This document shows, piece after piece, positions 1-53,688 of a stretch of DNA of 53,688 nt. Under the pieces are notes generated by a model, which saw only the letters and a program-made list of their open reading frames with translations, was not told where the DNA came from and made no database searches. A program made the position numbers and the translations under genes. The stretch covers positions 162,855-216,542 of the forward strand of contig NZ_VJXQ01000006.1 in NCBI RefSeq assembly GCF_007655485.1, written 5' to 3'. Position 1 is the stretch's first letter. Each line of letters starts with the position of its first letter. The DNA is from Halobellus captivus. GTDB taxonomy: Archaea; Halobacteriota; Halobacteria; Halobacteriales; Haloferacaceae.

Positions 1-1
1 G

Positions 2-469
2 CAGCTGAAAGCGGAGTATCCCGAAGTTCCGATCATCTTCGATCACGGCGGGATGCAGGCCGGATGGCAGGAGGACTATGTGGATAAGTGTTGTCAGGTG
101 GCGGCCTCCTTCGACGACGTCTACCTCGAAATCGGCCTCTACTGGAAGGAGCTGATGAAGAAACCGCTGAACGATCCCAACATCGCCATCGATCAGCTCC
201 TCTGGGGAACTGACTGGGGCGCGTCGATGGTCGAACACAGCCAACCGAACGAGGACCCGCCGTTCTACTGGGAGCAGATTTCCGAGCGCGGGCTTCCGGC
301 CCACCAACCCGACTACTGGGGATCGAGCCTCCGACAGTTGTTCGACTTCGCGATGGAGCGAGACCTGCCGCAGGAGGAACTGAACTTGATCCTCGGCGGT
401 AACGCCGTCCGCCTGTTCGACATCGAAGTGGAGGACGACCGGATGTTCCAGCAGTACATCGACGTCTGA
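2..469 (+). CDS. Amidohydrolase family protein, C-terminal part (5' end outside window)
   Basis: The open frame enters from the left edge, so the start is missing; about 155 residues remain. The fragment has features of the metal-dependent amidohydrolase-2 (TIM-barrel) family: a FDHGG segment near the start, a LLWGTDWG strand carrying the usual late catalytic Asp, and a terminal ILGGNAVRLF helix, which in this family is typically a GNAxRLF signature. Substrate cannot be deduced. The acyl-CoA/AMP ligase starts 7 nt after its stop, so the two are probably cotranscribed and may serve one catabolic route (hydrolysis or decarboxylation of an acid, then CoA activation). The family is fairly certain; the role is inferred. 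Confidence 0.8.
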   Translation, partial: QLKAEYPEVPIIFDHGGMQAGWQEDYVDKCCQVAASFDDVYLEIGLYWKELMKKPLNDPNIAIDQLLWGTDWGASMVEHSQPNEDPPFYWEQISERGLPAHQPDYWGSSLRQLFDFAMERDLPQEELNLILGGNAVRLFDIEVEDDRMFQQYIDV

Positions 470-475
470 TCACCG

Positions 476-2035
476 ATGCCTACGACCGCACACGGAGAAC
501 TTCCCTCGCTCAGGGAGCTATCCGAGATCGCCGCGGAGAATAATCCACACGGCGAGGCGTTCGCGGACGGAGTGAACGGCGCGAGCGTCTCCTGGAGCGA
601 GTTTGATGCGGCCAGTACCCGTGCTGCGAACGCCCTTCGAACCCACGTCGGGCCTGGAGACCGCGTGGTGTTTCTGTGTGAGGCGTCCGTCGATCACGTC
701 ACGGTCTGGAACGGGGCGCTGAAAGCCGGGTGCGTCGTCTCGAACCTCCACGTGCGTTCGTCGCCGGAGACGATGCGCTACTGTATCGACAAACTGCGAC
801 CACGGGTGCTCGTGGTCGACGAAGCGTTCTCTTCGTTCTTCGAGGAACGGGTTCGAGACGGGCTCACGACGACGCTCGATGCCGTCGTCACGATCGGGGA
901 GCCGCAGGCCCGATACGAGAAGTCTCTCGATTCGTTTTCCGAGGGGCAGTCGACGACCAAACCAGACGTTCCAACGAGCGAAGACGACGTCGTCGCCGTC
1001 ATCTGGACCTCCGGCACCACGGGTCGGCCGAAGGGATGGTGTCTCACGAGTCGCGCCGCCATCGTCCGCGGTGTGAAACTGATGGGCGCGCTGAACATCA
1101 GTCGGACGACGCGGCGGGTGCAAGTACTCTCTCCGTCGTTTGCGGCGTGGTTCACGGGCACGGTTCCGTCGATGCTGACGAACTCGGCGACCTGCTTCCT
1201 TCGCGAGTGGGATCCGGAGACGTACCTCCGGGCGATCGACGAGCGCGAACAGACGATGGCGACGCTCGTGCCGACGATGTGGCGCGAGGTGTTGGACACG
1301 GAGAGTTTCGAATCCTACGACCTCGGGTCGCTCGAACGGATCACGGCGGCGGGCGAGCGTCTCGATCCGACGACGCTCGAACGCCTCCAAGAACAGGTCT
1401 GCGAGCGCGTCTACAACGCGTACGCGGCGACGGAAGTGATGGCGACCTCGATATCCGCGAAAGAGATGGACACCGCGCGTATCGGAAGCGTCGGCAAACC
1501 AGCGATCGGAACCCGCGTTCGCGTCATCGAGGAGGGCGGCGCTCCCGCGGACGAAAAGCCGCCCGGTGAGGCCGGCGAGATCATCGTCGCGGCTCCCGAT
1601 ACGCCGGTCTGGGCGTGGGAAGACACCGAACGGACCGAGACCACGTTTCGAGACGGCTGGTGGTATTCGGGCGATCTGGGATACACGGACGAGGAGGGCT
1701 TTCTCTTCTTGGAGGGTCGTCGCGACTTTATGATCCTCTCGAAGGGGATCAAGGTCTATCCGGTCCCGATCGAAGAGCGACTGAACGCTCATCCCCGCGT
1801 CACCGAAGCCGCGGTTATCGGCGTGGAAGACGAGGAGTACGGCGAGCGGGTGACCGCCGTCGTCCATCGATCGAACCCGAACCTGACGGCCGACGACCTC
1901 GACGAGTGGTGTCTGGAGAGCGACTCGCTGGCGCGCTTCGAGCGTCCCCGAGCGTACTCCTTCGTCGACGGGCCGCTCCCGAGAACGGCGACGAACAAAC
2001 TCGATAGAAACGGTGTTTCGTCTCTCGTCGAATAG
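476..2035 (+). CDS. AMP-dependent acyl-CoA synthetase/ligase (ANL superfamily)
   Basis: A 519-residue adenylate-forming enzyme of normal family length. It would activate a carboxylic acid with ATP to an acyl-AMP and then transfer it to CoA. The P-loop-like motif WTSGTTGRPKG lies near residue 180, an ATE motif (YAATEV) sits mid-protein, YSGDLGY carries the conserved Asp, and the hinge GRRDFMILSKGIKVYP is followed by a C-terminal lid with a conserved Lys in TATNKLDR. Substrate is not predictable from sequence. It lies 7 nt after the amidohydrolase and is probably in the same operon. A very AT-rich intergenic region follows the stop. Confidence 0.9.
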   Translation: MPTTAHGELPSLRELSEIAAENNPHGEAFADGVNGASVSWSEFDAASTRAANALRTHVGPGDRVVFLCEASVDHVTVWNGALKAGCVVSNLHVRSSPETMRYCIDKLRPRVLVVDEAFSSFFEERVRDGLTTTLDAVVTIGEPQARYEKSLDSFSEGQSTTKPDVPTSEDDVVAVIWTSGTTGRPKGWCLTSRAAIVRGVKLMGALNISRTTRRVQVLSPSFAAWFTGTVPSMLTNSATCFLREWDPETYLRAIDEREQTMATLVPTMWREVLDTESFESYDLGSLERITAAGERLDPTTLERLQEQVCERVYNAYAATEVMATSISAKEMDTARIGSVGKPAIGTRVRVIEEGGAPADEKPPGEAGEIIVAAPDTPVWAWEDTERTETTFRDGWWYSGDLGYTDEEGFLFLEGRRDFMILSKGIKVYPVPIEERLNAHPRVTEAAVIGVEDEEYGERVTAVVHRSNPNLTADDLDEWCLESDSLARFERPRAYSFVDGPLPRTATNKLDRNGVSSLVE

Positions 2036-2371
2036 TTCTGTAATACTGTTCTTTCTATAGTCTTGTCAACATATTTGATTTAATCTGTCGAAGTCCTCTT
2101 CATAACTAAAACAAAATTAGCCTCTCTCTCCGTTGTATTTACTATTCATATGGCAATTTCAACCTCTCTGATTTAGGAATAGTGTGAAACTTTTACGCAA
2201 TCGTCTACGTTCTGTTTATAATCATATTTCAAATACATATATAGAACTTATTATATTTCAATTCGCATATACCTGCATTCCCGTTCATCTGTCGGGAGAT
2301 CAGTACCAGCCGCCACGGTGACAGATCTGACACAAACTACTAAGCAGTCGCTGAACCAACACTATAGAACG
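2036..2371. other. AT-rich intergenic region upstream of uspA
   Basis: About 335 nt between the ligase and uspA contain no credible gene. Roughly 2040-2280 is strikingly AT-rich for this genome, with several TATA-like strings (for example ATATATAG near 2240 and TTATATTT near 2252). It may hold the uspA promoter or be remnant foreign DNA. No terminal inverted repeats or transposase remnant are visible. Confidence 0.5.
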
Positions 2372-2818
2372 ATGCAGTACCTTGTCGCCGTCGACGGCTC
2401 GGAATCCAGCACCGACGCGCTCGCGTACGCGCTCGAACTCCTCTCTCACGCCGGGGGATCGCTGACCGTCGCGTACGCAGTCGAACCACGAGTGCTCGTC
2501 GAGGGAGGCGGGGAAGCGGCGACGAGCGCCGAGGCCGGAAAACGAATTTACACCGAGGATCTCCAAATCGCCGAAGAACGCGGCAAGGATGTTCTTGACG
2601 ACGCCCGCACCCGCGCCGAGAAGGCTGGTGTCGCGGTCGAGACGATACTCCTCTACGGTGACCCCGTTGACAGCATCACCGAATACGCCGACAGCGAGGG
2701 CGTCGACGGGATCATCGTCGGACACCGCGGACTCTCCAATCGAGTCGAAGGGATGGTCGGAAGCGTCGCGAAGGGGCTCGTCGGGCACGCGACAGTGCCG
2801 GTGACCGTGGTGAAGTAG
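2372..2818 (+). CDS. Universal stress protein, UspA family
   Basis: A 148-residue single-domain UspA protein. The ATG at 2372 is chosen because the family begins directly with the first beta strand (MQYLVAVDGSESS); an in-frame GTG at 2318 would add 18 unsupported residues. The nucleotide-binding signature G-x2-G-x9-G-S is seen as GHRGLSNRVEGMVGS near the C terminus, so this is the ATP-binding type. Such proteins help stress survival, but the specific role is unknown. rtcA begins 9 nt after the stop, suggesting cotranscription. Confidence 0.9.
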   Translation: MQYLVAVDGSESSTDALAYALELLSHAGGSLTVAYAVEPRVLVEGGGEAATSAEAGKRIYTEDLQIAEERGKDVLDDARTRAEKAGVAVETILLYGDPVDSITEYADSEGVDGIIVGHRGLSNRVEGMVGSVAKGLVGHATVPVTVVK

Positions 2819-2827
2819 GTCGTCGCA

Positions 2828-4009
2828 GTGCTCGAACTCGACGGCAGTGACGGCGGCGGACAGGTAGTCAGAACGGCGCTCTCGCTCGCGGCGCTCGATT
2901 CCCGTCCGTTTCGGATGGAGAACGTTCGCGGGAATCGGGCGGCTTCCGGCTTGAAGCGCCAACACCTCGCGTGCGTCGACCTCCTCGCCGAGCTCGTCGA
3001 CGCCGAGGTGTCGGGAGCCGAAGTCGGTTCCGAGACGCTCACGTTCGAACCGGGCGACTCGGCACCGGTTGGAGCAAGCCGATCGGTTCCGGTCGAACCG
3101 GACCGCTCGAACAGCGATATTGCCATCGGCGAGGCGTCCAACCCCGCCGATGTCGAGGTCGATCTCGGCATCGACATCGGGATCGACGTCGGTACGGCCG
3201 GGAGCGTCACGCTCGTCGCCGACGTGCTCCTGCCGCTCGCGACGCGGATCCCGACACCGCTTCGGGCGACCCTCGGCGGCGGGACCGACGTGAAGTGGTC
3301 CCCGCCGACCGACTATCTCCGATCCGTCAAGCTCCCACTGCTACGCGAGCGCGGTCTCGACGCGGCGGTTACGGTGAACCGCCGGGGATTCTATCCGACG
3401 GGCGGGGGAACGCTCGCCGTCGATATCTCTCCTTCCGCTCTCGCACCGATCGAACTCGGATCGAGACGCGACGGGATGCGCGACACGACCGAGTGGAACT
3501 GGTCGATTTACGCCGTCGCCTCGGAAGCGCTCGAAGATGCCTCGGTCGCCGATCGGCTCGCCGAGTCGGCCGCGGCGTCGCTCTTCGAGGAGAGAGTCGC
3601 TGGCGATGCCGAAACCCACGTCGCGTATGTCGATTCCGCCTCTCCCGGTGCGGTCGTGACCCTCGTCGCCGACGGGAGAGGTTCAGCGGCTCGCCAAGGC
3701 GATGCCCAGCGCGCGCGGCCGCGAGCGGGCTTCAGCGCGGTCGGCGAACGCGGCGTCCCCTCCGAAGAAGTGGCAGCCGAGGCCGTCGCGGCGGCCGTCG
3801 ACTGGGCCGAGACCGACGCGCCGGTCGACGCTCATCTCGGCGATCAACTCGTCCTCTGGCTCGCGCTCGTCGGCGGGCGCGTGAGAATTCCGCGCGTCAC
3901 GGACCATGTCCGGACGAACGTCGAGGTCGTTCGTGCATTCGGCTACGACGTGTCGATCACGCAGGAATCTGACGGGTCGGAAGCGACGTTGTCGGCGCCG
4001 TCGGGGTGA
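2828..4009 (+). CDS. rtcA: RNA 3'-terminal phosphate cyclase
   Basis: RtcA converts RNA 3'-phosphate ends to 2',3'-cyclic phosphates using ATP. At 393 residues it is longer than the usual ~340, because of acidic insertions typical of halophiles (around residues 75-110). Family motifs are GGQVVRTALSLA near the N terminus, GGGTDVKWSPP near residue 155 and RRGFYPTGGG near residue 187. His336 in AHLGDQ matches the nucleophile that becomes adenylated. The start is GTG, 9 nt after uspA. The convergent abcE1 begins 28 nt after the stop. Confidence 0.93.
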   Translation: MLELDGSDGGGQVVRTALSLAALDSRPFRMENVRGNRAASGLKRQHLACVDLLAELVDAEVSGAEVGSETLTFEPGDSAPVGASRSVPVEPDRSNSDIAIGEASNPADVEVDLGIDIGIDVGTAGSVTLVADVLLPLATRIPTPLRATLGGGTDVKWSPPTDYLRSVKLPLLRERGLDAAVTVNRRGFYPTGGGTLAVDISPSALAPIELGSRRDGMRDTTEWNWSIYAVASEALEDASVADRLAESAAASLFEERVAGDAETHVAYVDSASPGAVVTLVADGRGSAARQGDAQRARPRAGFSAVGERGVPSEEVAAEAVAAAVDWAETDAPVDAHLGDQLVLWLALVGGRVRIPRVTDHVRTNVEVVRAFGYDVSITQESDGSEATLSAPSG

Positions 4010-4037
4010 AAACAGTCGAAGCGCGATCCGACAGCGC

Positions 4038-5867
4038 TCAGGGCGCGTAGTAGTACTCGCCCTGGTTCTTCTGCTTGCGGTCGAGTTGGGAGTCCGGTTT
4101 GTTGATCCGCGGTCGCTGGGTCCGCTCGTCGCGGCGGAACGTGATATCGAGGTCCGCGAGGAAGTCATTCATCCCCGCGCGCATCTCCTGCGGCGTCGAT
4201 GCGTGCCCGTATTTGGACGGTTCGCCGTCGAACACCATGAGCCGGTCGGCCAGCAGATCGATCATATAGATGTCGTGGTCGATCACGAGCACCGTCTCGT
4301 CGTGGTTCTCGGCGTAGCGGCGGATCGCGGTGGTCGCCTGCACCCGCTGTTCGACGTCGAGGTGCGCCGACGGCTCGTCCATCACGTACAGGTCGGCGTC
4401 CTCGGAGAGGCACGCCGCGATGGCGACGCGCTGGCGCTCCCCGCCGGAGAGGTCGTCGAGGTTCCGCTCCATAATTCGATCGAGTTGGAGCGGATTCGCC
4501 ACCTCCGTCTTCCAGTAGGAGGTGCCGAAGTCGTCCGTAATGGACGAGAGGAACGAGTCGACGCGCATCGGCTGGTCGATCTCGATGTACTGCGGCTTAT
4601 ACGAGATGTCGAGCCGGAAGTCCAGTTCGCCCTCGTCGGGTTCGAGCGCGCCCGTGAACAGCTTCGCGAGCGTGGACTTCCCGATCCCGTTGGGACCGAC
4701 GACGCCCAGCACTTCCGACTCGTAGATCGTTCCCGAGTCGACCTCCAGAGAGAACTCCCCGTCCCCGTAGGACTTCGCGAGTTCGGGATACTCGACGAGC
4801 GGCTTCGACTTCGACGTCTCGCGCGGGGCGTGCTGGTGGAACTCGATCTCCCCGGGGCGAATCCGCATATTCTCGTTGGAGAGATACCCCGTGAGGTACT
4901 CGTTGATGCCGTTTCGGACCGATTTGGGATCGGTGATGACGCCGAACGCGCCGGGTTCACCGTAGGCGACGTGCAGCGAATCGGCGAGCAGGTCCAAGAT
5001 CGCGAGATCGTGCTCGACGACGAGTACTGCGCGGTCTTCGTCCTCAGCGAGTTCGCGGATGAGGCGGGCGGCGGTGACGCGCTGGCCGATGTCCAGATAC
5101 GGCGAGACCTCGTCGAGGAAGTAGAAGTCGCGGTCCCGAGCGAGCGTGGCCGCGAGCGCGACGCGCTGGAGTTCGCCGCCGGAGAGCGTGTCGAGCGGCT
5201 GGTCGACGACCGGGCGGATTCCCAGCCGGTCGATGTAGTCGTCGAGGGCGCCTCGCTCGTCGGTCGACTGCAGGAGTTCGTTCGTGGTCCCGTCGAACTG
5301 CTTGGGGATCTGATCGACGTACTGGGGCTTGCGCGCGATGGTGACGTCGCCCTCGCGCACCCGTTCGATGTACGTCTGTAACTCTGTGCCGCGGAAGCGG
5401 TCGAGAACGGTCTCCCACGAGGGTTCGTCGCCGTACGCGCCGAGGTTGGGGACCATCTCGCCCGCCAGCGCGCGAACGGCAGTCGTCTTCCCGATCCCGT
5501 TCGGCCCGAGGATGCCCGTCACGGTACCCGATTCCGGAACCGGAAGCCCGTAAAGGGCGAAGGCGTTTTCCCCGTAGCGGTGGACGGGGTCGTCTTCGAG
5601 CTCCGTCGGGAGGTTGATGATCTCGATGGCGTCGAAAGGACACTTCTCGACGCAGATACCGCAAGTCTCGCCGAGGCAGACTTCCTCCGAGATTCGAATC
5701 TGGTCGGGGCCGCCGTCGTAGGGTTCGTCCTCCTCGTAGTACTCCCCGCGCGTGACGATACACTCCTTCCCGGTTCGGTTCGGCGGACAGTAGTTCGCAC
5801 ACTCGTAACTACAGCGGTCGGGTTGACACCGATCTAAGTCGACGACGGCGATGCTGTCGTCCGCCAT
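4038..5867 (-). CDS. ABCE1/Rli1 ribosome-recycling ATPase
   Basis: A 609-residue soluble twin-ATPase that splits ribosomes after termination in archaea and eukaryotes. Order: an N-terminal RLI/Fe-S region with Cys-rich motifs (DRCQPDRCSYECANYCPP, then CLGETCGICVEKCPFDAI, two [4Fe-4S] sites), NBD1 (Walker A GPNGIGKTTA near residue 121, signature LSGGELQRVA), a hinge, and NBD2 (Walker A GPNGIGKSTL, signature LSGGERQRVA). All key motifs are intact. It follows the EMC6-like gene by 3 nt, so the two form an operon. Confidence 0.97.
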   Translation of the reverse strand: MADDSIAVVDLDRCQPDRCSYECANYCPPNRTGKECIVTRGEYYEEDEPYDGGPDQIRISEEVCLGETCGICVEKCPFDAIEIINLPTELEDDPVHRYGENAFALYGLPVPESGTVTGILGPNGIGKTTAVRALAGEMVPNLGAYGDEPSWETVLDRFRGTELQTYIERVREGDVTIARKPQYVDQIPKQFDGTTNELLQSTDERGALDDYIDRLGIRPVVDQPLDTLSGGELQRVALAATLARDRDFYFLDEVSPYLDIGQRVTAARLIRELAEDEDRAVLVVEHDLAILDLLADSLHVAYGEPGAFGVITDPKSVRNGINEYLTGYLSNENMRIRPGEIEFHQHAPRETSKSKPLVEYPELAKSYGDGEFSLEVDSGTIYESEVLGVVGPNGIGKSTLAKLFTGALEPDEGELDFRLDISYKPQYIEIDQPMRVDSFLSSITDDFGTSYWKTEVANPLQLDRIMERNLDDLSGGERQRVAIAACLSEDADLYVMDEPSAHLDVEQRVQATTAIRRYAENHDETVLVIDHDIYMIDLLADRLMVFDGEPSKYGHASTPQEMRAGMNDFLADLDITFRRDERTQRPRINKPDSQLDRKQKNQGEYYYAP

Positions 5868-5870
5868 CGC

Positions 5871-6185
5871 TTAGAGGGTGACCCCTTCCGTCAGCAGGAC
5901 GCCGAACGTGATGAACCACAACGTGACCGTCATAAACGCCACGTAGAGGTAGTCCTTTGCGCCGAAGTCGGAGACGTCGATGCCGATGACGCGCAGAATC
6001 GGGAACTGCGCGATGACGAGCGCGACGACGTATAGAAGCGTCTGCTGGCTCGCCGCGGCCGCGACGCTGGTCCCGACGAACCTGGCCGACGCCAGCGCGG
6101 CAACGACGCCAGCGAGACAGGCGAGCGTGGTGACCGTGACTCCCCGCATGTGATCGGAGAGTCCGCTCTGCGTTTCCGTAGCCAT
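5871..6185 (-). CDS. EMC6-like small membrane protein
   Basis: A 104-residue protein with three hydrophobic segments: roughly residues 18-40 (TTLACLAGVVAALASARFVG), 45-65 and 80-100. The layout resembles archaeal EMC6-like proteins, related to a subunit of the ER membrane complex insertase. The ATG at 6185 is preferred over the upstream frame start at 6212, which adds unsupported residues. The gene sits directly before abcE1 with a 3-nt gap, linking a possible membrane-insertion factor to ribosome recycling. Family assignment comes from topology and context and is moderately sure. Confidence 0.65.
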   Translation of the reverse strand: MATETQSGLSDHMRGVTVTTLACLAGVVAALASARFVGTSVAAAASQQTLLYVVALVIAQFPILRVIGIDVSDFGAKDYLYVAFMTVTLWFITFGVLLTEGVTL

Positions 6186-6240
6186 ACCTACGACTCCGAC
6201 ACCCGGCGTCAAAAGCCGTTCGTTCCCGCGTTGCTTCGAG

Positions 6241-6330
6241 ACGGGGTCGATTGATGGTCGGTCGATGGTCGGTCAATGGGATATCATTGGTCGATCGATG
6301 GGCGATCGTATTCGAAGTCGTTAAGAGTGC
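6241..6330 (+). promoter_or_regulatory. Promoter region of rpl15e with 11-bp tandem repeats
   Basis: GATGGTCGGTC occurs twice head-to-tail at 6253-6263 and 6264-6274 and is followed by a degenerate third copy (aATGGG). A CAATG/CATTG inverted repeat lies at 6275-6290. A TATA-like TTAAGAG is at 6321, which predicts a start near 6346 and a roughly 100-nt leader for rpl15e. A GGTGA at 6443-6447 could serve as ribosome binding site. Confidence 0.45.
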
Positions 6331-6452
6331 CACGAGGAAAGATTCGGCAACTCGCTGGTCGGACGGGACGCCAGCGGGCACCCGAGGAATCGGGACGAAA
6401 TGTGGGTCGGCGTCGAACGTCGCCCGAATCGAAAGCGCCCGTGGTGAAACCA

Positions 6453-7043
6453 ATGGCACGAAGCTTCTACTCACACATCAAGGAAGCGTGGAAACAGCCC
6501 GGCGACGGTAAGCTCGCCGAGCTGCAGTGGCAGCGAAAACAGGACTGGCGTCAACAGGGTGCGATCGTCCGCGTCGACCGACCGACGCGCCTCGACAAGG
6601 CCCGCGAACTCGGCTACAAGGCCAAGCAGGGCATCGTCGTCGTGCGCGTCGCGGTCCGCAAGGGCGGTGCTCGAAAGCAGCGCCACAAAGCCGGTCGTCG
6701 CTCGAAGCGACAGGGCGTCAACCGGATCGGCCGCCGTAAGAGCATCCAGCGCATCGCCGAGGAGCGCGCGTCGCGGAAGCACCCGAACCTCCGCACGCTC
6801 GCGTCCTACTGGGTCGGCGAAGACGGCTCCCAGAAGTGGCACGAAGTGATCCTCGTCGACCCCGAGCACGGGGCCATCAAGAGCGACGACGATCTCAACT
6901 GGATCTGCAGCGACAACCACAAGGGCCGCGCCTTCCGCGGCCTGACGAACGCCGGTCGCTCCAACCGCGGCCTCCAGAACCGCGGCAAGGGATCGGAGCA
7001 CGCCCGCCCGAGCCTCGGCTCGGACCGGCGCCGCGGTAACTGA
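6453..7043 (+). CDS. rpl15e: 50S ribosomal protein L15e
   Basis: A 196-residue, Arg/Lys-rich ribosomal protein of the large subunit, found in archaea and eukaryotes. It starts MARSFYSHIKEAWKQP, the hallmark of haloarchaeal L15e, so the ATG at 6453 is used and not the longer open frame beginning at 6276. Internal blocks RKGGARKQRHKAGRRSKRQG and the RGLTNAGRSNRGL tail are diagnostic. It has its own promoter and appears monocistronic, with a weak T-rich stop region after 7085. Confidence 0.97.
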   Translation: MARSFYSHIKEAWKQPGDGKLAELQWQRKQDWRQQGAIVRVDRPTRLDKARELGYKAKQGIVVVRVAVRKGGARKQRHKAGRRSKRQGVNRIGRRKSIQRIAEERASRKHPNLRTLASYWVGEDGSQKWHEVILVDPEHGAIKSDDDLNWICSDNHKGRAFRGLTNAGRSNRGLQNRGKGSEHARPSLGSDRRRGN

Positions 7044-7145
7044 CGCGACGGTACGCTCGCGTCGAGACACCGCGATCCCGCGCTCGTTTTCAGTCCGCGG
7101 GAACCGCGTTCACACTTTTTGTTATCACCGCTCGGACTCGCGAGT

Positions 7146-7247
7146 ATGGACGAAGAAGCCTGTCCAAAGTGTCGATCGACCGATTTCGAATCCGAGGACA
7201 GCGGGCCGAACGTGTGCCAAAACTGCGGCCTTCGCTGGCAGGGGTAA
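7146..7247 (+). CDS. Zinc-finger micro-protein (33 residues)
   Basis: This very short gene encodes two Cys pairs, CPKC near residue 6 and CQNC near residue 24, a one-zinc ribbon typical of the small CPxCG-type proteins common in haloarchaea. The frame is closed by TAA at 7245. A T-rich TATA-like element (CTTTTTGTTATC) lies about 25-30 nt before the ATG, consistent with a leaderless mRNA. It is acidic outside the Cys pairs. Function is unknown; such proteins are candidates for regulation or protein-protein contacts. Confidence 0.75.
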   Translation: MDEEACPKCRSTDFESEDSGPNVCQNCGLRWQG

Positions 7248-7281
7248 CACCGGCCAACCGATCTCGAATACCGAAGATCGA

Positions 7282-7309
7282 AGGCCGAGCTCCGAATACC
7301 GGAGGGCCT
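7282..7309. terminator. Bidirectional hairpin between convergent genes
   Basis: AGGCC (7282-7286) pairs with GGCCT (7305-7309), and inside it CTCCG (7290-7294) pairs with CGGAG (7300-7304) around an AATAC loop. It lies between the convergent zinc micro-protein and rhodanese genes, so it may end both transcripts. There is no long T run. Confidence 0.4.
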
Positions 7310-7339
7310 CCGCAGTCCGCTCAGAGGTCGGTTTTCCGG

Positions 7340-7714
7340 TCAGAATGGTGGATGTGAGTCCTCGTTGTCGCCAGTCGCTGTACCCGTACCCGTCGATTCG
7401 GCGTGCCCGTCCGCGACAGGGCCGCTCCACGCCTCAAACCCGCCGCGTAGACTCGATAGCTCCGCATCGAGATGGTTCCCGAGAATCCTGGCGACCCGCT
7501 TCGAGCTCTTACCGACGTAGCAGGAAACGATGATCTCGTCGGCCTCCGCCCACGGGGAGTCAAGTGCGGCCGGAGACAGTCGCTGCGGCGGAACGTTCAC
7601 CGCGCCCTCGATGTGTCCGGCGGCGTACGACGACGGATCGCGGATGTCGACGACTGCGACGTCCTCATCGTCGAGGCGCGCCCGTAACTCGGCGGGCGTC
7701 GTTTCTGATACCAT
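7340..7714 (-). CDS. Rhodanese-like sulfurtransferase domain protein
   Basis: A 124-residue single rhodanese domain. The motifs VDIRDPSSYAAGHIEGAVNVP and the active-site loop with Cys65 (SCYVGKSS) are intact, so it could carry persulfide. MVSETTP at 7714 is taken as start; the frame extends upstream to 7771 but without family support. The neighbourhood (TusA, DsrE, rhodanese-MBL) suggests a role in sulfane-sulfur transfer, though a separate function is possible because a PIN-like gene lies between. Confidence 0.85.
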   Translation of the reverse strand: MVSETTPAELRARLDDEDVAVVDIRDPSSYAAGHIEGAVNVPPQRLSPAALDSPWAEADEIIVSCYVGKSSKRVARILGNHLDAELSSLRGGFEAWSGPVADGHAESTGTGTATGDNEDSHPPF

Positions 7715-7834
7715 ACCTCCCTCTCCGTTCGAACGGGGAAACGGGCTTCGATTGTATTCCACGAGATCCACACGCGTGCATTACTGCCTCGAAAGCCGCA
7801 CCAGCACTTCGTTCGGAGTTGTCCGCCCGCATCC

Positions 7835-8518
7835 TCAGGCGCGCGGGTCGCGGTCGGGGCCCGGATACGTTCCGGCTTCGACCTCCCGATACAGGCTTTC
7901 GGCGTCGAACAGCATCGCGAACGCCCGCGGCTCCCGGGCGCTCACGGAGAGGCGGCTGCCGAGTTCCGCGCCCGCCCTCGCCGAGAGGAGCCGGTCGTCG
8001 AACGAGAGGACGTGCATCGCGCCGCCCCGGTAGGCGGTCGCGAGTGCGGGGTGGTCCCCGGAGGGATGATCGACCGACTCACACCACGCCGAGACGCGCT
8101 CGCGCCACGCCGACGCGAGGTGGGTGTCGGCCAGTTCCGTGATTACCGCCTCGGCGTCCGAGAGCAGCGCGTCGCTCGCGAGCAGCGTCGTCCACGAGTG
8201 TTTCCGGAGGTGGTCCAGTGCCCGCCGGGCGTCCCCGTCGACGAGGAGATCGGCGGCGAGCACGTCGGCGTCGGCGACGACGCGGGTCGGACTGGATTCG
8301 AGCGGCGGCGTCGATGACTCGCCATCGATCGATTCGGAGTTGGATTCCGGTTCGGATTCGGAGTTGGATGGTGATTCCGGTTCGGGCTCATTGTCCGTCG
8401 CGGCGGCCGTTTCGCCGCCCGCCGACGTGGCTCGGACGTCGGCGAGCGTCTCCAGAATCTCCGCGTCGTCGACGCCCGACTCGGCCGCCTGTTCGAAGAG
8501 CGCGCTCCAAGACTGCAT
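7835..8518 (-). CDS. PIN-like domain protein, haloarchaeal (DUF7384-like)
   Basis: A 227-residue protein with three parts: an alpha-helical N terminus (MQSWSALFEQAAESG), a low-complexity Glu/Ser-rich acidic linker at about residues 45-80, and a C-terminal domain with PIN-like acidic residues (VVADADVLAADLL, then SDALLSDAEAVI and SFDDRLL). This resembles haloarchaeal PIN-like families, perhaps an RNase fold. The start at ATG 8518 is chosen, but a GTG at 8563 in frame is possible. A 16-bp perfect palindrome lies between the two candidate starts. Activity is unproven. Confidence 0.6.
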   Translation of the reverse strand: MQSWSALFEQAAESGVDDAEILETLADVRATSAGGETAAATDNEPEPESPSNSESEPESNSESIDGESSTPPLESSPTRVVADADVLAADLLVDGDARRALDHLRKHSWTTLLASDALLSDAEAVITELADTHLASAWRERVSAWCESVDHPSGDHPALATAYRGGAMHVLSFDDRLLSARAGAELGSRLSVSAREPRAFAMLFDAESLYREVEAGTYPGPDRDPRA

Positions 8519-8524
8519 ACCTAC

Positions 8525-8540
8525 CCGTGCGGCCGCACGG
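8525..8540. repeat. 16-bp perfect palindrome before the PIN-like gene
   Basis: CCGTGCGGCCGCACGG reads identically on both strands and ends 7 nt before the ATG at 8518. It may be an operator or a leader hairpin. If translation starts at the GTG at 8563, it would be coding instead. Confidence 0.6.
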
Positions 8541-8690
8541 TCAAGAAGTTCGTTGTCGCGCACCCTCTTCGGGCGGTTGTCGTGTGGTCTTCCCGAACGG
8601 TTATCCCGCGATTCGCTCGAAAACGTGTCGGCGACTCGCTCTGAACGATCGTGAATTCTCGATCAACGATTTCGGAGAAAATGCCGTCGT

Positions 8691-9311
8691 TCAAACGAGC
8701 AGTTGGATGTCGGAGTCGGCCATGTCTTGAATCGCCGTAGCGGCTCCGACGCCCGTCGTCACGCCGTCGTAGAAATCGTCCTCGTCGTATCCCATCAGAT
8801 CGATGGTCATCTGACACGCCTGGAACTCCACGCCCATCTCCAAGGAGGTCTCGATGAGTTCCTCGATCGTGGCCGTGTCGTTGCTGTCGATCTTCTTTTC
8901 CATCATCGAGGTGGTGACGCGGTCCATCCCCGGCAACGCGCCGACGACGTTCGGAACCGGCATATTGGGGTTGCCGACGGAGCTGAGTTTGAGGTTCTTC
9001 GAGCGCTCCTCGTGGAGGATGTCCAACCCCCAAAAAGTGTGGAACACGGTCACGTCGTAACCGAACGCGGCCGCGGTACTGGCGAGGATGAGCGGCGGAT
9101 ACGCCATATCGAGCGTACCCTTCGTCGCCACGATAGACATCTTCTTCCCGCTCTCTGCGGCCGATACCTCTGCGAGGGCGCTTTCGAGCTCTTCGACACG
9201 TGCGGCGAGTTCGGCGCGCGAGGGGACTTCGTCGGGATCCGACGCACCATCTCGGGACGCCTCCTCGGCTCGCGAGCCGTCGGCTGCCGTGTCCGATGTA
9301 TCCGTGCTCAT
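8691..9311 (-). CDS. DsrE/DsrF/DrsH-like sulfur-carrier family protein
   Basis: A 206-residue protein with an acidic, coiled-coil-like N terminus (residues 1-55, Asp/Glu/Ala rich) followed by a DsrE-like domain (SIVATKGTLDMAYPPLILASTAAA, then VTVFHTFWGLDIL). Cys166 in FQACQMTIDLMGYDED is the likely persulfide-carrying residue. It starts 3 nt after the tusA stop, so both are in one operon. The family relays sulfane sulfur to or from TusA. The partner enzyme here could be the rhodanese-MBL protein encoded divergently. Confidence 0.88.
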   Translation of the reverse strand: MSTDTSDTAADGSRAEEASRDGASDPDEVPSRAELAARVEELESALAEVSAAESGKKMSIVATKGTLDMAYPPLILASTAAAFGYDVTVFHTFWGLDILHEERSKNLKLSSVGNPNMPVPNVVGALPGMDRVTTSMMEKKIDSNDTATIEELIETSLEMGVEFQACQMTIDLMGYDEDDFYDGVTTGVGAATAIQDMADSDIQLLV

Positions 9312-9314
9312 CGG

Positions 9315-9560
9315 TTACTCCGTCTTACGGACGTAGTGCTTGTACACGTCGTCGCCTTCGATCTGTTCCAGCATCTCCACCCCGTCGGTGCCGGTCGCCC
9401 AGCCGTCGAGATCGCTCATACTTCCCGGGTCGGTCGCGAGCACTTCGAGGACCTCTCCCGCCGAGAGATCGTCGATGGCACCCTTGGTCTTGACGACCGG
9501 CATCGGGCACGATGCGCCTTTCACGTCGAGCGTCTCCGCGATGTCGAATTTCACACTCAT
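9315..9560 (-). CDS. tusA: TusA-family sulfur carrier protein
   Basis: An 81-residue TusA/SirA domain with the signature CPMP at residues 18-21; Cys18 is the sulfur-carrying thiol. It is first in the operon with the DsrE-like gene (3-nt gap) and is divergent from rhodanese-MBL/YeeE. TusA carries persulfide sulfur for thiolation of tRNA and cofactors, or in sulfur oxidation. The context favours sulfane-sulfur or thiosulfate handling. Confidence 0.92.
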   Translation of the reverse strand: MSVKFDIAETLDVKGASCPMPVVKTKGAIDDLSAGEVLEVLATDPGSMSDLDGWATGTDGVEMLEQIEGDDVYKHYVRKTE

Positions 9561-9849
9561 TGGATATCTGCTCCGTGCTTCGTATTGGAGCTAACGCACA
9601 ATATTATACCGACGATTAAAAGAATATCGATTCTTGTGCCGATTGCGAACAACTGAGGTGTGCGATCTGCCTAAACAAATCGAGCAGACATACTAGAACG
9701 GCGTTGAACGGCTGAATTGGCCGATATTTGGCTAATACTTCGTGTTCTGTCGACATATTGAGCGATCACGAGCTCCTGTATATTGTGTATATTTTGAACT
9801 ACTATACAAACATTTTTGTGCTGCCATCCAGTACGAGGGAATGTACGAG
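9561..9849. promoter_or_regulatory. Divergent promoter region of the sulfur genes
   Basis: This AT-rich spacer separates tusA-dsrE (minus) from the rhodanese-MBL operon (plus). AAGAAT-ATCG-ATTCTT forms a 16-bp interrupted palindrome at 9620-9635, about 60 nt upstream of tusA. TGTATATT occurs twice near 9778-9795 and may supply the plus-strand TATA box. ACAAA/TTTGT flank a 4-nt spacer at 9806-9819. Operator function is inferred only. Confidence 0.5.
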
Positions 9850-11043
9850 ATGAACCCAGAAGATTTCCCGACACCAGAAGCGGACGTCGAAACCGTCTCA
9901 CCCGACGCACTGAAAGAACGCATCGACGCTGGCGAGGACGTCACGCTCCTCGACGCGCGGATGCAGTCCGACTACGACGAGTGGCACATCGACGGCGACA
10001 CCGTCACGTCGATCAACGTTCCGTACTACGAGTTCTTAGACGAGGAGATCGATGACGAGGTCCTCGACGCCGTTCCGGACGATCGCGAGGTGACCGTCCT
10101 CTGTGCGAAGGGCGGGGCCAGCGAGTTCGTCGCCGGGGCGCTCAAAGCCCGCGGCTACGACGTCAACCACCTCGAGAACGGAATGAACGGCTGGGCGAGC
10201 ATCTACGAGCGCGTCGAAGTCTCGAACTACGACGGGCCGGGGGCCCTGTATCAGTACCAGCGCCCCTCCTCGGGCTGTCTCGGCTACCTGCTCGTCGAGG
10301 GCGACGAGGCCGCGGTCGTCGATCCGCTGCGCGCGTTTACCGACCGCTACCTCGACGATGTCGCGGAACTCGGTGCGGAGCTCACGTACGCGTTCGACAC
10401 GCACGTCCACGCCGACCACATCTCCGGCGTTCGAGAACTTCACGCCGAGGGTGTCGAAGGCGTCATTCCCGCTCCCGCGGTCGACCGCGGCATAACGTAC
10501 GCGGAGGAGCTGACAACCGCCGAAGACGGCGACACCTTCGCGGTCGGCGACGCGACGGTCGAAGCGGTCTACACGCCCGGTCACACGACGGGGATGACCT
10601 CCTACCTGCTCGGCGAGCGCCTGCTCGCGACCGGGGACGGCCTCTTCATCGAGAGCGTTGCGCGTCCCGATCTCGAAGAGGGCGACGACGGCGCACCGGC
10701 GGCCGCGCGGACGCTCTACCACTCGCTGCAAGAGCGCGTCCTCGCGCTTCCCGAGGACACGCTCGTCGGCGGCGCACACTTCAGTGACGCCGCGGAACCC
10801 GCCGGAGACGGAACGTATACGGCCACTGTCGGCCAACTCGAATCACAGATGCCCGCACTCACGATGACCAAAGACGAGTTCGTCGAGCTGATCCTCTCGG
10901 ATATGCCGCCCCGACCGGCCAACTACGAGGAGATCATCGCGACGAACCTCGGGCAGAACGCCGTCGACGACGACGAGGCGTTCTCCCTCGAACTCGGACC
11001 CAACAACTGCGCCGCCAGCCAAGAATCGCTCGCGGGTGACTGA
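9850..11043 (+). CDS. Rhodanese domain fused to MBL-fold hydrolase (persulfide dioxygenase-like)
   Basis: A 397-residue fusion. Residues ~15-110 form a rhodanese domain with Cys85 in VLCAKGGAS. Residues ~125-345 form a metallo-beta-lactamase domain with the metal motif HVHADH at 185-190, PGHTTG and GDGLF. This is like ETHE1-type persulfide dioxygenases, which oxidise glutathione- or protein-bound persulfide to sulfite. The domain order (rhodanese first) is common in haloarchaea. GAGGGA at 9835-9840 is well spaced from ATG 9850, so this start is preferred to ATG 9841. The yeeE half-gene follows after 8 nt, suggesting linked thiosulfate/persulfide import and use. Confidence 0.88.
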   Translation: MNPEDFPTPEADVETVSPDALKERIDAGEDVTLLDARMQSDYDEWHIDGDTVTSINVPYYEFLDEEIDDEVLDAVPDDREVTVLCAKGGASEFVAGALKARGYDVNHLENGMNGWASIYERVEVSNYDGPGALYQYQRPSSGCLGYLLVEGDEAAVVDPLRAFTDRYLDDVAELGAELTYAFDTHVHADHISGVRELHAEGVEGVIPAPAVDRGITYAEELTTAEDGDTFAVGDATVEAVYTPGHTTGMTSYLLGERLLATGDGLFIESVARPDLEEGDDGAPAAARTLYHSLQERVLALPEDTLVGGAHFSDAAEPAGDGTYTATVGQLESQMPALTMTKDEFVELILSDMPPRPANYEEIIATNLGQNAVDDDEAFSLELGPNNCAASQESLAGD

Positions 11044-11051
11044 ACAGACCG

Positions 11052-11609
11052 ATGGTGACTGATCCACTCTCGCTGCAACTGGCCGCCGACCTGTTCCCAA
11101 ACGGGATCAGTCGATACGCCGTCGGCGGCCTGCTAGTCGGTCTCGGGGTGGCCGTGATCTACCTCGGCACGGGCATCAGCGCCGGTGCGAGCACGTTCCT
11201 CGAATCGACGCTGTCGTACGTCTCCGAGAAGTCCCGGTTCCAGCGGTACGTCTCCTCGCGGGACTGGCGGATCGTATTCACGCTCGGAATCGTCCTCGGG
11301 GCGGCTATATTCGCCGCGACGTTCCAGTCCGGCGTAGTTTCAAGTTCGCTGTATCAGCCGGGAACGACGGGGCAGCTCTACGAGGTCGGCGGCGTGACCC
11401 TGTGGACGACGGACGTCCAACCGTGGCGGCTGCTCGTCGGCGGCGTCTTCGTCGGCATCGGAACCCGAGTCGGAAAGGGCTGTACGTCCGGCCACGGCGT
11501 CTGTGGCGTCGGATCGGCGTCGAAGACGTCGATCATCGGCGTCCTCACGTTCCTCGCGGTCGCCATCGTCACCGCACAGCTCGTCGCGGCGCTGGGGGTG
11601 AGCCCATAG
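11052..11609 (+). CDS. YeeE/YedE-type transporter, N-terminal half protein
   Basis: A 185-residue membrane protein with about four to five hydrophobic segments. It carries the YeeE/YedE signature around Cys in GKGCTSGHGVCG, a motif implicated in thiosulfate uptake. The next gene encodes the second half, beginning directly after the stop, so the full-size bacterial-type transporter is here split in two polypeptides. It is in one operon with rhodanese-MBL. Import of thiosulfate or another sulfur compound is the likely role. Confidence 0.87.
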   Translation: MVTDPLSLQLAADLFPNGISRYAVGGLLVGLGVAVIYLGTGISAGASTFLESTLSYVSEKSRFQRYVSSRDWRIVFTLGIVLGAAIFAATFQSGVVSSSLYQPGTTGQLYEVGGVTLWTTDVQPWRLLVGGVFVGIGTRVGKGCTSGHGVCGVGSASKTSIIGVLTFLAVAIVTAQLVAALGVSP

Positions 11610-12029
11610 ATGGCCGAACGCCATCCCCTCTTCATGCCGTTGGTGCTCGTCGGCGGCCTGATCTTCGGGTTCGGCCTCGGATTCAGTCATATGGCGCGCC
11701 CGGACGTCGTATTGGACTTCCTCCAGTTCGAGGATTTCGGCTTGGTGTTCGTGATGTTCGGCGGCTCCGCACTCGTGGGCGTGACGTACTTCCTCGCGCC
11801 GCGGCTCCTCGGTCGCGCCCTCCTGACCGGCGACACGTTCGATCGCCGCCTGAAGTCCTTCGATCGGAACGTGCTGATCGGCGGCGGGATCTTCGGCGTC
11901 GGCTGGGGACTGTCCGGGATCTGCCCGGGTGCGGCCTACGCCAGTCTCGGCGTCGGCAACGTCACGATCCTGTGGGCGATTGCCGGGATGTTCGCCGGTG
12001 CCTACCTCCAAGGGTATTGGCGGAGCTGA
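11610..12029 (+). CDS. YeeE/YedE-type transporter, C-terminal half protein (DUF6691-like)
   Basis: A 139-residue membrane protein with four hydrophobic stretches and the half-motif SGICPGAAYASLG, which matches the second conserved Cys loop of YeeE/YedE. The ATG abuts the previous stop (TAG at 11607), which implies translational coupling. It presumably forms a heteromeric pore with the upstream half. It ends the operon; a structured-RNA candidate with its own TATA box begins soon after. Confidence 0.86.
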   Translation: MAERHPLFMPLVLVGGLIFGFGLGFSHMARPDVVLDFLQFEDFGLVFVMFGGSALVGVTYFLAPRLLGRALLTGDTFDRRLKSFDRNVLIGGGIFGVGWGLSGICPGAAYASLGVGNVTILWAIAGMFAGAYLQGYWRS

Positions 12030-12054
12030 CGAGTCAGCCTCCCGTCTGACACGG

Positions 12055-12061
12055 TTTTAAG
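12055..12061 (+). promoter_or_regulatory. TATA box of RNA candidate A
   Basis: TTTTAAG lies 26 nt after the yeeE half-gene stop. The first pairing region of the RNA candidate starts at 12086, 31 nt after the box, matching haloarchaeal promoter spacing. Confidence 0.5.
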
Positions 12062-12085
12062 TGCGATACACAAGAGCAAACGACT

Positions 12086-12240
12086 GGGCGCGCACTGATA
12101 CGGACGGTTACACCGTCCTTCGACGGCCATCAGTTCCCATCCTCCCACCGCGCGCCCCACACGCGGACGTTGCATCCCGGTACACGGCGTCGTCGCCCCC
12201 GCGACGACACATCCGACGGCGCTCGGACGCGCCGTCAGAT
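12086..12240 (+). ncRNA. Structured RNA candidate A (unknown family)
   Basis: No gene is credible between 12030 and 12395, but the sequence folds strongly. GGGCGCGC (12086-12093) pairs with GCGCGCCC (12150-12157). Nested inside, ACTGAT (12094-12099) pairs with ATCAGT (12129-12134), and GGACGGT (12102-12108) pairs with ACCGTCC (12112-12118). Two further perfect 8-bp hairpins follow: GTCGTCGC/GCGACGAC (12189-12208) and GACGGCGC/GCGCCGTC (12215-12236), the latter extendable to ATC/GAT ends with one mismatch. The 3' internal loop (12135-12149) is C-rich with CCTCC, complementary to Shine-Dalgarno motifs. It may extend to a short T run near 12377. It could also be a leader-less 3' UTR of the sulfur operon. 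Confidence 0.5.
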
Positions 12241-12252
12241 TCCGCTGTCTTA

Positions 12253-12304
12253 CTGTCTCCGTTTAATTGCGTTACTCCCTGTCTCCGTTTAATTGCGTTA
12301 CTCC
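12253..12304. repeat. 26-bp exact tandem duplication
   Basis: The 26-bp unit starting CTGTCTCCG and ending TTACTCC is present twice in a row (12253-12278 and 12279-12304). Neither copy is coding. It lies in the C-rich tail of RNA candidate A and may be a replication slip or duplicated functional site. Confidence 0.85.
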
Positions 12305-12395
12305 CCGACCGTTCGGTTCCGTCGCCTCCCAACGTTCGACATCCTCCAACGTTCGTCCTCGCCTCCCAGCCGTCGCTTTTCCGGTTGTGAGTCTT

Positions 12396-13082
12396 TCACC
12401 CTTGTGAGACAGGTGGTTCTTCCGACGCATCGCCGAGCAGTGCGGTCTTCACCCGATCGAGGGCGTCGTTTTCGACGACGAGCGCGAGTTGATCGCCCGA
12501 CTCCACGATGGTTCCGGGCAGCGGGATCGTCATCGGTTCTCGCTTCCGCCCGTGCGCGTAGATCCGCCCCATCCCTTCGAGGTCGATATCGTTCACCTTC
12601 CGTCCGACAACCGGCGACCCCTCGGGGATGGTGACGGTCGTGAGACGCAGTTGTTCGGTCAGTTCGCCGATCGCGTTGAAGCTTCCGCCCAAGAGCGCGG
12701 TCTTCGCGCCCGCCGCGCCGAGTCGCTCGGGGTAGATCACCTCGTCGACGTCCGCCTCGTACCGCTCGTAGATCTCCTCTCGGTAGTCCTCACTGATCCG
12801 CATCGCCACGCGGCAGCCGTACTGTTTGCCGATCATACACGCCGCGAAGTTCACGTTCGGATCGCCGGTGAGACCGCCGAGTGCGATCGCGTTCTCGACG
12901 CCCGCGCGCTTCAGTACCGACTCGTTGCTGCCGTCCCCTTCGACGACCTCGAACCCCGCCTTCCGGGCGCGTTCGACCTTATCCGGGTTGTTCTCTACCA
13001 CCACGACCGGATAGCCCTCCTCGTGGAGAACCCGGGCCGTGCGCGCTCCAACCCGCCCGTATCCGACGATGATGAACGTCAT
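12396..13082 (-). CDS. trkA: TrkA-type potassium uptake regulator (RCK domain protein)
   Basis: A 228-residue single RCK protein. Residues 1-130 form a Rossmann fold with GYGRVG at 7-12 and the acidic residue in VVVENNP, so NAD(H) binding is likely. Residues ~140-220 form a TrkA-C domain. Such proteins gate TrkH-type K+ transporters; no membrane partner lies next to it here. Haloarchaea accumulate molar K+, so several copies are normal. A TATA-like T-rich element lies about 25 nt before the ATG. Confidence 0.92.
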   Translation of the reverse strand: MTFIIVGYGRVGARTARVLHEEGYPVVVVENNPDKVERARKAGFEVVEGDGSNESVLKRAGVENAIALGGLTGDPNVNFAACMIGKQYGCRVAMRISEDYREEIYERYEADVDEVIYPERLGAAGAKTALLGGSFNAIGELTEQLRLTTVTIPEGSPVVGRKVNDIDLEGMGRIYAHGRKREPMTIPLPGTIVESGDQLALVVENDALDRVKTALLGDASEEPPVSQG

Positions 13083-13188
13083 ATGTCAACACAACACGCC
13101 CTGAGTACAAAAACGTGGACCCGTATTCGACCGACCGTCGACCGCGCCCGTTACTCGTCGTCCGCCGATTGGTTGTCGACCACGCTCT

Positions 13189-15957
13189 TCACTCGTCGTC
13201 CGCCAACCGCCCGTCGAGCCGCTTTTGCCACTCCTGTACGGTCGCCATCACCTCGATCGGCGACGTTCCGTTCAGATCTAAGTCTTCCAACTCGGCTGCG
13301 ATCGAGTCGAGTTCCGGTGCTGTCGCGTCGCCACCGGTTGGTTCGGCGTCGGCCGCGGTATCCGTGGCGTTCTGATCATCGCCCGCTGTCGACCGCGATA
13401 CGGATTCTGTCGTCGACGCCGATGCGTCCCCGCCTCGCCCGCCGTCGGCCGCGCTCTCGGCGTTCGTCTCCACGAACTGTCCGTCCGAGAGGTCGAACAC
13501 CGCCTGCACCGGTTCGTCGCTCCCGCCGCCGCTCCCGCGGGCTTCGATCGCTTCGTCCGCACGGAGGCGGGCGAGGACGTCGTCCGCGCGTGAGACGACC
13601 GGATCGGGGACGCCCGCCAACTCCGCGACGTGGACGCCGTAGGAGCGGTCGGTCGGCCCCGCTTCGATCGTCCGCAGGAACGTCACCCCGCTCCCCCCGC
13701 CGTCGACGGCCACGTGGACGTTCGCGACGCGGTCGAGATGCTCCGCCAAGGACGTGAGTTCGTGGTAGTGCGTCGCGAAGAGCGTCTTCGCGCGCACCTC
13801 GTTGTGCAGGTACTCCGTGGCGGCCCACGCGATCGAGATGCCGTCGTACGTCGCGGTGCCGCGGCCCACTTCGTCGAGGATCACGAGCGAGTCGGCGGAG
13901 GCCGAATGCAGGATGTTCGAGAGCTCCTGCATCTCGACCATAAAGGTCGAACGGCCCTGCGCGAGCTCGTCGAGTGCGCCGACACGCGTGTAGATGCCGT
14001 CGACGACGCCGATCGTCGCCGCGCGGGCCGGGACGAAGCTGCCGACCTGCGCGAGCAGCGTGATGAGCGCGACCTGCCGCATATACGTCGACTTGCCGCT
14101 CATGTTCGGACCCGTGACCAGCAGGAACTCACGGTCCTCGTCCATCTGTAGATCGTTCGGCACGAAATCGGTCGTCTGCTCGACGACCGGATGCCGTCCG
14201 GCGTCGATATCGAGCGGTCCGGGCGCGGTCAGTTCGGGCCGGACCCAGTTGTTTCCCGCCGCGTGCGTCGCCAGCGATGCCAACGCGTCTATTTCGGCGA
14301 GCGCGCGGCCGACGTCCTGCAGGAGCGCCGCGTGCTCGGCGATCCGGTCTCGGAGATCGCAGAAGAGGCCGTACTCTAGGTCGCCGCGGGCCTCCTCTAA
14401 GCGGAGAATGTCCCGTTCGCGCGCCTCCAGTTCGTCGGTGACGAACCGCTTCGAGTTCTTCAGCGTCTTGATCTCTCGGTAGTGCTCGGGCACGTCGTCG
14501 GCGACGGACTTTCCCACCTGAATGTAGTGGCCGTCCGTCTTGTTCCGATCGACCGTGACGTGACTCAGCCCGTGCTGGCGCTTCTCGCGCTCGGCCAGCG
14601 TGTCGATCCACTCCTGCGCCTCGGTATGACGCTCCAGCAGATCGTCCAGTTCGTCGTCGTAGCCGCGGCGGAACAGGCCACCCTGCCGCACCGTCTTCGG
14701 CGGATCGTCGGCGAGCGCCGATTCGAGTTCCTCGCGCACGCGGCCCGCCGTCTCCCGGTCCGGACGCCCCACGACGTCAGCGAGCGGCGAGTCCGCGAGC
14801 GGGGATCCTTCGATGGCGTCGGCCACCCCCGGAAGGATTTTGAGGGTGTCGCGGACGGCTAGCAAGTCCCGAGCGTCCGCGCGCCCGGAGGTCGCCCGCG
14901 CGGCCAGCCGTTCGAGGTCGTAGCCGCCGTCGAGCACGTCTCGAACGCGCTCGCGGATCAGCGCGGCTGACGCGAACGCCTCGACGCAGTCGAGGCGCCG
15001 GTCCAGTTCCCGCCGGTCGCGCCGCGGGCGCGTCACCCACTCGCGGAGGAGTCGAGCGCCCGGGCTCGTGACGGTGTGATCGATCGTGTCGACGAGCGTT
15101 CCCGATTTCCCGCCCTGCATCGTCTCGGTGAGTTCGAGGTTGCGCTGGGTCGTCGCGTCCAGTTCGAGGTGATCACTCGTCTCGAAGGTCTGCAACCGCG
15201 TCATCGACGGCAACACGCCCGCGCCGGTCTCCTCGACGTAGCGGAGCGCGGCGCCCGCGGCCCGGTGTGCCGGTTCGTCGTCGAGGCCGACGCTTTCGAG
15301 CGTCTCGCGGCCGAACTGGTTTCTGAGGGCGTGCTTCGCCCGACCGGGGGCGAACGCGTCGGCCTCGAACAGCGACACCGACGCGTCGGTCTCCTCCCGG
15401 AGCCGTCGGACGAAGGTGTCGTCGTCGCGGACGTCCGGTCCGGGAAGAATCTCGACCGGACTGAAGCGGTACAGCTCCGAGAGCGCGTCGTCGACATCTC
15501 TCGCGACGGTCACGAGGAACTGTCCGGTCGTCGCGTCGACGAACGCCAGGCCGACGCCGTCGGCTCCGCTCGTCCCCGATCCCGTACCGACCACGACGGC
15601 GATGTAGCGCGCGTCGGCGTCGTCGGTTTCGAGGAGGGTTCCGGGCGTCACGACGCGCGTCACCTCCCGGTAGTGGTCGCCGCTGTCGTCCGTGAACTGG
15701 TCGGCGACCGCGACGCGGTAGCCGCGCTCGACGAGCGCCTTCAGATACGGCGTGAGGTCGTCGACGGGCACGCCAGCCATCGGATACGACGAGCCGTGCG
15801 AGGACTTCTGGGAGACCTTCAGATCCAGTTCCGACGCGACCAACTCCGCGTCGTCGGCGAAGAACTCGTAGAAGTCGCCGCACTGCATCGTTAGGATGTC
15901 CGCGTCCGTGTCGGACTTCAAAGAGAGAAACTGCTCGACGATTCCCTGCGAGGCCAT
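13189..15957 (-). CDS. mutS: DNA mismatch repair protein MutS
   Basis: A 922-residue MutS1. The N-terminal mismatch-recognition motif CGDFYEFF (the Phe-x-Glu wedge) is near residue 26. The C-terminal ATPase has Walker A GPNMSGKST near residue 616, followed by VDGIYTRVGALDELAQGRSTFMVEM and the Walker B VILDEVGRGTATYDG. The final ~100 residues include a low-complexity acidic insert and a short helix tail. TATA-like ATAAAAC at 15981-15987 fits a leaderless start at 15957. MutL is encoded about 25 kb away, so the pair is not an operon here. Strongly supported. Confidence 0.97.
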   Translation of the reverse strand: MASQGIVEQFLSLKSDTDADILTMQCGDFYEFFADDAELVASELDLKVSQKSSHGSSYPMAGVPVDDLTPYLKALVERGYRVAVADQFTDDSGDHYREVTRVVTPGTLLETDDADARYIAVVVGTGSGTSGADGVGLAFVDATTGQFLVTVARDVDDALSELYRFSPVEILPGPDVRDDDTFVRRLREETDASVSLFEADAFAPGRAKHALRNQFGRETLESVGLDDEPAHRAAGAALRYVEETGAGVLPSMTRLQTFETSDHLELDATTQRNLELTETMQGGKSGTLVDTIDHTVTSPGARLLREWVTRPRRDRRELDRRLDCVEAFASAALIRERVRDVLDGGYDLERLAARATSGRADARDLLAVRDTLKILPGVADAIEGSPLADSPLADVVGRPDRETAGRVREELESALADDPPKTVRQGGLFRRGYDDELDDLLERHTEAQEWIDTLAEREKRQHGLSHVTVDRNKTDGHYIQVGKSVADDVPEHYREIKTLKNSKRFVTDELEARERDILRLEEARGDLEYGLFCDLRDRIAEHAALLQDVGRALAEIDALASLATHAAGNNWVRPELTAPGPLDIDAGRHPVVEQTTDFVPNDLQMDEDREFLLVTGPNMSGKSTYMRQVALITLLAQVGSFVPARAATIGVVDGIYTRVGALDELAQGRSTFMVEMQELSNILHSASADSLVILDEVGRGTATYDGISIAWAATEYLHNEVRAKTLFATHYHELTSLAEHLDRVANVHVAVDGGGSGVTFLRTIEAGPTDRSYGVHVAELAGVPDPVVSRADDVLARLRADEAIEARGSGGGSDEPVQAVFDLSDGQFVETNAESAADGGRGGDASASTTESVSRSTAGDDQNATDTAADAEPTGGDATAPELDSIAAELEDLDLNGTSPIEVMATVQEWQKRLDGRLADDE

Positions 15958-15980
15958 ACGCGCACCAGGGCAGCGGGCGG

Positions 15981-15987
15981 ATAAAAC
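15981..15987 (-). promoter_or_regulatory. mutS TATA box
   Basis: On the minus strand this reads GTTTTAT, 24-30 nt before the mutS ATG. It lies within about 45 nt of the divergent TATA box of RNA B. Confidence 0.5.
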
Positions 15988-16024
15988 GCTGCGGTCTGTC
16001 GACCCCGCGGGTCACCCGACCGAC

Positions 16025-16034
16025 GGTTTATATC
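16025..16034 (+). promoter_or_regulatory. Promoter of structured RNA B
   Basis: GGTTTATATC is identical to the box at 27113-27122. The conserved block GTGAC begins exactly 30 nt after the first T of TTTATATC in both places. A shared GCCAGCA lies between box and predicted start (16045-16051 here). Confidence 0.7.
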
Positions 16035-16056
16035 CGAAGACGCTGCCAGCACCCCC

Positions 16057-16169
16057 GTGACGTAACCACTACCTCGCATCGGGCCGCGGTTGCCTGGCAC
16101 GTCGATGCGGGGGACAATCGGCGACTTCTGGGGTATGTCGCCGACGCGGGTGCCAGCTGTTCGCCATTC
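16057..16169 (+). ncRNA. Structured RNA B, paralog of the RNA at 27145
   Basis: The mutS-ubaA spacer holds no gene. The predicted RNA starts GTGAC at 16057. P1 pairs CCTCGCATCG (16072-16081) with CGATGCGGGG (16103-16112), with one G-U pair. Its loop holds GCGGTTGC (16086-16093) and CTGGCAC (16094-16100). P2 pairs TCGGCGAC (16118-16125) with GTCGCCGA (16137-16144). The loop segment CTGGCAC is exactly complementary to GTGCCAG at 16150-16156, giving a 7-bp pseudoknot, followed by CTGTTCGCC and ATTC. The same order, spacing and pairings occur at 27145-27263 with compensatory changes. I do not recognise the family; function is unknown. Confidence 0.75.
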
Positions 16170-16185
16170 TGTCCGGGGAGCAGCC

Positions 16186-16229
16186 GCGCTCTCGGCCAAT
16201 CTGACAGGCAACTGCGGCGCTCTCGGCCA
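16186..16229. repeat. 13-bp direct repeat downstream of RNA B
   Basis: GCGCTCTCGGCCA occurs at 16186-16198 and 16217-16229, 31 nt apart, and CAGCCGCGCT at 16181-16190 recurs at 16253-16262. The stretch up to 16282 is otherwise non-coding. CTGTC (16169-16173) can pair with GACAG (16203-16207), which might end RNA B. Confidence 0.7.
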
Positions 16230-16282
16230 CCCACCCCGCCACCACGCACTATCAGCCGCGCTAACCGACCACCGCAGCACCG

Positions 16283-17095
16283 TCAGTCCGCGCCGACAGT
16301 ACACGCCGCGGTGTACTCTACCCGGTCGATGGAGTCGATCGGATCGTCGCCGCAGATCGGGCAGTCGGGATTCCGCTGATAGGGGACCGTCTCGAAGCTC
16401 ATCTCCATCGCATCGTAAAAGAGCAGCCGTCCCTTCAACGTCTCACCGGCCCCCAAGAGCAGCTTTACCGCCTCGGTCGCCTGAATACAGCCGACGGTTC
16501 CGGGAAGCACGCCCAGCACGCCCGTCGTCGCGCAGTCGGGAACGGTGCCGGGTTCGGGCGCTTCGGGGAACAGACAGCGGTAGCACGGCCCGTCGGGTTC
16601 GAGCGTCGTGATCTGTCCCTCGAACTTGTAGATCGCGCCGTGAGCGATCGGGATCTCGTGTAGTCGGCAGAAGTCGTTCAGCAGATAGCGCGTCGGGAAG
16701 TTGTCGGAGGCGTCGACGACGACGTCGTAGGAGGGAACGATCTCGTCGACGTTCTCCTTATCGAGACGGGTCTGGTACGTTTCGACGTCGATGTCGGGAT
16801 TGAGGTTCTCGACGAACGCCGCGGCGCTATCGACCTTGGGTTTCCCGATGTCGCCGTCGCCGTGGATGACCTGCCGCTGGAGGTTGCTCCGCTCGACGAC
16901 ATCGTCGTCGACGACGCCGAGCGTGCCGACTCCCGCGGCCGCGAGGTACTGGATTACCGGCGCGCCGAGCCCGCCCGCGCCGACGACGAGGACGCGGGCG
17001 TCAAGGAGCGCCGCCTGTCCCTCGGGGCCGACCTCGTCCATAATGATGTGTCTGGAGTACCGGTCCAACTGCGTCGAATCGAGTGAGAGTGACAT
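16283..17095 (-). CDS. ubaA: E1-like adenylyltransferase UbaA (MoeB/ThiF family)
   Basis: A 270-residue E1-like enzyme that adenylates the C terminus of small archaeal ubiquitin-like SAMP proteins, for protein conjugation and sulfur transfer to tRNA and molybdopterin. The start at ATG 17095 gives the family N terminus MSLSLDSTQLDRYSRHI. Rossmann motif VVGAGGLGAPVIQYLAAAG is near residue 35, and CYRC plus CPIC near the end form the zinc site. The Cys in PDCATTGVLG is the likely catalytic thiol. Its nearness to a sulfur-transfer cluster is suggestive. Well supported. Confidence 0.93.
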   Translation of the reverse strand: MSLSLDSTQLDRYSRHIIMDEVGPEGQAALLDARVLVVGAGGLGAPVIQYLAAAGVGTLGVVDDDVVERSNLQRQVIHGDGDIGKPKVDSAAAFVENLNPDIDVETYQTRLDKENVDEIVPSYDVVVDASDNFPTRYLLNDFCRLHEIPIAHGAIYKFEGQITTLEPDGPCYRCLFPEAPEPGTVPDCATTGVLGVLPGTVGCIQATEAVKLLLGAGETLKGRLLFYDAMEMSFETVPYQRNPDCPICGDDPIDSIDRVEYTAACTVGAD

Positions 17096-17145
17096 ACGCG
17101 TACTCGGCGCTGGAACAGCATAACTTCTCGTGGAACGTGCCGGTT

Positions 17146-17201
17146 CGTCTCGGGCCGACTGGCCCCGAGTCAATTGATGCTGTGTCGATTAGCCCCGACA
17201 C
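17146..17201. repeat. Two strong hairpins between ubaA and the winged-helix gene
   Basis: CTCGGGCC and GGCCCCGAG pair around GACT (17146-17170, one bulged base). GTGTCG (17182-17187) pairs with CGACAC (17196-17201). They lie after the winged-helix stop and before ubaA on the minus strand, so they may act as terminator or leader structures. Confidence 0.5.
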
Positions 17202-17264
17202 GGTCTCGGCCCCGCGGTTAGCCGACGGCTCCGCTACTCACTCCGTTAGCGACGGCCTCGCTGT

Positions 17265-17558
17265 TCACTCGGCGCAGCAGGCTTCCGCCTCGTCGGCGTC
17301 GCCCTCGGTCGGCGGGGCCTCGGGAGCGTCGTCGGTGAGTTGATAGAGGTTCTGTCTCGCGTCCGCAAAGTAGACGTCTTCGTCGACGACGTCGATCCCT
17401 TCGAGCCGTTCGAGCGCGTACCGGACGGTCCGGGCCGAGAGCATCGATTCCTGGACGATGCCCTTCTGGGTCAGCGGCCCGTTATACTCGAGTACCTTGA
17501 AAACCAGTTTCGCGCTCGGCGGGAGGTCGTCGAGACTCTCCTGTTCTGCCTCTGCCAT
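17265..17558 (-). CDS. Winged helix-turn-helix protein (MarR-like)
   Basis: A 97-residue protein with a DNA-binding winged-helix core: SAKLVFKVLEYNGPLTQKGIVQESMLSARTVRYALERLEGIDVV is predicted as the helix-turn-helix and wing (about residues 15-65). The start ATG at 17558 removes a long unsupported N-terminal extension of the open frame. The C terminus is acidic and ends with a Cys-Cys pair (EACCAE), unusual for a regulator and a possible metal or redox site. The regulated genes are not evident. It is encoded divergently from the Rieske protein. Confidence 0.7.
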   Translation of the reverse strand: MAEAEQESLDDLPPSAKLVFKVLEYNGPLTQKGIVQESMLSARTVRYALERLEGIDVVDEDVYFADARQNLYQLTDDAPEAPPTEGDADEAEACCAE

Positions 17559-17768
17559 CAGTACGAAACCAGCGGTCGAACGGGCATAAACCTTCGCGAG
17601 TCGAGGCGACGGCACCGGCCGAATAACGAAACAACAGTGGGTAACAGGTGCGTAACTACCGTCGAGACGATGTCGCGGTCTCGGCGGCGGTGGTGAGTGG
17701 CTGCCGCCCGAGTCGGCTTCTCTTTTTCGACGGCACGCTTTTGCGACGCGTCTCCGTACCCTGTCGCG

Positions 17769-18182
17769 ATGCCAGATGGCACGAAGGTAGCGGACGTCGA
17801 GGACGTCCCGGCGTCCGGATCGTATCTCTTCACCGCGGCGGACGCGTTCACCAACGAGACCGAGATCATTCTGGTCCGGTGCGAGAGAGAGCCCGGTATC
17901 GAAGCCTGGCGCAACTCCTGCACGCACGAGAGCCAGCGGTTCGACCGTGGAGACGGCGCGGCGATCCGGCACGGAGAACTCGTCTGCCCGCGACACGGCT
18001 CGATGTTCGACACCTGTTCCGGCGAGTGTGACAACGGACCGGCGGCCGGGACCGAACTTCCCGGGGTGGAGATCACGGTTGAGTCGGGAACCGTGTTCCT
18101 GACCGATGAGCACTACACGTTCCTTCGGGAGGGCGGTATCGACGACGACGAACCGGGGTCGACGTCACACCTCTCGCTGTGA
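17769..18182 (+). CDS. Rieske [2Fe-2S] domain protein
   Basis: A 137-residue protein with the two Rieske ligand motifs CTHESQRF and CPRHGSMFD; the two Cys and two His would hold a [2Fe-2S] cluster. There is no signal peptide or membrane anchor, so it is probably a soluble ferredoxin-like Rieske protein such as NirD- or dioxygenase-ferredoxin types. The ATG at 17769 is chosen over an upstream frame start because MPDGTKVADVEDVP is the natural N terminus. The redox partner is unknown. It is convergent with leuS. Confidence 0.88.
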   Translation: MPDGTKVADVEDVPASGSYLFTAADAFTNETEIILVRCEREPGIEAWRNSCTHESQRFDRGDGAAIRHGELVCPRHGSMFDTCSGECDNGPAAGTELPGVEITVESGTVFLTDEHYTFLREGGIDDDEPGSTSHLSL

Positions 18183-18184
18183 CG

Positions 18185-18199
18185 GAGAACCGGCTTCTC
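18185..18199. terminator. Hairpin between the Rieske gene and leuS
   Basis: GAGAA-CCGGC-TTCTC gives a 5-bp stem in the 60-nt gap between the convergent Rieske and leuS genes. It could serve both directions. There is no clear T tract. Confidence 0.35.
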
Positions 18200-18242
18200 G
18201 CGGTCGACTGAAATCCCACGACCACGCTGTGACCCCGTTCCG

Positions 18243-21170
18243 CTACTCGACTTCGAGTTCGATCGCCGGGCGGAAGGGAACGGCCTGCTTCCGCGCCTCG
18301 ACGTCCTCGCCCTCGCGCTGAACGACGATTTCGGCGTCGAATTCGTCGGCGAGGAACGCCGACGCGCGCTCGTAGGCGTCGCCCTCGTCGATGTCAGCGA
18401 GCACCGCGAGTTCGTCGTCGCCGCGACCGCGTGCGAACTCGACAAGTTCGCCGACGAGGTCGTTGACGGCGTTCCCGCGCTCGCGGAGGTCGGGGTTTTG
18501 CATCACCTCGCCCATCACCGCACCCTGCTCTGCGCCCACTTCGGCGACCGTCGCGAACACCTCGTGCTTCCACTCGGCGGCGACAGTGATCCGAATGCGG
18601 TCGGGGTCGGCCTCCGGAACGTCTTCCTCGGCGTTCTGTAGCGACTGTCGGATGCCCTGGATGTCGTCGACGAGGCGTTCGACCTGCGTCTCGGCAGCCT
18701 CGATTTCGCTGTCGAGCAGCGCCGCGTCGACGCGGGGCCACGGCGCGTCCTCCGCAGGCGTGCCGGTCAACTGTTCGTGAAGTTCGTTCGTCAGGAACGG
18801 AACGAACGGCGCGAGCAGTCGGAGTCGCGTTTCGAGCACTTCACGGAGCGTCCACCGGGCCGCGGGTCGCGAGAGGTCCGTGCGGCGTCGATACCAACGG
18901 AGGTCCTCCTCGAAGTCGTAGAAGGCGGCCTGACTCGCCGTTCGGGTTTCGGAGCCCTCCATCGCGTCGGTGACTTCGGCGACGGTACGCTGCAGTCGAG
19001 ACAGCAGCCAGCGGTCCGCCGTCGAGAGGTCGGGGCGCTCCTCGGAGCCGGGTTCGTCGATGACGTCCTGCGCTCGATTCCAGAACCGCTCGAGCTGATT
19101 CTGGACGGACGCGACCTGCTCTGCGCGCCAGTCGTAGTCCTGCCACGGCTCCGCCGAGTTAAGCAGGAAGAAGCGCACCGTGTCCGCGCCGTACTCCTCG
19201 ATCGCTTTCCCTGGGAGGACGACATGGCCCTTCGAGGAGGACATCTTCTCGCCCTCCAACAGCCCCATACCCATAATGACGATTCCCTCGGGCCACTGCG
19301 CCTCGTCGAAGAGTTCGGCGTGGTGGAACAGGTAGAACGTCAGGTGATTCGAGATGAGGTCGTTCGCGGAGAACCGGTAGGTGACCGGGTACCAATAGAG
19401 CCACTCCGCACGGAGTTCCAGCGCGCGCTCGTCGGGGGTGTCGACGGCCTCCGGACCGTAGAAGAGCGCGTCGAAGAACTCGCGGTCGAGGTCCTCCTGT
19501 GGGATCTCGTCGAGCCGATGGGCGATCGTGTAGTACGCCATATAGATCGTCGAATCCGACAGCGGCTCGATGACGAAGTCGTCGTCCCACGGCAGGCGGG
19601 TACCCAGCCCGTAGTTCCGGATGCACGGCCACTCGTTCAGCCAATCGATCGTGTGGTCGTACTCGCCGCGGGTGTTCTCCGGGATGGCTTCCATCCGGGA
19701 GACGACCTCGTGGGCCTTCCGCTTCCAGGCCTCGTCGTTGTAGCGCAGGAACCACGTGTCCTGCTCGGCGACGACGACGTCGCCCCCGCAGCGGCAGACG
19801 ACCTCCTCTGAGAACTCCCGCATCGTCCCGAACGCGCCCTCCTCGCGGTAGGCGTCGCGGAACCTGCCTCGGACGTCCTCGACGACTTCCCCGGCGAACT
19901 CGCCGTACTCGTCGTTTAACCGGCCGCCGTGGAACTCGCTGTTGTACAGCTCTTTCGTGGCTTCTTCGAGCGCGGGGTCGTCGCTGGATTCGATTTCCGC
20001 CTCCTCGACGGCCGTCTTCGCCGGGATCTCGCCGTACCCGTCGATCGTGAGAATCGGGATCGGTTCGATTTCCTCGACCTCGACGGGGTCGATCCCGTAC
20101 TCGCGCATCCGGTCGTCGTCGGCTTTCGCCTCCGCCAGCGCGACGTAGTCGTCCGGCGAGTGCGCCGGGACCGACATCACGACGCCGGTCGCGTTGTCGG
20201 CGTCGACGAAGTCCGCGGGAAGGACGAGGACCTCGTCGCCGGTGATCGGGTTCGCCACGCGCTCGCCGACGAGGTGCTCGCCAGCGACGGTACGCTTGGG
20301 GACGACCTCGTGGCCCTGCAGTTGGAGCTTTTCGACGGCCGCCGCGGAGACGAACCACTCCTCGCCGTCCACCTCGGCGATCACGTAGTCCGCGTCGGGG
20401 TCGATGTAGGCGTTCGTCACGCCGCGAACCGTCTCGGGGCGCAGCGTCGCCATCGGGACGACCGTGTCGCCGTGGCCGAAGCGGACCAGCGTGTACTCTT
20501 GGAACTCGGCCTCCTCGCCCTCCAGGAGATCGTGGGTCGTGACCGGCTGTTTCTCGTTCGTGCAGTACTTCACCGGATGAAGGCCCTTCTCCAGAAGGCC
20601 GCGGTCGCGGAGCGTCTCGTACTGCCAGGTGATGAACTTCGAGTACCGGTCGTCGTTGGTGGTGAACTCCCGCCGCCAGTCGATCGAGAGCCCGAGGTCC
20701 TTCATCCCCTTCTTGTAGTGCTGCTCGATGAAGTGTCGAGCGTAGCCCATCGGCGTTTCGAGGTCCTCGAGGGTGTCCTCGGTGACGTTGTAGGTGTCGC
20801 GAAGCACCGAGAGCTGTTCTTCTTCGCCCTTCTTCAGGCGCTCGACCGCGCCGATGATCGGCGTGCCGGTGACGTGCCAGGCGATCGGAAAGAGCACGTT
20901 GTCGCCCTGCTGTCGTCGGTACCGGGCGTACACGTCGGGGACGGTGTACGTCCGGGCGTGCCCGATGTGCATCCCGCCGCTGGGGTACGGGTAGGGAACC
21001 GTGATGAACGTCGGTTCGTCGCTCTCGGCGTCCCCGGAGTCGCTCGCGGCGTCACCGTCGGCAGCGCCGCCCGCGGCGACCACCTCGGCGTCGGGGTCGG
21101 CCTCGTAGCGACCCTCCTCGGCCCACCGCTCGCGCCAGCGCGCTTCGAGTTCCTGCGGGTCGTAGTCCAT
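18243..21170 (-). CDS. leuS: Leucyl-tRNA synthetase
   Basis: A 975-residue class I synthetase that charges tRNA-Leu. The HIGH motif is GGMHIGHART and the KMSKS motif appears as EKMSSSKGHV. A CP1 editing domain lies between, with the TLRPET stretch. The archaeal-type layout lacks the bacterial leucine-specific insertion. ATG 21170 is used because MDYDPQELEARWRERW is the family N terminus; the open frame runs further up but is non-coding. TATA-like GATATTTTA (21194-21203, minus) sits about 27 nt before the ATG, supporting leaderless expression. Confidence 0.97.
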   Translation of the reverse strand: MDYDPQELEARWRERWAEEGRYEADPDAEVVAAGGAADGDAASDSGDAESDEPTFITVPYPYPSGGMHIGHARTYTVPDVYARYRRQQGDNVLFPIAWHVTGTPIIGAVERLKKGEEEQLSVLRDTYNVTEDTLEDLETPMGYARHFIEQHYKKGMKDLGLSIDWRREFTTNDDRYSKFITWQYETLRDRGLLEKGLHPVKYCTNEKQPVTTHDLLEGEEAEFQEYTLVRFGHGDTVVPMATLRPETVRGVTNAYIDPDADYVIAEVDGEEWFVSAAAVEKLQLQGHEVVPKRTVAGEHLVGERVANPITGDEVLVLPADFVDADNATGVVMSVPAHSPDDYVALAEAKADDDRMREYGIDPVEVEEIEPIPILTIDGYGEIPAKTAVEEAEIESSDDPALEEATKELYNSEFHGGRLNDEYGEFAGEVVEDVRGRFRDAYREEGAFGTMREFSEEVVCRCGGDVVVAEQDTWFLRYNDEAWKRKAHEVVSRMEAIPENTRGEYDHTIDWLNEWPCIRNYGLGTRLPWDDDFVIEPLSDSTIYMAYYTIAHRLDEIPQEDLDREFFDALFYGPEAVDTPDERALELRAEWLYWYPVTYRFSANDLISNHLTFYLFHHAELFDEAQWPEGIVIMGMGLLEGEKMSSSKGHVVLPGKAIEEYGADTVRFFLLNSAEPWQDYDWRAEQVASVQNQLERFWNRAQDVIDEPGSEERPDLSTADRWLLSRLQRTVAEVTDAMEGSETRTASQAAFYDFEEDLRWYRRRTDLSRPAARWTLREVLETRLRLLAPFVPFLTNELHEQLTGTPAEDAPWPRVDAALLDSEIEAAETQVERLVDDIQGIRQSLQNAEEDVPEADPDRIRITVAAEWKHEVFATVAEVGAEQGAVMGEVMQNPDLRERGNAVNDLVGELVEFARGRGDDELAVLADIDEGDAYERASAFLADEFDAEIVVQREGEDVEARKQAVPFRPAIELEVE

Positions 21171-21242
21171 ATCTATGCTCTCAAGACGGGACGGTAAAAT
21201 ATCTCCTAACTTGGGTTGTCGCCGACTGCCTCCGCGTTGGGG

Positions 21243-21347
21243 TTTGTGCCGGATGATGAGATTGCGTTGGATGCTGATTTCGCGCCGGAATATGAATCTG
21301 TGCTGGGTGCCGAAGTTGCGCCGGAGATGAGACTGCGTTTCGTACCG
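21243..21347. repeat. Degenerate 36-bp tandem repeat in the leuS-HAD spacer
   Basis: Three units of about 36 bp follow each other (starting 21243, 21279 and 21315). Each begins TTNGTG/GCG-CCGGA and ends in a GATGCTGAT- or GTGCCGAA-like string. Read in one plus frame they give a 12-residue acidic repeat (F-x-P-E/D), but there is no credible gene. The rest of 21171-21412 holds the divergent promoters. Confidence 0.6.
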
Positions 21348-21412
21348 ACTCCCTGCACCCGCCCACAACGCGAAAGGACAACGCTAAGGCCGACGCACGG
21401 TCGCATTGTGGT

Positions 21413-22282
21413 ATGCACGCAGACGCGGTCGTCCTCGACATCGACGGCGTCCTCCTCGACGTCGCCGACTCCTACCGGCGCGCAATCGTGGAGTCCGTCG
21501 AGCGACTGTACGGCCGGACGATCGACCGCGAGGAGGTCCAACTGTTCAAAGACGCGGGCGGATTCAACAACGACTGGGACGTGACGTACGCCGCGGCGCT
21601 GTACGTGCTCGTCGACGACCGCGAACCGATCGATCTGGCGGCGTTCGCAGACCGGATCGAATCCCGCGGCGGCGGCCTCGACGCCGCGGAATCGGTCGCG
21701 GCCGACCACCTCGACGAAACCGACCTCGCGGCCGTTCGCGAGGCGTGGGACCGGACCGGACTCAGAGACGCGTTCCAAGCCCTGTACCTCGGTGCGGAGC
21801 TCTATCGCGAACTCGAAGGCGGCGAACCGCCGTTCGAGACGGCGGGCTACATCCACGACGAGCCGATCATCGTCGAGCCCGAGACGCTGGAGGCGATCGC
21901 GGCCGAGGCCGACGTGGGCGTCCTCACCGGCCGCCCGGCCGCCGAGGCCGACATCGCGCTCGAACGCGTCGGACTCGACCTCCCCGAGGAGCACCGCTTC
22001 ACGATGGACGACTGGGACGAGGGCAAACCGCACCCGAACGCGCTGACGACGCTCGCAACGCGGTTCGGTGCCGAGGGCGTCGCCTTCGCTGGCGACACCC
22101 TCGACGACGTGAAGACCGCGGTCAACGCCGCTGAGGTCGACCCCGATCGAACGTACCACGGTATCGGCGTCCTCACCGGCGGGCTGACCGGCAAATCCGG
22201 ACGTGAGGCGTTCGGATCCGTCGGCGCGGCCGCCGTCGTCGACTCCGTGAACGATCTTCCCGAACTGCTCTTCGGGGAGTGA
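21413..22282 (+). CDS. HAD-superfamily hydrolase (TIGR01548-like)
   Basis: A 289-residue haloacid-dehalogenase-fold phosphatase. Motif I is [19 protein letters not shown] at the N terminus. The cap region is helical, and motif II/III strands appear as VGVLTGRPA and [12 protein letters not shown], followed by the acidic motif [14 protein letters not shown]. The layout resembles the archaeal TIGR01548 family, whose substrate is unknown. It is followed by two small membrane proteins on the same strand (6-nt gap), so an operon is likely. Confidence 0.85.
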
Positions 22283-22288
22283 CGGAAC

Positions 22289-22666
22289 GTGAACGCGCTC
22301 CGAATCGAGCGACTGGCGTGGGCCGCGATCTTCGCCGCCGTCGTCGCGGTCGGCGTCGCACTCCTGCTCGCTCCAGATCCGACCGGAGTGATCTCGATCG
22401 TTGCGGGCCTGGTGACGTTCGCTACTGTGGCACCGATCGCCGCGCGGTTCTCGCTCCGTTCGATCTCGCCGCACGCCGAGCCGGGAGATCAGACCGTTCG
22501 ATACGCGGTGTTCTTCGCGGTCGCCCTCGCCGGGCGTCTCGCGTTCGGGCGGTTCGGCTACGACGGGTTCGCCGCGAGCGCGCTCACCTTCGCGGCGGCG
22601 TGGCTCGTCGCGATCAACGCCGACTGGCTGAATCCGTGGCGCTGGAATCGAGGTGACGCGTCGTGA
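22289..22666 (+). CDS. Small haloarchaeal membrane protein (4 segments)
   Basis: A 125-residue protein starting at GTG 22289, 6 nt after the HAD gene stop. Hydrophobic segments fall roughly at residues 9-28, 34-52, 70-88 and 93-109. There are no conserved catalytic motifs that I recognise. It overlaps the next small gene at its stop. Function is unknown; conserved gene order with the HAD gene is the only clue. Confidence 0.7.
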   Translation: MNALRIERLAWAAIFAAVVAVGVALLLAPDPTGVISIVAGLVTFATVAPIAARFSLRSISPHAEPGDQTVRYAVFFAVALAGRLAFGRFGYDGFAASALTFAAAWLVAINADWLNPWRWNRGDAS

Positions 22667-22860
22667 CCGACGTTCGATCCGATCTGCTCCGTTTTATCGG
22701 GGTCGTGCTCGCCGTCGACGCGCTCGGCCTCGTCGTGTGGCAGTTGCTCCCGCCGGGGACGTCCGCGCGGACGATCGTGCTGTTCGGAACCCTCCTCGTC
22801 GCGCCGCTGCTGGGCTTTCTCGTCGTGTACGCCCCGGCGCTGTCCCGCGCTCCGCGATAA
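22663..22860 (+). CDS. Small membrane protein (65 residues, 2 segments)
   Basis: It starts with GTG at 22663, overlapping the end of the previous gene by 4 nt (GTGA), a typical coupled start. It has two hydrophobic helices, about residues 10-28 and 38-58. No known domain is seen. It is probably expressed with the upstream membrane protein and HAD hydrolase. Confidence 0.65.
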   Translation: MTDVRSDLLRFIGVVLAVDALGLVVWQLLPPGTSARTIVLFGTLLVAPLLGFLVVYAPALSRAPR

Positions 22861-22934
22861 ACGAGTCCCGCTGACTGGACCCCGGAGAGCCGACGCTCGC
22901 AACTCTTTACCCGATCGCTTTCGCACGCCTACGT

Positions 22935-23603
22935 ATGCGAATCGCACTGCTCGGCGGTACCGGGGAGCTCGGCCGAGGTCTCGCGCTCCGCTGGGCGTTC
23001 CACACCCATCACGACGTCGTGATCGGCTCGCGCGACCCCGACGCCGCGCACGACGTCGCCGACGAGTATCAGGGGATCCTCGCCGACCGCGGCCGGGACG
23101 TCAAGATCACCGGCTTCGAGAACGCGATGGCGGCCGACCGCGCCGACGTCGTCGTCCTCGCTGTTCCGCCCTACACCGTCACGGACACGGTCGAATCGGT
23201 CGCGGGCGGACTCCGCGAAGGAGACGTCCTCGTCACCCCCGCCGTTGGGATGCGGCGCGACGACGACGGGGCGCACGCGCACCTGCCGTCAGCGGGTAGC
23301 GTGACGGCGCTCGTCGCCGACGCAGCGCCCGAGGGTATCCCAGTCGTCGGCGCGCTGCACTCGCTCCCGGCGGGTCGACTCGCCGACCTCGACGCGGATC
23401 TCGGCCTCGACACGCCCATCGTCGCCGACGACAACCGGGCGAAAGCCGTCGTCGCCGGACTCGTCGGCGACGTCGACGGCCTGCGCGCGCTCGACGCTGG
23501 CGGACTCGCGAACGCCGCGGAAGTGGAGTCGCTGACGCCCCTGTTACTCAACGTCGCGCGGGAGAATCCAGAGATGCGCGATGTCGGCGTGTCGTTTCGG
23601 TAA
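22935..23603 (+). CDS. npdG: NADPH-dependent F420 reductase
   Basis: A 222-residue Rossmann protein that moves hydride between NADPH and coenzyme F420. It starts MRIALLGGTGELGRGLA, the nucleotide-binding glycine loop, followed by VIGSRDPDAAHDVADEY in which SR is the usual NADP phosphate-binding pair. The segment VVVLAVPPYTVTDTVESV is typical of the family. Length matches archaeal NpdG. A TATA-like CTTTACC sits about 27 nt upstream. It is convergent with hisE. Confidence 0.92.
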   Translation: MRIALLGGTGELGRGLALRWAFHTHHDVVIGSRDPDAAHDVADEYQGILADRGRDVKITGFENAMAADRADVVVLAVPPYTVTDTVESVAGGLREGDVLVTPAVGMRRDDDGAHAHLPSAGSVTALVADAAPEGIPVVGALHSLPAGRLADLDADLGLDTPIVADDNRAKAVVAGLVGDVDGLRALDAGGLANAAEVESLTPLLLNVARENPEMRDVGVSFR

Positions 23604-23636
23604 CGGCGCGGCGGTTCCTGTCCGAAATAGAGCTAT

Positions 23637-23939
23637 TTAGAATCGGTCCCGAAGCTCCGTTCGGAGGTCGTCGAGCGTGACGTCCTCCATCGCGAGGAGC
23701 ACGAGGAGGTGATAGACGAGGTCCGCGCTCTCGGCGAGCAGTTCGTCCTCGTCTTCGTCCTTCGCCGCGAGTATCGTCTCGGTCGATTCCTCTCCGATCT
23801 TTTCGAGCACGGCGTTTTTGCCCTTCTCGTGGGTGAACAGAGAAGTGGTGTAGGATCCCTCCGGAAGCGTCTCCTTTCTGTCCTCGATCGTTGCGAACAG
23901 CTCGTCGAGGACGTCTTCTGCGGGCGTGTCCGAGTCCAT
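23637..23939 (-). CDS. hisE: Phosphoribosyl-ATP pyrophosphatase
   Basis: A 100-residue HisE, the second step of histidine synthesis (PR-ATP to PR-AMP). The all-alpha NTP-PPase motif EESTETILAAKDEDEDELLAES is intact, with the metal-binding Glu/Asp residues, and LVYHLLVLL follows. It is a free-standing HisE, not fused to HisI. No other his genes are near, as is usual for dispersed archaeal his genes. Confidence 0.94.
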   Translation of the reverse strand: MDSDTPAEDVLDELFATIEDRKETLPEGSYTTSLFTHEKGKNAVLEKIGEESTETILAAKDEDEDELLAESADLVYHLLVLLAMEDVTLDDLRTELRDRF

Positions 23940-24026
23940 ATCCCCGCAAGTCGGCGTCGGGAAAAGAATCGTCCGGTTCAGCGCCGTTTCGCGTGATTCG
24001 CGGTTCGCGTGTTCTGCTCCTGCGGT

Positions 24027-25886
24027 TCAGGCCGTATGGACCGTGATCTGCTGTCGTCGGTCGATCGCCTGCTCGAGCTCGTCCGCGATGGCGCTGCCTC
24101 GCGACACTTGGATGTCGCCGCCGCGGCCGACCGTCGCGGTGAACAGGTACTCGCTGTCGGCGCGGATCTCGACGGTCTCGCCGACGTGCTCGTCCATCCG
24201 GATGACGACGTGCCGCGAGGTCACTTCGGGCGTGACGACGACGCCCTCCGACGCGCCGGTGTCAGAGCCGCTCGAACCTCCCGACCCGCTCGACCCGTCG
24301 TGACCCGGTTTTTCGTCGTGGGTGCGGACGTCGATGTCGATGCCGAGTCGGTCCTCGACGTCCGAGATGCGGCCGCCGCCCTTGCCGATCACGTAAGAGA
24401 TGTCGTCCTCCTCGACGTAGACGACGGCCGTGTTCTGCCCCTGCAGTTCGACGTCGACGTGGCCGCGCGCGATCGAGCGGATCTCGCGTTCGATCTCCTG
24501 ACGCGCGAGGCGACCGACGCCGGTCTCGTCGCTCCCGTTTCCGTCGCCGATCGGGACGGTGACGACCTGGCGGTTGAACGTGTAGATCTCGTACTCCGGC
24601 TTTCCGGTCTCGAAGTCCGCGACCTGAATGACCGGTCGCGCGAGGTCCTCGGCGGTGAGACCCTCGGGGACCTTCACCTGCGTCGTCACGTCGTAGACGG
24701 TGTCGACGCGGCCGTCCTCGATATATACGACAGTGTCGACGACCTGCGGGATCATTCCGAGTTCGACGCGGCCGACGAGTCGCTGGAGGGCGTCGATCGC
24801 GCGGGTCGCGTGGACGACGCCGACCATCCCGACGCCAGCGAGGCGCATATCTGCGAAGACGCCGAAGTCCTTCGTCTTCCGCACCTCGTCGTAAATCGTG
24901 TAGTCGGGGCGCACGAGGAGCAGCGAGTCGGCCGTTTTCTCCATATCGCCGCCGAGGGCGGTGTACTGGGTGATGTCGGGGCCGACCTGGAGGTCTCGGG
25001 GCTTCTCCATCGTCTTGACCGCGTAGTCGCTGTCGGTGAGGAACTCCGCGACCGCCTGCGCGAACGTGGACTTCCCCGCGCCGGGCGATCCGGAGATGAG
25101 GACGCCGCGCTGGCGCTCTTTCAGGCGGTCTCTGAGTTCGTCGGCGAACTGGTAGTCGTCGAGGTCGGTCTTGACGATCGGCCGGACGGCGGTGATCTCG
25201 ATGCCGTCGGCGAAGGGCGGTCGGGCGACGGCGATCCGGTAATCGCGGAACTGCACGATGCTCATACCGGGCTCCGAGAGTTCGAGAAAGCCCTCCGAAC
25301 TGCTTCGGGCCGTCTCCTCGATGTCGTCGGCCCACTCCTTCATCGTCGCCTCGTCGCTGACCTCGTCGCGGATCGTCTGGTAGTGCATCTCGCCGATGGC
25401 CCCGCGTTTCGCCTTCGGCTTCGTTCCCGTCTTCAGGTGCACCGACATCGTCTGGTCGTCGAAGAACTCCTCGATGATGAGTTCGCCGGAGCCCCGGACG
25501 CGCGGCTCGACGTACTCCGCGTCGAGGCCTTTCGCCTTCGCGACCTCCGATTGGACGACGTCGCTCGTGAGCAGCGTCGCGCCCTCCTCCTCGGCGACGT
25601 CGCGGATCAGCGCGTCGATGTCGCCTTCGTGGGCTCCGGTGGACTCGCTGGGTTTCGTGCGGCGTCCGACGTACCGGACCTCGATCGCCCCGTCGTCCGC
25701 CAGCCTGGTGAGCCGCTGCAGCTCTTCGAGCCCCTCCCAACCCGTGTCGAAACCCTCGTTGGCCTGCGATTCGAGTTCGGCGACGACGGCCTCGGGGACC
25801 AAAACCGCCTCGACGTCGTCGCCCGACTCGACCCGCTCGGACACGCGGCCGTCGATGACCGCGCTCGTGTCCGGCACTAATTTCAT
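24027..25886 (-). CDS. PIN domain-ATPase-KH protein (PilT-like PINc/VapC-type)
   Basis: A 619-residue archaeal multi-domain protein. Residues 1-140 form a PIN nuclease-like domain (VPDTSAVIDGR, with the first catalytic Asp). Residues ~220-430 hold a secretion-type AAA ATPase with Walker A GSPGAGKST at 266-274 and a Walker B-like IYDEV. A KH domain with ISYVIGKGGGRISDVEDRLGI is near residue 500, and a Gly/Ser-rich linker is near residue 545. The combination suggests an RNA-processing or RNA-unwinding machine; the target is unknown. A GTG/TTG start is not needed: ATG 25886 fits. Confidence 0.88.
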   Translation of the reverse strand: MKLVPDTSAVIDGRVSERVESGDDVEAVLVPEAVVAELESQANEGFDTGWEGLEELQRLTRLADDGAIEVRYVGRRTKPSESTGAHEGDIDALIRDVAEEEGATLLTSDVVQSEVAKAKGLDAEYVEPRVRGSGELIIEEFFDDQTMSVHLKTGTKPKAKRGAIGEMHYQTIRDEVSDEATMKEWADDIEETARSSSEGFLELSEPGMSIVQFRDYRIAVARPPFADGIEITAVRPIVKTDLDDYQFADELRDRLKERQRGVLISGSPGAGKSTFAQAVAEFLTDSDYAVKTMEKPRDLQVGPDITQYTALGGDMEKTADSLLLVRPDYTIYDEVRKTKDFGVFADMRLAGVGMVGVVHATRAIDALQRLVGRVELGMIPQVVDTVVYIEDGRVDTVYDVTTQVKVPEGLTAEDLARPVIQVADFETGKPEYEIYTFNRQVVTVPIGDGNGSDETGVGRLARQEIEREIRSIARGHVDVELQGQNTAVVYVEEDDISYVIGKGGGRISDVEDRLGIDIDVRTHDEKPGHDGSSGSGGSSGSDTGASEGVVVTPEVTSRHVVIRMDEHVGETVEIRADSEYLFTATVGRGGDIQVSRGSAIADELEQAIDRRQQITVHTA

Positions 25887-25988
25887 ACGCCGGGATTCGT
25901 TCGGCGGACGGATAAGGCTATAGACTGCGCGTTTCGCTGTTCGCTCCGCGTTCCCCTCCGACGGGAACCGGATTCCCGATGGCTCCGC

Positions 25989-26648
25989 TCACTCCCCTCG
26001 CTCTGGGAACCACTCGGCGAACTTCGCGAAGGCCCGGCCCCGATGCGAGACGGCGTTCTTCTCCGCCGCGCTCATCTCTCCGAACGTCGTCCCGTCGTGC
26101 TCGAAGACGGGATCGTAGCCGAAGCCGCCGTCACCGCGGGCTTCGACGATCCGACCGCGGACGGTTCCGTGGAACAGCTTCACCGGCAGCGCTTCGCGGC
26201 CTTCGGCTTCATCACCCACGCTCTCGTCACGCTCCCGCGCTTCCCCCGCCGCGGCCGCCGCGCTTCGGTCGTCGCGGTCGACGGGATCCGGAGAGGCCTC
26301 GAACGGCGCGCCGTCGCAGTACGCGAGCACGCACCGGAACGAGGCTCGCGGGGGCTCGTCGAGCTCGCGAGCGACGAGCCGCTGGACGGTTTCGACCCCC
26401 AGCGTATCTTCGACGTAGGCGGAGTACGGGCCGGGGAAACCGTCGAAGCCCTCGACGAACAGGCCCGCGTCGTCGACGAGGACGGGCTCTCCGGCGTGGC
26501 GGTAGGCTTCGCGCGCTCCGCGTGCGGCGATCGGTCCCAACTCCGACGCCTGTATCTCGGTGTAGTCGTAATCTAGCTGCTCGACACCGTCGAGGTACTC
26601 GCGCGCTTCGCGCACTTTCCCCGCGTTCGTCGTGACGTAGCGAAGCAT
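25989..26648 (-). CDS. XTP/dITP pyrophosphatase (HAM1/RdgB)
   Basis: A 219-residue house-cleaning enzyme that hydrolyses non-canonical purine NTPs such as dITP and XTP. MLRYVTTNAGKVREAREYL, the VDDAGLFVEGFDGFPGPYSAYV active-site stretch and FGYDPVFEHDGTTFGEMSAAEKNAVSHRGRAF are diagnostic. About 40 extra residues (near 125-165) form an acidic, Ala/Asp-rich insertion absent in most relatives, probably a halophilic loop. Strongly supported. Confidence 0.94.
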   Translation of the reverse strand: MLRYVTTNAGKVREAREYLDGVEQLDYDYTEIQASELGPIAARGAREAYRHAGEPVLVDDAGLFVEGFDGFPGPYSAYVEDTLGVETVQRLVARELDEPPRASFRCVLAYCDGAPFEASPDPVDRDDRSAAAAAGEARERDESVGDEAEGREALPVKLFHGTVRGRIVEARGDGGFGYDPVFEHDGTTFGEMSAAEKNAVSHRGRAFAKFAEWFPERGE

Positions 26649-26713
26649 CTACCCAACCCTGCGACGAGTCGAGAGAAAGTAGCGTCGGTTCCGGGGCGAC
26701 AAGTGGGTGGAGG

Positions 26714-26731
26714 CGGCCCGACTACGGGCCG
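26714..26731. terminator. Hairpin downstream of the DUF5808 gene
   Basis: CGGCCCG-ACTA-CGGGCCG (7-bp stem, 4-nt loop) lies 13 nt after the DUF5808 stop on the minus strand, and is followed by TTT on the plus strand. It looks like a terminator hairpin. Confidence 0.45.
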
Positions 26732-26744
26732 TTTCAGAGGACGC

Positions 26745-27026
26745 TCAGTCGACGATAACTTCGACCGGTCCGTCGTCGCCCTCGTCGGCTTCCGGTTCGT
26801 TGCTGCCGCGGGATTTCTGCTCCTGCCAGAGGAGGCCGCCGACCACGAGCAGCGCGACCCACGAGCGCCAGTTCGCGAGGTTGAGCGTGTAGCCGATCCC
26901 GAAGGGCTTCTTCACGAGCATACTCTGTCCGGGCTTCCAGTACGAAGAGAGCATTCGACCGATCGACGGCCGTTCGAAGTTGTACGGAATCCCGAGAATC
27001 TCGCCCTGCTTCGGTTTGTCTACCAT
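26745..27026 (-). CDS. DUF5808 membrane-associated small protein
   Basis: A 93-residue haloarchaeal protein. Its core GIPYNFERPSIGRMLSSYWKPG is a hallmark of DUF5808, and one hydrophobic segment (about residues 52-68, WVALLVVGGLLW) follows. The C terminus is acidic. Function is unknown. TATA-like CATAAATCG (27049-27057, minus ATTTATG) is 23-31 nt before the ATG. Structured RNA C begins divergently about 120 nt away. Confidence 0.8.
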   Translation of the reverse strand: MVDKPKQGEILGIPYNFERPSIGRMLSSYWKPGQSMLVKKPFGIGYTLNLANWRSWVALLVVGGLLWQEQKSRGSNEPEADEGDDGPVEVIVD

Positions 27027-27112
27027 ACGTTACCGTACGCCGGGCTGTCATAAATCGTTTTGGCATCGACCGACGGCGACGCTGCCCCGTGAATACGAAC
27101 GAGTGACACGGA

Positions 27113-27122
27113 GGTTTATATC
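27113..27122 (+). promoter_or_regulatory. Promoter of structured RNA C
   Basis: GGTTTATATC matches the box at 16025-16034 exactly, followed by GCCAGCA (27133-27139) and then GTGAC 30 nt after the first T. There is no similarity upstream of the box, so the shared unit starts at the promoter. Confidence 0.7.
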
Positions 27123-27144
27123 GAATCGAGCGGCCAGCAGGGGT

Positions 27145-27263
27145 GTGACCTGAGTGGCGCCCCGCGTCGTCTGCGGTTGCTCGGTACAGCGACGTGGGTT
27201 CAAAAGCCGACGATGGCGTCGGAAACGTCGCCGCAAGCGAGTACCGACTGTTCGCCCCCATTC
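27145..27263 (+). ncRNA. Structured RNA C, paralog of the RNA at 16057
   Basis: The predicted RNA starts GTGAC at 27145. P1 pairs CCCGCGTCG (27161-27169) with CGACGTGGG (27190-27198). Its loop contains GCGGTTGC (27173-27180) and TCGGTAC (27181-27187). TCGGTAC is the exact complement of GTACCGA at 27241-27247, forming a 7-bp pseudoknot. Relative to RNA B, three of the seven pseudoknot pairs and one P1 pair change on both sides and still pair. CTGTTCGCC (27248-27256) is identical to RNA B. The P2 region is less clear: CCGACG-ATGG-CGTCGG (27207-27222) competes with GGCGTC/GTCGCC (27215-27232, one mismatch). It lies head-on to the 3' end of kae1. Confidence 0.75.
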
Positions 27264-27278
27264 GCCTCCTACGGTGAG

Positions 27279-28910
27279 CTACTGCGTCGCCGACTGATAC
27301 CGGCCGCGACCTTCGACCTCGCGGAGTCGCGTCCGGACCTCCTCGTCACCGACCGCGGCGTACCCCTCTTCGACGGCCGCAAGCAACGGCGCTGGCTCTG
27401 CGGCGGTCCCGGCGACGCTCTGCTTGAACACGTGGATGTCCATCGCGTGATCTTCGACGTGCCCGGTGTGATACCCCAGGCCGAAGTCGATGAGGTACGT
27501 CCGCTCGTCGTCGACGCGGACGTTCCGCGTGGTGGGATCGCCGTGGACGAACCCCGCCTCGTGAATGGCGGCGAGGTGCCGACCGACCGCTCGACACCGA
27601 TCCGCCGTCAGCGCCGCGGCGAGGTCGTCGTCGCCGACGCGCTGGAAGACGAGCGTTCCCTCCGCGGGGTCGACGTCGTAGACGACCGGCGTGGGGACGC
27701 CGACGCGTCGGGCGGCGCTCGTGAGCCGCGCCTCCGCACGCGTGCGGTCGGCGCGAAGCCGGTCGTCGAGCGCCGCGTGCCGGTACGTTTTCGGCACGCG
27801 ACGTTTGATCACGCGGTCCGCTCCGATCGACACTGTCGCCTCCGCACCACGGATCTCCCCGGAGGCCGTCGGATCCCTGACGACCGATTCGTCCGCGCCG
27901 CGCCAGCTCACCGCCACCTGATCCGGGCGGAAGTTCGGATCGATCGACGAGTCGGCGACGTCGATCGTGTCCCCGGCGGCGTACATCTTCGCACCGAGCA
28001 CGGCGATCATCCCGGCGTTGTCGCGGAGGAACCGCGGTTCGGGCGCGTAAAACGCCGCCCCGCGCTGCTCACACATCGATTCGAGCATCGCTCTGAGTCG
28101 CGCGTTCTGGCCCACGCCGCCGCCGAGGACGAGCTCGTCCGTCCCCGTCAGCGACAGCGCCCGCTCTGCGACCTCGGTCAGCATCGCGAAGATCGTCTCC
28201 TGAAGCCCGGCGCAGACGTCTTCGACGGGGACGCCGTCGTCGACGGCGTCCTTCGCGGCCGACATAATCCCCGAGAAGGAGAAGTCCATCCCCTTGACGA
28301 CGTACGGGAGATCGTGGTACGCTCCCTCCCTTGCCCGTCGCTCGACCTTCGGTCCGCCGGGGTGCGACCAGCCGAGATGACGCGTGAACTTGTCGATCGC
28401 GTTCCCGACGCCGGTGTCCATCGTCTCGCCGAGGATCCGATAGCGGCCGTTGTGGTACCCCAGCAGGTGCGCGTTCGCGCCCGAGGCGTTCAGACAGACC
28501 GGGGAATCGAAGCCCGATCGGTGGCGGCCGATTTCGAGGTGTGCGACCATATGGTTGACGCCGACGAGCGGCACCGAGAGCGTCTGCGATAGCGACCGCG
28601 CCGCGGTGCCGACGATACGGAGACACGGTCCGAGCCCGGGTCCCCTGGAGAAGGCGATGGCGTCGATATCGAGATCGTTGCCGTCTTCGAGCGCGCCGTC
28701 GACGTCGTCAGCGGTCGCCGCCGCGTGATCGAGAATCGTCGAGACCACCTCCGGAACGGCCACGCCCATATGCTCGGCCGCCTCGCGCGGGTGGATGCCG
28801 CCGCTCTCCGGTTCATATGGGTCGGACTCGATGACGACCTCGTCGGTCTCGGTGTCGTAGAGCGCGGCGCTGGCCGCCCAGGCGGTCCCTTCGATTCCGA
28901 CGATTCGCAT
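27279..28910 (-). CDS. Kae1-Bud32 fusion, KEOPS tRNA t6A synthase and kinase
   Basis: A 543-residue fusion of both KEOPS enzymes. Residues 1-335 are Kae1 (TsaD/ASKHA fold), which transfers threonylcarbamoyl to A37 of tRNA; the metal site HMVAH and LCLNASGANAHLLG-type loops are present. Residues ~340-543 form the Bud32 atypical kinase, with the catalytic HGDPTTRN and DFGLG. Fusion is usual in Halobacteria. The gene is the last in a minus-strand run of information-processing genes after rps24e (33-nt gap). RNA C transcribes toward its 3' end. Confidence 0.95.
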   Translation of the reverse strand: MRIVGIEGTAWAASAALYDTETDEVVIESDPYEPESGGIHPREAAEHMGVAVPEVVSTILDHAAATADDVDGALEDGNDLDIDAIAFSRGPGLGPCLRIVGTAARSLSQTLSVPLVGVNHMVAHLEIGRHRSGFDSPVCLNASGANAHLLGYHNGRYRILGETMDTGVGNAIDKFTRHLGWSHPGGPKVERRAREGAYHDLPYVVKGMDFSFSGIMSAAKDAVDDGVPVEDVCAGLQETIFAMLTEVAERALSLTGTDELVLGGGVGQNARLRAMLESMCEQRGAAFYAPEPRFLRDNAGMIAVLGAKMYAAGDTIDVADSSIDPNFRPDQVAVSWRGADESVVRDPTASGEIRGAEATVSIGADRVIKRRVPKTYRHAALDDRLRADRTRAEARLTSAARRVGVPTPVVYDVDPAEGTLVFQRVGDDDLAAALTADRCRAVGRHLAAIHEAGFVHGDPTTRNVRVDDERTYLIDFGLGYHTGHVEDHAMDIHVFKQSVAGTAAEPAPLLAAVEEGYAAVGDEEVRTRLREVEGRGRYQSATQ

Positions 28911-28943
28911 CGAAAAGTGGTGTTGGTCGCGCTGTGCGCCGAA

Positions 28944-29258
28944 CTATGCCTCTTCGGCTTCCGGCTCTGCGCCCTCGTCGGCCTCGATCTTGTTCCGGTC
29001 GAGCATATAATCCTGCTCGATGTCGCGGGCGAGGTCCGGGGAATCGTAGACTTTCGCGTAGCCGACGGTCTTTCGCATCCCGAACTTCGTGTCGAGTTTG
29101 TGGACGACGACCTCGTCGGAATCCTTGTTCAGTTTCGCGGCGAGGCTGTCGCGAACGGAGAGCCGCGAGGGGGTCGCGTCGTCGTGAACGATCTCGAATC
29201 GGACGTCGGACCGATGCAACATCGGGTTCCCGTCCTCGGAGATGATGTCGATTTCCAT
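28944..29258 (-). CDS. rps24e: 30S ribosomal protein S24e
   Basis: A 104-residue small-subunit protein found only in archaea and eukaryotes. The fold signature SVRDSLAAKLNKDSDEVVVHKLDTKFG followed by GYAKVYDS is clear. The acidic C-terminal tail (EGAEPEAEEA) is typical of halophiles. It lies between the dephospho-CoA kinase gene and kae1. The usual partner rps27ae is not visible between rps24e and kae1. Confidence 0.95.
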   Translation of the reverse strand: MEIDIISEDGNPMLHRSDVRFEIVHDDATPSRLSVRDSLAAKLNKDSDEVVVHKLDTKFGMRKTVGYAKVYDSPDLARDIEQDYMLDRNKIEADEGAEPEAEEA

Positions 29259-29357
29259 GGTTCAGTTGTCCTACCATCCACCCGAAAGGAGTAAAAGGAT
29301 TTCGAAGGGCCGAACGCGGCGGGGAACGCTCGCCCCGACTCCGTTGTCCTCGTGTGA

Positions 29358-29891
29358 CTACCCGTCGACGCCCATCGCGGCCAACGCGCCCGCGACGTCG
29401 CCGTCCATCCGCTCGATCAGCGATCGCATTTCGGCCTTCGCGTCTTCGGTCACGGCGACGCGGACCATTCCCTCGTCAGGTTGCCCGTACACGACCGTCG
29501 CGCCCAGCGGTGCGATGAGGACCGCCGGGAGCGCGGCCAGATCCTCCTCGCCGTCGACGACGATTGTGACCGTCTCGTCGGCCGCGACGGCCGCTGCGAG
29601 CGTGGCGAGAAGCGACTCCGAGAGCGCACCGGGTGGGTTCTCGACGTCGCGCCGGTGCTCGGGGTCTGCGAGCGCCTCGCGGATCTCGGCGTCGACGGCC
29701 TCGCGCTTCGTCTTCCCGTCGACGATCGCGACCGACGGGGAGTGTCCCGCGCGTCGGAGGTGGTAGGTGACGACGTCGCCGACGGCGATGATCGGCTCTC
29801 CGGCCTCCGCGAGCAACGCCTCTGTATCGGTGTAGACGGGGCCGAGCGGATCTTTGAACGAGCCGCGGAGATCCTTTGGCAGCGTGAGCAT
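29358..29891 (-). CDS. GTP-dependent dephospho-CoA kinase (DUF359)
   Basis: A 177-residue member of the archaeal DUF359 family, which phosphorylates dephospho-CoA with GTP in the last CoA step. LRGSFKDPLGPVYTD near the N terminus, VGDVVTYHL and the GAVVYGQPDEGMVRV-type ending are family blocks. It sits between spt4 and rps24e in the conserved archaeal cluster; its start is 5 nt after the spt4 stop. Confidence 0.85.
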   Translation of the reverse strand: MLTLPKDLRGSFKDPLGPVYTDTEALLAEAGEPIIAVGDVVTYHLRRAGHSPSVAIVDGKTKREAVDAEIREALADPEHRRDVENPPGALSESLLATLAAAVAADETVTIVVDGEEDLAALPAVLIAPLGATVVYGQPDEGMVRVAVTEDAKAEMRSLIERMDGDVAGALAAMGVDG

Positions 29892-29896
29892 CCCGA

Positions 29897-30094
29897 TTAC
29901 CGGACTTTCAGCGCGTAGCCGCCCGGTTCGTTGACGTTCATCTCCTCGGCGATCTCGGATTGCTCGGGGTGCGTGATGACGACGTAGCCCGCCCAGTCCT
30001 CGGTGAGACTGCTCGAGCCGCAGTTTTCACACGCCTGTGCGTCGCCGTGGTTGATGTAGTGACACTCCCGACAGGCGAGACGGGACGTGGCCAT
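29897..30094 (-). CDS. RNA polymerase subunit Rpo E''/Spt4
   Basis: A 65-residue zinc-ribbon protein. Four cysteines in two pairs, CREC near residue 8 and CENC near residue 22, match Spt4. Spt4 partners Spt5 (NusG) to keep RNA polymerase processive. Its start directly abuts the rpo7 stop, so the two are coupled. Confidence 0.93.
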   Translation of the reverse strand: MATSRLACRECHYINHGDAQACENCGSSSLTEDWAGYVVITHPEQSEIAEEMNVNEPGGYALKVR

Positions 30095-30673
30095 CTACTC
30101 TCCCTCCGCGCTGGTTGCGGCGGTGCTGGCCTGACGGTCGGCTTCGAGCCATCCGTGCTTGCCGAGCCCCGGCTGCTTGGCGGTGAGACCGATCTTCGAG
30201 TCGCGCGGGTTGCGTTCGTCGATACTCTTGGTAACGACGCGCACGCGGACGGAGTCGCCGACCGCGAGTGTCCGGTTCGATTCCGTCGACGCGAGCTGTT
30301 GGTTCTCGCCGTCGTAGGCGAGGAATTCATCGGAGATCTGGGAGACGTGCAGCAGTCCGTCGACCGGTCCGATACCGACGAACGCGCCGAATTCGACGAC
30401 TTCGACGACTTCCCCGTCGACGACCTCCTGCATCGAGGGGTCGAAGGTGATCGCGTCGAACTCCGCCTCGTAGTAGACACCGGCGCGACCGGGGAGCACC
30501 GTCCCCTCGCCGATATCGTGGACGTCGACGACGCTGACGACGCTGCCGACGTCCTCGTCCATCCGTCCTTCCAGTTTGTCCTGCAGGAGCCGCTTGACCC
30601 GCTGTGGCGTCACATCCGCGAGGTGCGCTGGTGGCACCTCGACTGTGTCTTTGAGTCGTACCCGTTTGTACAT
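30095..30673 (-). CDS. RNA polymerase subunit Rpo7 (RpoE')
   Basis: A 192-residue Rpo7. Residues 1-80 form the N-terminal RNP-like domain (MYKRVRLKDTVEVPPAHL), and residues ~82-165 form an S1 RNA-binding domain (VVEVVEFGAFVGIGPVDGLLHVSQI). It pairs with Rpo4 to make the stalk of archaeal RNA polymerase. The acidic C terminus is halophilic. The PIN gene ends 1 nt upstream, so these genes are tightly packed. Confidence 0.94.
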   Translation of the reverse strand: MYKRVRLKDTVEVPPAHLADVTPQRVKRLLQDKLEGRMDEDVGSVVSVVDVHDIGEGTVLPGRAGVYYEAEFDAITFDPSMQEVVDGEVVEVVEFGAFVGIGPVDGLLHVSQISDEFLAYDGENQQLASTESNRTLAVGDSVRVRVVTKSIDERNPRDSKIGLTAKQPGLGKHGWLEADRQASTAATSAEGE

Positions 30674-30674
30674 G

Positions 30675-31058
30675 CTATGGTTCTGTTATTTCTAATGTGT
30701 TTCGACCCCTTAAACCGATTACGCGAACGCCGCGTTCGAGTAACCGATCACGGAGCGGCCTGTCGTTGGTGAGGACGTATCCGCCCTCCCGTTCCGCGAG
30801 TTCGACCACCGCGTCGTCGGCGTAGGAGACGCCGGTTTCGACGACGCGACACCGCGAGACGAGATCGCTGCCCACGCTCGCCGCCGTCGCCTCGGCACCG
30901 TTTCCCGCCGCACTGAGCTTTTCTAACTCGGCGACGACGGCGCGGGGGACGACCAGATCGGCGTTCGCACCGACGAGTCGATCGAGCTCGTCGAAGACGC
31001 GCACGTCGAGTTCGATCGGCATCATCAGCGCGTTCGTATCGAGTATCACAGTCGTCAT
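30675..31058 (-). CDS. PIN domain protein
   Basis: A 127-residue PIN nuclease domain: VILDTNALMMPIE starts with the first catalytic Asp, Glu in VAELEKLS is conserved, and VLTNDRPLRDRL brings the late Asp pair. It resembles the FCF1/VapC-like PIN proteins placed between aIF2-gamma and rpo7 in many archaea, and may act on RNA. No antitoxin gene is next to it, so it is unlikely to be a toxin of a classic VapBC pair. Confidence 0.85.
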   Translation of the reverse strand: MTTVILDTNALMMPIELDVRVFDELDRLVGANADLVVPRAVVAELEKLSAAGNGAEATAASVGSDLVSRCRVVETGVSYADDAVVELAEREGGYVLTNDRPLRDRLLERGVRVIGLRGRNTLEITEP

Positions 31059-31101
31059 CTCCTCTCGTGTGCTGTCTTCCGGCTCTGTGGTCGTCGCGCG
31101 G

Positions 31102-32334
31102 TCACTGCAGCGTGCCGATCCCGATGAGTCGCCAGCGCGCGCCGACCCGGCGGTTGATGGCGATTTTCGCGCCGGATTCGGCGCAGACGGGGCGCTTCAG
31201 CGACACTTCGGCCTCTCCCGAGCGCGCGCTCGTGACCGCGCCGACGGTCGTCGCGGTGCCGACAGTGAGCATCAGCGGCTCGCCGGTCGAAATCTCCTCG
31301 ACCGAGCCCTCGTCCTCGCCGACGATCCGATCGAGCAGTTCGACGTCCATCGTGAACTCCTCGCGCGTCGGCGGCAACGTCCCGGGTTCGCCCGCGACCT
31401 GTCCGGCGAGGGCATCGCCCTTCGTGAGGCTCGGATCGAGCCCCGTGCCGATGCCGCAGAGCCCGCCCGGTCGGACTTCGTCGACCGAGCGACCGCCAGC
31501 CTGCAGCGATCGGATCTCGGTCGTGATCGGTTCCCACTCCGTGGAGCCGCCCTCCTCGACTTCGCGGCCCGGCCGGAGTTCGAGATCCTCGCCCGTGGCG
31601 AGTTTGCCCTGTACGACCGATCCGCCGACGACGCCGCCTTTCAGGTCCTCCCACGTCGTCCCCGGGCGGTTGATGTCGAACGACCGCGCGGCGAACAGCC
31701 GCGGGGACTCCGACTCGTCGCGCTCGGGCGTGGGGATCTCCCGCTCGATCGCGTCGATCAGGAGATCGATGTTGACTTCCTGCTGGGCGCTGACGGGGAC
31801 GATCGGCGCGTCCTCGGCGACGGTGCCCTCGACGAACTCCTGGATCTGTTCGTGGGACTCGACCGCGCGCTCGCGGTCGACCAGGTCGATCTTGTTCTGC
31901 GCGATGACGATGTTCTCGATCCCGATGATGTCGAGCGCCATCAGGTGCTCTTCAGTCTGGGCCTGCGGGACGTCCTCGGTCGCGCTCACGACGAGGACGG
32001 CCCCGTCCATAATGGCCGCGCCCGAGAGCATCGTCGCCATCAGCGTCTCGTGTCCCGGCGCGTCGACGAAGGAGACCGTCCGAAGCACCTCGGTCTCCTC
32101 GCCGTCCGGGCCGGTCTCCTCGACCGTGTAGCACTCCGGCGGGTCGACGCCGGGAACCTTTCGGAACGTGGCGTCAGCGTAGCCGAGTCTGATGGAGATA
32201 CCGCGCTTCATCTCCTCGGAGTGCTGATCGGTCCACGACCCCGACAGCGCCTGCACGAGCGTCGTTTTCCCGTGGTCGACGTGCCCGACGAGTCCGATGT
32301 TCACCTCCGGTTGTTGTGTTTGTTGTGTCACCAT
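31102..32334 (-). CDS. Translation initiation factor aIF2 subunit gamma
   Basis: A 410-residue GTPase that carries Met-tRNAi to the ribosome. G1 [10 protein letters not shown]3 DAPGHETLM and G4 NKID are present. The start at ATG 32334 ([24 protein letters not shown]) is the usual haloarchaeal N terminus; the longer frame is not used. It heads a compact minus-strand cluster with PIN, rpo7, spt4, CoA kinase, rps24e and kae1. Confidence 0.97.
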
Positions 32335-32483
32335 TGACCTCCTAGAGAGTAATCTTGGGTGCAATTCGCCGCGAACGACTGATAAACTTGCTGTTCTCCA
32401 CCCGACGGGCGACGTGGGACTGGATTACACAACCGGCCTGCGGGCGTTCTGCACGGACATCGAACGGACGTCCCGGATCGACA

Positions 32484-33974
32484 TCACTCCGACAGCGCGC
32501 GAACGAGGCTCGCCGCCACCGATCTCGCCTTTTCCGCGGCCGATTCGGGAACGGCTCCGGCTTCGACCGCCGCGTCGAGTTCGTCGTCGTCGACGCGTTC
32601 GACGGTCCCGTCGGGGTGTTTCACGACGTCGACGTGGAGATCGATGTACCTGATCTCGTCGGGGAAGCACTCGACGGGCGTGCAGACGTTGACGTACGTC
32701 CCGCGTAGTTCGCCGTCTGCGCTCCGGTAGACGGTCGGATACCACCAGCGACCCTCGCGGAACTTCGTCAGTGCGGTGTCGCCCGCTTCCCGCGACGTCC
32801 CGAGTCCGTCGTAGGTGCCGCCACCCGAGAGCGTCCGGGTGACCGACACGGTGCCGTCGACGTCCCACTCCGTCACCTCGGCGCTGCCGAGCGAGAACGC
32901 CCGGCCGTCCGGTTTGCCGTGCGTGATCTCGACGGTGTCGCCTTCGACCGGGCCGAACTGCCGCGCCACGACGGCGAACGGGAAGTCTGTATCAGCGTCG
33001 GCGTCGGCGCTCGCGAACCCACTCTCCCCGCACAGGGCTTCCGCGAGGTCGACGCCCGCGCTCGCGGCGTCGCTGGCGGCCTTCGTGCGGTGGTGCCCGG
33101 GCATTGTCGCCGTCACGTTCCGCCTGTGCTCATCGAGCGCGAAGCGGGACTCGCGGCCGAACCACAGCCATCGGCCCGCCGCGGGTGTGGCGACCGCTCG
33201 GGGAGTCTCGGCTTCGCTCGTGCCCTCGCCAGTCTCGTCGCCGAGCGCCGCAGCGAGGTCGTCCGCGCGTGCCGCCGCCCGTTCGAGCGCGGCCGCCAAC
33301 GCCCCCATATCGGCTCGCGTGGCCGCGTGGGACCACTCGATCCCCCACCCGTCGGGGACCGTAATGGAAAGCAGGTCGGTCATTCCCGCGAGTTCCCTCC
33401 CCGCGGTGTCGTCGCGGGTGTCGACCGAGACGCCGTCGGACCCGCGAACGAGCGTTGCGAATCCGACGCGCGCACGGATTTCGGTTCCGAGTCGAGCGCG
33501 ACGGTCGACCCACGACGGCGCGCTCTCTCTGACCTGCACGCGGACGGAGTCGCCGGTTTCGAGGTCGTCGTCGGCGTCGCCGTAGGGGAGAAACCCCTCC
33601 GCGCTGCCGAGGTCGCAGACCGCGCCGGAGCCGAGCGTTTCCGTCACTCGGGCGTCGAACACCGCCCCCGGCGGCGTCGGGTCCGCCCAGGCGAACGCGT
33701 CGCGGGCGAGGCCCCGAAGTTCGGCGGCGACGCGCCCGACTGCGTCGGCGTCGCCGTCGATACCGACGCCTTGGCGGTCCCGAGTGGTCGCGACGGTGAC
33801 CTCGTGCGCATCGTCGTCGAACTCGGCGTCGAAGCGTTCGCGGATCGGCTCGGAGGCCTGCACGACGTCGACGCCCGCGTCGAGCAGGAGCCGCGTCACG
33901 GCGGTCGTGTAGATGCCGCGGACGCGAACGCGCGGTGAGGTCTCCCCGCTTTCGGAGTCGCTATCGCCGCTCAT
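32484..33974 (-). CDS. FAU-1-type RNA-binding RNase (DUF402 protein)
   Basis: A 496-residue protein that resembles archaeal FAU-1, an RNase E/G-like RNA-binding ribonuclease. A C-terminal DUF402 segment is visible as WDVDGTVSVTRTLSGGG followed by WWYPTVYRSADGELRGTYVNVCTPVECFPDEIRYIDLHVDVV. The N terminus holds the RNase E/G-like part. It overlaps DUF7532 by 1 nt (TAATG), so translation is coupled. Confidence 0.8.
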   Translation of the reverse strand: MSGDSDSESGETSPRVRVRGIYTTAVTRLLLDAGVDVVQASEPIRERFDAEFDDDAHEVTVATTRDRQGVGIDGDADAVGRVAAELRGLARDAFAWADPTPPGAVFDARVTETLGSGAVCDLGSAEGFLPYGDADDDLETGDSVRVQVRESAPSWVDRRARLGTEIRARVGFATLVRGSDGVSVDTRDDTAGRELAGMTDLLSITVPDGWGIEWSHAATRADMGALAAALERAAARADDLAAALGDETGEGTSEAETPRAVATPAAGRWLWFGRESRFALDEHRRNVTATMPGHHRTKAASDAASAGVDLAEALCGESGFASADADADTDFPFAVVARQFGPVEGDTVEITHGKPDGRAFSLGSAEVTEWDVDGTVSVTRTLSGGGTYDGLGTSREAGDTALTKFREGRWWYPTVYRSADGELRGTYVNVCTPVECFPDEIRYIDLHVDVVKHPDGTVERVDDDELDAAVEAGAVPESAAEKARSVAASLVRALSE

Positions 33975-34345
33975 TACAGCGCGTCCTCGTCGCGGGCGAA
34001 CCGAACGCGGCCGTGAACCGTCGGGCCGAGCGTGAGTTCGACGACATCGTCGGAGAGGATTCGTCCCCCTTCGACCGGGACGCCCCAGGTCTCAAAGCGA
34101 AGATAGCCGCGGAGGTCGCTGCCGTGGGTGAACAGATCGAGGTATTCGACGGCGTGTTCGTTGATCCCGCCGCCGCTGTGTGCCATCTCCATATCCGAGT
34201 AGACGACGTCGCACGCGAGGAACGCCTCCAATCGGTCGGCGTCCCGATCGACGGCGTCGGCGACGAGATCGGAGGCGTCGCGGATTTCCTCGCGGGAGAG
34301 CCCGACGTCTCGAAGCGCCTGCTGCGTCCGTTGGTCGAAGTGCAT
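33974..34345 (-). CDS. Haloarchaeal hypothetical protein (DUF7532-like)
   Basis: A 123-residue acidic protein starting MHFDQRTQQALRDVGLSREEIRDAS. The start at ATG 34345 is preferred to the upstream frame start at 34384. A helical N-terminal half precedes the region MEMAHSGGGINEHAVEYLDLF with several His residues. No known fold is recognised. Its stop overlaps the FAU-1-type start, suggesting a linked function in RNA metabolism, which is inferred from context only. Confidence 0.65.
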   Translation of the reverse strand: MHFDQRTQQALRDVGLSREEIRDASDLVADAVDRDADRLEAFLACDVVYSDMEMAHSGGGINEHAVEYLDLFTHGSDLRGYLRFETWGVPVEGGRILSDDVVELTLGPTVHGRVRFARDEDAL

Positions 34346-34382
34346 CTTGCTAGCCGCTACGGGCGGGCCACCTTTGAATCTC

Positions 34383-34394
34383 ATCGATATCGAT
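34383..34394. promoter_or_regulatory. Palindrome in the DUF7532-PrsW divergent spacer
   Basis: ATCGATATCGAT is a perfect 12-bp palindrome in the 116-nt spacer between divergent genes. It may be an operator, but a 12-bp palindrome of this type can also arise by chance. Confidence 0.3.
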
Positions 34395-34461
34395 CCCGCC
34401 GTCGTCGAGTGCGTTGTTCGCGCCCGAAGACCTTAGTCCGACGCGCGAGAACCAGATTTCG

Positions 34462-35466
34462 ATGCAGGAGAGACGGGACCCGATCGAAGAGGCCGCGGAC
34501 GATTCGATGGACCTCTACGACGTGGCGACGTGGAACGTTCGAACACCGCTCGATAAGGCGTCGTCGCTCATCTGGCGAATCCTGGCAGGATCGGCTCGTC
34601 TCGCCGTGGTGTTTCTCGCCTTCCTCCTCCTCCTCGGGATCGGCGGATTCGCGGCGCTGACGGACCCCCAGGTCGGCCTGCTTACTGCCCTCTCCGCGAT
34701 CCCGGCGATCGGATTGGCGGCGTACGTCTACTCGACGGACGTCACGTCGAACGAGCCGCTGACGCTGTTGGTCGCGACGTTCCTGCTGGGGGTGCTCACC
34801 GCGAACTTCGCGGCCGTTCTCAACACGGTCCTCCAGCCGTACTTTCAGGCACTCGGATTTCTGGGGACCGCGTTGTTTTTCTTCCTCGTCGTCGGCCCGA
34901 TCGAGGAGACGGTGAAGCTGCTCGCTGTCAGGCTGTACGCCTACACCGACGACCGGTTCAACGCCGTCCTCGACGGCGCGGTCTACGGCGCGATGGCTGG
35001 TCTCGGCTTCGCCGTCATCGAGAACGCGATCTACATCACCCGGCAGCTCCCGGCTCAAGAGTTGGACCTCGGCCTCGAACTCATCGGGATCGGCGGCGGG
35101 ATCACGGCGATCAGAGCGCTCGCCGGTCCGGGACACGTGATCTACTCGGCCATCGCGGGCTACTACCTCGGGCTCGCGAAGTTCAATCCCGGCAATCGCG
35201 GCCCCATCGTCGTCAAAGGCATCATCCTCGCGGCGCTCATCCACGCGACGTACAACACGACGGTCGGAATCGGCTCAGCCGTGATCGCCGCGATCACCGG
35301 CCTCTCGGGTATCGCGCCGTTTCTCGTCTACGTCGTGATCTACGACGGGATTTTCGGCCTGTTCCTCCTTCGGAAGATCCAGAAGTACCGCAACGCGTAC
35401 CACGACGCGCACGCACCCGCCAACACCGAGGCCGACTTCGACTCCGAACTGACCGAGTTCGAGTGA
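34462..35466 (+). CDS. PrsW-family intramembrane metalloprotease
   Basis: A 334-residue multi-pass membrane protein (about eight helices). The catalytic signature appears as GPIEETVKLLAVR, GLGFAVIENAIY and PGHVIYSAIAGY, with a later His in LIHATYNT. These match the Glu-Glu and His metal ligands of PrsW, a glutamic-type CAAX-protease relative that cleaves membrane proteins. ATG 34462 is selected; the open frame extends to 34414. It stands alone and is convergent with riboflavin synthase. Confidence 0.85.
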   Translation: MQERRDPIEEAADDSMDLYDVATWNVRTPLDKASSLIWRILAGSARLAVVFLAFLLLLGIGGFAALTDPQVGLLTALSAIPAIGLAAYVYSTDVTSNEPLTLLVATFLLGVLTANFAAVLNTVLQPYFQALGFLGTALFFFLVVGPIEETVKLLAVRLYAYTDDRFNAVLDGAVYGAMAGLGFAVIENAIYITRQLPAQELDLGLELIGIGGGITAIRALAGPGHVIYSAIAGYYLGLAKFNPGNRGPIVVKGIILAALIHATYNTTVGIGSAVIAAITGLSGIAPFLVYVVIYDGIFGLFLLRKIQKYRNAYHDAHAPANTEADFDSELTEFE

Positions 35467-35515
35467 GCGGTCGATCCCGACTCGGCCGACCGGGCCCGAC
35501 GTGCCACGCCGACAA

Positions 35516-36169
35516 TCAGTTCGATCCGAGCGCGTCCCGGTACCCCGAGACCATCCGCTCGACGTACTTCGCGATCACGTCGACCTCCAGGTGGACCGGC
35601 TCGCCGACGGCCTTCTCCGAGAGCGTGGTTAGCTCGTAGGTCGTCGGGATGATCGCGACCGCGAACCGCTCGGAGCCGCGGTCGGCGACGGTGAGACTGA
35701 TGCCGTCGAGCGTGACAGAGCCCTTCTGTACCACGTACTGCGACACCGACGGCGGGAGCGCGAACTCGAAGAACCAGTCGTCGCCCACCCGCTCGATTCC
35801 CGTCACCTTCGTCGTCGTGTCGACGTGACCCTGCACGAGATGACCGTCGAACCGTCCGTCGGCGGCGAGCGCCCGTTCGAGGTTCACTCGATCGCCCGCC
35901 GCGACGTCGCCGAGATACGTCTTCTCGACGGTCTCGGCCGCGAGAAACACCTCGAATTCGGCCTTCGGTTCGGTCTGAAACTCCTCGACGGTCAGACAGA
36001 CGCCGTTGACCGAAATCGACTGCCCGTGATGGAGGTCGTCGTAGGCGACGCCCCCGGCTGATTCGGATGCGGGAGACGCGTCGTCGACTTCGATGCGGAG
36101 GCGTCGCCCGCCCTCGTCGTCGGTCGCCTCGACGACGGTGCCCGTCGTCTCGACGATTCCGGTGAACAT
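35516..36169 (-). CDS. Riboflavin synthase (alpha-chain type)
   Basis: A 217-residue enzyme that converts two lumazines to riboflavin. MFTGIVETTGTVVEA starts the first lumazine-binding repeat, VNGVCLTV completes it, and the second repeat has VQGHVDTTTKVTGIE and DGISLTVAD. This is the bacterial-type enzyme, kept in Halobacteria instead of the archaeal RibC-like type. It is convergent with PrsW across a 49-nt gap. Confidence 0.94.
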   Translation of the reverse strand: MFTGIVETTGTVVEATDDEGGRRLRIEVDDASPASESAGGVAYDDLHHGQSISVNGVCLTVEEFQTEPKAEFEVFLAAETVEKTYLGDVAAGDRVNLERALAADGRFDGHLVQGHVDTTTKVTGIERVGDDWFFEFALPPSVSQYVVQKGSVTLDGISLTVADRGSERFAVAIIPTTYELTTLSEKAVGEPVHLEVDVIAKYVERMVSGYRDALGSN

Positions 36170-36291
36170 ACTCTCGGGTTCGTCTCAGTTCTGAAAAGCG
36201 TCTCGAAAGTTTCGTTATCGCGATCGCGCACCCGAATCGATCCGAGAGGGTTTCCAAAGGTCTTTGCCGCTCCCGTCGCTAGGAGGTGTCG

Positions 36292-36987
36292 ATGGACGAC
36301 GCCGTGCGGGTCCGTGACGCCGCGCGCGAAGCGGTCGCGGACATCGCGCCCGACCGCCTCCGGGAGGTGCTGTTCGAACACCTCTCGGCCGCGCCGATGA
36401 CACCTGCCGTGTTGGCGCTGGTGAGCGCTCGCGCACCCGATACTGGAGTGGAGACGGACGCCGACGGGCTCGCAGAGCGGGCCGCGGGCGTGCAGTTGAT
36501 CTACGAGGGTCTCCGACTGACGCGTTCGCTCGCCCGCGAGGAACCGTGGACGGCGGCGCTCGAAGACGGCAGCGGCGATATCCAAGCCGACCTCGACATC
36601 CTCGCCGCGGACGTGCTCGTCTCCCGCGGCTTCTACCTCCTCGCTCGGACGGACGCCGCCGACCGCGCGGTCGACGTGGTCCGCGCGTTCGGCCGGGATC
36701 AGACCCTCCGGCGCGGCGACGGCGCGGACGTCGACGCCCTCGATCGCAACCTCGAATCGGACGTCTTCGCGCTCGCCGTCGTCACCGGAATGACGGCCGT
36801 CGGCGCGACGCCCTCGCCCGCGGTGCTCGAATACGCGGCGGACCTCGGCCGCGACTGCGACGCCGACGGCGAGTTACAACCCGCCGACGCGGCCTTCTCG
36901 GAGGCGACCGCCGAGCGCATCGCGTCGCTCTCGGCGGTCGGGAGCGGTTCCGACGATCGAGTGCCGTCGTCCGCGACCGATTCGTGA
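36292..36987 (+). CDS. Haloarchaeal helical protein (DUF7114-like)
   Basis: A 231-residue all-helical, strongly acidic protein. AGGAGGTG at 36281-36288 is a near-perfect Shine-Dalgarno site 4 nt before ATG 36292, which decides the start over GTG 36286. The central part (VQLIYEGLRLTRSLA and the ADLDILAADVLVSRGFYLLARTD region) resembles polyprenyl-synthetase-like helices, but catalytic DDxxD motifs are missing. Function is unknown. It is divergent from riboflavin synthase. Confidence 0.7.
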   Translation: MDDAVRVRDAAREAVADIAPDRLREVLFEHLSAAPMTPAVLALVSARAPDTGVETDADGLAERAAGVQLIYEGLRLTRSLAREEPWTAALEDGSGDIQADLDILAADVLVSRGFYLLARTDAADRAVDVVRAFGRDQTLRRGDGADVDALDRNLESDVFALAVVTGMTAVGATPSPAVLEYAADLGRDCDADGELQPADAAFSEATAERIASLSAVGSGSDDRVPSSATDS

Positions 36988-37018
36988 CGTCGTTGGATCG
37001 ACGGACCCGACAGGCGAA

Positions 37019-37033
37019 TCGAAACCCCTAAAG
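37019..37033 (+). promoter_or_regulatory. tRNA-Thr promoter (BRE/TATA)
   Basis: TCGAAACCCCTAAAG combines a BRE-like CGAAA with a TATA-like element, about 25-35 nt before the mature tRNA 5' end. This is the usual haloarchaeal tRNA promoter shape. Confidence 0.6.
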
Positions 37034-37058
37034 ACGAATCCGCGCTACGGACAGGTGC

Positions 37059-37130
37059 GCCTGGGTAGCTTAGCGGTAAAGCGCGTCCTTGGTAAGGACG
37101 AGACCCCGGGTTCAAATCCCGGCCTAGGCT
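37059..37130 (+). tRNA. tRNA-Thr (GGT anticodon)
   Basis: A 72-nt cloverleaf. The acceptor stem GCCTGGG (37059-37065) pairs with CCTAGGC (37123-37129), with one G-U; the discriminator is T. The anticodon arm is CGTCC-TTGGTAA-GGACG, so the anticodon is GGT (Thr). The T arm is CCGGG-TTCAAAT-CCCGG. No CCA is encoded and there is no intron. No element is integrated at its 3' end. Confidence 0.97.
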
Positions 37131-37295
37131 TGGGCCAGTTCCTTCACACCCAATACGCTATTCTAGTGGGATCTGTGCAGGGTCGTTTCTGCTGTCGACG
37201 GGGACGGACGAGTACTCGGTACTCTCTGACCTACACGTTCGGTCTAGCGGTCCCCTCACCTCGGCTATCGATGGACGCGAACGCCTGTAAGCGAA

Positions 37296-37946
37296 TTACT
37301 CCGCCGATCTTTCGAGTTTCGGGAGCGTCGAGGTCGTCTTGTCCGTCCCAATCCCGCTCGTGACGATGAGCCGCATCCCCCGTCGGACACTCATATCGAT
37401 TTCGTGGATCTGATCGTCCGGGAGCAGCACTAACCGACCGGCGGTCGGGTTCGGACTGTGCGGAAGAAACACGTTGTGCAGTTGTTGGCCCGCGACGTCC
37501 TCGGCGACGGTGGGGCTCTCGCCAGTAACGAGGCCGATCGAGTAGATGTTTTCCCGCGGGTATTCGACGAGGACGACGCTTTCGTACGCCGTATCCCGAT
37601 CGACGAGCGAGTTGGCGACCTGCCGAACGCCCACGTAGATCGTACTCACGAGCGGGATCACGTTCACGACCCGACCGAGGTTCCCGAACATTTCACGTCC
37701 GATGCGTTGCTGCGCGAGATAGCCCAGGACCGTGATCGCTCCCAGAATCAGCACGACGGCAAGAACTTGAGCGACGATCTCGATGTTCGCCGTGTACTGT
37801 GTGAGGCGCGTTCCTTGGACGACTGGATTGACGAATTGGAGCGACCAGTTGACGAGGAGACGGAGAATGTACAGCGTGACTACGAGGGGAGTGAGTAGAA
37901 TCAATCCCGCGAGGAAGCTACTCTTGATTCGGGCTGAAAACGTCAT
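37296..37946 (-). CDS. DUF502 membrane protein
   Basis: A 216-residue protein with two long N-terminal hydrophobic segments (about residues 13-32 and 55-76) and a soluble C-terminal part. LLTPLVVTLYIL, PLVSTIYVGVRQVANSL and a FLPHSPNPTAGRLVLLP block are hallmarks of DUF502, a family of unknown function. It probably sits in the cell membrane with its C-terminal domain outside or inside; orientation is unclear. Confidence 0.85.
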   Translation of the reverse strand: MTFSARIKSSFLAGLILLTPLVVTLYILRLLVNWSLQFVNPVVQGTRLTQYTANIEIVAQVLAVVLILGAITVLGYLAQQRIGREMFGNLGRVVNVIPLVSTIYVGVRQVANSLVDRDTAYESVVLVEYPRENIYSIGLVTGESPTVAEDVAGQQLHNVFLPHSPNPTAGRLVLLPDDQIHEIDMSVRRGMRLIVTSGIGTDKTTSTLPKLERSAE

Positions 37947-38262
37947 ATCTGGACTACAGACACCCGAGTGACAAAGCCGTTCACAAGGATCGGCTTCGAT
38001 CGACGAACCTCCGTCTCTGGTGCCTTTCTGTCGATTTAGATGAATTACTCTTCCACGAAAGTGGGCCGAGGCCGATCAATCTATACTCCGACAGAAGTCC
38101 CGATGGCTCCGGCGAGTAACTCGGCACAACACACGCCGAGCAGGTACCGATCCCGCCCCCTCCGTCGCTTTTCGTCTACAAAAGCACCCACGTGTTCGAG
38201 AACCGTAACTTGAATTGTCACGAGAGCGCGACGGACTGTATCCATAGCGGCGCGCCAATCAC
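37947..38262. other. Intergenic region between DUF502 and DUF21 genes
   Basis: No credible gene is seen. A hairpin CTCGGC/GCCGAG with a 9-nt loop lies at 38120-38140, and a CCACGAAAGTGG motif lies near 38055. It probably holds a DUF21-gene terminator and the DUF502 promoter. Confidence 0.4.
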
Positions 38263-38790
38263 TCACTCGTCGACGTGCGTCTTCTCGATTTCCGGTTCGC
38301 CGCCGATCAACTCGTTCAGCGCCCGCGTGATAAAATCGAACACGGCCACGATCGGGAACAGCGCTCGTTCGACGATCGAGATCGGCGTTGCGACCCGAAG
38401 CGCCCACGCCGGTGCGTTCCCCAGTCCGTAGGATTTCGGCACGATCTCACCGAAGATCAGGACGATCGCGCTCGCGACGACGGTGGCGACCGAGACGGCG
38501 ATGACCGGGGGCAGATATTCCGTCGCGAGCAGCGTCGTCAGGCTCGCAATCGCCACGTTGACGACGTTGTTGCCGACGAGGATCGTCACGAGGAGTCGAT
38601 GCGGGTCGGACCGGAGTTCGCGTAGGACCGCCAATCGACCGTCGCTCGCCGACGTCGACGTCGACGCCGACTCGGTGAACCACTCCTCGGGGAGCGTGAA
38701 AATCGCCGTCTCGCTGCTGGAAAAGAACGCGCTCACGCAGACGAGAACGACGATCACGCCCACCGCCGCGCCGAAAGATACGAGTACCAT
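38263..38790 (-). CDS. DUF21 (CNNM-like) membrane protein without CBS domains
   Basis: A 175-residue membrane protein with about four hydrophobic segments. FFSSSETAIFTLP, NNVVNVAIASL and the FGEIVPKSYGLGNAPAW block match the DUF21 domain of CNNM/CorC proteins, which are linked to Mg2+ or other ion transport. The usual C-terminal CBS pair and CorC domain are missing, so it is a DUF21-only form. The start at ATG 38790 fits the hydrophobic N terminus. No remnant CBS sequence is visible downstream. Confidence 0.82.
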   Translation of the reverse strand: MVLVSFGAAVGVIVVLVCVSAFFSSSETAIFTLPEEWFTESASTSTSASDGRLAVLRELRSDPHRLLVTILVGNNVVNVAIASLTTLLATEYLPPVIAVSVATVVASAIVLIFGEIVPKSYGLGNAPAWALRVATPISIVERALFPIVAVFDFITRALNELIGGEPEIEKTHVDE

Positions 38791-38922
38791 ACGATGGGGA
38801 ACAGGGGCGGCGGGGAAAAGCACCCGCTTGACGGATGGTGCTCGATACCCTTGCACTGACTGAATAATCGCTGGACAAGCGTTCGTATGTCTCCGAGCGA
38901 TTCACCGCCACCGATCCGCGAC

Positions 38923-39549
38923 CTAGCGGAAGTCGTCTATGAACCGCGCCGGGAGCCGATCGGCCAGCCGAGTCGGCAGAGCGTCGACGACCGCTTGTGT
39001 GACGATCACCATCGGCTTTCGCAACACTGCGTACACCGCTGAGACCGCGACGGCGGCGATGACGCCGGTTTCCGCGAGGCCGTCGAGGGCGTAGATGGCC
39101 GGAAGCCCGAACGCGACGGCGACGGCGAGGTCCTCGGGCGCGCCGTCGTAGCGGACCCACCGACGCGGGGGGATCCAGCGGCTGTGGTAGTGGCTGTAGA
39201 CCGCGCGCTCGGAGGTCCCGAGCCACGGTTTCAACTCCAGCCCGCCGCCCAGGGCGTCCATCGCGGAGTGTAGCGCCGCCGCCGCGAGAAACAGCGCCGC
39301 CGCGAGGGCGAGGGGTGTCGGCACGGCGACGGCGATGGCGGCGGCAGCGACGGCGGCGATCGAGAAGTACACCGGGAAGTGCAGCGTCTTCCGGTGTCCA
39401 GCGTAGAGGTCGAAATCAGGGAATAACCCCCCGAGTGCGGCCGCTGCGACCGGGAGCAGAGAGCTCCCCGCGGCGCTCTCCGGAAAGATCGCTCCGACGA
39501 GAAGTGCGAGCACGACGCCAGCCAGCGCGTGCGTAGTTGCCATCATCAT
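38923..39549 (-). CDS. Membrane-bound YdjM/DUF457-like metal-dependent hydrolase
   Basis: A 208-residue protein with about five hydrophobic segments. The N terminus has the His of ATTHALAGVVLA, and GGLFPDFDLYAGHRKTLHFPV carries Asp and two His residues typical of this family, a putative metal-dependent membrane hydrolase. Three consecutive ATG codons (39541-39549) make the exact start uncertain by up to two residues. It is divergent from the DUF2238-like gene, with a homopyrimidine tract in the spacer. Confidence 0.8.
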   Translation of the reverse strand: MMMATTHALAGVVLALLVGAIFPESAAGSSLLPVAAAALGGLFPDFDLYAGHRKTLHFPVYFSIAAVAAAAIAVAVPTPLALAAALFLAAAALHSAMDALGGGLELKPWLGTSERAVYSHYHSRWIPPRRWVRYDGAPEDLAVAVAFGLPAIYALDGLAETGVIAAVAVSAVYAVLRKPMVIVTQAVVDALPTRLADRLPARFIDDFR

Positions 39550-39891
39550 CGGGTCGTACGTGAAACAACAGTATCATCGTTTCGCGAGCCGTGTTACCAC
39601 GGCTATCGTCGCGGCTGCAAGTGTGGATTCGCCCGATCGAACGACTGCGTCCGGTCGGCAGGCCAATCAGTTACAACCGCTACGACAGTAGTTATCTATC
39701 GACGCTGTTCTGGTGGTTCCTCTTTTCTTCTCTTTTCTTCTCCTCTCTTCTCCTCTCTCCTCCTCTCTTTTCCTCTCTCCTCCCTCTCCTCCTCTCTTCC
39801 CCTCTCGTGTTCTTCGCCGCTTTCTCGGCGTCGGTTCCGATACCGCTCGCTGTCGACTGCCCTTTTTGCCACCGCGGCCGTATCCGTCGGT
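39550..39891. other. Divergent spacer containing a 90-nt homopyrimidine tract
   Basis: The 342-nt spacer holds no gene. Positions 39717-39806 contain only C and T on the plus strand, mostly as runs of CTC, TTC and TCC. The opposite strand is all purine. The rest of the spacer resembles ordinary DNA. Confidence 0.9.
39717..39806. repeat. Homopyrimidine:homopurine tract (90 nt)
   Basis: Ninety consecutive pyrimidines occur on the plus strand, with many near-repeats of CTCTTTTCTTC-like and CTCCTCTC units. Such tracts can adopt triplex (H-DNA) forms. It lies 85 nt upstream of the DUF2238-like ATG. Confidence 0.95.
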
Positions 39892-40506
39892 ATGCGCTGG
39901 TCCTTCCGGTCCGTCACGCCGACGCTCTTCGCCAGCGCGATGCGGATGAGCATCGCGATCATCCTCGGATTCGGCCTCGCGACGGCGAACGTGAGCGTCG
40001 TCATCAACGCCGTCGTCGCCCTGGCGGTCACGTACCTCCCGGCCGTCCTGCGCCGCGATTGGGGGCTTCGCCTCTCGCCGGGGTTGACCGTGATCGTGAC
40101 GCTCGCGGTCTTCTTACACGCGGTGGGGATGCTCGGTCTCTACGAGGACGTCTGGTGGTACGATCATCTGACGCACACGCTGTCTGCGGCGATCGTCGCC
40201 GCCGTGGGCTACGCGGGAACCCGAGCGCTCGATCTCTACTCGGACGCCGTGTCGTTTCCGCCACGCTTTCTCTCGCTGTTTCTCCTGCTGTTCACCCTCG
40301 CGCTCGGCGTCCTCTGGGAGGTGCTCGAATTCCTCGCACGGATCGGCGCAATGTCGCTCGGCGTCGAGGCCGTGCTCGTCCAATACGGGCTCGAAGACAC
40401 GATCTTAGACCTCGTTTTCGACACCGTGGGTGCGATCCTGGTCGCGCTCTTCGGCACGCAGCGCCTCTCCGAACTCGCCACGGAGTTACACGACCGCTTG
40501 TCGTAG
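39892..40506 (+). CDS. DUF2238-like integral membrane protein
   Basis: A 204-residue protein with about five hydrophobic segments. The motif WYDHLTHTLSAAIVAAVGYAG, a later Glu in LWEVLEFLARIG, and DTILDLVFDTVGAILVALFG carry the Asp, His and Glu residues conserved in YjdF/DUF2238-like proteins. Function is unknown, but the pattern suggests a membrane metal site. The ATG at 39892 is chosen because upstream codons encode a pyrimidine tract product. Confidence 0.72.
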   Translation: MRWSFRSVTPTLFASAMRMSIAIILGFGLATANVSVVINAVVALAVTYLPAVLRRDWGLRLSPGLTVIVTLAVFLHAVGMLGLYEDVWWYDHLTHTLSAAIVAAVGYAGTRALDLYSDAVSFPPRFLSLFLLLFTLALGVLWEVLEFLARIGAMSLGVEAVLVQYGLEDTILDLVFDTVGAILVALFGTQRLSELATELHDRLS

Positions 40507-40526
40507 GACGCAGCAGGACTCTGCGG

Positions 40527-40545
40527 TCCCCCCACAGCGGGGGGA
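40527..40545 (+). terminator. G/C-rich hairpin terminator candidate
   Basis: TCCCCCC (40527-40533) pairs with GGGGGGA (40539-40545) around an ACAGC loop, 21 nt after the DUF2238-like stop. It is probably a transcription terminator or RNA stabilising hairpin. Confidence 0.55.
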
Positions 40546-40724
40546 GCGGTTCCACTCTCGCGACTGTCGGGACCGGTAACGATTAGGCGACGAACACACA
40601 GAGTACGCACGATGAGTCGGAGCGAGCGCTCATGCGGTTCGTCGGCCGTCGATGCTGGCCAGTTCTCCCGAGGAGCGGAGAGTGATCGATCCCCCTCCTC
40701 GGCGGCCATACGCGAGGTGGAACG

Positions 40725-41198
40725 GTGACCGACGAACACCTCGAAGCGACGATCAGTCTCCGCGGCGTGCTCTTTTCGCCCCGCGGCGACGTCCTCGTCG
40801 TCCGACGGGCCACAGACGACGAGTGGGAACTCCCGGGCGGACGACTCGGACCGCAGGAGGACGCTCCGGCGGGAGTCCGCCGCGAGATCAGCGAGGAAAC
40901 GGGCCTCGACGTCGACGTGGGGCGACCGGTCCACGCCGCCTCGTGGCGCAACGATACCGACCGAGGACGGTTCGCCGTCTACTACTGGTGTACCGTCTCG
41001 GAGGCTGAACCCGAGAATCGGGACGAACTGTTGGACGACGGATACGAACGGGGCAACGACGAGCGGAGCCGCGAGCCCATCGCGCTCAGTCACGAACACG
41101 TCGACTACGAGTGGCTCCCGCCCGAATCGGCGATCGAGCGGTTGAGCGACGTGCAGACGCGGGCGGTGTCGGCGGCGACTGAGGTGTACGAGCCGTGA
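40725..41198 (+). CDS. Nudix hydrolase
   Basis: A 157-residue Nudix enzyme. The box GX5EX7REUXEEXGU is intact as GGRLGPQEDAPAGVRREISEETGLDV, with the metal-binding Glu pair. GTG 40725 follows a GAGGTGG ribosome-binding-like stretch. It overlaps the mutL start by 4 nt (GTGA), so it is cotranslated with mutL; a role in cleaning damaged nucleotides would fit. Substrate is unknown. Confidence 0.9.
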   Translation: MTDEHLEATISLRGVLFSPRGDVLVVRRATDDEWELPGGRLGPQEDAPAGVRREISEETGLDVDVGRPVHAASWRNDTDRGRFAVYYWCTVSEAEPENRDELLDDGYERGNDERSREPIALSHEHVDYEWLPPESAIERLSDVQTRAVSAATEVYEP

Positions 41199-43723
41199 CC
41201 GGGGACGAATTCGCCGGAGGCGACCAGCGCACGGAGGGGCGTCCGACGATCCGCGAACTCGACGATCGGACGATCAGACAGATCGCGGCCGGAGAGGTCG
41301 TCGAACGGCCCGCTTCGGTCGTCAAAGAACTCGTCGAGAACAGCCTCGACGCCGACGCGGAGCGGATCTCCGTCGCGATCGACGCCGGGGGGACCGAGGG
41401 CGTCCGCGTTCGCGACGACGGCGTCGGGATGGGCCGCGGGTCGGTCCAGCGCGCCGTCGAAGAGCACACGACGAGTAAGATCGAGGATATCGCCGACCTC
41501 GAAGCGGGCGTCGGGACGCTCGGATTCCGCGGGGAGGCGCTGCACACCATCGGCGCGGTCTCGCGACTCACGATCCGGACGAAGCCGCGTGCGCCCCGTG
41601 GCGGTGGGGCGGAGAGCGACGACGGTGACGGAGCGAGCGATGGTGACAGCAGCGCCGACGGCGACGCCGCCGGAACGGAACTCCGCGTCGAGGGCGGCGA
41701 GGTGACCGACGTCGGCCCCGCCGGGTGCCCCGAGGGAACCGTCGTCGAGGTCGACGACCTGTTTTTCAACACGCCAGCGCGCAAGAAGTTCCTGCGCACG
41801 ACCGCGACAGAGTTCGACCACGTGAACGCGGTCGTCACGCACTACGCGCTCGCGAACCCCGACGTCGCGATCTCGCTGGAACACGACGGCCGCGAGGTGT
41901 TCGCGACCGAAGGTCGCGGGAGTCTCCGATCGGCGGTGCTGGCGGTGTACGGCCGCGAGGTGGCCGAATCGATGATCGACGTCGCGTACGGCCCTTCGGC
42001 CGATCGAGCCGGTTCGACCGATCGACCCGCCGGAGACCACTCGACAGACCGACCCGACCCTACCGACGATCAACCCGATACCGCCGCCGACGAGTCGATC
42101 CCGGTCGATCACGTCCGCGGATTGGTCAGTCACCCCGAGACAAACCGGAGCACGCGCGAGTACCTCGCGACGTTCGTCAACGGCCGCTACGTCACCGATT
42201 CCGTGCTCCGACAGGCCGTCCTCGACGCTTACGGCGGGCAGTTGGCGGGCGATCGCTACCCCTTCGCCGTCCTGTTCGTCGAACTCCCGGCCGACGCCGT
42301 CGACGTGAACGTCCACCCGCGGAAGATGGAGGTGCGGTTCGACGACGAGTCGGGCGTTCGCTCGGCAGTCACCGACGCGGTCCGAAGCGCGTTACTCGAA
42401 GCGGGGCTGATCCGGAAGACGGCACCGCGGGGCCGGTCGGCGGCGGACGAGACGGAGATCCAGCCGGAATCGCCCAGCTCGGAAGTCCGCGGCGGCCCCG
42501 GTCACACCCCGCAGCCGGGATCCGACGCGGGCGGCGGAGACGAGTCGCGCTCGCCGCGCGAATCCCTCGATGCGTCGGTCGCTGAATCTGTATCCGAAAC
42601 GCCCGTTGGGAGCCGATCTGCGGACGACGAAGACGTTTCGGCGGGAGGAGATGTCCCGAAGGGCGGACCTCGGACGGAGCGTACGGAACCGACGACTGAA
42701 TCCGGCGGAGGGTCGACCTCCCAATCGGATGATAGTGCTGGCGTCGACGATCCTCGGGGTCCCCGAGTCGATGAAAACCGCGGGAGACCACGAACTGACG
42801 AGAGCGCACGCGCTCGGACGGTCGACCCGACAGACGACGACACGTGGTCGGTCTCGGAATCTGGGCGTGGCGGCCGCTCCGTGGGACCGAAATCCGGCGA
42901 CGTCGACGCCGACACAGACGCCTCCGACGCGGGGTCGAGACTGCCTCCGGGGTTCGATTCGTTGGGGTCCGATACTCCCGGCGATGCCGACGGCGGCTCG
43001 ACCGACGCCGACGAATCTCCCTCTGAAGCCTCGCGACCGACGGGAATCGTCGGCCCGACCGTCCAGCGCGATCTGCGGGGGGAGGCGGCGACGCTGGAGC
43101 CGCGGTTCGACTCGCTGCCGTCGATGCGGATTCTCGGGCAGCTGCACGACACCTACGTCGTCGCCGAGACCGAGTCGGGACTGGTGCTCGTCGACCAGCA
43201 CGCCGCCGACGAGCGAGTGCACTACGAGCGCCTGCAACGCGAGTTAGCCGGAGACGTCGTGACGCAAGCGCTCGCGGAGCCGGTCGAACTGGAACTCACC
43301 GCGCGCGAGGCCGCGCTGTTCGACGAGTTCGTCGATGCGCTGTCGAGTCTGGGCTTTCGCGTCGGGCGGGTGGACGATCGGACCGTCGCCGTTGAGTCCG
43401 TCCCCGCGGTCTTCGCCGCGACGCTCGATCCGGAACTCGTTCGCGACGTCCTCTCGGCGTTCGTCAGCGAGGCGGATGGCGAGCACGGCGGCGAAGAAAC
43501 GGTCGCAGCCGTCGCCGACGACCTCCTCGCGGACCTGGCCTGTTACCCCGCCGTGACCGGCAACACCTCGCTCACCGAGGGGTCGGTCGTCGACCTGCTC
43601 GAAGCGCTCGACGCGTGCGAGAACCCCTACGCCTGCCCGCACGGCCGCCCGGTCGTCATCGAGATCGACGGCGACGAGATCGGCGATCGATTCGAACGGG
43701 ACTACCCGGGGCACGGCGGTTAG
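41195..43723 (+). CDS. mutL: DNA mismatch repair protein MutL
   Basis: An 842-residue MutL. The N-terminal GHKL ATPase has QIAAGEVVERPASVVKELVENSLDA and GFRGEAL; the transducer domain runs to about residue 400. A long low-complexity acidic linker (about residues 405-625) follows. The C-terminal dimerisation domain carries the endonuclease motif DQHA-x2-E-x4-E (DQHAADERVHYE) and CPHGRP, so this MutL should nick DNA itself, in keeping with the absence of MutH. Start GTG 41195 overlaps the Nudix stop. mutS is 25 kb upstream. Confidence 0.96.
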   Translation: MTGDEFAGGDQRTEGRPTIRELDDRTIRQIAAGEVVERPASVVKELVENSLDADAERISVAIDAGGTEGVRVRDDGVGMGRGSVQRAVEEHTTSKIEDIADLEAGVGTLGFRGEALHTIGAVSRLTIRTKPRAPRGGGAESDDGDGASDGDSSADGDAAGTELRVEGGEVTDVGPAGCPEGTVVEVDDLFFNTPARKKFLRTTATEFDHVNAVVTHYALANPDVAISLEHDGREVFATEGRGSLRSAVLAVYGREVAESMIDVAYGPSADRAGSTDRPAGDHSTDRPDPTDDQPDTAADESIPVDHVRGLVSHPETNRSTREYLATFVNGRYVTDSVLRQAVLDAYGGQLAGDRYPFAVLFVELPADAVDVNVHPRKMEVRFDDESGVRSAVTDAVRSALLEAGLIRKTAPRGRSAADETEIQPESPSSEVRGGPGHTPQPGSDAGGGDESRSPRESLDASVAESVSETPVGSRSADDEDVSAGGDVPKGGPRTERTEPTTESGGGSTSQSDDSAGVDDPRGPRVDENRGRPRTDESARARTVDPTDDDTWSVSESGRGGRSVGPKSGDVDADTDASDAGSRLPPGFDSLGSDTPGDADGGSTDADESPSEASRPTGIVGPTVQRDLRGEAATLEPRFDSLPSMRILGQLHDTYVVAETESGLVLVDQHAADERVHYERLQRELAGDVVTQALAEPVELELTAREAALFDEFVDALSSLGFRVGRVDDRTVAVESVPAVFAATLDPELVRDVLSAFVSEADGEHGGEETVAAVADDLLADLACYPAVTGNTSLTEGSVVDLLEALDACENPYACPHGRPVVIEIDGDEIGDRFERDYPGHGG

Positions 43724-43752
43724 GGCCTCTCGGTATCGTTTTCGAGCAGCGG

Positions 43753-43832
43753 CGTCGTGATCGGGACGACAGATGCAGACATCGCGATCGGAGTGGCAGA
43801 GACAGACGTCGTGATCGAGTGAACAAACACGA
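43753..43832. repeat. Imperfect 27-bp tandem repeat after mutL
   Basis: Two full and one partial 27-bp unit begin at 43753, 43780 and 43807, each starting CGTCGTGATCG or CATCGCGATCG. The stretch 43724-43843 is non-coding. A short T run at 43738-43742 may end the mutL transcript. Confidence 0.65.
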
Positions 43833-43843
43833 CCGACAATCGC

Positions 43844-43850
43844 TATTATG
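43844..43850 (+). promoter_or_regulatory. kdgK TATA box
   Basis: TATTATG is 25-31 nt before ATG 43875, as expected for a leaderless haloarchaeal transcript. Confidence 0.5.
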
Positions 43851-43874
43851 TACCACCTGCGGTAAGAGGGGAGT

Positions 43875-44834
43875 ATGACGGACCTCGTGACGTTCGGCGA
43901 GACGATGCTCAGACTCTCGCCGCCGCGCGGAGAGCGCCTCGAAGGAACGCGCGACCTCGACGTACGGGCCGGGGGTGCCGAGAGCAACGTCGCGGTCGCG
44001 GCCGCGCGACTCGGCTGCGACGCGACCTGGCTCTCGAAACTTCCCGACTCGGCGCTCGGCCGCCGAATCGTCTCGGAACTGCGCGGACACGGCGTGCGGA
44101 CGGACATCGCGTGGGACGAATCGCCCGCGGCCCGCCTCGGGACGTACTACCTCGAATATGGCGGTGAGCCGCGCGGCACCGACGTCATCTACGATCGGGC
44201 CGACGCGTCGGTGACGACCGCGACGCCGTCGGAGCTCCCCGGCGGCTCGTTCGAGGACGCCCGGCTGTTCTACACGAGCGGGATCACCCCGGCGCTGTCG
44301 CCGACGCTGACGGAGACGACCGACGCGCTGCTCCGGGCGGCCACGCGAGCGGGCGCGACGACCGCCTTCGACTTGAACTACCGCTCGAAGCTGTGGACGC
44401 CCGAGGAGGCCAAGGTCGGCTACGAATCCCTGTTGCCTCACGTCGACGTCCTCGTCGCCGCCGAGCGCGACGCGGCCACGTGTCTGGAGCGCGACGGCGA
44501 CGCGGTGGAAGTCGCCAACGGCCTCCGCCGCGACTTCGATTTCGAGACGGTCGTCCTCACCCGCGGCGAGAACGGCTCGCTGGCCGTTCACGACGGCGAG
44601 GTGTTCGAACAGGACGTCTACGACGTCGAGACGCGCGATCCGATCGGCACGGGCGACGCCTTCGTCGGCGGATTCCTCGCGAAGCGCCTGCACGGTGGCG
44701 ACGTCGCCGAGTCGCTCGCGTACGGTGCCGCGACGGCGTCGTTGAAACGCACCCTCGACGGGGATCTGGCGGTCGTCACCCCCGAGGAGGTCCAGTCGGT
44801 CATCGACGAGAGCGCGGGCGGGATCTCGCGGTGA
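43875..44834 (+). CDS. kdgK: 2-keto-3-deoxygluconate kinase (PfkB family)
   Basis: A 319-residue PfkB-type sugar kinase. [22 protein letters not shown] and [15 protein letters not shown] form the substrate side, and [15 protein letters not shown] holds the anion hole and catalytic Asp. The close match to haloarchaeal KDG/KDPGal kinases points to the semi-phosphorylative Entner-Doudoroff pathway (KDG to KDPG). Well supported, although ribokinase-like alternatives exist. The next gene starts 13 nt later. Confidence 0.9.
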
Positions 44835-44847
44835 GCCGGGAGCGACG

Positions 44848-45549
44848 ATGACGCCCACGACGAGCGGTCGCTACCGGGTGCTCGGGCGGCCGCGCGAGCC
44901 GACCGAACTGCTGCTCGTTTCGGTTGGTGGATCCGAGAACACGGGCGCGGAAGACGGAGGTCCACCGTCGGACCTGACCGCCGAGCCGACGTTTGATTCG
45001 GTTTCCGAGCCGACGTTCGATCCGGCGTACGTCGAGACGACGGGGTACGAGGACGACCTCGCCGACGACGTGGCGTCGCTCGCGGCGGGCAATCTGATCG
45101 ACGCGACGCTCGCCTGGACCGACGGGGGGCCGCGGTTTTCGTCCCTCGACCTCGTCGCCGAGAGCGCCTTCGAGTTCTACGACGGCGTCACCGGTATCTT
45201 CGAGGCGGCCACGGAGACGTGGATGGTCGCCGAGGCGGACAACGCGGCGATGAACGGCCGCCTGACGCGCAACACCGACGGCGAACCGAACGGCGCACTG
45301 TACGTGTTCGCCGAACAGTCAGGTGCACGCGACCTCTTCGAGGAGTTTCGGACCGGGGTGACACCGTTGGATCCGCTCGTTCGACGGGCCGACGAGGGCG
45401 AGTCGGTCCCGGTGGAACTCGAACAGCCGCGGGCGGTCTTCGTGCTTCGTCCGATCGACGAACCGTTTCTCGTCGTGTACGTGGTGTTCCGGCGCGACGG
45501 CGTGTTGGCGGAGACGATCCGCTCGACGTACGAACGCGGGGCGATCTGA
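44848..45549 (+). CDS. Haloarchaeal hypothetical protein (possibly DUF6663)
   Basis: A 233-residue soluble, acidic protein. It starts MTPTTSGRYRVLGRP, and a central block with GNLIDATLAWTDGGPRFSSLDL and DGVTGIFEAATETWM is seen. No catalytic motif is recognised. It follows kdgK by 13 nt and probably shares its transcript, but this does not prove a metabolic role. Confidence 0.7.
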   Translation: MTPTTSGRYRVLGRPREPTELLLVSVGGSENTGAEDGGPPSDLTAEPTFDSVSEPTFDPAYVETTGYEDDLADDVASLAAGNLIDATLAWTDGGPRFSSLDLVAESAFEFYDGVTGIFEAATETWMVAEADNAAMNGRLTRNTDGEPNGALYVFAEQSGARDLFEEFRTGVTPLDPLVRRADEGESVPVELEQPRAVFVLRPIDEPFLVVYVVFRRDGVLAETIRSTYERGAI

Positions 45550-45673
45550 AGTCGTCTCGTTCTGTCCCGGGATACTCGGTATCGACGTCGATCCCAACTG
45601 ACCGCATCCATCGGATCGGCCACATCCCCTCGCATCCCGTCGTGTGTCGTTGGTTTCGGCACGTTACGAAGAA

Positions 45674-45702
45674 TTAATATCTTCACGCAGTCAAGTTAAT
45701 AT
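45674..45702 (+). promoter_or_regulatory. nikR promoter with paired TTAATAT sites
   Basis: TTAATAT occurs at 45674-45680 and 45696-45702, 22 bp apart (two helical turns) on the same face. The first overlaps the expected TATA position; the second ends directly before ATG 45703. The arrangement fits autoregulation, which is inferred. Confidence 0.4.
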
Positions 45703-46131
45703 ATGACCGTTGTCAGCGTCTCGATGCCCGAAGGGTTAGTCGATCGGATCGACGCGTTCGCCGAAGAGCACGGGTACACCGGCCGCAGCGAAGTCGTCCG
45801 AGAGGCCTCTCGTAACCTCCTCGGCGAGTTCGAGGACAAACGGCTCGAAGACCGAGAGCTGATGGCCGTCGTGACCGTCGTCTTCGACTACGAGACGACG
45901 AACGTCGAAGAGCGGATGATGAAACTCCGCCACGAGTACGAGTCGATCGTGGCCTCGAACTTCCATAGCCACGTCGGCGAGCACCGCTGTATGGAACTGT
46001 TCGTCCTCGAGGGCGGCCTCGAAGACATCTCGACGTTCGTCGGCAGAATCCGCGCGACGAAAGACACGCTCAGCGTCGATTACTCCGTGATGCCGGTCGA
46101 CGAGTTCAGCGGATTCGCCTTCGAGGAGTGA
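45703..46131 (+). CDS. nikR: NikR-type nickel-responsive regulator
   Basis: A 142-residue ribbon-helix-helix/ACT protein. Residues 1-45 form the DNA-binding domain ([34 protein letters not shown]). The nickel site is complete: His77, His88, His90 and Cys96 match the NikR spacing H-x10-H-x-H-x5-C. It would repress nickel uptake genes when Ni is high; no nik transporter is in this window. Confidence 0.94.
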
Positions 46132-46236
46132 ATCAGCGGCTGCACGCCCGCCCGCACGGTTGCGCACTCGCCCCTCCGGAGACTGGTTGCGCGCTCGTCT
46201 CGGCCTCCGCACTCGTCTCGGCGGTCGGTTCCCTCG

Positions 46237-46782
46237 TCAATTCTCCGTGTTCAACCGCGTCGTACACCACGGACAGAAGTCCAACTCCGGATCCAACTCC
46301 TTTCCACAGTTCGGACAGTCCTCGGCGCTCCCCGCGCTGATCCCCGCTTTTCCTATCGACGTCGACCCGGTCGCGCGTCTCTCGTCGGTGACGTCCCGTC
46401 TGTCGGTGTCGACATCGCTTCCGTCGTCGATCACGCTCCCAGACCGTGTCGCGCCCATCCCGTCCGACCCTGTCGAACCCGGGCGCTGTGACACGGTTGA
46501 TTGCCGCGCACGCTGCTGCGTTCGCCGGGCGAGGACGTACGCGTCGGCGATGCTCGCGATACTCACCGCGAACACGGGGGCGAGCGCCCTCGGGTCTCCG
46601 GGTTCCCCCGCCAGTAGCGCTTCGGCGGCCTCCGGCGGCACGAGGAAATACGACACCGCGACGGCAGCAACGAACCAGCCGAGCCCTCGCTGCCAGCGAC
46701 GGAGATAGACGTGGCCGAGTCCGGTGGCGAACGTACCGAGCAGCGCCGCCAGCCACGGCCGCTTCCCTCGCGTCTGGTCCAT
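46237..46782 (-). CDS. Membrane protein with C-terminal zinc ribbon
   Basis: A 181-residue protein with three or four N-terminal hydrophobic segments (about residues 8-27, 32-50 and 65-85), a low-complexity linker rich in Ser, Arg and Asp, and a C-terminal zinc ribbon with CPNCGKEL and CPWCTTRL. It resembles haloarchaeal DUF7575-type proteins. Function is unknown. It is convergent with nikR and divergent from the ZIP gene. Confidence 0.75.
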   Translation of the reverse strand: MDQTRGKRPWLAALLGTFATGLGHVYLRRWQRGLGWFVAAVAVSYFLVPPEAAEALLAGEPGDPRALAPVFAVSIASIADAYVLARRTQQRARQSTVSQRPGSTGSDGMGATRSGSVIDDGSDVDTDRRDVTDERRATGSTSIGKAGISAGSAEDCPNCGKELDPELDFCPWCTTRLNTEN

Positions 46783-46861
46783 ACGCGTTCGTTCGGACGC
46801 GCCCGATTAGGTCTTGTGGGTTTTGGTCCCACGGGTGCGTCCGTCCCGCGTCGCCGCGGCC

Positions 46862-46870
46862 AGATATAAG
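46862..46870 (+). promoter_or_regulatory. ZIP operon TATA box
   Basis: AGATATAAG is followed by ATG 46895 at the leaderless spacing. It drives the short leader ORF and then the ZIP gene. Confidence 0.55.
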
Positions 46871-46894
46871 CCGCTGCCCGGTGACCCGGTTGCT

Positions 46895-46948
46895 ATGATC
46901 CGCGGTTCGACGCGTCGTCTCCGTATGATGCGGGTGAGAGACCGATGA
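46895..46948 (+). CDS. Arg-rich leader peptide upstream of the ZIP gene
   Basis: An ORF of 17 codons (MIRGSTRRLRMMRVRDR) starts 25-30 nt after the TATA box, exactly where a leaderless mRNA should begin. Its TGA overlaps the ZIP ATG as ATGA, so ribosomes ending the leader could restart on the transporter. Seven of 17 residues are Arg. It is too short to detect by homology and may be a fortuitous frame. Confidence 0.45.
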   Translation: MIRGSTRRLRMMRVRDR

Positions 46949-47772
46949 TTTCGGACGTCTTCGTCCGGTGGTTCGGGACGAACCCCGTCGTCCACGGGCT
47001 CGTGGGAGGGCTCGTCATCGCGGGAATGAACCTCCTCGGAGCGTCGCTGATCTTCGTCTGGCGGAACCCGACCGAACGGGCGCTCGACGGCGCGCTCGGA
47101 TTCGCCGCGGGCGTGATGCTCGCGGCGAGTTTCACGAGCCTCATCATCCCCGGAATCGAGCAGTACTCGAACGGTAATCCGATTCCCGTCCTCGTGGGCG
47201 TCCTGCTCGGGGCGTTGTTCCTCGACCGTTCCGACGTTCTCGTGCCGCACGCTCACTACCTCCTGACCGGTCGGCGTCGGTCCGACGCCGCCGACCCCGG
47301 CGATTCGCTCCCGCTCGATGACGCACGACTCGTCCCGGTCGTGCTGTTCATCTTCGCCATCACGCTACACAATATGCCCGAGGGGTTGGCCGTCGGCGTC
47401 GGCTTCGGTAGCGGCGACGTCGCCGGCGCGATCCCGCTGATGCTCGCGATCGGCATTCAGAACATCCCCGAGGGGCTCGCCGTCTCGGTTGCGGCCGTCA
47501 ACGCCGGACTCAACCGCCGCGCCTACGCCGTCTTCACCGGCATCCGCTCGGGCGTCGTCGAGATCCCCCTCGCCGTGTTCGGCGCGTACGCCGTTCAATC
47601 GGCCGCGGTGTTGCTCCCCTACGCGATGGGCTTCGCCGCGGGCGCGATGCTGTTCGTCATCAGCGACGAAATCGTCCCCGAGACGCACACCGGCGGTCAC
47701 GAGCGGATCGCCACGATGGGCACGATCCTCGGCATCGTGGTGATGCTGTATCTGGATATCTCGCTCGGCTAA
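46945..47772 (+). CDS. ZIP-family metal transporter
   Basis: A 275-residue membrane protein with about eight hydrophobic helices. The metal-binding helix pair is TLHNMPEGLAVGVGFGSGD and QNIPEGLAVSVAAVN, followed by YAMGFAAGAMLFVISDEIVPETHTGGHE, typical of ZIP transporters that import Zn2+ or other divalent metals. It starts in an ATGA overlap with the leader ORF. Its stop overlaps the convergent sulfatase stop. Confidence 0.92.
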   Translation: MISDVFVRWFGTNPVVHGLVGGLVIAGMNLLGASLIFVWRNPTERALDGALGFAAGVMLAASFTSLIIPGIEQYSNGNPIPVLVGVLLGALFLDRSDVLVPHAHYLLTGRRRSDAADPGDSLPLDDARLVPVVLFIFAITLHNMPEGLAVGVGFGSGDVAGAIPLMLAIGIQNIPEGLAVSVAAVNAGLNRRAYAVFTGIRSGVVEIPLAVFGAYAVQSAAVLLPYAMGFAAGAMLFVISDEIVPETHTGGHERIATMGTILGIVVMLYLDISLG

Positions 47773-49169
47773 ATCCCCTCGAACTGCGCGGCGAACGAGT
47801 TGTATCCGGAGGGGCCTTCCTCGGCGATCCGTATGAGCGGGTCCACGCTCCCCGTTCGGTGCCGCGCCGCCCACAGAAGCATCTCGTCTTCGAGCCGCTC
47901 GACCGTCTCGGGATGCTCGTCGGCCACGTCGGTCTGCTCCCACGGGTCGGCGTCCATCTCGTACAACTGAGACTCCGGCAGGACGCCCTCCCACATCCCG
48001 GGGTGATACGTTCTGATGAGCTTCCACTCCTCGGTTCGGACCGCCCGCTGCGCCGTGTACAGGCCGTGGTCGAACACGACGAATTCCCGACCTTCGGCGT
48101 CGGATGATTCGAGAACTGGACGCAGCGACGCCCCCTGCCAGCGGTCCGGCGTCGGCTCGCCCAGATAGTCGGCGATGGTCGGGGCGAAGTCGACGTTGGT
48201 GATAAGGTGATCTCGGAACCCCGGCTCGAACGTCGTCTCCGCGGGCGGTTTGATAACCATCGGAACGCGCTGCGTCCCGTCGTGCGTACTCCAGTGCTCC
48301 CGGTAGAGGCCGTGTTCGCCGAACTCCTCGCCGTGATCGCCCGTGAGCACGATCAGCGTCTCGTCGTACTGCCCCGTCGCTTTGAGGTGATCGAGCAGCC
48401 GCCCGACGTGACGGTCGGCGTACCGAATCTCGGCGTCGTACGCCGACAGCAACTCGTTGAGGTCGTCCCGCGACTCGATCCCCTCCTGGGAGGCACCCCG
48501 CAGCGTGTCCCACTCGCGGTGACATTCGATCTGTTCCGCTGTGGGATGCGGCGGCAACTCGACGTCGCGGAACCGATCGATCTCCTCATCGGTTCGGTTG
48601 TACGGCGCGTGGGGGTCCCAGTACTGCGCGTACAGGAAGAACTCCTCGTCGTCGACGGACTCCAGCGCCGCGATCGCCTCGTCGGTGACAGCCGCCGCCC
48701 GCGGCGTCTGGAAGGCGACGTGCCCCCACTCCGTGGTCATCTCCTCGTCCGGCTCCTGCGGCTGTCTGAACTCGTGCCAGACGTGGTAGAACCACGGCGC
48801 GGGATGGCGCGGGAACGACGAGACGCCGATCGTCCGGATCCCGTTCTGGAAGAACAGTTCCGGCAGCGTCCACCACGGCCGGTCCGGTTCGTTCTCGGTC
48901 CACGAGCCCGCCCAGTCGGTTCGGTTCTCGGGGCGATCGATCTGTTGGGACCGCTGGCCGTGGGTCTCGACGCCGTTCGCGATACCGTAGCGCCCCGACG
49001 TCAACGCGGCCCGGGACGGCATACACGGCGAATTGGCGACGTACCCTCGGCTGAAGGCGACCCCGTCCGCGATCAGGTCGTCGATGTTCGGGGTCGTCTC
49101 CCCGTGATACCCGTACCCGCTCACGTGATCCGCTCGAAGGGAGTCGATGTCGATACAGAGTACCTTCAT
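47769..49169 (-). CDS. Sulfatase (arylsulfatase-like)
   Basis: A 466-residue alkaline-phosphatase-fold sulfatase. Cys49 in SPCMPSRAALTSGRYG is the formylglycine-forming C-x-P-S-R site, and the metal residues are in LCIDIDSLRADHV, TGDHGEEFGEHGLY and similar stretches. There is no signal peptide, so it is cytoplasmic, or exported by an unseen route. ATG 49169 is chosen because the longer frame has no family support. It could act on sulfate esters; the substrate is unknown. Its stop overlaps the ZIP stop. Confidence 0.9.
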   Translation of the reverse strand: MKVLCIDIDSLRADHVSGYGYHGETTPNIDDLIADGVAFSRGYVANSPCMPSRAALTSGRYGIANGVETHGQRSQQIDRPENRTDWAGSWTENEPDRPWWTLPELFFQNGIRTIGVSSFPRHPAPWFYHVWHEFRQPQEPDEEMTTEWGHVAFQTPRAAAVTDEAIAALESVDDEEFFLYAQYWDPHAPYNRTDEEIDRFRDVELPPHPTAEQIECHREWDTLRGASQEGIESRDDLNELLSAYDAEIRYADRHVGRLLDHLKATGQYDETLIVLTGDHGEEFGEHGLYREHWSTHDGTQRVPMVIKPPAETTFEPGFRDHLITNVDFAPTIADYLGEPTPDRWQGASLRPVLESSDAEGREFVVFDHGLYTAQRAVRTEEWKLIRTYHPGMWEGVLPESQLYEMDADPWEQTDVADEHPETVERLEDEMLLWAARHRTGSVDPLIRIAEEGPSGYNSFAAQFEGI

Positions 49170-49195
49170 ACCGACCGAACGAGACGCTGAGCCGA

Positions 49196-49203
49196 CATAA
49201 AAC
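49196..49203 (-). promoter_or_regulatory. Sulfatase TATA box
   Basis: On the minus strand this is GTTTTATG, about 27-34 nt before the sulfatase ATG, consistent with leaderless transcription. Confidence 0.5.
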
Positions 49204-49377
49204 CCGGTTGTGATTTCGACGAGAATATCGTGCTTTCGGCTCGGCAACGGGACGTGTCGAGATGGGCCCTGTGGGGAGCGCCGTATTGCGGTTTCGCTAC
49301 CCCTGCGTTCCCAATAGTTTCTCGAACGGGTCGAATCTCGTTCGGGTGGTTCGCCTGCCGGATTGAGCGCTGTTCGA

Positions 49378-50415
49378 TCATAGGTCTCTGAAGTAATCGC
49401 GCCGCTGTTCTGCCTTCTCGCGGGCACTACGCCGGTCGTAATGCTCATCAAGAATATCTGTACTCGCGTTCAACCGATCCGAGACCACCCGGCGCGGGAT
49501 ATCGTTACGCCGGTATGCAGTCACTCGACCACTCCGAACGTCGTGAGGAGATCGAGACGAGGGACACTTACTCGCCTTGCTGAGATACGTGGCCTCACAA
49601 GTCTCCTCGTCCTTCCCGTGCGGACACTCCTCACCCAGCCAACAGGGACGTGTGACCCGATACACCTCATCTCGGAGCGTAGTCAACGCAGGACGGCCGT
49701 ACTCAGATGTAAAGAGCGGAAACCGGCCGTGGTCATCGCGTGCGTTCTCACGAGGACCGTCGATGTAGTCCTCTAGAACGCGGGCCACGTTCGGGCTGAT
49801 CGCATTCCAACGCTCCCCCTTCTCCTTGTTTTTCAGCGGTGTATCTGTCTCAGGTCTGTGCCGGAACTGAATTCCGGGCCGGTCAGAATCGAACTCAACA
49901 TCAGAGAGATCCAGCGAGCGAATCGCCCCGATTCGTGCGCCAGTATGCCACATCAGCAGGAGAACCGCGTGAGTGCGGCTCGCGTACTGGTAGCGGTTCA
50001 GATACTCCAGAATGTTTGCAGCACGCTCAGGATCGAGTGTGGTATCACTCACGTTCTGGCCGCTGCTCACCGTCGGTAGCGGAACATCTACGCGAAGCCC
50101 CTCGCGCACTGCGTCGATCTCTTCGGCGAATCGAAGGAATGCACGAAGCGTCGACAGCTGGCCCCGGAGAGTAACCTGTTGGATCTCATCACGACCGTCA
50201 CCGTGGCCCTCTCGTCTCCAAACGCGGAATCGGTAGAGACTCCGGCCATCGAGATCATTCAGATTCTCGATCTCCTCTTCTTCGCACCACTGTAGGAACG
50301 ATTCGAGTCGGTACTTCTGGCCGCTCAGCGTTTGTCTGCTCAGTTCGTCGCGGCGGGCTTCGAGATACATCTCTACGCCCTCGCGCGGTGAGAGCGGTTG
50401 CAGATTATCGCTCAT
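49378..50415 (-). CDS. Tyrosine recombinase (site-specific integrase)
   Basis: A 345-residue XerD/phage-type integrase. Arg161 (HTGARIGAIRSL), a Lys near 195-199, His291-x-x-Arg294 (HDVRSGR) and Tyr326 (DEHYDRRS) form the catalytic set. A Cys-containing loop (CWLGEECPHGKDEETCEA), common in haloarchaeal integrases, lies at 258-273. The start ATG 50415 overlaps the stop of the upstream Cys-rich gene (TGATG), deciding the start. It probably moves the AT-rich element around 49.4 kb onward. No tRNA target is adjacent. Confidence 0.92.
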   Translation of the reverse strand: MSDNLQPLSPREGVEMYLEARRDELSRQTLSGQKYRLESFLQWCEEEEIENLNDLDGRSLYRFRVWRREGHGDGRDEIQQVTLRGQLSTLRAFLRFAEEIDAVREGLRVDVPLPTVSSGQNVSDTTLDPERAANILEYLNRYQYASRTHAVLLLMWHTGARIGAIRSLDLSDVEFDSDRPGIQFRHRPETDTPLKNKEKGERWNAISPNVARVLEDYIDGPRENARDDHGRFPLFTSEYGRPALTTLRDEVYRVTRPCWLGEECPHGKDEETCEATYLSKASKCPSSRSPHDVRSGRVTAYRRNDIPRRVVSDRLNASTDILDEHYDRRSAREKAEQRRDYFRDL

Positions 50416-50720
50416 CAGCCTTCGAGCGGGTTCCACACCGCGTGATCCGGATGTGCCTCAGCTAAGTGAGCGAAGTACCCGCGCACCATCCGCGACTGAA
50501 ACGAATACCCGTCAGGAGTCGGCTCGACAGTCGCGCCGCACTCCTTACAGGAACGCCAATCGGAGAGGATTCGAGCGCAGCGTTCACAGACGGCTGTGTG
50601 TCGCTTCGCGTCGATCCCGTCAGCGTACTCTCCGCAGTAGGAACAAGTCCCATCGGAGTTTTCACTAAGCAATACGTCTGATCTTCTGGGGCTGGAAAGC
50701 CCCGCGGTGGTTCCGTGCAT
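50415..50720 (-). CDS. Cys-rich zinc-finger protein coupled to the integrase
   Basis: A 101-residue protein with three Cys pairs: CSYC, CERC and CKEC, followed by a His-rich segment YFAHLAEAHPDH. It overlaps the integrase start by 1 nt, so it is expressed first. It may be a DNA-binding accessory or excisionase-like factor. No catalytic motif is seen; the idea rests on position and zinc motifs. Confidence 0.65.
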   Translation of the reverse strand: MHGTTAGLSSPRRSDVLLSENSDGTCSYCGEYADGIDAKRHTAVCERCARILSDWRSCKECGATVEPTPDGYSFQSRMVRGYFAHLAEAHPDHAVWNPLEG

Positions 50721-50729
50721 AGGCGATCA

Positions 50730-50782
50730 CGAGAACTACCGTAGGCCGTGGTACCAGCACGGCCTTTCTCGCGAACCTACGG
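50730..50782. promoter_or_regulatory. Nested inverted repeats upstream of the integrase operon
   Basis: AGGCCGTG (50743-50750) pairs with CACGGCCT (50758-50765) around a 7-nt loop. CGAGAA (50730-50735) pairs with TTCTCG (50766-50771), and CCGTAG (50739-50744) pairs with CTACGG (50777-50782) as an alternative. It may be an operator, a leader structure or a recombination site. Confidence 0.6.
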
Positions 50783-50803
50783 AATCATCAACAACCGACT
50801 GAG

Positions 50804-50860
50804 TAGCTCTCAGCTATCGTATTCAAATTGTACTTACTTAATGGTTGCTACTAATTAGTA
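50804..50860. promoter_or_regulatory. Palindromic operator candidates between divergent element genes
   Basis: TAGCT-CTC-AGCTA lies at 50804-50816, and TACTAATTAGTA (perfect, 12 bp) at 50849-50860. Both sit in the 201-nt spacer between the integrase operon and the winged-helix gene at 50922. A TATA-like CTTTTATG (50893-50900) precedes that gene. Confidence 0.5.
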
Positions 50861-50921
50861 ACTCACTTTTGGTGGGAACCAACAGGAAACATCTTTTATG
50901 TACACGGTGGTTCGAAGATAT

Positions 50922-51275
50922 ATGACCAACAGCGAAGACGGAGAGCTACCAGATTTTGAAGATATGGAAAAAGTAGTCCTTGGTGAATACCCTCCCGAAT
51001 TTTCCGAAGCGGAGAAAGCTTGGCTCAAAGAAGATCCAGAGGATTACGATTGGATAACAGAGATGGATAAAGAAATTCTGAGAACTTTAGTATTTAATTT
51101 AACACTTACACCAGCAGTCATCGCAGATAATACTGGTCGGTCTAGGCCGGGAATCTCAAGACGCTTAAGCACGCTAAATGCCGGGGGATTAGTCGAAAAA
51201 GAAGGGAGAGGAAAATATTCGATAACGGCATTGGGTGTTGGGTATCTAATCCGAGGCCGGGAATCGAAAGGTTAG
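50922..51275 (+). CDS. Winged-helix regulator of the integrative element
   Basis: A 117-residue protein with a C-terminal winged-helix domain: DKEILRTLVFNLTLTPAVIADNTGRSRPGISRRLSTLNAGGLVEKEGRGKYSITALG. The N terminus is very acidic. ATG 50922 is 22-29 nt after a TATA-like element; an in-frame ATG at 50898 overlaps the TATA region and is not used. It is divergent from the integrase genes, so it may repress them, by analogy with proviral repressors. Confidence 0.75.
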   Translation: MTNSEDGELPDFEDMEKVVLGEYPPEFSEAEKAWLKEDPEDYDWITEMDKEILRTLVFNLTLTPAVIADNTGRSRPGISRRLSTLNAGGLVEKEGRGKYSITALGVGYLIRGRESKG

Positions 51276-51382
51276 AGAAATGACTTTATCACAATCGCAT
51301 TTATTTCGGTATATCAACTCTTGAATCAGCCGTGAGAACCCGCCTGCGTATCTGGCATTATCGGTGGCACAGCACCAGTCGG

Positions 51383-51805
51383 TCACTGTTCACGTCCTGC
51401 TTTCCAAAATATCCAAGCCAACCACAGGGTGATTGCAATTAGGGCGGCGAGGACGAAGTAGAAGGCCATCATTTGTTGGGCTTCCCCCTCGGTACTCAGA
51501 AGTACGGAACCTATGGTTACGCCGCCGAATAGGAGAAAGCAGATTATCGCCGAGATGCGGAGCAGTCCGGCCTGCTTTCGACGGTCATTAGCGAGGGTCT
51601 CCGCCGAACCCATACAGATAAATGCGACCGCCAGAAGAAGGAATCTTGGTTCCATCTCGATCGGCTCACTCCAACCAGTATTGAATAAGAATCCGCCGAT
51701 CAAGACTAAAATTAAGAAAATCCCGAATCCGATAGGTATCACGGACCACTTATCTCCGTTTGGCTCTCTAAACAGTTCGACTCTTACCCGTTGTAGAATG
51801 TTCAT
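51383..51805 (-). CDS. Small membrane protein (4 segments), element-encoded
   Basis: A 140-residue protein with four predicted helices (about residues 24-41, 52-66, 82-102 and 115-134) and a short charged N terminus. Codon use and base content are AT-rich compared with the chromosome. No family is recognised. It neighbours a second small membrane protein on the same strand, 78 nt away. Confidence 0.6.
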   Translation of the reverse strand: MNILQRVRVELFREPNGDKWSVIPIGFGIFLILVLIGGFLFNTGWSEPIEMEPRFLLLAVAFICMGSAETLANDRRKQAGLLRISAIICFLLFGGVTIGSVLLSTEGEAQQMMAFYFVLAALIAITLWLAWIFWKAGREQ

Positions 51806-51883
51806 ATCCTACGATTGTGTCAGGCAGATGTATAACTGACGCTGGTATTGTACTGGTCCATAAGTTCCCTATATTGAACGATG

Positions 51884-52234
51884 TTATCCTGAACGTGTGA
51901 GGTTGTTTTTGTCACGAAATTCGGTAAACAATCCGATAATCCCACCGAGGACAAACAGACCAGCGAGAAGGTACCAGTCACCGTCAAGATACTGTAGCGT
52001 ACCCATTGCGATAAAACCGGCATACAGGAGTGGCTGATAGAGTGGATGGCTTCGAACACCATTCACCGTCGCTACAAATAACATTGGAACGACGATTATC
52101 CAAAGTAGAACGGAATACAGAGTTGGTGGCCCGTAATATACGAACTCAAAATAGGTGGCTGCGCCGACCAGCACCAACATAACCAGTACGGCTCCCGGAC
52201 GGATTCGATTTTGGAGAGTGCGGAGGGTAGTCAT
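51884..52234 (-). CDS. Small membrane protein (4 segments), element-encoded
   Basis: A 116-residue protein with about four hydrophobic helices (near residues 15-33, 40-58, 68-84 and 88-104) and a charged C terminus. AT-rich like its neighbours. No known domain is seen; it could be a membrane-exclusion or immunity component, but nothing in the sequence shows it. Confidence 0.6.
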   Translation of the reverse strand: MTTLRTLQNRIRPGAVLVMLVLVGAATYFEFVYYGPPTLYSVLLWIIVVPMLFVATVNGVRSHPLYQPLLYAGFIAMGTLQYLDGDWYLLAGLFVLGGIIGLFTEFRDKNNLTRSG

Positions 52235-52298
52235 TCAGATTCGTTATTTTTCAGTGGCATATATTTATCTGCTTTCTCTCGTGGACTAATTGCAGTCA

Positions 52299-52314
52299 CT
52301 GTACTGAGCGATTC
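52299..52314. repeat. Left copy of a 16-bp direct repeat
   Basis: CTGTACTGAGCGATTC is repeated at 53037-53052 with one mismatch (A for G). The two copies enclose the DUF7504-like gene. Confidence 0.6.
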
Positions 52315-52446
52315 TCTACCTTTGATTCTACGTCTTTGCCAGTGGATCAACCTTTAGAACAAATCTGCAAACTGAGCAAAGTTGTTGCCTATAAAATGAA
52401 TATTAAATTATATATGCACTCTCAATAAACCGTATATTATTGACTA

Positions 52447-52992
52447 ATGGAAGACGATTCCAGTAACGAGATCCGCCTCGTAGAACGTGGTCAATTCCGG
52501 AAAGACAAGTCCACGGTATTCACTTCACTCCCGCAACTACCCGCCAATACTCGCGTCTTACATTTAGATTATCTTTACCCACCACATGAACGATTAGAAC
52601 AGTGGCAGGATCAAGACGATATATCTATTGAGGAGATTACGATTCTGTACGCAGGATATCACCAGCAACAACAAGGAGTGGTTGAAAAGTATGGGAAATC
52701 CATAGGGTGCGAAACTTCATTTAGCCATATCTCTAATCCCAAAGATATTGAACGGGCAGGCCTCGAAATCACCAAATTCTTAGATCGTCAAAATTCTGAG
52801 GAATATCCCACGCTAATCACTGTTGATTCGTTATCAGTTATGCTCCAGTATGTTTCTCTCAATAGTGTCGTTCAGTTCACTCGTCACTGCATCTCTCTAT
52901 TTGAACAGAATGAGACAATCGGTCGGTTCTATATTTCTCCGCAAACCCATACGGAAGAAACGAACAATACAATCCAGTCTCTATTTTATTAG
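52447..52992 (+). CDS. DUF7504-like protein (degenerate RecA/KaiC-type fold)
   Basis: A 181-residue AT-rich gene. Residues 45-175 (NTRVLHLDYLYP, TLITVDSLSVMLQYVSLNSVVQFTRH, GRFYISPQTH) follow the strand-helix order of haloarchaeal DUF7504 proteins, which look like RecA-fold domains without a Walker A. Function is unknown. A 16-nt near-repeat flanks the gene (52299 and 53037). Confidence 0.6.
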   Translation: MEDDSSNEIRLVERGQFRKDKSTVFTSLPQLPANTRVLHLDYLYPPHERLEQWQDQDDISIEEITILYAGYHQQQQGVVEKYGKSIGCETSFSHISNPKDIERAGLEITKFLDRQNSEEYPTLITVDSLSVMLQYVSLNSVVQFTRHCISLFEQNETIGRFYISPQTHTEETNNTIQSLFY

Positions 52993-53036
52993 TGAACAAA
53001 CTTCTCGGCCGGTACGACAGACGCTGTGTCCATTCT

Positions 53037-53052
53037 CTGTACTGAGCAATTC
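53037..53052. repeat. Right copy of a 16-bp direct repeat
   Basis: CTGTACTGAGCAATTC lies 45 nt after the DUF7504-like stop, in the same orientation as the copy at 52299. The rest of 52993-53144 holds no gene. Confidence 0.6.
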
Positions 53053-53144
53053 CTAGTCCTCCTATCATCGGTGATGAAATCCGTTGTGTGCACAGTTGAG
53101 AGTGTCTAACCAGTGAATACCCTGTGCAGAGACCGTATGCAAAC

Positions 53145-53687
53145 CTAAGACCTTCCCCAGATCTCCGCGATCGGAGGCGGTCTATCAGTCTCCAGTGAAA
53201 CCGGGGGTTCGTCAGGATCGTGAATATTCTCCTCTAATACCTCAAGAGAAGCAGCCTGCGAGGTCGTAACTGGCATATCCCAGTACGGGAACGCACCACA
53301 GTAATCAACTGAAACCCAGTAGTCAGTAGCCAATTCGCGAAGCGTCGCCTGTGCCCGGCCAGATTCAGTGAGTTCGTTGAGATCGGGCTCGTGTACCCAC
53401 GTCTCAGCGTATTCACGAGAGAGTTCGAGTACCGTATTCTGAGACGCCCATTCAGCCGCTTCGCGAGCATCACCCTCCAATTCCTGCGATTCCGGATCTA
53501 TTGCCTTCTCGATACCGCGTGATGTCGACCAGAATTGTTTATCTGTCGCCCAGTAGAGCGCGAGCTTCCAGACGGCTTCTTTTGAGTCATCTTCACCAGA
53601 GGTAAGCGATTCTCGATCCTCGAAGGACTCAGCGACGTTTGAGAGCGCGCCGTAGGTGGTAGTGTTTAGTTTGGAGCATTGAGCCAG
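53145..53687 (-). CDS. Hypothetical protein, 5' part outside window
   Basis: The minus-strand frame is open from the right edge to a stop at 53145, giving 180 residues without a start codon in view; the short ORF from 53480 is only its C-terminal part. It contains KEAVWKLALYWATDKQFWS and the acidic, Pro-containing end DEPPVSLETDRPPPIAEIWGRS. No known family is recognised. It lies in the AT-shifted element DNA. Confidence 0.6.
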   Translation of the reverse strand: MAQCSKLNTTTYGALSNVAESFEDRESLTSGEDDSKEAVWKLALYWATDKQFWSTSRGIEKAIDPESQELEGDAREAAEWASQNTVLELSREYAETWVHEPDLNELTESGRAQATLRELATDYWVSVDYCGAFPYWDMPVTTSQAASLEVLEENIHDPDEPPVSLETDRPPPIAEIWGRS

Positions 53688-53688
53688 G

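Follow-up and report, generated by a model that had tools for sequence, protein, structure and literature searches.

A multicopy haloarchaeal RNA gene family with a covarying pseudoknot and a two-codon start-stop frame, possibly part of a pilus/DNA-exchange programme

Two related RNA genes in the window

The window, i.e., the whole stretch of 53,688 nucleotides of Halobellus captivus that was analysed, contains two intergenic copies of the same RNA gene family, called RNA B and RNA C (Table 1). RNA C is flanked by a small protein gene on one side and by the 3' end of a Kae1/Bud32-like gene on the other, both genes being on the opposite strand. RNA B is located between mutS and a MoeB/ThiF-like gene, with the same arrangement of genes as at RNA C. 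A search of the whole window for the family gave only these two copies, and no «Structured RNA A» of the family was identified.

The first-pass annotation, made from sequence alone, had compared the two copies and claimed selection on a shared fold with a pseudoknot. Its observations hold on direct reading: (i) the pseudoknot arms (CTGGCAC/GTGCCAG in RNA B, TCGGTAC/GTACCGA in RNA C) are exact; (ii) of the seven pairs, exactly three have changed on both sides and still pair; (iii) one P1 pair is A-U in RNA B and G-C in RNA C; (iv) the blocks said to be identical, GCGGTTGC and CTGTTCGCC, are present in both RNAs; (v) the distance from the TATA box to GTG is 30 nt in both. P1 of RNA C also carries one G.U pair. 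The paired pattern is well above chance in the window (0 of 100 shuffles). The changes had been announced as proof of the fold; two sequences by themselves are only suggestive, and the proof comes from the homologs. Neither a function, nor the mini-ORF, nor the GCGGCCA promoter element, nor the multicopy nature and size of the family had been reported.

Table 1. Coordinates, in the window, of RNA C with its flanking genes and of RNA B.
Feature	Position	Strand	Sequence, basis or remark
Small protein gene	26745-27026	-	Flanks RNA C
RNA C, whole	27109-27257	+	
RNA C, basal promoter	27109-27121	+	BRE-like CG 27109-27110; TATA box TTTATAT 27115-27121; promoter-pattern match at 27115
RNA C, GCGGCCA element	27130-27136	+	Between TATA and start; part of CGA-N4-GNRRCCA
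RNA C, predicted transcription start	27145	+	Prediction; no expression data
RNA C, mini-ORF	27145-27153	+	GTG ACC TGA; 30 nt past first T of TATA box
RNA C, spacer	27154-27160	+	From stop to P1; sequence free, length fixed (6-7 nt)
RNA C, P1 5' strand	27161-27169	+	CCCGCGTCG; covariation
RNA C, conserved loop L1	27173-27180	+	GCGGTTGC; family alignments
RNA C, pseudoknot 5' arm	27181-27187	+	TCGGTAC; direct reading and covariation
RNA C, P1 3' strand	27190-27198	+	CGACGTGGG; covariation
RNA C, L3	27199-27240	+	Optional variable hairpin; no conserved sequence
RNA C, pseudoknot 3' arm	27241-27247	+	GTACCGA; pairs with 27181-27187
RNA C, conserved 3' tail	27248-27257	+	CTGTTCGCC 27248-27256, then A or C; conservation ends here
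Kae1/Bud32-like gene	27279-28910	-	3' end next to RNA C
RNA B, whole	16021-16166	+	
RNA B, promoter	16021-16056	+	BRE; TATA 16027-16033; GCTGCCA
RNA B, mini-ORF	16057-16065	+	GTG ACG TAA
RNA B, P1	16072-16112	+	16072-16081 with 16103-16112
RNA B, loop	16086-16093	+	GCGGTTGC
RNA B, pseudoknot 5' arm	16094-16100	+	CTGGCAC; pairs with GTGCCAG 16150-16156
RNA B, pseudoknot 3' arm and tail	16150-16166	+	GTGCCAG 16150-16156; CTGTTCGCC 16157-16165

Covariation of the fold and constraint on the 5' end

The pattern of the two shared blocks retrieved nine clear copies in the own genome. In their alignment the pairing has four double-changed pairs and 98.6% of paired cells, and slid controls fall to 22-50%. 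The alignment of 57 copies was built with a covariance model that did not contain the pseudoknot; 8 of 16 pairs have double changes (22 double-changed cells, 99.1% of cells paired). Over about 15 genera, 8 of the 9 pairs of P1 are double-changed, with 76 such cells and 98.4% of pairing. None of 500 shuffles is as high, and shifting the partners by 1-3 columns leaves 24-54% paired.

A test of the pseudoknot that selects the arms by their pairing is biased and was not relied on. The arms were located solely by means of the conserved loop and the CTGNNNGC tail, without using pairing: all 7 bp are formed in 126 of 137 copies. When the commonest arm is excluded, 55 of 63 copies remain fully complementary, with 28 distinct arms (shuffle mean 11.6, maximum 20). 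The counts of covariation are not fully corrected for relatedness. Nevertheless, P1 sequences wholly unlike one another (CTCCGGACCG, CCACGCGGTG and CCGGCGGCG) keep their pairing, which is hard to explain if the fold is not under selection. The covariation of P1 and of the pseudoknot is decisive for a conserved RNA fold; there are no probing data. The claim of the first-pass annotation is thus supported, since more homologs show covariation, i.e., the opposite of the outcome it had named as refuting.

The typical geometry is that of an H-type pseudoknot with P1 of 9 bp and S2 of 7 bp. L3 ranges from 6 to 130 nt among copies and its hairpin is optional. The tail is CTGTTCGCC in 70 of 120 copies and mostly CTGNNNGC in the others; the base after it is A or C in 111 of 120. 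Other genera retain just CTGNNNGCC. A pairing between the L1 loop and the 3' tail, feasible on paper in some copies, was dropped in the absence of covariation by eye.

The 5' end is also constrained. In all nine first copies, RTG-NNN-stop lies at a distance of exactly 30 nt from the first T of the TATA box, the place at which transcription should begin in haloarchaea. In 64 copies unselected for the frame, the start codon is GTG (61) or ATG (3) and the third codon is TGA (41), TAG (12), TAA (10) or TGG (1), i.e., a stop in 63 of 64. The last two bases of this codon are not independent, TGG being avoided (Fisher p=2.1e-6; p=5.7e-4 without ATC-TGA, the largest linked subgroup). These p-values are merely indicative because paralogues are related. 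Codon 2 is unconstrained, many different residues being encoded, and the frame is conserved across genera. The stop is a feature of the RNA and not of the promoter, since protein genes having the same promoter start at this position without a stop. The frame is missing in a few copies (L070, with TGG; L123, L139 and L167; L183 and L188 begin with ATT), and in about 8 copies the start spacing deviates by one to a few nt. It must be noticed that the 5' end of L175 and L176 reads ACG ATG TGA, i.e., either a near-cognate start or AUG directly followed by a stop.

In 107 of 120 copies, a spacer of 6 or 7 nt separates the stop from P1, and the sequence of the spacer is near random (0.1-0.3 bits at +10 to +14). 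Since its length is fixed and its sequence free, it is suggested that something measures this distance. By established geometry, a ribosome whose P site holds the start codon would extend about to the base of P1. That the transcript is leaderless is inferred from the 30-nt TATA-to-start spacing only, without 5'-end or ribosome data; leaderless transcripts account for 72% of the transcription start sites of protein genes in H. volcanii (PMC4983044). It is likely that the mini-ORF is read by ribosomes, an inference also made in the absence of ribosome data.

Distribution of the family and its promoter

The nine copies served as the basis of the covariance model R1. In the own genome it detects 38 copies at E<1e-4; in each of eleven other Halobellus genomes it detects 15-57. 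R2 (57 copies) has matches in 17 of the 28 genera of the taxonomic family. R3, built from 54 copies and covering the promoter through the P1 3' strand, has matches in 320 of 392 Halobacteriales genomes (79 of 95 genera), and its search of genomes outside Halobacteriales gave no match. Some genera have only weak single matches (E near 1e-4), possibly due to chance. With less truncated scoring and a promoter-inclusive model, the copies number 2-45 in 36 of 37 genomes, the own genome having 45.

No copies are detectable in three genomes listed in the same genus (G060, G302, G303), whose GC content is about 46.5%, the GC-rich Halobellus genomes having 15-57. A composition-neutral promoter pattern likewise gave nothing convincing in these three genomes, and the absence of the RNA there is likely, though not proven, to be real.

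The genes are roughly 80-150 nt long. No convincing copy is found inside a called gene, the gene caller having been verified on the window. The flanking genes have every orientation, and the next downstream gene is convergent in 62 of 94 loci, often only 10-40 nt away. Any given Pfam or PADLOC family is found in at most three of 74 flanking proteins of the own genome, and no common theme emerges; an anti-phage defence RNA was rejected for want of a recurrent PADLOC family. Of the 27 copies examined in other Halobellus, 17 have at least one neighbouring gene in common with a copy of the own genome, and at least 12 have both sides in common; locus L107 is shared with other genera. Because the loci are stable and the downstream genes convergent or mixed, the RNA is not a leader, and it is not an element that moved recently. 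It is very likely a family of standalone RNA genes.

Rfam 15 gives only a tRNA in the window, and none of its families reaches its gathering threshold at the RNA B and RNA C loci (relaxing the search to E<=10 brought up only noise at the locus). For 20 loci from many genera it gives only an unrelated RNase P. In one genome, a family copy (L205) adjoins the archaeal RNase P RNA gene (1642-2036). No description of the family was found in the open-access literature searched, and a closed-access paper or preprint could still hold one; in Halobellus limi, the one named public record checked, the family is unannotated. The class is likely to be new, as no class that could be named or tested combines its features. 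It is an order-wide RNA gene family that Rfam lacks, although many well-sequenced haloarchaea each carry tens of its members.

The −22 to −9 region of the promoter is conserved as strongly as the RNA itself. In the BRE/TATA profile of the family, C-36 is found in 62 of 64 copies and G-35 in 58 of 64, and TTTAT is near-invariant; the BRE consensus of haloarchaea is CGAAA (PMC4983044). Between TATA and start lies the element CGA-N4-GNRRCCA (−22 to −9), with G-15 in 63, C-10 in 64 and A-9 in 63 of 64 copies. This element is not the CsmR motif TATCA(N4)TGATA (PMC13286277).

A search for TATA + CGA-N4-GNRRCCA + RTG, with one mismatch allowed, shows that the same promoter precedes leaderless protein genes of several families besides the RNA copies; the reversed pattern has no match in six genomes. 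The genes concerned (loci L290-L306 and L235-L257, in the own and other Halobacteriales genomes) encode: (i) a T2SSE/TadA-like secretion ATPase, plus neighbours; (ii) a pilin-like DUF7382 protein, divergent from a HerA-like ATPase; (iii) an archaeal type IV pilin, a secreted PLD-family protein and MinD/ParA-like ATPases; (iv) a NucS-like zinc-ribbon protein, a Cas4-like protein and DUF7857. The corresponding Pfam families are T2SSE, Pilin_N, PLDc_2, DUF87/HerA, Cas_Cas4, NucS_N, CbiA/ParA, DUF7382 and DUF7857, some assignments being weak (Cas4, E=2.5e-5; HerA, E=2.5e-8). Sharing by chance is disfavoured, as the same kinds of gene turn up in genomes that are not related (G000, G256, G282, G024, G049, G084, G254, G052). 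The promoter is thus shared between the RNAs and pilin, secretion-ATPase, HerA-like and nuclease-like genes, and it is likely that all of them form one regulon.

The RNA copies of the own genome are far more numerous than the protein promoters with the same motif. In G052 (L235, L240) the promoter is found on protein genes without any RNA match; the regulon therefore does not need the RNA. In G007 and G024 (L237, L245, L242), this promoter is found on protein genes and RNA copies are absent or almost so. These three genomes point to a dependence of the RNA on the regulon, and not the reverse.

Interpretation and rival explanations

The promoter of its own, the mini-ORF frame, the 6-7 nt spacer, the H-type pseudoknot with its conserved loop, and the CTGNNNGCC tail are shown. 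The overall reading towards which the evidence leans, by a modest margin and with function untested, is that of a multicopy family of haloarchaeal trans-acting RNAs, docked on the ribosome within a pilus/DNA-exchange programme. The proposed steps are: (i) a ribosome would initiate on the terminal GTG or ATG of the leaderless transcript, add one amino acid and stop; (ii) the pseudoknot, beginning about 16 nt from the start codon and near the expected front edge of the ribosome, would hold it there with the fold intact; (iii) the ribosome-docked structured RNA would act through its conserved loop and tail, probably with a protein partner; (iv) it would do so once the pilus/DNA-exchange programme becomes active, and its effect would most likely be to damp or retune translation. 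After its one codon the ribosome may either leave the RNA or wait on it. That docking is the function of the RNA is possible but less likely than not, and only a little ahead of the base-pairing sRNA rival below, there being no expression, ribosome or probing data. A bolder reading, in which the two-codon leaderless ORF parks a ribosome at the pseudoknot and the RNAs are the noncoding arm of a pilus/DNA-exchange regulon, is distinctly more apt to fail than to hold; if true, entry into the regulon state would be coupled to translation through ribosome-docked RNAs.

Ribosomes are found on some sRNAs of H. volcanii without evidence of coding (PMC12482152), i.e., noncoding RNAs on ribosomes as proposed here; the sequences were not compared. 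A start/codon/stop module at the predicted transcription start ties leaderless translation to a structured RNA and offers a natural, testable system for the behaviour of ribosomes on a minimal ORF.

Several known systems share part of these features. Readthrough and frameshift signals, such as the murine leukaemia virus gag-pol type, combine a stop or a slippery site with a short spacer and an H-type pseudoknot; a stop with a spacer of about 6-8 nt ahead of such a pseudoknot is the shared feature. The present family, with its 6-7 nt spacer, fits the geometry of these signals (stop, spacer of 5-9 nt, H-type pseudoknot), but its frame has two codons at a predicted leaderless 5' end, and the RNA is standalone with tens of copies. 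No conserved open frame was found past the stop (the in-frame distance to the next stop goes from 0 codons upward and L3 is unconstrained). Eukaryotic start-stop uORFs (PMC5972666) are likewise minimal ORFs thought to work via the ribosome and not via a peptide, whereas the present RNAs are upstream of no ORF, are archaeal and have a covarying pseudoknot. The bar minigenes of phage lambda have a two-codon ORF alike and yield a short peptidyl-tRNA that drops off; they differ from the present family, which has a free codon 2 and is structured, multicopy and archaeal. A mimic of the 23S rRNA A-loop/PTC was also considered, CTGTTCGCC being A-loop-like and the core PTC-strand-like in the same order; it was dropped because local alignment scores with the own 23S are not above those of shuffles and other genera keep only CTGNNNGCC.

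Among the rival explanations, base-pairing sRNAs remain possible: the pseudoknot would be a scaffold, the variable hairpin or the 6-nt spacer would contact mRNAs, and the start-stop would shed unfolding ribosomes. In favour of this, L3/P2 and the spacer differ in every copy, dozens of paralogues would suit many targets, and trans sRNAs are known in haloarchaea (PMC6560208). However, L3 goes down to 6-8 nt without a hairpin, which leaves scant room for a seed, and the start codon is actively retained although a non-RTG 5' end would suffice to avoid ribosomes.

Titration of ribosomes or tRNA is unlikely. The two-codon ORF would yield peptidyl-tRNA drop-off and slow translation, the pseudoknot merely stabilising the RNA. 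The frame is indeed preserved over genera, and early drop-off of peptidyl-tRNA is common in bacteria (PMC10192219). Codon 2 is nevertheless free, and therefore no particular tRNA is targeted; moreover, the conservation of the loop and tail is left unexplained.

Three other explanations are very unlikely. A cis-regulatory leader, attenuator or riboswitch for the downstream gene, already disfavoured, would suit the third or so of copies having a same-strand downstream gene, but this is not the rule (convergent next gene in most loci, often at <40 nt) and the flanking genes have no theme. A non-autonomous mobile element (MITE) or a transposon-encoded guide RNA (TnpB omegaRNA) would suit the many dispersed copies and the sharp 3' boundary, but genomic positions are conserved within and between genera, the copies are highly diverged outside the functional sites, no transposase or TnpB is among the commonest Pfam families of the 74 flanking proteins, and two core patterns have no match in viral contigs. 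DNA-level decoy operators for the transcription factor of the regulon, with an incidental RNA structure, would agree with the excess of RNA copies over protein promoters, but the covarying P1 and pseudoknot, the stop-codon constraint and the conserved loop and tail require an RNA product.

Coming back to the preferred reading, i.e., ribosome-docked RNAs within a pilus/DNA-exchange programme, the inference that the regulon serves DNA exchange is slightly more likely to prove wrong than right. The Ups/Ced DNA exchange of Sulfolobales (PMC11868833) combines pilins and pilus machinery with HerA-like DNA-pumping ATPases, as does the haloarchaeal protein regulon; the likeness is limited to the proteins, no such RNA being found in the relevant parts of that paper. 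The regulon is a concrete and testable candidate for the movement of DNA between haloarchaeal cells, which is an open question. At L257, a RecA-like gene comes after a MinD-like gene with this promoter, in an order resembling that of minD2-HVO_0596 in Haloferax volcanii (PMC11588486).
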